A stretch of 23,835 bases of DNA from Bdellovibrio sp. (GTDB lineage Bacteria; Myxococcota; SpSt-1050). The translations under genes were made by a program, and so were the position numbers. The stretch spans positions 1 through 23,835 of the forward strand of contig DYEF01000098.1 in NCBI GenBank assembly GCA_020725805.1, read 5' to 3'. The notes beneath the pieces were generated by a model. That model was not told the origin of the DNA. It did no database searches and worked only from the letters and a program-made list of their open reading frames with translations. How positions within the stretch are numbered: position 1 is the first letter of the stretch; each line of letters starts with the position of its first letter. Shown one piece after another: positions 1 through 23,835 of this stretch.

Positions 1-1
1 A

Positions 2-142
2 GAGATGGTAATGCCGGGAGACAACATAACGATAGAGGTAGAGCTGATAACCCCGGTAGCGCTCGAGAAGGAGCTTAGGTTTGCGGTAAGAGAAGGCGGA
101 AGGACAGTAGGTGCCGGCGTTATTACTGAAATTATAAAGTAG
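2..142 (+). CDS. tuf: Elongation factor Tu, C-terminal fragment
   Basis: The open frame runs in from the left edge and ends at TAG 140-142, giving the last 46 residues. It contains [32 protein letters not shown] and a terminal TEIIK, the universally conserved end of EF-Tu domain 3. EF-Tu is the GTPase that delivers aminoacyl-tRNA to the ribosome; domain 3 takes part in tRNA and EF-Ts contacts. The N-terminal GTPase and domain 2 lie outside the window. It is followed 14 nt later by rpmG, the usual tuf-rpmG-trnW-secE order. Identification rests on family conservation and is close to certain. Confidence 0.96.
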
Positions 143-156
143 AGGAAACAATAAAG

Positions 157-306
157 ATGAGAAGCCAGATAACTTTTGAATGTACCGTCTGCAAAGAGCG
201 CAATTATACCGGATCCAGAAACAAGAAATCCAAACAGGAGAAGATAGAACTCTCCAAATATTGCCCGAAGTGCAAAAAGCATACAAAGCATAAGGAGACT
301 AAGTAG
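157..306 (+). CDS. rpmG: 50S ribosomal protein L33 (bL33), zinc-ribbon form
   Basis: A 49-residue protein beginning [17 protein letters not shown] and ending HTKHKETK. It has two CxxC pairs (CTVC near residues 9-12 and CPKC near 36-39), so it is the zinc-binding (C+) form of bL33, a small protein of the large ribosomal subunit near the E site. Length matches the family (about 49-55). The ATG follows AGAGGAAACAATAAAG, an acceptable ribosome binding site. It sits between tuf and tRNA-Trp, as in many bacteria. C+ ribosomal proteins are typically under zinc-dependent paralog exchange in other bacteria; no C- copy is visible here. Confidence 0.96.
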
Positions 307-323
307 AGATGAATACATCAGGT

Positions 324-396
324 AGGCCAGTAGCTCTAATGGTAGAGCGGCGGTCTCCAAAACCGTTCGTTGGGGGTTCGAATCCCTCCTGGCCTG
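324..396 (+). tRNA. trnW: tRNA-Trp (anticodon CCA)
   Basis: A full cloverleaf can be folded by eye. The 7-bp acceptor stem is AGGCCAG (324-330) with CTGGCCT (389-395), discriminator G396. The anticodon stem pairs 350-354 with 362-366, with a seven-base loop carrying CCA at 357-359. The T stem pairs 372-376 with 384-388 around TTCGAAT. The 3' CCA is not encoded (CTTA follows), so it must be added by nucleotidyltransferase. The place between rpmG and secE is the conserved one, and it is probably processed out of the operon transcript. Confidence 0.97.
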
Positions 397-428
397 CTTA
401 TAATTATTGCTGTGAGGATTTTTAAGAG

Positions 429-809
429 ATGGTTTCAAACAAAAAATGGATACTTTTAGGTTATACTATTATATCACTTCTGGTCTGGATAACCTTTGCA
501 AAATTTTTCAGTGCTATTTTCAGCTGGTTTAATGTAAGCGATATCAATATACTGGGACCGCAGTTCAAGCTGAGCACACTTATCGGCCTTGCAATTACAC
601 TCGGCGCACTAATCTACTGTATCAGGAGTCCGTTAATAATGACACTTTCCGATGAGATTATCGTCGAACTCAGGAAGGTGAGCTGGCCCACAAAACAGGA
701 GACTTATTATTCCACACTCGTAGTTATAGTTACGGTTCTTATTATGTCTGTCATTCTCGGTCTTTTTGATGCGATCTGGCTGAAGGTTACAAATCTAATT
801 TACTATTAA
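429..809 (+). CDS. secE: Preprotein translocase subunit SecE
   Basis: SecE clamps SecY in the SecYEG channel of the inner membrane. The 126-residue product has three predicted membrane helices (about residues 8-30, 47-65 and 95-120), like the E. coli three-helix form and unlike the one-helix form of Gram-positives and many other bacteria. The conserved cytoplasmic amphipathic motif ELRKVSWPTKQET precedes the last helix. The gene lies between tRNA-Trp and nusG, 13 nt before the latter, the near-universal secE-nusG pairing. The start ATG 429 is preceded by a TGAGGA-like site 10-15 nt upstream. Length matches the proteobacterial family. Confidence 0.96.
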   Translation: MVSNKKWILLGYTIISLLVWITFAKFFSAIFSWFNVSDINILGPQFKLSTLIGLAITLGALIYCIRSPLIMTLSDEIIVELRKVSWPTKQETYYSTLVVIVTVLIMSVILGLFDAIWLKVTNLIYY

Positions 810-822
810 ACGGAGCTTCTAA

Positions 823-1353
823 ATGGCACTCAAATGGTACGTAGTTCATACTTATTCGGGATTTGAATTCAAGGTTAAACAGATGCTTGAAGACAAGATC
901 CGCAACGCCAATATGCAGCAGTTTTTCGGAGAGATACTTATCCCGGTTGAGAAGAGCACCGATGATTCCAAAGACAAGAAAAAATCAAGGCCGGCAAAGT
1001 TCTATCCCGGATATATTCTTGTTCAGATGGATATGAACGAAAAGACATGGCATCTCGTAAGGTCCACTCCAAAAGTAACTGGCTTTGTGGGTAATTCGAT
1101 TAATCCTCCATCTGTTCCCGAATCCGAGATTCAGAAGGTAATGGAGCAGATGTCCGACGGGACCGTTGCAAAGAAGGTAAAGATAAAATTCGAGGAGGGA
1201 GAGTCCGTAAGGATTATAGACGGACCGTTCAACAACTTCACCGGAGTTGTGGATAATATCAACACGGAGAAGGGTAAGGTCAGGGTTCTGATAAGTATTT
1301 TCGGTCGTTCCACACCCGTGGAACTGGATTACAATCAAATTGAAAAGGTATAA
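823..1353 (+). CDS. nusG: Transcription termination/antitermination protein NusG
   Basis: A 176-residue NusG. The N-terminal NGN domain (about residues 1-115) starts [19 protein letters not shown] and includes [10 protein letters not shown] and the TPKVTGFVG segment. The C-terminal KOW domain (about 122-176) has [19 protein letters not shown] and ends in DYNQIEKV. NusG binds the beta' clamp of RNA polymerase, reduces pausing, and links transcription to Rho or to the ribosome through the KOW domain. Length is typical (about 175-185) and there is no domain insertion. It is 11 nt upstream of rplK, and GGAG at the secE-nusG junction provides its ribosome binding site. Confidence 0.97.
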
Positions 1354-1364
1354 AGGAGCAAAAG

Positions 1365-1790
1365 ATGGCAAAAAAGGTTCTAACTACAGTCAAATTACAG
1401 ATTCCTGCCGGCAAGGCAAATCCGGCACCGCCTGTTGGTCCTGCACTTGGTCAGCATGGTGTAAACATTATGGAATTCTGCAAGGCATTCAACGCCCGTA
1501 CGCAGAATCAGGAAGGTATGATTATCCCCGTAGTAATTACCATCTACTCCGATAAATCATTTACCTTTATTACCAAGACACCGCCGGCGTCTGTACTTCT
1601 TCTGAAGGCAGCAAAGGTGGAGAAAGGCTCGGCAGTTCCGAACAAGGTAAAAGTCGGGACTGTTACCAGAAAACAGGTAGAGGAGATTGCCAAGACGAAG
1701 CTTCCGGATCTGAACTGTGTTGATATGGAGGCTGCAATCAGGATAATCGAAGGGACCGCCCGCAATATGGGGATTGAGGTCAAAGGCTAA
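1365..1790 (+). CDS. rplK: 50S ribosomal protein L11 (uL11)
   Basis: A 141-residue uL11, the exact family length. The N-terminal domain has [20 protein letters not shown] and [18 protein letters not shown], the Pro-rich segment targeted by thiostrepton-type antibiotics in other bacteria. The C-terminal rRNA-binding domain includes [13 protein letters not shown] and ends [11 protein letters not shown]11 forms the base of the GTPase-associated centre with 23S rRNA helices 43/44 and recruits translation factors. The ribosome binding site is GGAGC 8 nt before the ATG. It is followed 11 nt later by rplA. Confidence 0.97.
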
Positions 1791-1801
1791 AGGAGGCTGT
1801 T

Positions 1802-2509
1802 ATGAGAAAGAGAGGAAAGAAATACCAGAAGGCAAGGGAGCAGGTCGACAGAAACAAGAAATACTCCCTTGACGAGGCTATATCCCTGATGAAGAAGCTC
1901 AAGTTTACCAAATTTGACGAGACAGCGGACGTAAGCTTCAGACTCAATGTAGACCCCAAGAATGCTGACCAGAATATCAGAGGTTCGGTCCTCCTCCCGC
2001 ACGGGCTGGGTAAACAGTTTAAGGTTCTTGTATTTGCAAAGGGTGAAAAGGAGAAAGAGGCGCAGAGTGCAGGTGCCGATTATGTCGGCGGAGAAGACCT
2101 TGTAAAGAAGATTCAGGAAGGCTGGTTCGACTTCGATAAGGTGATTGCAACGCCTGATATGATGGCTGTTATCAAGAATATCGGTAAGCTTCTTGGTCCC
2201 AAGGGTCTTATGCCCAATCCGAAACTCGGGACCGTTACAATGGATATTCAGAAGGCCGTAAAGGATGCCAAGGCCGGAAAGGCTGATTTCAAGGTAGACA
2301 AACAGAGTATCGTTAGTACATCTTTCGGCAAGGTTTCCTTCGAGGAAGGTAAACTGAAAGAGAATTTTCTGGCTGTCTTTGAAACAATAGTGAAGATGAG
2401 ACCCCCGACTGTGAAGGGTCAGTATATAAAGTCTGTAGCCATATCTTCCACAATGGGACCGGGTTTCAAGCTGGACCTGTCCCTGTTGATGAACGCAATT
2501 GCCAAATAG
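1802..2509 (+). CDS. rplA: 50S ribosomal protein L1 (uL1)
   Basis: A 235-residue uL1, normal bacterial length. Diagnostic segments are [47 protein letters not shown] and the late [20 protein letters not shown]1 forms the mobile stalk beside the E site and in E. coli represses the L11 operon by binding a 23S-like mRNA site; no such site was resolved here. AAAGGAGG 4 nt before the ATG is a strong ribosome binding site. The gene ends at TAG 2507-2509, and the L10 leader RNA begins within about a dozen bases. Confidence 0.97.
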
Positions 2510-2520
2510 TTGCGTTATTC

Positions 2521-2581
2521 TGAGACAGCGGGTCACCCAAAAAAGGTGTTAATACTCCGATGTGTTCGGAAACCCGCCGAG
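2521..2581 (+). ncRNA. L10 leader (autoregulatory mRNA element upstream of rplJ)
   Basis: The rplA-rplJ gap carries the expected L10-leader features. A closing stem GCGGGT (2528-2533) pairs with ACCCGC (2572-2577). It encloses a CACC...GGTG hairpin (2534-2548) and a TCCGA...TCGGA hairpin (2556-2570). The conserved GCCGAG box directly follows the closing helix (2576-2581). In other bacteria the L10(L7/L12)4 complex binds this kink-turn element and represses rplJL translation. The call is made from motifs and hand folding. It matches the known location between rplA and rplJ. Confidence 0.88.
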
Positions 2582-2591
2582 ATGGAGGAAA

Positions 2592-2600
2592 ATGGCATAA
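2592..2600 (+). other. Two-codon ATG-GCA-TAA frame in the rplJ leader
   Basis: GGAGG (2584-2588) is followed after only 3 nt by ATG GCA TAA. This sits right after the L10 leader, where the rplJ start would be expected. The frame is the same as rplJ, so the TAA interrupts what would otherwise be an N-terminal extension. It may be a start-stop regulatory element, the relic of an older start, or nothing; the GGAGG-ATG spacing is shorter than ideal. Confidence 0.35.
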
Positions 2601-2651
2601 CAAAGATTGTCTCAGAACTTTGATTCTCCAGCGGAAAGGCAGGTGATTAAT

Positions 2652-3191
2652 ATGATGACAAGGAAAGAGAAAGCGGAGGCGGTTAAGAAGCTGAACGAGA
2701 AATTCAGGAAGGCTCAGGGTGCCATAGTTCTGGACTTCAAGGGTATTAAGGCGACGGAACTCATCGATATCCGCAAGAAATTCATAGTTGGCGGCATCGA
2801 GTACAGGGTTGTTAAGAATACCCTCGCCAAACTGGCACTAAAGGGTACCGGTATCGAGAAGATCTCCTCGTATCTGGTTAACAACAACGGAATTGCTATC
2901 AGTTACGATGATGTGGTGGTAATGGCCAAGACAGTCCTTGCAACTATCAAGGATAAAGATAAGGACAAGATGACTGTAAAGGGCGGAATTATAGCAGGCG
3001 GAGAGCTTCTTGATGCAAAAGGTGTCAGGATGTTGTCCGAATTGCCGGGTAAGAACGAGATGAGGTCGATGTTCTTATCAGTACTGACACAGGTACCGAG
3101 GCAGATGCTCCTTGTTATGAGCGCTGCACAGAGGAATATGCTGAATGTGCTCAATGCACAGAAGCAGAAGATGGAAACAGGTAATAATTAA
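2652..3191 (+). CDS. rplJ: 50S ribosomal protein L10 (uL10)
   Basis: uL10 anchors L7/L12 dimers to the ribosome and with L11 forms the stalk base. From ATG 2652 the product is 179 residues, beginning [18 protein letters not shown] and including [14 protein letters not shown] and [13 protein letters not shown], classic L10 segments. The C-terminal helix that binds L7/L12 follows. The frame is open upstream to a TTG at 2607 (194 residues), but that extension does not resemble L10. AGGTG (2641-2645) lies 6 nt before ATG 2652 and 9 nt before the adjacent ATG 2655, and L10 proteins normally start near here. An in-frame TAA at 2598 bars any longer start. Repression through the L10 leader is expected. 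Confidence 0.93.
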
Positions 3192-3214
3192 TTTTTTTCA
3201 GAAGGAGATTTACT

Positions 3215-3610
3215 ATGTCAGAGATTCAGATTACAGAAGAGCAGGTCATTGAGTACCTCTCATCAAGAAATGTTCTGGAGCTTTCAGCTCTTGTGAAGAA
3301 ACTTGAGGAAAAATGGGGCGTATCAGCGGCGGCTCCGGTTGCAGTGGCAGCAGCAGCTCCGGCAGCGGGTGCAGCAGCGGCGGCTCAGGAAGAGAAGACC
3401 GAATTTACGGTAATTCTCGAGTCATATCCTGCCGACAAGAAGATTGGCGTTATCAAGGTAGTCAGAGAGCTTACAGGTCTCGGTCTCAAAGAGGCAAAGG
3501 AGCTTGTTGATGCAGTTCCCAAACCGATTAAAGAGGGAGCAAACAAGGCTGATTCCGAGAATATAAAGAAGAAGCTCGAAGAGGCTGGCGCCAAGGTTAC
3601 GGTTAAGTGA
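3215..3610 (+). CDS. rplL: 50S ribosomal protein L7/L12 (bL12)
   Basis: A 131-residue bL12. The N-terminal dimerisation and L10-binding helices (about residues 1-33) include [21 protein letters not shown] long Ala/Pro/Val hinge (about 35-58) follows. The C-terminal domain that contacts elongation factors (about 62-131) includes [40 protein letters not shown] and [13 protein letters not shown]. Length is at the high end because of the Ala-rich hinge. A strong site, AAGGAG, lies 8 nt upstream of the ATG. It is present in several copies per ribosome and is separated from rpoB by an attenuator-like terminator. Confidence 0.97.
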
Positions 3611-3643
3611 TAAAAACATATCATTTCTTTTGATGCCTTTTTT

Positions 3644-3686
3644 GGGTTCCCCGGGAGGGTTATACCTCCCGGTAACCCCGTTTTTT
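3644..3686 (+). terminator. Intrinsic terminator/attenuator between rplL and rpoB
   Basis: A perfect 8-bp GC-rich stem, CCGGGAGG (3651-3658) with CCTCCCGG (3665-3672), has a 6-nt loop. It is extended outside a small internal loop by GGGTT (3644-3648) with AACCC (3674-3678), and is followed by six T (3681-3686). E. coli has a partial terminator at the same place that lowers rpoBC relative to ribosomal protein mRNA. The position directly before the rpoB ribosome binding site suggests partial read-through here too (inference). Confidence 0.87.
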
Positions 3687-3706
3687 AATATTTTCAGGAG
3701 AGGCTA

Positions 3707-6700
3707 ATGAAAAGGAACACAGTCAGGAATCTGAGTTTTAGAAAGAGTTTTGCAAGATCAAAGACCGTAATTGACCTTCCCTACCTGATCGAACTGCAGA
3801 AAGAATCCTATGAAAATTTTCTTCAGGCTAATGTGCCGCCGCATGAGAGGAAGGATATAGGCCTTCAGGGCGTATTCAAATCCATTTTTCCTATAGAAGA
3901 CTACAACAAGACAGCCTCTCTTGAATTCGTCGAATATTCGATAGGAAAGCCTGAATACCCGATAGACGAGTGTAAGAAAAGGGGGATGACCTACGAGGCG
4001 CCTGTAAAGATAAATGTAAGGCTTGTTATTTACAATACAGACCCGAATACAGGCAGTCGTACAATCAGGAATATGAAGGAAGAGCCGGTATTCTTTGGCA
4101 AGATCCCGCTTATGACGCCGACCGGCACTTTTATTATAAACGGCACAGAGAGAGTCATTGTAAACCAGCTGCATCGTTCACCCGGTGTCTCCTATGAGAG
4201 CGACAAGTCGAAGGCTGAGACAGGGAATATGGTTATTTACTCCGCAAGACTTATTCCGTACAGAGGCTCGTGGCTGGATTTCGAATTTGACCACAAGGAT
4301 TATCTCTATGTAAGAATCGACAAGAAGAGAAAGATTCCGGCGACGGTGATTCTCAGAGCTCTCGGTTTTACTACAAAACAGATACTCGACTACTATTACA
4401 AGAAGGAGAAGATTTTTATTCTGGGCGGCGGTCAGTATGCGAAGAGCCTCGAGTTCGATATCATTGCTGACCAGAGAGCCGACAGGGATATTAAGAATCC
4501 GAAAACGGGCGAGATAGTGGTCAGGAAGAATATGAAGTTTACGCCTGCTGTCATCAAAAGACTTAAGGATGCGGGCATTTCGTCGCTTCCGATAGAGGCA
4601 AAGGATGTCGAAGGGAAGGTCGTGGCAGACGACGTGATTGATGAGAGCACCGGAGAGGTTATTTTACAGACAAACGATGAACTGACTGAATCAAAACTGA
4701 AGGACCTCGAAAAGCTCGGCATAAAGGAAGTCAGTGTGCTTTTCATAGACAACCTGAATGTCGGACCATATATCCGCAAGACGCTCATAAATGACAAACT
4801 CAACTCAACCGAAGAGGCACTGATCGAACTTCACCGCAAGCTGAGACCCGGTGAACCGGCATCTGTAGAGGCGGCAAGCGATGTCTTTTACAAACTCTTC
4901 TTTGACCTGCAGAAATATGACCTGTCAAAGGTTGGACGACTGAAACTCAATTATAAGTTCCATCAGGATGAACCCCTTGACAATACGGTACTCACAAGAA
5001 GGGATATACTCGAGACGGTCAGATATCTCGTCGAGATAAGGGACGGGAAGGGGCATGTGGATGATATAGACCATCTGGGTAACAGGAGAATCAGACCGGT
5101 AGGCGAACTCGTCGAGAATCAGTACCGCATAGGACTGGTCAGGATGGAGAGAATAGTAAAGGAGAAGATGGGTCAGCAGGAGATAGATACTGTAATGCCG
5201 ACTGACCTCGTAAATTCCAAGCCGGTGGTAGGCGTTATAAAGGAGTTCTTCGGCTCATCTCAGCTCTCACAGTTTATGGACCAGACAAATCCGCTCTCGG
5301 AACTCGCCCACAAGAGAAGACTTTCGGCTCTTGGTCCCGGCGGACTTACGAGGGAGAGGGCCGGGTTCGAGGTAAGAGACGTGCATCCGACACATTACGG
5401 AAGAATCTGTCCGGTCGAGACGCCGGAAGGTCCGAATATAGGTCTTATTGCATCTCTTGCGTCATATGCAAGGGTCAATGAGTTTGGCTTTATCGAATCG
5501 CCCTACAGGAGTGTAAAGGACCAGAAGGTATCATCCGAGGTCGAATACCTGAATGCACTTGACGAAGAGAAACACATTATCGCACAGGCTACCGTAAAGC
5601 TGGACAGATACGGAAAGATTGAAGATGAGATCGTTTCTGCCAGAAGACAGGGAGAATTTGCCCTTGTAAAACCTGAGGATGTTACCCTGATGGACGTCTC
5701 TACCAATCAGATGGTGAGCATTGCAGCGGGACTTATTCCGTTTCTGGAGCACGATGACGCAAACAGGGCACTGATGGGCTCCAACATGCAGAGACAGGCG
5801 GTTCCACTAATAGTATCAGAGGCACCTTTTGTAGGGACCGGCATAGAGAAACGTTCTGCCGTGGATGCGGGTGCAGTTGTTGTGGCAAAGCGAGCCGGTG
5901 TTGTCAAATCTGTCGATTCCCAGAGAATAGTAGTAAAGGTGGACAAAGTAGGCGTAAACGAATCCCCTGTCGATATTTACAATCTTATGAAATGGCAGAA
6001 GACCAACCAGAACAACTGTTTCAATCAGAAACCTGTTGTCAGGGTAGGCGATGTTGTTGAGGAGGGAGATGTACTTGCAGACGGACCAACCACCGATCTG
6101 GGTGAACTTTCGCTCGGAAGAAATGTCCTTGTGGCATTTGTGCCGTGGAGCGGATACAACTTCGAAGACGCTATAATTCTCAGTGAGAGGCTTGTGAAGG
6201 AGGATGTCTTCACATCCATCCATATCGAGGAATTTGAATGTATAGCAAGGGATACCAAACTCGGTAAGGAAGAGATAACGAGGGATATCCCGGGACTCTC
6301 GGAAGAGGCACTCAAGGACCTGGACGAGAGCGGTGTTGTAAGAATCGGTGCAGAGGTCAAGCACGGGGACGTCCTCGTCGGGAAGATTACACCCAAGGCC
6401 GATACGCAGTTGTCTCCCGAGGAAAAGCTTCTCAAGGCGATTTTCGGTGAGAAGGCCGGAGAGGTCAAGGATACATCGCTGACGGTTCCTCCCGGGGTCA
6501 GGGGTGTGGTTATAGATGCACATGTCTATACGAGAGAGGCAATAGACAAGGATGAGAGGGCACGTTCCATAAGACAGCAGGAAGAGGCAAGACTGACGAA
6601 GGAGCTCAATGACCAGATAAAGATTATCAACGACAGTATCTATTCGAGGCTCAGAAAGATTCTGAAGGATAACGAGGTAAAGAACAGGGTTCAGGACCCG

Positions 6701-7822
6701 TCGGGGAAGACAGTGGTTTCAAAGGGGAAGAAACTCACCTCCGATGTCCTCTCCGAGATACCCGATGACCTGCTTGAATATATCGAGGTGACGGACAGCA
6801 AGGTGCAGAATCAGATTCAGCAGATAATCGACAGCCGCAACGAGCAGATAGATATACTCAAACTCTATTACAAGGAGAGGACTGGCAAGCTCAACAGGAG
6901 TGATGAACTCCCGACCGGTGTTATCAAGATGGTCAAGGTCTATGTCGCTACCAAGAGGAAGATTCAGGTAGGTGACAAGATGGCAGGCCGTCACGGTAAC
7001 AAGGGTGTTATTTCGAAGATTCTGAGAGAGGAGGACCTCCCGTATCTGCCGGATGGTACGCCTGTTGACATAGTCCTTAATCCGCTGGGCGTTCCCTCCC
7101 GTATGAACGTGGGTCAGATTCTCGAGACGCATCTGGGCTGGGCTGCAAAGGGTCTCGGACTGAAACTGGGTGAAATCATCAAGAAGGTACAGGACCCCGA
7201 AAGGCTCAGAAAAGAGCTCAAATCAATGTATGAGGACGAAAATATTTCCGAAGCACTCGATAATCTCTCCGATGATGCAATAATCGAACTTGCCAGAAGA
7301 ATTTCGAAGAGCGGTATTCACTTTGCAACACCTGTCTTTGACGGTGCGAGGGAAGAGGATATCAAAAAGTATCTTGCCAAGGCAGGGTTGTCCCAGACCG
7401 GGCAGACGGTTCTCTTCGACGGCAGGACAGGTGAACCTTTCGACCAGCCTGTAACAGTAGGTTATATGTATATGCTGAAACTCCACCACCTTGTCGATGA
7501 CAAGATTCACGCAAGATCCACCGGACCTTATTCTCTCGTTACACAGCAGCCTCTGGGAGGCAAAGCCCAGTTCGGAGGCCAGAGACTCGGAGAGATGGAG
7601 GTATGGGCTTTGGAGGCTTACGGCGCAGCTTACTCTCTCCAGGAGATGCTCACAGTCAAGTCGGACGATGTGATAGGCAGAAACAGGATGTACGAAGCCA
7701 TTGTAAAGGGAGATAATACCCTTGAATGCGGTCTGCCGGAGTCGTTCAATGTGCTTATAAAAGAGCTTCAGAGTTTGGCTCTTGATGTTCAGCTTCTTGA
7801 AGAAGAGGCTGAGGACTATTAA
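3707..7822 (+). CDS. rpoB: DNA-directed RNA polymerase subunit beta
   Basis: A 1371-residue beta subunit, the size typical of proteobacteria. It has the lobe/protrusion segments and [20 protein letters not shown]. The rifampicin-binding stretch [20 protein letters not shown] starts near residue 516, followed by [20 protein letters not shown]. The active-site motif [15 protein letters not shown], the [13 protein letters not shown] loop, and the C-terminal clamp segment [20 protein letters not shown] are present. The main rifampicin contact residues (Q, D, H, R, S at the usual places) are wild type, so sensitivity of the target is predicted. A charged insertion before the GRHGNKGV loop resembles the proteobacterial beta lineage insert. 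ATG 3707 follows CAGGAGAGGCTA. rpoC begins 28 nt after its stop. Confidence 0.98.
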
Positions 7823-7850
7823 TAAAAAACCTTAAACAAGGAGTAGGGCT

Positions 7851-10800
7851 TTGAGAGATTTATTAGGCCTTTTTGAGAAGCCAAGAGACCCACTTAGTTT
7901 TTCCGCAATGAAGATTTCTCTTGCGTCCACTCAGAAGATAAAGGAGTGGTCGCACGGGGAGGTAAAGAAGCCTGAGACCATAAATTACCGTACTTTCAAA
8001 CCTGAGCGGGACGGGCTCTTCTGCCCCAAGATCTTCGGACCTGTGAAGGACTATGAGTGCCTCTGCGGACGCTACAAGAAGCTCAGAAACAAGAATATGA
8101 TATGTGAAAAGTGCGGGGTAGAGGTTATTCAGTCCAAGGTCAGAAGGGAGCGTCTCGGACATATCACACTCTCAACTCCCGTTGCCCATATATGGTTCTT
8201 GAAGAGTCTCCCCTCCAGAATAGCCACTGTACTGGATATCCCGCCGAGGGACCTCGAAAAGGTATTATACTGCGAATCTTACATTATTATCGACCCTCAG
8301 AGTACGAAGTTGTCTAAAAAAGAGATAATCTCCGAGGACAAATACCTGAATTATATCTCTGAGTACGGCACGGATTCGTTCAAGGCGGGAATGGGCGCAG
8401 AGGCCATCTTCGAACTCCTGAAGGAGATTAATGTAGAGAATGAATATCAGAATCTGAAGACAGAGCTTCAGAAGGCGAATACAGAGACAAAGAAGAAGAA
8501 GATTCAGAAGAGAATCAAGGTTATCAATGCCTTCAGGGAGTCAGGGAACAGACCCGAGTGGATGATACTCGAGGTAATCCCCGTACTTCCTCCGGACCTG
8601 AGACCCCTTGTGCCGCTGGATGGCGGAAGGTTTGCAACTTCGGACCTGAACGACCTTTACAGGAGGGTTATCAACCGCAACAACAGACTCAAGAAGCTCA
8701 TCGAACTCAACTCCCCTGATATCATTGTCAGAAACGAGAAGAGAATGCTTCAGGAGGCAATCGATGCCCTCTTTGACAACGGCAGGAGAGGAAAGGTAAT
8801 AACCGGCTCCAACAAACGGCCTCTCAAATCACTCTCTGATATGATCAAGGGAAAGCAGGGACGTTTCAGACAGAACCTTCTGGGTAAGAGAGTCGATTAC
8901 TCCGGCCGTTCGGTAATCGTGGTCGGTCCCGAACTGAAACTTCATCAGTGTGGTCTTCCGAAGATAATGGCTGTGGAGCTCTTCAAACCCTTTATCTTCA
9001 ACAAACTCTTCGAAAAGGGTTATGTTACGACTACGAAGAGCGCCAAGAAGATGGTCGAGAAGGAGAGACCTGAGATATGGGATGTCCTCGATGATGTTAT
9101 CAAGGAGCACCCGGTACTTCTGAACAGAGCACCGACACTTCACAGACTTGGTATTCAGGCATTCGAACCGGTCCTGATAGAAGGTAAGGCGATTCAGCTT
9201 CATCCTCTGGTCTGTACGGCTTACAACGCGGACTTCGACGGTGACCAGATGGCCGTTCATGTACCTCTCTCACTCGAGGCACAGGTCGAGGCAAGAGTCC
9301 TGATGATGTCGACCAATAATATCCTTTCGCCTGCAAACGGTAAACCGATTATCGTTCCGACACAGGATATCGTCCTCGGCATCTACTATATGACCCGTGA
9401 AAAACCGTTTTCAAAGGGCGAGGGGAAGATATTCTCCTCATTTGATGAAGTCCGTATGGCGTATGACAGCAAAGAGGTAGAACTGCACGCAAAGATCAAG
9501 GTCCGCTACAACGGCAGGAGAGTGGATACGACAGTCGGAAGGGTTCTGCTCTACGATATATTCCCCGATGTAATTCCGTTTGATATGATAAACAAGGTTC
9601 TTGACAAGAAGGGCGTCGGTGATGTCATTGACAAATGCTATCGTCTGACCGGTGAAAAGGAGACGATTATTCTTGCCGACAGACTCAGGACCATAGGTTA
9701 CAGATATGCAACGCTTGCCGGTATCTCGATTGCGATAGATGATATGAAGATTCCGCCCGAAAAACAGGAACTTCTGAATAAGGCAATGAAAGAGGTTCAG
9801 GAGATCGAGGAGCAGTACAATTCGGGTATTATTACGCAGTCCGAAAAGTACAATCAGGTCATCAACGTATGGGATAACGTCACCAATACGATAGCCAAGA
9901 CGATGATGAAGCAGATTCAGACTGACCTCTACTATCACCCCGAGTATCCGGATGACCCGAAGAAGGCAGTTCAGGCACAGTCCTTCAACCCGATCTATAT
10001 TATGGCTGACTCCAAGGCAAGGGGTTCGGAAAACCAGATGAAGCAGCTGGCAGGTATGAGAGGACTTATGGCAAAGCCTTCAGGCGAGATTATCGATACC
10101 CCGATTACTGCCAATCTGAGGGAGGGTCTCACGGTTCTGCAGTACTTCATCTCCACTCACGGAGCCAGAAAAGGTCTTGCCGATACGGCTCTCAAGACCG
10201 CTTCTGCCGGTTATCTTACCAGAAGACTCGTGGACGTCGTTCAGGATGTTACCATTACGGAATTCGACTGTGGTACTATGGACGGTATCGAGATGTCCTC
10301 GCTCGTCGAAGGTGGTCAGATTATCGAGAGACTGAGCGAACGTATACTCGGAAGAACAGCGCTCAACGATATAGTTGACCCGATTACCGGAGAGATAATT
10401 GTAAAGGCCAACGAAGAGATAGACGAGAAACTTGCCTCGAAGATCGAAGAGGCAGGTATCGAGAAGGTTATGATAAGGTCTGTTCTCACCTGCAAGTCCA
10501 AATACGGTGTATGTGTTGAATGCTACGGCCGTGACCTTGCAAGAGGAAGAAAGGTCAATGTCGGTGAGGCAGTCGGAATTATTGCCGCTCAGTCCATCGG
10601 AGAGCCCGGTACACAGCTTACAATGAGAACCTTCCACATAGGAGGAGTTGCATCACGTAAGGCTGAGCAGAGCAGTGTCGAAAACAGATTCGAAGGAATA
10701 GTCAAATACCTCAACCTCAAGGTTATTACCAACAGGGAAGGCAAGAATGTGACGATGAACAGGTCAGGAGAGATTCTGATCGTGGACGATCAGGGCAGAG

Positions 10801-12026
10801 AGAGGGAGAGGTATCGTATAGTTTATGGTGCTGTGGTAAAGGTAAAGGATGGTCAGAGAGTAAAATCCGGCACCAAACTGGCCGAATGGGATCCGTATGC
10901 GACACCGATTCTTTCCGAGGTCAGCGGCAAGGTCAAATACGGTGATATTATCGAAGGCGTTACAATGAACGAACAGGTGGATGAGATAACAGGTCTCTCC
11001 TCCAGAGTCATTATCGAATCCAAGGACCCGGATGCAAGGCCGAGAATCTCCATCAAGGACCCGAAGGGTGTAACGCTTCAGGTCCCGGGTTCTGACCAGC
11101 AGGCAAGATACTTTATGCCGACAGGCGCAATTCTGATGGTCGACAACGGTGCGGAGATTATGGCCGGAGATATCCTTGCCAAGATGCCGAGAGAGACTAC
11201 GAAGACAAAGGATATTACAGGAGGTCTCCCGAGAGTTGCAGAGCTGTTTGAGGCAAGAAAGCCGAAGGGATATGTTGTCATATCCGAAGTGGACGGTCTT
11301 GTCGAATTCGGCAAGGAGGTCAAGGGGAAGAGACAGCTCACAATCTACCCGATAGTCGAAGGCAAGATAATGAGAGGGGAGAGGGTTGTAAAGAAATACC
11401 TCGTTCCGAAGAGCAAACATATCATTGTTCACCACGGTGACCTGATTAAGGCAGGCGAACCTCTCTTCGAAGGACCTATCAATCCGCACGATATCCTGAA
11501 CGTTCTCGGAGAGAAACATCTGGCGAGATTCCTCGTCGACCAGATACAGGAGGTTTACAAACTTCAGGGTGTGAAGATAAATGACAAGCACTTTGAGATT
11601 GTGGTAAGACAGATGCTCAAGAGAATCAAGATCAAGGACCCGGGAGATACAGACTTCCTTGAGGACGAACATGTGGAGAAGACCGAATTCGACAGGAAGA
11701 ATGAGGAAGTCCTGCTGCAGGGTAAACGTCCGGCGACAGGTACAGCACTTCTCCTCGGAATTACGAAGGCATCGCTCTCGACCGAATCATTTATATCCGC
11801 GTCCTCATTCCAGGAGACTACCAAGGTGCTGACAGAGGCGGCGGTATCCGGCAAGACCGATTACCTCAGAGGTCTCAAGGAGAACATAATAATGGGAAGA
11901 CTGATTCCGGCAGGAACTGGTCTCAGGAGATACAAATATCTGGATATCGTGGTAAACGAGAATTTCGTACCGGCATCCGAAGAGAAGAGAGAGACCGAAC
12001 CGAATCAGAACAGTCCGGCAAAATAA
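7851..12026 (+). CDS. rpoC: DNA-directed RNA polymerase subunit beta'
   Basis: A 1391-residue beta' subunit starting at TTG, which follows AAGGAG with suitable spacing and gives the conserved N terminus [11 protein letters not shown]. The first zinc site is C70, C72, C85 and C88 (ECLCGR...CEKC). The second is C807, C881, C888 and C891 (DCGTMDG...[11 protein letters not shown]). The catalytic magnesium-binding NADFDGDQ lies at about residues 459-466. The bridge helix/trigger loop region includes GGLRG-like segments, [20 protein letters not shown] and a C-terminal [14 protein letters not shown]. Normal length, no break. No rpsL or rpsG follows: the str operon genes that often come next are absent and an unrelated operon starts 168 nt later. 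Confidence 0.98.
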
Positions 12027-12078
12027 CAGATTTCTGATTTCATAGAAGATACTCACATAAATTCTCTGTACGGTCGTA

Positions 12079-12101
12079 AGTAGTCTGCACGGCAGATTAC
12101 T
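12079..12101 (+). other. Stem-loop in the rpoC to GH3 gap
   Basis: A 10-bp stem, AGTAGTCTGC (12079-12088) with GCAGATTACT (12092-12101), has one G-U pair and a 3-nt loop. No T tract follows, so it is not a standard intrinsic terminator. It could be a processing signal or a Rho-assisted 3' end for the rpoBC transcript. The rest of the 168-nt gap shows only a weak promoter candidate. Confidence 0.45.
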
Positions 12102-12141
12102 GTTGACTCGGGTGACTGATACTATAAGGTTCTACATTTAG

Positions 12142-12169
12142 TTGCCAAGATAACTCTCTTTGTGATAAA
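12142..12169 (+). promoter_or_regulatory. Candidate sigma-70 promoter for the GH3 operon
   Basis: TTGCCA (12142-12147) and GATAAA (12164-12169) are 16 nt apart, and the -10 is preceded by TGT, an extended -10 element. It lies about 25 nt before the GH3 start. Each hexamer matches consensus at four positions, so the call is tentative; read-through from rpoC is also possible. Confidence 0.33.
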
Positions 12170-12194
12170 TGAAAGGCATTCAGTGAGGTGAATT

Positions 12195-13892
12195 ATGGCA
12201 GACCTGAGCCCTGTTAGTATACTCTGGAAGAAGATACTTCCGAGAATACCGGTCGAGGTTGTTCCGCTTCTGGGCCAGCTTCTCTTCATACGCTCATGGG
12301 GGAAGTTCGATGATGCGGTTAAGGACCCCGAGAAGTTCCAGAGAGATAAAATAAGGGAGATACTCGAAAAAAACAGGGATACGGAATTCGGGAAGAGATA
12401 CGGCTTTTCTGATATTAAAAGCGCAGAGGAATACAGGGAAAAGGTCGGTATTCAGACTTACGATTCACTCGAACCCTATATAGAAAAGATTAAAAACGGC
12501 GAAAAGAATATTCTGACTTCCGAAGAGGTAATATTTTTCGGCAGAACGAGCGGGACAACCGGTGCGGCAAAGTTTATACCTGTGACCAAATCCTTTCTTT
12601 CGGAGTATAAACTGCCGAGAAGGGCGTGGATGAGACAGGTAATTACAGAGATGCCCGGACTTGTTTACGGCAGGCTGCTTACGATTCATTCCCCGAAGAT
12701 AGAAGGCAGGACAAAGGGAGGAATTCCGTACGGGTCGATTACTGTTGCAATGGGTGCAGATAATCTGGGACTCTCTATTGCAAGGGGTTTTCATGAGATT
12801 CCGATGGAAGTCTTCTTTTTGGAGGATTTTGATGCAAAATATTATTATATTCTGCGGTTTGCTCTTGAAATGGAGATATCCGTTATTGCGGCAATAAATC
12901 CGTCTACAATTCTCTTATTTGTGAAGAAGCTGACAGAATATTCCGGCAGACTGATCAGGGACCTGAGAAACGGTGATATTGACCCTGACTTTAAGGCAGA
13001 CAGAGTAATACGGCAGAGGCTGGTCAAACAGCTGAAACCGAATATTGCTATGGCCGAAAAGGTAGAAAAAAGCCTCGATAAACACGGATTTGTAAAGCCG
13101 ACCGAGATATGGGAGAGACTTTGCGGACTTATGTGCTGGAAGGGCGGTTTTGGTTCATATTACATTTCCCAGTTCGAGCAGTATTTCCAAAATCTCCCGA
13201 TTATGGATTACGGGTATGCCGCAACCGAGGGGAATTTTGCCATTCCTGTCTCCGCAAAGAGAAACGACAACGTTCTCATTCCCTACGGACATTTTCTGGA
13301 GTTTATTTCCGAGAGTGATAAAAAGCCGTATTTTATGTGGGAACTCAAAAGTGGTGAAAAATATAAAGTAGTTATTACTGCATCAAACGGTTTATACCGC
13401 TATGATATAAACGATATTGTAGAGGTAACGGATTTCTATGACAGGACACCCTGCATAAGATTTCTGCACAAGGGAGGGAATGTTATATCAGTTACAGGTG
13501 AGAAGGTAACGGAGAGTCATATTATCAGTGTCCTATCCCGTCTGATAAGCCGCACGGGCATACTTCTGAGCGGTTTCACCGTGACGGTCTCTCTCGGTGA
13601 TACTCCGTCCTATGTGCTTGCAGTGGAGCCGCAGTTGCCCCTTGGCAGTGAGCAGAAGGAAATCATCGTCCGTGAGTTCGACACTCTTCTGAGAGAGGCA
13701 AATATCGAATATGATGCAAAGCGTAAGAGTCAGAGACTTGGCCGGCCTGAACTGATTGTTCTGAAAAGGGGATTCTTCGAGAGGTACAGGTCGGACCAGA
13801 TAGCAAGAGGTGCACCCGATGCCCATCTCAAACCCCCGCATCTGACAATCAGGAAAGAGATCGTTGAACTTTTGTATTCTGAAAAGGAGTAG
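12195..13892 (+). CDS. GH3 auxin-responsive-promoter family protein (acyl-adenylating enzyme)
   Basis: A 565-residue member of the GH3 branch of the ANL adenylate-forming superfamily. ATP-binding motif 1 is RTSGTTGAAKFIPVT (about residues 117-131). Motif 2 is YGYAATEG (about 339-346). Motif 3 is ITASNGLYRYDINDIVEV (about 393-410). The C-terminal domain contains KGGNVISVTGEKVTESH. Plant GH3 enzymes activate carboxylates such as indole-acetate or jasmonate and join them to amino acids; bacterial members mostly have unknown substrates. The length fits the family (about 500-600). ATG 12195 follows GAGGTG. The next gene starts 3 nt after its stop, so co-translation is likely. No signal peptide is seen; it should be cytoplasmic. 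Family call is strong, substrate unknown. Confidence 0.9.
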   Translation: MADLSPVSILWKKILPRIPVEVVPLLGQLLFIRSWGKFDDAVKDPEKFQRDKIREILEKNRDTEFGKRYGFSDIKSAEEYREKVGIQTYDSLEPYIEKIKNGEKNILTSEEVIFFGRTSGTTGAAKFIPVTKSFLSEYKLPRRAWMRQVITEMPGLVYGRLLTIHSPKIEGRTKGGIPYGSITVAMGADNLGLSIARGFHEIPMEVFFLEDFDAKYYYILRFALEMEISVIAAINPSTILLFVKKLTEYSGRLIRDLRNGDIDPDFKADRVIRQRLVKQLKPNIAMAEKVEKSLDKHGFVKPTEIWERLCGLMCWKGGFGSYYISQFEQYFQNLPIMDYGYAATEGNFAIPVSAKRNDNVLIPYGHFLEFISESDKKPYFMWELKSGEKYKVVITASNGLYRYDINDIVEVTDFYDRTPCIRFLHKGGNVISVTGEKVTESHIISVLSRLISRTGILLSGFTVTVSLGDTPSYVLAVEPQLPLGSEQKEIIVREFDTLLREANIEYDAKRKSQRLGRPELIVLKRGFFERYRSDQIARGAPDAHLKPPHLTIRKEIVELLYSEKE

Positions 13893-13895
13893 AAT

Positions 13896-14549
13896 ATGAA
13901 ACTCTTCGGAAGAGAGATAAAGGCCGTTACTTTCGATATGGACGGAACACTCTATAATTCGGGGAGGCTCTTTATCAGGTTATTACCCGATATCATAAAA
14001 AACCGCAGGTTCATTATTTCATACTATCGTATAAGGGAAGAGCTGAGGAGGGAGAATTTTAAGGGCGATATCAGGAAGGAGGTATTAAAGAGGCTCTCTC
14101 TGAAACTGAATATTGACGAAACCGAATGTGAATACAAAACAGATGAAACGATTTACAGGTTATTTGCATCAAAGATAGACAGGAGACTTCTTTTTAAGGG
14201 AGTAACTGAGTTTATAGCTATGCTAAAGAAGAACGATGTAAAACTTGGAATAATATCTGATTTTCCGGTTGACGAAAAACTTCTGAGGCTCGGGTTATAT
14301 TTTGAACCCTTCAGAGCTGTGATCAATACGGAAGATATCGGTGCATTGAAACCTGCGACCGAACCGTTTCTGAAGGCGTCTGAACTCCTCGAAACCGAAC
14401 CGAAGTATATCCTTCATATCGGCGACAGGGAGAAGTCGGACGTGCTGGGTGCAAAAAGGTCGGGATTCATCTCCGCAAGAATAAAGAGGTTCGGTAAATC
14501 TGAGTCTCAGGCAGATATTGTATTCAGGTCTTACACTGAATTAATTTAA
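13896..14549 (+). CDS. HAD-superfamily hydrolase
   Basis: A 217-residue HAD protein. Motif I is FDMDGTLYN with the nucleophile D14 and acid/base D16. Motif II is ISDFP (about residue 125). Motif III is the Lys of GALKPATEP. Motif IV is HIGDREKSDVLGAKRSG. An alpha-helical C1-type cap lies between motifs I and II. Members are usually small-molecule phosphatases; the substrate cannot be deduced. AAGGAG overlaps the end of the GH3 gene, and the start is 3 nt after that stop, so translation is probably coupled. It lies between an adenylating enzyme and a nitroreductase-thioesterase fusion, which suggests phosphate removal in the same pathway (inference). Confidence 0.88.
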   Translation: MKLFGREIKAVTFDMDGTLYNSGRLFIRLLPDIIKNRRFIISYYRIREELRRENFKGDIRKEVLKRLSLKLNIDETECEYKTDETIYRLFASKIDRRLLFKGVTEFIAMLKKNDVKLGIISDFPVDEKLLRLGLYFEPFRAVINTEDIGALKPATEPFLKASELLETEPKYILHIGDREKSDVLGAKRSGFISARIKRFGKSESQADIVFRSYTELI

Positions 14550-14564
14550 TCTCAGGAGGCAGTT

Positions 14565-15551
14565 ATGGAATTTATGAGAATAAAGGAGCTGAGGGAGAGC
14601 AAGAGGGCATTCAGGCCCGATAAGGTTTCAAGGGAGAAGATTTACAAAATTCTGGATGCGGCGAGATGGTCTCCATCTGCCGCAAATATGCAGCCGGCGA
14701 GATTTCTCGTCCTCGATACAGAGGAGACGATACAAAAAATAAAGCCCGGTCTTGCAGAAGGGAATTACTGGGCACTCAAAGCCCCTGTTATAATTGTTGT
14801 CTTTTCAAAACCCGAACTGGATTATCAGAGCGAAAGAATCAGATACTACACATTCGATACAGGGCAGGCTGTTATGAGCCTGATTTATGCAGCCGTTGAT
14901 AACGGACTGATGGCTCATCCGATGGCGGGATTTAGTGGCGAGAAGATAAAAGAGATATTCGGTATCCCGCCGGATATGGATGTAATAGTCGTAATAGCCC
15001 TCGGATACAAAGGTAATATAGACGAACTCGATGAGGCAACCCGAAAAAAGGATATGAAAGAGAGAATAAGAAAGCCGCTCTCCGAAATCGCATATTTTAA
15101 TGATATCGGTAAGCCGTTTGCAGTCGAGAAGAGAGAACCCGGGAGGTATTTTGAGACTCCTGTGGATATCAGATTCAACGATATTGACCTGATAGGACAC
15201 GTCAATAATGCGACTTTTCTGACATATTTCGAGGAGGCAAGGTGGAAATTCTTTGCGGAGGTCTTCGGCAGGGAGAATATTACAAAGCTCAACTTTATTA
15301 TTGCCTCTATAAATATCGATTATGTAAATCCGATTTTTCCTCTCGATGAGCCTCTTGTAAGGATGTGGGTCAGTGATATAGGCAGGACGAGTTTCAGGTT
15401 TAATTACCGTATTGTTTCGAAGGACGGCTCGAAGCTCTTTGCATCGGGAAGTTCGGTTCAGGTCTTCTACGACTATTCGGAGAACAGGCCAATGAAGGTT
15501 CCGGAAGAGTTTATCAGCAAATCAGCCCCGTATATAGAACAATACGTTTGA
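14565..15551 (+). CDS. Nitroreductase-thioesterase (4HBT/hot-dog) fusion protein
   Basis: A 328-residue two-domain protein. Residues about 4-165 are an FMN-dependent nitroreductase: ELRESKRAF at the N terminus, the FMN-binding WSPSAANMQPARFLV, and a late EKIKEIFGIPPD. Residues about 190-328 are a hot-dog acyl-CoA/acyl-ACP thioesterase with ETPVDIRFNDIDLIGHVNNA, TYFEEARWKFF, and a second-half strand NIDYVNPIFPLDEP. Asp in FNDID and the GHVNN loop match the 4HBT active-site region. The frame is continuous, with no stop between the domains. AGGAGG lies 5 nt before ATG 14565. It is 15 nt after the HAD gene. Likely an enzyme pairing redox of a substrate with thioester hydrolysis; the order of events is unknown. 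Confidence 0.86.
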   Translation: MEFMRIKELRESKRAFRPDKVSREKIYKILDAARWSPSAANMQPARFLVLDTEETIQKIKPGLAEGNYWALKAPVIIVVFSKPELDYQSERIRYYTFDTGQAVMSLIYAAVDNGLMAHPMAGFSGEKIKEIFGIPPDMDVIVVIALGYKGNIDELDEATRKKDMKERIRKPLSEIAYFNDIGKPFAVEKREPGRYFETPVDIRFNDIDLIGHVNNATFLTYFEEARWKFFAEVFGRENITKLNFIIASINIDYVNPIFPLDEPLVRMWVSDIGRTSFRFNYRIVSKDGSKLFASGSSVQVFYDYSENRPMKVPEEFISKSAPYIEQYV

Positions 15552-15576
15552 TATTCGTCAGGGAATAGTTACAACT

Positions 15577-15771
15577 CTATTCTTTAGAAAAATTATATCT
15601 TCCGTCTTTGATTGTAAAATTTAACGGGATTGCGGTTTCCGGAAAAATATCATATCCTTCCTTTAGGTTTTTCCATAAATCAGTAATCTGCTCATCCTTT
15701 AAATTGCCACGGTGTGCAACATCTTCTGGAATTTTTTTAAGTGTTAGTAGTTTTTTTAGTGCCGGTCTATA
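15577..15771 (-). pseudogene. Start-less open frame downstream of the HAD phosphatase, probable gene remnant
   Basis: Read on the - strand, this frame is open for 64 codons, from just after a TGA that overlaps the HAD gene's end to a TAG at 15577-15579. The product is polar and protein-like: it contains KKIPEDVAHRGNLKDEQITD, LWKNLKEGYDIFPETAIPL and NFTIKDGRYNFSKE. No ATG, GTG or TTG occurs before the body of the sequence. It overlaps the HAD stop by 5 nt in another frame. I do not recognise the family. It reads like the 3' end of a gene whose front was lost. The rest of the 215-nt gap shows only a 6-bp hairpin (15563-15582) with no good T tract. Confidence 0.5.
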
Positions 15772-16429
15772 TCAATGAGAGAATCAAATCTCTTAACTCT
15801 TCTTCTGTTTTTACCTTGTAATCAGCTCTGGCTGAGAGGAATTCGCTCTCGGGTATCACTCCGCCGTAGCCTACCATAATAGACTTTATTCCTCCGTTTG
15901 TGGCAAAATCCATATCTACCTTCGAATCGCCTATCATATAGAAACTTGTCTTCTCTATCGGAAATCTCTCTAAAATTTCGAATATCGTGACAGGGTCGGG
16001 TTTGAGTGCCTTCATTGTATCCTGACAATAGAGTCCGTCGAGTTTACCGAACAGATTAAAGTGTTTTAATATCTTTTCGGAGTGAGGTGAAGGCTTGTTT
16101 GTAATTATAAATAATAAGTGTCCTTTCGATTTTATCCTGCCGAAGCACTCTTCGATATAATTAAAAATAAATGATTCATCAACGCAGTGTTCAAGATATA
16201 TCTCCCTGAATTTTTTTACCGCCTCATCAAGGTTTATCCGCTGGAGATTCTCTCCCAAGACTCTCTCCATCAGAACCCTTGCACCATTTCCGACGAAAGA
16301 TACAATCCTGTCAAACGGAAGTTCGGAGAGATTATAGTACTTTAGTGTATGATTTACACAGGTCACAATATCCGCTCTCGAATCCACAACAGTTCCGTCA
16401 AGGTCAAACGCAAAAGCCTTCTTCTTCAT
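15767..16429 (-). CDS. HAD hydrolase, phosphoglycolate phosphatase-like
   Basis: A 220-residue HAD phosphatase on the - strand. Motif I is FAFDLDGTVVDSR (D9, D11). Motif II is FIITNKPSP. Motif III is MKALKPDP. Motif IV is MIGDSKVDMDFATNGGIKS, followed by VGYGG, as in Gph/PGP-type enzymes that hydrolyse 2-phosphoglycolate or similar small phosphates. Length matches Gph. The frame is open to an upstream ATG at 16471, but ATG 16427-16429 is preferred: GAGGTG lies 5 nt before it and the protein then starts MKKKAFAFDLDGT, as the family does. It is convergent with the GH3 operon and divergent from the lipoprotein cassette. Exact substrate unproven. Confidence 0.88.
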   Translation of the reverse strand: MKKKAFAFDLDGTVVDSRADIVTCVNHTLKYYNLSELPFDRIVSFVGNGARVLMERVLGENLQRINLDEAVKKFREIYLEHCVDESFIFNYIEECFGRIKSKGHLLFIITNKPSPHSEKILKHFNLFGKLDGLYCQDTMKALKPDPVTIFEILERFPIEKTSFYMIGDSKVDMDFATNGGIKSIMVGYGGVIPESEFLSARADYKVKTEEELRDLILSLI

Positions 16430-16515
16430 AACACCTCTTACAAAGGATAAAGGCAGAAAATCTGATAGCACATAATAAAATTATTTCAATTACGATTATT
16501 AAACAAAATATTTTT

Positions 16516-16544
16516 TTGACAAACAAAAACGGATTTGTTATATT
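16516..16544 (+). promoter_or_regulatory. Strong sigma-70 promoter of cassette copy 1
   Basis: A perfect -35 TTGACA (16516-16521), a 17-nt spacer and -10 TATATT (16539-16544, five of six matches) in an AT-rich context with an upstream T/A-rich tract. The start of transcription would be near 16551, leaving an unusually long leader of about 250 nt before the lipoprotein ATG. The same promoter, with the same spacing, is in copy 2. Confidence 0.85.
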
Positions 16545-16600
16545 ATAAATAAATTCGGTTATCTGGGGTAACAGATGGGAATTTTGAGAATTCACACCTC

Positions 16601-16630
16601 TTCTCTTCTCTTCTCTTCTCTTCTCTTCTC
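16601..16630 (+). repeat. TTCTC pentanucleotide array, six units (copy 1)
   Basis: Six uninterrupted TTCTC units in the transcribed leader, preceded by CCTC and followed by GTAG. Copy 2 has four units with the same flanks. A 5-nt unit shifts frame when its number changes, which is typical of slipped-strand contingency repeats. An ATG 26 nt upstream (16575) opens a 19-codon frame that crosses the array and stops at TAG 16632-16634 with six units. Confidence 0.92.
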
Positions 16631-16779
16631 GTAGTTTATTCAGATTCCAGAAAAACAGAAATAGAAATAAGAATTCAAATAATATAACACCGAAAGGGGG
16701 TGAGGGAAATGAGCGTATTTTTCATAGTATTTTAGTTAGTAAGAATATAAATGAGAAGTCACTAGAGTAGGAGGTAACA

Positions 16780-16803
16780 ATGAGCATAAGGAGGCTATTA
16801 TGA
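16780..16803 (+). CDS. Seven-codon leader ORF overlapping the lipoprotein start
   Basis: ATG 16780, preceded by AGGAGGT at a 4-5 nt spacing, opens MSIRRLL and stops at TGA 16801-16803. That TGA overlaps the lipoprotein ATG 16800-16802 as ATGA. The lipoprotein's own AAGGAGG (16788-16794) lies inside this ORF. The arrangement is typical of translational coupling. Whether the peptide has a function of its own is unknown. Confidence 0.5.
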   Translation: MSIRRLL

Positions 16804-17486
16804 AAAATTTAATCTATTTTTTAGGAATTATTATATTCTTTTTAGTATGGGGATGCAAAAGTGAGGATAATTCATCAAATAACGTAGAAGTGACTGCGTC
16901 AAAGTGCAACGAAGGCTTAACCAATGTATTACACTATGACGGACTTACATGTGGGGAGTTGAATAAGACAAATGAGTCAATAAATATTAGTAATGTATAC
17001 CTTAATTGTGCATTCTCAAAATCATATGCAAAAGTCGCACATGCTAACGAGTCGGTTGAGATAGTAGTTAAATATGATGAGCAAGGTGATATAGATTATT
17101 TAGCAAAATGTTCCTGCTATTTTGACTTTGTAATACCAATCGATAATATAAACGAGAATATCAACAAGATTGATATAAAGTTTATCGATATGGCAAATAA
17201 TGTAGAAGAGGAATTAGTAATTAACCCACAGAATAGTTACATTAAATGTAAGTATACCGTATATGGATATAAGTTTGGAATTGACCATAATACATCGGGT
17301 ATTGAGAACCTGCATAGATATTGTAATTCTGAAGAAGATTGCGGTAGCGACCTTATTTGTAAAACTATATCAGATAATAATAGCACAAAGGTTTGTATGA
17401 AGAAGTGTAGCGAGAATAACGATTGTCCATATAATAATATCCTAATGTGTAAAGAAGAAGTTTGTACAATTAAAAGTAATTGGTAA
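16800..17486 (+). CDS. Cys-rich lipoprotein, unknown function
   Basis: A 228-residue protein with a lipoprotein signal peptide: MKN, a long hydrophobic run (residues 4-17), then the lipobox LVWGC with the modified Cys at 19. The following residues KSEDNSSNN contain no Asp directly at +2. The middle is a likely beta-rich domain rich in Asn, Ile and Asp. The C-terminal part (about 170-225) has spaced Cys (CNSEEDCGSDLIC, CMKKCSENNDCP, CKEEVC), similar to the Cys-rich small repeats common in secreted proteins of Myxococcota-type bacteria. AAGGAGG is 5 nt before ATG. The gene is AT-rich compared with the housekeeping block. I do not recognise a named family. It is transcribed from cassette copy 1 and ended by the terminator at 17718-17762. 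Confidence 0.82.
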   Translation: MKNLIYFLGIIIFFLVWGCKSEDNSSNNVEVTASKCNEGLTNVLHYDGLTCGELNKTNESINISNVYLNCAFSKSYAKVAHANESVEIVVKYDEQGDIDYLAKCSCYFDFVIPIDNINENINKIDIKFIDMANNVEEELVINPQNSYIKCKYTVYGYKFGIDHNTSGIENLHRYCNSEEDCGSDLICKTISDNNSTKVCMKKCSENNDCPYNNILMCKEEVCTIKSNW

Positions 17487-17693
17487 GCCTTACATAGAGA
17501 ATGTCCGTATGAATTTTCATATTTTTCTATGCATCGGAGAAAGACAGGATTTACAGTTTCTGAGTTAAAGGAGATATTCAGCAAGATGAAAAAAGTTAAT
17601 GATGAATATGTATGTGAAGGTGATGAGAGATTCTATTGGCAATACTGGTGGCTGTTACCGGAAAATCAGATAAATGACGAAGAACAACCCTAA
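17487..17693 (+). pseudogene. Open frame continuing in phase after the lipoprotein stop
   Basis: Right after the lipoprotein's TAA, the same frame stays open for 68 codons to TAA 17691-17693. The reading is protein-like: HRECPYEFSYFSMHRRKTGF, TVSELKEIFSKMKKVNDEY, then RFYWQYWWLLPENQ. An internal ATG (17529) would give 54 residues but has no ribosome binding site. It may be the remnant of another gene fused behind the lipoprotein, or a lost C-terminal part cut off by a nonsense mutation. No family was recognised. Confidence 0.4.
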
Positions 17694-17717
17694 CTAATTA
17701 ACACATTTATTTCTTTT

Positions 17718-17762
17718 AAAGCCCGAGGGTGAACAACACATCTTCGGGCTTTATTGTTTTTT
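17718..17762 (+). terminator. Intrinsic terminator after the lipoprotein region
   Basis: AAAGCCCGA (17718-17726) pairs with TCGGGCTTT (17744-17752), closing a 17-nt loop, followed by ATTG and six T (17757-17762). It separates cassette 1 from the promoter of cassette 2 about 54 nt downstream. Confidence 0.87.
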
Positions 17763-17815
17763 AAATAACTTATCAGCAAAAATGTTTCTCTTTTCTATTT
17801 ATTGAAAAGTCTTTT

Positions 17816-17844
17816 TTGACAAACAAAAACGGAATTTTTATATT
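17816..17844 (+). promoter_or_regulatory. Strong sigma-70 promoter of cassette copy 2
   Basis: TTGACA (17816-17821), 17-nt spacer, TATATT (17839-17844): the same hexamers and spacing as copy 1, although the spacer and the bases after the -10 have changed. Conservation of exactly these elements suggests that the promoter was kept functional after duplication, or that the copying is recent. Confidence 0.85.
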
Positions 17845-17900
17845 ATAAGTGGATTCGGTTATTTAGAGTAACAGATGGGAATTTTGAGAATTAAAACCTC

Positions 17901-17920
17901 TTCTCTTCTCTTCTCTTCTC
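17901..17920 (+). repeat. TTCTC pentanucleotide array, four units (copy 2)
   Basis: Four perfect TTCTC units with the same flanks (CCTC before, GTAG after) as the six-unit array of copy 1. The two-unit difference is 10 nt and accounts for nearly all of the length difference between the cassettes. Confidence 0.92.
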
Positions 17921-18062
17921 GTAGTCTATTCAAATTCCAGAAAAACAGAAATAGAAATAAGAATTCAAACAATATAACACCGAAAGGGGGGTGAGGGATA
18001 TGAATGTATTTTATAGACATTTTGTTAAAATATTAAAAATAGTTTATTAATCAAAGGAGGTA

Positions 18063-18659
18063 ATTTGCTGGGGATGCTTTGATAATAGTAGAGCGCCTGA
18101 CTCTGGTTTAAGTTATAGAGATTATATAACAGGTAGTTACGAAACAAATTATGGTGATTTAACAGAATGTTTTCCGGAGATGGAGAAACTGTTCTTTGAT
18201 ACTAATTACAAATTTCAGTGCTCTGATAATGAAAAAATATTCCCCTGTATGAGTCATATTCTTGTAAAAAAACAGGAAGAAATAGTTAAATCCATTGATA
18301 CAAAACGTTGTACATCAGATGCAGATTGTGCTCTATGTGATACTCAGGGAGAGACAACAACTTTGCTGGGTAAAGACCAGATTTATGTAAAAAGTGAATG
18401 TTACAATATCTGTTCAATTCCTGTTAATATTGAAAATAAAAGAATCTGTTTACCTTATCTTGAAAGGACACAATTCTGGAATATGTTATGTTATGTGCCT
18501 GATGACCCGGATAAGAATTGTCCTCCTATGGATATATCGCGTGGTGAAGTATATTGTTCTAAAGGTAGTAAAAAATGTAGAAATATAGTAAGCGATTGTC
18601 CATACACAAAGGCTGTCTGTAATAAGGAGAAAGGAGTCTGTGAAGGGGTAAAGGAGTAA
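18063..18659 (+). pseudogene. Cys-rich lipoprotein-like gene lacking its start and signal peptide
   Basis: The frame is open from just after TAA 18048-18050 to TAA 18657-18659. Directly behind AAAGGAGG (18053-18060) it reads ATT TGC TGG GGA TGC, i.e. the WGC lipobox end seen in the upstream lipoprotein (VWGC), but the start codon and the hydrophobic run are missing. Then follow FDNSRAPDSGLSYRDYITGS and a Cys-rich body (RCTSDADCALC, CYNICS, VYCSKGSKKC-like, DCPYTKAVC). The first in-frame ATG, 18180, would give 159 residues with no signal peptide and no good ribosome binding site. A deletion of the 5' end is the simplest reading; ATT as a start is an alternative. Function unknown; it would be an exported Cys-rich surface protein if intact. 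Confidence 0.65.
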
Positions 18660-18690
18660 AAGAATTATTTCTTTTCCCCCTAAATCTATT

Positions 18691-18726
18691 ATGCCTGAGG
18701 GTTTTTATGCTCTCAGGCATTTTTTT
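18691..18726 (+). terminator. Intrinsic terminator after the second Cys-rich gene
   Basis: ATGCCTGAG (18691-18699) pairs with CTCAGGCAT (18712-18720) as a perfect 9-bp stem, followed by a run of seven T (18720-18726). Confidence 0.9.
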
Positions 18727-18798
18727 AAACATCTCAAAACAAGTTAAGTCAGAGCAATCACAACAGAAGATCCCATACATTCAGCGATTATTTTGTGC

Positions 18799-18827
18799 TT
18801 GTCAAAAGTGAACTGGTTGTATATAAA
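18799..18827 (+). promoter_or_regulatory. Probable sigma-70 promoter upstream of the LamG protein
   Basis: TTGTCA (18799-18804) and TATAAA (18822-18827) are 17 nt apart, each matching consensus at five of six positions. It lies in a 338-nt gap between the second Cys-rich gene and the LamG gene and would give a leader of about 165 nt. Nothing else in that gap is convincing; the A+T content makes chance matches easier. Confidence 0.5.
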
Positions 18828-18997
18828 TTTAAATGAGATAGTCAGTATTTTATCTTCTTCAATAAAAGGGAAGAATAATACATTATGAAAATTTACCGGA
18901 ATTGTTTCCTGCTTTATTTGGACATAAGATATATGTGGGGTTTGTTTGTAAAGAGATGAAATGAGATTAAAAAGTAAATAGAACAAGGAGAATAGAG

Positions 18998-21757
18998 ATG
19001 AAAAAATTCAGGACATCAAAAAAGGTCTTTTTGGAAGCGTTGGTTTTGCTTGTGACAACGGCTTTTGCTCTACAGACTGAAGCGGCTGTCTATAGAGATG
19101 ATTTTTCGGGCGGTATTAATTCTTCTCACTGGACGGTAAATTCGGGTATTTTCACCGTTGACGATTCACTTGGTAGTATTCATATAAGCAAATCATTCGG
19201 AGGCTCCGGTGCTCCGAGTGAGTGGGCAAGAATTCATTTCAATCACGCTTTGTATGGTAATTTTGAGATATCCGTAGATTACAGGGATGCAAACCTCTCC
19301 GGTTGTCAGAATCAGATACAACTCAATCTGGTCTTCGGAGGACAATATGCGGCAAACAGAAGGGAAAACTGGTGTGAAAGCAGATATTCAGTCTGGCTTG
19401 ACCCTCCGCAGTCAACGGTCGGGGCAACAGGGACATCGGATACAGCCGGTACATTGAGGATAACCCGAACAGGCAGCACGGTCAGATTTTATGCGAACAA
19501 CACAATGATTTATGAAGGTGTTTTCAATAATTCTCCCGTAACTGATTTATGGTTGTCTTTACAGAATAACGGTTCTGCTGATGCCATCTCGGTAACTTTT
19601 GATAACTTCTCAGTTGTAGCCGATTCAATTGAGGGAATCTGTGTGCCTCCGCCTTCCGGTATGATTTCATGGTGGGGTGGAGATAACAATGCCCTTGACA
19701 TAGCCGGCTCAAATCACGGGACATTAATGAATGGAGCAACTTATACACAAGGTAAAGTAAGACAGGCTTTTAGTTTTGATGGGATTGACGATTATGTGGT
19801 AGTTCCTGATTCCCCTTCGCTTGATATAACTACCCAATTTACACTTGATGCCTGGGTCTATTCAAAAGGTAATCCGGGAGGATGGCCTGATAAAGCTATT
19901 ATTTCCAAAGTAGGTGGTTCTGGAGGTAATAATGGATACCAGATGGGCTTAACACCAGACGGAGCAAACTGGAAAGTTTTTTGTATTTTTAATGCAAACG
20001 GTGAAGGATGGCCCGCAAATTTTGTTGTGGGGGGAACTGTTACAAATAACGTCTGGTATCATATTGCCTGTACTTATGATAACAATGACCTAAAAATTTA
20101 CGTCAATGGAATACTTGTAGGAGCGAAAAATGTGGGAGCCAAAAGTGTAGTTAATTCATCTTCTACTCTTAGAATTAGTGGTGATGATAACGATCACGCA
20201 TATTTCTATGGCTATATTGACGAACCAGAAGTATTTAACCGGGCCCTTACTGCCGAAGAAATCGCTACGATTTATAATGCCGGAAGCTCCGGGAAATGCT
20301 TTACAGCAGATACCACACCTGATGCCTTCATATTTACAGATCAGACGGACGTTGATGTAAACAAGGTGATAACTTCAAATACAATCACTGTAAGCGGAAT
20401 CAATACACCTGTAGCCGTTTCAATCAGTTCCTGCACAGGCACAGACTGTGAATACCAGATCAATGGCGGCACTTGGACGTCGGATGCAGGTACAGTCCAG
20501 AACGGAGACGCAGTCGCGGTCCGTCAGAGGTCATCTGGTAATTACTCGACACAGACCGACCTGACACTTGATATCGGCGGAGTTACTGATACGTTCAGCG
20601 TAACGACGATGCCGATACCTCAATATACCCTTACAGTCATTAAATCAGGGACAGGTACAGGGACGGTGATGAGCAGTCCGGCAGGAATAGATTGTGGCTC
20701 AGACTGCACTGAGGAGTATGATTACAATACACAGGTTGTTCTGAAAGCCGTAGCGGATACAGGTTCGGCCTTTGCGGGTTGGAGCGGTGATTGTTCGGGT
20801 TCGGATGCAGAGATTACCGTTACAATGGATAAAGACAGGAGCTGCACTGCGACATTCACCCTTAATGAGTATACAATCATTACAACGGCTGACCCGCAGG
20901 CAGGCGGAAGTATTGTATGCAATCCAAATCCTGTAAATCACGGCTCAGTCTCTGTCTGCACGATAATAACGAATACAGGATATACGTTGCAGAGTGTAAC
21001 AGGCACCTGCGGAGGCTCGCTTAATGGTGACAAATACACAACGGATACTATAGTATCAGACTGTATGATTACGGCAGTCTTTGCCATCAACAGATATACA
21101 CTTATGGTGGATAAGTCAGGTACGGGGACAGGAACGGTGGCGAGCAGTCCGGCAGGAATAGATTGCGGGTCAGATTGTATGGAGGAGTACAACTACAATA
21201 CTCAGGTGATTCTGAATGCCGTAGCGGATACAGGTTCGGCATTTGCGGGTTGGAGCGGGGATTGTTCGGGTTCGGATGCAGAGATTACCGTTACAATGGA
21301 TAAAGACAGGAGTTGCACTGCGACATTTGTTATAAAGAGCGAGACGGATGCCGGATATGATGCAGGTAATGATACCGGAGAGGATGTAGCGGTTCAGGAT
21401 GTGTCGGGAGATGCGACGGAAGATGTTACAGCTGACACGATAACGGAGGATGTAGTAACGGATACAGCTGAGGATATTATTGCTGACACCGCAACGGAGG
21501 ATGTTATATCAGATGCTACGGTTGACGGAGGCGAAGATACTATCGATGCCGGTATAAAGGAAGACGCGGTGAGCGACACAATGTATGATACCGGAACAGA
21601 TGTGTTCGGTCAGGACGTATATGTAACAGACACATTAAGGGATACAGGGACAGAGGATGTAAAGGATATCGGCGGAATAAAGGATGTCCTCAATGTCGCA
21701 GATAAGGGAGAGGACGGGTCCGGCAGCGAGGGTTGTTCCTGCAGCCTTTTATATTAG
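18998..21757 (+). CDS. Large secreted LamG / InlB-like repeat protein with Asp-rich tail and GCSC C-terminus
   Basis: A 919-residue secreted protein. Signal peptide: KKFRTSKK, a hydrophobic core, and likely cleavage near TEA-AVY (about residue 30). Residues about 31-210 are a concanavalin-like beta-sandwich (YRDDFSGGINSSHWTV to VTFDNFSVVADS). Residues about 215-435 are a LamG (Laminin_G_3 type) domain with ISWWGGDNNALDIAGSNHG, FSFDGIDDYVVVP, WYHIACTYDNNDLKIYVNG and EPEVFNRALTAEEIATIYN. A linker domain (about 440-540) precedes three InlB B-repeat-like units, the first and third nearly identical. Residues about 780-905 are an Asp/Thr/Val-rich low-complexity tail, and the protein ends GCSCSLLY. 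ATG follows AAGGAG. LamG domains often bind glycans; a surface adhesive role is inferred. Confidence 0.9.
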   Translation: MKKFRTSKKVFLEALVLLVTTAFALQTEAAVYRDDFSGGINSSHWTVNSGIFTVDDSLGSIHISKSFGGSGAPSEWARIHFNHALYGNFEISVDYRDANLSGCQNQIQLNLVFGGQYAANRRENWCESRYSVWLDPPQSTVGATGTSDTAGTLRITRTGSTVRFYANNTMIYEGVFNNSPVTDLWLSLQNNGSADAISVTFDNFSVVADSIEGICVPPPSGMISWWGGDNNALDIAGSNHGTLMNGATYTQGKVRQAFSFDGIDDYVVVPDSPSLDITTQFTLDAWVYSKGNPGGWPDKAIISKVGGSGGNNGYQMGLTPDGANWKVFCIFNANGEGWPANFVVGGTVTNNVWYHIACTYDNNDLKIYVNGILVGAKNVGAKSVVNSSSTLRISGDDNDHAYFYGYIDEPEVFNRALTAEEIATIYNAGSSGKCFTADTTPDAFIFTDQTDVDVNKVITSNTITVSGINTPVAVSISSCTGTDCEYQINGGTWTSDAGTVQNGDAVAVRQRSSGNYSTQTDLTLDIGGVTDTFSVTTMPIPQYTLTVIKSGTGTGTVMSSPAGIDCGSDCTEEYDYNTQVVLKAVADTGSAFAGWSGDCSGSDAEITVTMDKDRSCTATFTLNEYTIITTADPQAGGSIVCNPNPVNHGSVSVCTIITNTGYTLQSVTGTCGGSLNGDKYTTDTIVSDCMITAVFAINRYTLMVDKSGTGTGTVASSPAGIDCGSDCMEEYNYNTQVILNAVADTGSAFAGWSGDCSGSDAEITVTMDKDRSCTATFVIKSETDAGYDAGNDTGEDVAVQDVSGDATEDVTADTITEDVVTDTAEDIIADTATEDVISDATVDGGEDTIDAGIKEDAVSDTMYDTGTDVFGQDVYVTDTLRDTGTEDVKDIGGIKDVLNVADKGEDGSGSEGCSCSLLY
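20624..21328 (+). repeat. Three InlB-like coding repeats in the LamG gene
   Basis: Units at 20624-20857, 20870-21082 and 21095-21328. The first and third are both 234 nt and nearly identical over their last 110 nt (from GTAGCGGATACAGG to CTGCACTGCGACAT), with only a handful of substitutions. The middle unit is 213 nt and divergent. Each carries paired Cys (for example DCGSDC and GDCSGSD), probably forming disulfides outside the cytoplasm. Confidence 0.88.
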
Positions 21758-21810
21758 AATGCTCTTTCGCCTTCGGCCTTCAATACTTTTTTCTGTGAAC
21801 TATGTTTCAA

Positions 21811-21885
21811 GGACATTGAGTAGGCTAAAGCCGTACCGAAATGTCCGACTTAGGTGGTGGCTTCGATACGCTTCGCTACTCAGCC
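21811..21885 (+). repeat. Palindromic repeat doublet (REP/BIME-like), 5' of the peptidase gene
   Basis: First unit 21811-21846: GGACATT (21811-21817) pairs with AATGTCC (21840-21846), with inner GGCT-AA-AGCC (21823-21832). Second unit, inverted, 21859-21885: on the - strand it reads GGCTGAGTAGCGAAGCGTAT then CGAAGCC. Both share the core TGAGTAG...(TA)(C/T)CGAA. The first unit recurs unchanged at 23734-23769. Confidence 0.85.
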
Positions 21886-21988
21886 AACTTATTAGCACTA
21901 TCGCCTTCAGCACTTCAGCCTTTAGCACCTTCTATGTAGTTGACACAATCATTTGATAGAGGGCTGTCAAAATAATGATATTTTATGA

Positions 21989-22016
21989 TTGTTTTCTTCG
22001 GGCAATAATCTATAAT
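21989..22016 (+). promoter_or_regulatory. Candidate promoter of the peptidase gene
   Basis: A perfect -10 TATAAT (22011-22016) with a weak -35 TTGTTT (21989-21994) at 16-nt spacing. Transcription would start close to AAAGGAGG at 22023, giving a very short leader. An inverted pair TTGACA (21940-21945) / TGTCAA (21965-21970) lies upstream and could be an operator. Tentative. Confidence 0.38.
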
Positions 22017-22036
22017 TGTCAGAAAGGAGGCTTATA

Positions 22037-23446
22037 ATGAAAAAACTGCTTATAGTATTTTTGTTCTGCTTACTTCTTTCTCCTTCTGTGCTCTATGCTG
22101 CCTTTGAGAATATCGCCCTGATTGAAGATACTGACGGCTCTATCAATTCCTCGGTAGCAATCGGAAATACATACCTCTCTAAGGCGAGCTGTGCATTCTT
22201 TAAGAAATACCCTCAGAACTTCGACGTGATTCTCTTCTTTACTACATACAAGACCACAATGTTCGGAACCCCTGAGGGGTGGGCGGTAAAGAGGAATATA
22301 AAGGGAATCGGATTCGATATGCCAACCGACCAGTCTTCGAAGTACTGCTCTGCAAACGGCAGACTCAGACACGCGATTAAACTTGCAGATATTGCTGTCT
22401 GGCCCGATAATCCCGAAGATGCCTACACCGGTGCAATAGGCGGTGTATATAACGGGCTCGAGGTGATAGGCCACGAAGTCGGACATCTCTGGCTTGTGGG
22501 TGCAAAGTATAAGGACGAAAACGGAAGTCATTGTACGCTACGGGCATTGATGCCTGATGCCCAGCCCTCCGGCGGAGAGTGCGACGGATACAAGGACTCC
22601 GACTTTCATATTCACTACTCGTATTACTTTGACTCCCGCTCAGTAATGTTCGGGAGTTTTATCGAGGACCTCGGAGGAGGGCAGTTCAGGTTTTATAATG
22701 AAAAGAGAGGGTTTTCACCGCTCGACCAGTACTTTATGGGATTACGGGATAAGAGCGAAGTACCAGAGATGCTTCTTGTAAATACAGGCAATATATCCGA
22801 TAGTTCGAATACTCCTCTTAAAAAGGGTGAGACAAAGACCATTAGCGGGAAGGGAGTAAAGGTAAATATCGGACAGATTATAGCGGCACTCGGAGACCGC
22901 GAGCCTGCTACCGAGCCCTGTCATATGAAGATGGCATTTGCAGTAATCTATCCGAAGGGTCAGGTTCCCTCCCATGCAGTTTTGCAGAAGGCCGAAAATT
23001 ACAGGGTAAAATTCGAGGAGTATTATATCTGGGCTACCTCCAACAGGGGCTCTGTGGATACCACTCTTGACGGCTCCGGAAAGGGCTCATCTTTTTGTCC
23101 CGCACCGCTTTCTGATGCCGGATATTCCGATATTTCCTATACGGATACCAATTATACCGATATAAGCCTTACTGATGTGAATTATGATATCTCAACTGAC
23201 TCTTTCATTACAGACGTCTCTTCTGATACCTATGTAAGTGATATTTCTGAGACAAAGGATGTCGTCCTCACAGATACAGAAGCCTCTGATACAGGTGCAG
23301 ATGTGCCGGTTAGAGAAGACGGGATGATTACGGAAGATATTTTCATTGAGGAAGATGCCATAGAAGAGGATATAACTGCGGTAAAAGATACAGCAAAAGA
23401 GAAGGCAGAAACCGATAGCGGTTGTTCCTGCAATTTACTATTTTAG
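22037..23446 (+). CDS. Secreted HExxH putative zinc metallopeptidase with Asp-rich tail and GCSC C-terminus
   Basis: From ATG 22037 (AAAGGAGG 6 nt upstream) the product has 469 residues; an upstream TTG at 22016 is less likely because the signal peptide begins at this ATG: MKKLLIVFLFCLLLSPSVLYAA, cleavage near YAA-F. The body (about 23-350) contains EVIGHEVGHLW with H146, E147 and H150 as a zinc-binding HExxH helix. Later motifs are SRSVMFGSFIEDLGGG and FSPLDQYFMGL. The metzincin extension HExxHxxGxxH is not met, so the third ligand is unclear. The tail (about 365-460) is Asp-rich with five-residue periods such as YSDIS, YTDTN and YTDIS, and the protein ends GCSCNLLF. Domain family by name is not recognised. 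REP-like repeats lie on both sides. Probably acts outside the cell or on the surface. Confidence 0.8.
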   Translation: MKKLLIVFLFCLLLSPSVLYAAFENIALIEDTDGSINSSVAIGNTYLSKASCAFFKKYPQNFDVILFFTTYKTTMFGTPEGWAVKRNIKGIGFDMPTDQSSKYCSANGRLRHAIKLADIAVWPDNPEDAYTGAIGGVYNGLEVIGHEVGHLWLVGAKYKDENGSHCTLRALMPDAQPSGGECDGYKDSDFHIHYSYYFDSRSVMFGSFIEDLGGGQFRFYNEKRGFSPLDQYFMGLRDKSEVPEMLLVNTGNISDSSNTPLKKGETKTISGKGVKVNIGQIIAALGDREPATEPCHMKMAFAVIYPKGQVPSHAVLQKAENYRVKFEEYYIWATSNRGSVDTTLDGSGKGSSFCPAPLSDAGYSDISYTDTNYTDISLTDVNYDISTDSFITDVSSDTYVSDISETKDVVLTDTEASDTGADVPVREDGMITEDIFIEEDAIEEDITAVKDTAKEKAETDSGCSCNLLF

Positions 23447-23550
23447 AATGCTCTTTGTATTGAATATTTGAGAGGGAATGTAGTCTTGTTGAGTATGATT
23501 GAATAGAATATCTGATTAGAAAAAAACCAAAGATTAAATCGCTGATAAAA

Positions 23551-23835
23551 GGGCGTTTAGTAGGCAAAGCTGTACCGAAATGTCCAAATGAGTTTGTCGC
23601 TTCGGTACACTCAATTACTCAGCGACCTTTAAATCGCAAGGACGTTGAGTAGCGAGCAAAGCGAGTATATCGAAACGCCTAATATAATCTTGGTTTCGAT
23701 GCACTCTATTACCCAGCGATCTTGGTATTAAAAGGACATTGAGTAGGCTAAAGCCGTACCGAAATGTCCGACTTAGGTGGTGGCTTTGGTATACTTTGCT
23801 ATAAAGTTTAAATTGGATGCTTCGAAATCCGTTGG
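23551..23835 (+). repeat. Cluster of palindromic (REP/BIME-like) repeats to the window end
   Basis: At least six units of the same family alternate in orientation: + 23551-23585, - 23596-23627, + 23640-23679, - about 23690-23725, + 23734-23769, and a degraded - unit from about 23782. The core TGAGTAG...TATCGAA or TACCGAA recurs, flanked by complementary arms. The + unit at 23734 is identical to that at 21811 and the similarity extends into GACTTAGGTGGTGGCTT. No coding sequence is seen between 23447 and the end. Confidence 0.85.

Follow-up and report, generated by a model that had tools for sequence, protein, structure and literature searches.

Two neighbouring genes in a 23,835-nucleotide stretch of DNA (hereafter, the window; contig DYEF01000098.1 of assembly GCA_020725805.1, Bdellovibrio sp.) encode secreted proteins that end in GCSCSLLY and GCSCNLLF, and this raises the question of whether such a short tail is a signal and, if so, what reads it. 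The kinds of prokaryotic C-terminal sorting signal that PMC11980579 reviews share a tripartite design of motif, helix and basic residues. In Myxococcus, MrtX cleaves the MYXO-CTERM signal, whose Cys residues are required; lipidation of these Cys is proposed, unproven, and a MYXO-CTERM protein reaches the surface via the type II secretion system (PMC11980579). Myxosortases had been predicted in a 2024 paper, according to the account of it in PMC11980579.

A preliminary description of the window, made from its letters alone, had reported the two C-termini on otherwise unrelated proteins, and shared DNA running beyond the stop codon. We verified the coordinates and both TAG stops (Table 1). Clustering assigns the bodies to different sequence clusters: the first protein is of LamG/InlB-repeat type and the second is HExxH metallopeptidase-like, with no match to its 469 aa in a Pfam search. 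The second protein has tagged kin, namely the paralogs L044 and L049 in the window genome (G000, 3.29 Mb), L117 in the single congener examined (G001; matching record JAOAFA010000044.1, Deltaproteobacteria bacterium SKW273) and a relative, L277, in Go_SlDig_bin_48 (G092). At the DNA level, the 37-nt block at 21731-21767 has 84% identity to the one at 23420-23456; both contain GGTTGTTCCTGC and TTAGAATGCTCTTT without a mismatch, and ten bases past the stop are the same in both. A 70-nt repeat also lies downstream of both tagged genes (21809-21878, 23548-23617, 23732-23801), its later two copies being 93% and 63% identical to the first, and no further copies were found in about 515 kb of window-genome stretches examined.

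Table 1. Tagged gene pair of the window and associated features.
Feature	Position	Strand	Basis
Secreted LamG / InlB-B-repeat protein, 919 aa, tag carrier	18998..21757	+	ORF list; Pfam Laminin_G_3 and Flg_new_2
Asp/Thr/Ser-rich linker ahead of tag 1	21343..21730	+	Sequence; linker vs body composition
Tag 1, GCSCSLLY (21731-21754), with stop TAG (21755-21757)	21731..21757	+	Sequence; pattern search
Ten bases 3' of the tag 1 stop, identical to 23447-23456	21758..21767	+	DNA comparison
Secreted HExxH (HEVGH) metallopeptidase-like protein, 469 aa, tag carrier	22037..23446	+	ORF list; clustering
Asp/Thr/Ser-rich linker ahead of tag 2	23109..23419	+	Sequence
Tag 2, GCSCNLLF (23420-23443), with stop TAG (23444-23446)	23420..23446	+	Sequence; pattern search

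The preliminary description had suggested searching the proteome for the tail on proteins with a signal peptide, and such proteins are numerous. A degenerate pattern, C-x-C-x-h-h-x-stop, occurs at 62 places in the window genome against 27 for the reversed control, and a leading Gly (GGNTGYNNNTGYNNNNTNNTNNNNTRR) lifts the tail far clear of chance: the window genome then gives 36 matches and the congener 23, where the reversed pattern gives 1 and 0, respectively. Taking reading frames into account leaves 66 tagged proteins, 44 from the window genome, one of them truncated where its contig stops, and 22 from the congener, counts that are lower bounds because carriers were searched by pattern. The 43 window-genome carriers analysed by clustering fall into at least 26 groups by sequence. 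A recent two-gene duplication, which the preliminary description had named as the outcome that would undo its reading, is ruled out by these 66 carriers and at least 26 clusters. Among 195 genomes of the phylum, the tag is confined to the window genus; the other 193 are without it, and six single matches in this set outside the genus all end in TGG rather than a stop. Two paralogous lipoproteins of the window genome (L108) end in CTCMSVQ and CSCMSVQ without Gly or Asp linker; we regard them as unrelated and excluded them from the counts.

The tails conform to an acidic/Ser-rich consensus, [S/D/E]-G-C-[S/G]-C-[S/N]-[L/F/V/I]-[I/L]-[E, less often N/D/Y/F/K/R]-COOH, in which the search pattern itself partly dictated both Cys and the two hydrophobic residues. 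Consensus positions of the window genome that owe nothing to the pattern are Gly -8 (39 of 44 tails), Ser -9 and -4, and Glu -1. Two-Cys tags have Cys at -5 and -7. Among 755 ORFs of the stretches examined, 65 contain [GSA]C[SGANE]C within 50 residues of the C-terminus, and each of them ends exactly four residues after the last Cys, a 65/65 count that is not fully independent since the same pattern retrieved most of the stretches; it bears out the reported absence of a helix and Arg cluster after the Cys motif. The preliminary description would have taken an Asp-rich linker in front of every motif as support for a sorting tag; the linker is usual, but it is absent from two carriers (L051 and L129).

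Of the 59 tagged ORFs available from end to end, 55 have a signal peptide as judged by a simple hydropathy rule, compared with 192 of 661 untagged ORFs, and the remaining four have an N-terminal hydrophobic segment if read from an alternative start. No other strong membrane segments were seen in the tagged proteins. In the stretches examined, secreted proteins with a strongly Asp/Glu/Ser/Thr-rich end but no tag are rare. A few tagged proteins (L051/L129, L096/L115 and L053) also look like N-terminal lipoproteins, for example ...LLGAFFIKGCGSSSS, and would thus have an anchor or signal at either end, so that the role of the tag probably goes beyond anchoring. GspD, the type II secretin, was found in 14 of 15 genomes tested, including the window genome.

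The phylum is assigned to Myxococcota on the strength of MYXO-CTERM content and organism titles. The MYXO-CTERM model (TIGR03901) scores over its cut-off in 47 of 56 genomes of the phylum, and has no match in the window genome or the congener. NCBIfam models compared with all 66 tails gave no match at E <= 5, which rules out a known CTERM family as the identity of the tag. One protein family joins the two forms: the 866-aa L051 protein (tail KAEAV--SGCSCSLIE, then stop) and a protein from a sister family (G002, L301:2998-5811:-; tail ISEVEANGCGCASVGAGDDAGLLALLAVLGAALAALRRRR, then stop) are identical at 326 of 814 positions (40%), and in their alignment the Cys motifs of the short tag and the full MYXO-CTERM coincide. 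The G002 tail scores 32 bits against a MYXO-CTERM cut-off of 20. Judged by this alignment, the short tag is the counterpart of the MYXO-CTERM signature motif, stripped of helix and Arg cluster. We found no description of a helix-free MYXO-CTERM form in the literature searched, which covers the question of priority only in part.

The preliminary description had also proposed looking for a co-occurring processing enzyme, and there is a single candidate. Each window-genus genome encodes exactly one CPBP (Rce1-like) protein, and the two are an ortholog pair of 218 aa (L142:6971-7627:- in the window genome and L143:7968-8624:- in the congener). They score 117.9 and 109.6 bits, respectively, against Mrt_core (NF040914; curated cut-off 100), and the catalytic motifs EExxxR, FxxxH and HxxxN are intact (E127 E128 R132, F163 H167, H203 N207). 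An AlphaFold2 model of the congener enzyme (pLDDT 94.8) matches the fold of SpdC (6u0o, Z 17.3) and that of the CAAX protease Rce1 (4cad, Z 14.7, 200 residues); a profile of the enzyme found no match among the sequences of solved structures. Judged by profile score and catalytic motifs, the sole CPBP protein of each window-genus genome is a myxosortase. In the sister-family genome G002, the enzyme adjoins the same DUF3108-like and TPR genes, as judged by eye.

A second short-tag group emerged from 50 genomes reached via myxosortase relatives. RA.bin96 (G086) has 19 matches resembling GCGC[S/T]VVF and Go_SlDig_bin_48 (G092) has 8, both with the tag architecture of the window genus. Nine UBP6-like genomes carry a one-Cys form, GCSMLF[I/V] followed by a stop, with 4 to 12 matches each and a control of 0; this is the weaker part of the group, as many carriers are paralogs and 2 of the 9 records are titled UBP6, the rest being grouped by the enzyme tree. 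The one-Cys and two-Cys forms are linked by a UBP6-like protein (L329, ending GCSILFI) that is identical at 263 of 486 positions to an RA.bin96 protein (L261, ending GCGCSLVM). Single-Cys ends, SACALVII in RA.bin96 (L270) and YGCNITLF in Go_SlDig_bin_48 (L274), also occur on relatives of tagged proteins and are perhaps intermediates towards the UBP6 form. RA.bin96 combines both tag forms with a single Mrt_core match: three tandem paralogs have full MYXO-CTERM-like ends, and these have short-tag relatives (41% identity over 601 aa). The myxosortase-like proteins of RA.bin96, Go_SlDig_bin_48 and UBP6 score 78-85 bits, under the Mrt_core cut-off of 100. In the myxosortase tree, the two short-tag enzyme groups stand apart, and an AU test does not reject a single clade (p 0.43), so the two groups may share one origin.

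No clear short tag was seen in five genomes with a myxosortase-like protein and without MYXO-CTERM (G059, G062, G064, G095, G100). In two of these, WY2.bin9 and DX4.bin27 (G059 and G062; L158, L161, L162), HxxxD replaces HxxxN in the enzyme, and neither a clear MYXO-CTERM nor a short tag is present. The other three (via L165, L201 and L207) have zero MYXO-CTERM matches and no clear excess of short tags, and may hold further tag variants.

We consider it likely that the tail serves across the proteome as a C-terminal sorting signal, a form of MYXO-CTERM pared down to the minimum and without the helix, which resembles a CAAX box and is read by the lone myxosortase, with cleavage, lipidation and surface display as the predicted outcome. 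Sec would export the carriers through the N-terminal signal peptide, and the Asp-rich linker would keep the C-terminal GC[S/G]C-S-h-h-X clear of the folded body. A membrane enzyme might then put a lipid on one of the two Cys, and the single CPBP protease would trim the residues past the modified Cys in the style of Rce1, which removes -aaX from the CAAX box. The type II secretion system could bring the protein to the cell surface, as MYXO-CTERM biology suggests. By analogy, the route here would be that of Myxococcus with the helix dispensed with. The minimal sorting signal that the preliminary description had put forward is well supported by dozens of unrelated exported carriers, by the absence of helix and Arg, by the replacement of MYXO-CTERM in a relative and by the candidate enzyme. 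Several points count against this reading. MYXO-CTERM is thought to need its helix for holding the substrate in the membrane, whereas here a soluble tail would have to reach an intramembrane protease. The enzymes of RA.bin96, Go_SlDig_bin_48 and UBP6 fall under the Mrt_core cut-off, and the five genomes with a myxosortase-like protein but no MYXO-CTERM show no clear short tag. Finally, the pairing of one enzyme with one tag within one genus amounts to a single evolutionary observation.

Other accounts of how the tails came about fare poorly. The preliminary description had also suggested that the motif moved among genes as a DNA cassette, an idea to which the ten shared bases past the stop and the 70-nt repeat copies downstream of both window genes lend some colour. 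It is refuted as a general explanation and holds only for the adjacent pair: GCxC is encoded by 53 distinct 12-nt spellings across 65 genes, the runner-up among all pairs of tagged genes shares an aligned post-stop run of 5 bases, and the 14-mer TTAGAATGCTCTTT was not found elsewhere in the genome stretches examined, so that we regard spread by a mobile cassette as very improbable. With so many spellings, and post-stop identity confined to the neighbouring pair, that identity reads as local duplication or gene conversion, a local event that says nothing on how the tag spread. Still harder to credit is a frameshift, stop-codon recoding or assembly error that conceals a normal helix and Arg cluster, a chance we consider negligible. 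Five tails do have a hydrophobic stretch in some downstream frame, but these stretches read as signal peptides that belong to the genes following the tails, and they lack an Arg cluster; moreover, all three stop codons are in use (TAA 26, TGA 25, TAG 14) and two independent genomes concur, with no continuation into helix plus Arg downstream, which rules out this account. The tails might instead be non-functional MYXO-CTERM remnants drifting without selection since the helix was lost. Descent from MYXO-CTERM is indeed plausible, but idle remnants are very improbable, if slightly less so than a cassette, given that dozens of unrelated proteins carry one short tail of constant length, and given its retention in all 18 reciprocal-best ortholog pairs between the window genome and congener, where identity is 71% in the tag and 72% in the body while it drops to 44% in the linker (both partners of each pair having been found through the same pattern).

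The most serious rival concerns the reader and not the tail. The tag might be recognized by something other than a myxosortase, such as a secretion receptor, a PDZ-like reader of free C-termini, or an attachment of the CxC through thiol, disulfide or metal, the myxosortase being kept for other substrates. For a tail without a helix, a protease within the membrane is a less than obvious reader, and the last residue, mostly Glu in the window genus and Phe in RA.bin96, shows the kind of preference that a reader of free C-termini would produce. Against this stand the related protein that has a full MYXO-CTERM where the tag would be, the identity of the genome's lone CPBP protein as a myxosortase, and the fact that zero other MYXO-CTERM substrates are left for that enzyme. 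The one-Cys UBP6 tags argue against an essential Cys pair, and together with the SACALVII and YGCNITLF ends they disfavour the view that the tag depends on a disulfide or a bound metal. We therefore hold a different reader to be unlikely, and retain reading by the myxosortase.

If the signal works as we propose, a motif-only signal that keeps the cognate type of protease would separate the part that the enzyme reads (Cys and short tail) from the part that holds the substrate in the membrane. It would also limit the ways in which the Cys of MYXO-CTERM can become modified, because the modifier must act without a helix. The short tag is easily tested as a reporter fusion, and RA.bin96, which appears to use both forms with its one enzyme match, offers a natural comparison. 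More broadly, and here we see the case as evenly balanced, this may be CAAX-type processing in the bacterial envelope, in which exported soluble proteins carry a helix-free Cys box that a transferase lipidates outside the cytoplasm before Rce1-type trimming, the whole having evolved by shortening of MYXO-CTERM; C-terminal sorting could then do without both helix and Arg cluster.

Compared with known systems, the tag resembles LPXTG, PEP-CTERM, PGF-CTERM and GlyGly-CTERM in being a C-terminal signal that numerous exported proteins have in common and that goes with a processing enzyme in the membrane, but those signals comprise motif, helix and basic residues (PMC11980579) and the tag is motif only. 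Like MYXO-CTERM, it is a C-terminal GC[S/G]C that follows a flexible linker in dozens of proteins with a signal peptide, in a genome that has a myxosortase and type II secretin, as MYXO-CTERM hosts do. Unlike MYXO-CTERM, it has no transmembrane helix, the chain stopping four residues past the last Cys; it has no Arg cluster, its last residue being mostly Glu, also Y, F, N or D; and it does not match the curated model TIGR03901. The window-genome enzyme is similar to the myxosortases MrtX, MrtC, MrtP and MrtJ (CPBP, NF040914) in exceeding the Mrt_core cut-off and possessing the catalytic motifs, and differs in scoring below the MrtX, MrtC and MrtP cut-offs and in its apparent substrates, which are helix-free. 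With the CAAX box, the tag shares a short helix-free tail in which a Cys and an aliphatic pair come before a last residue that varies, and with the CAAX/Rce1 system it shares a CPBP protease of the Rce1 fold. The tag Cys is fifth, not fourth, from the end, with one extra residue, and whereas CAAX proteins are cytosolic and prenylated on their Cys, the carriers of the tag have signal peptides and are hence exported.
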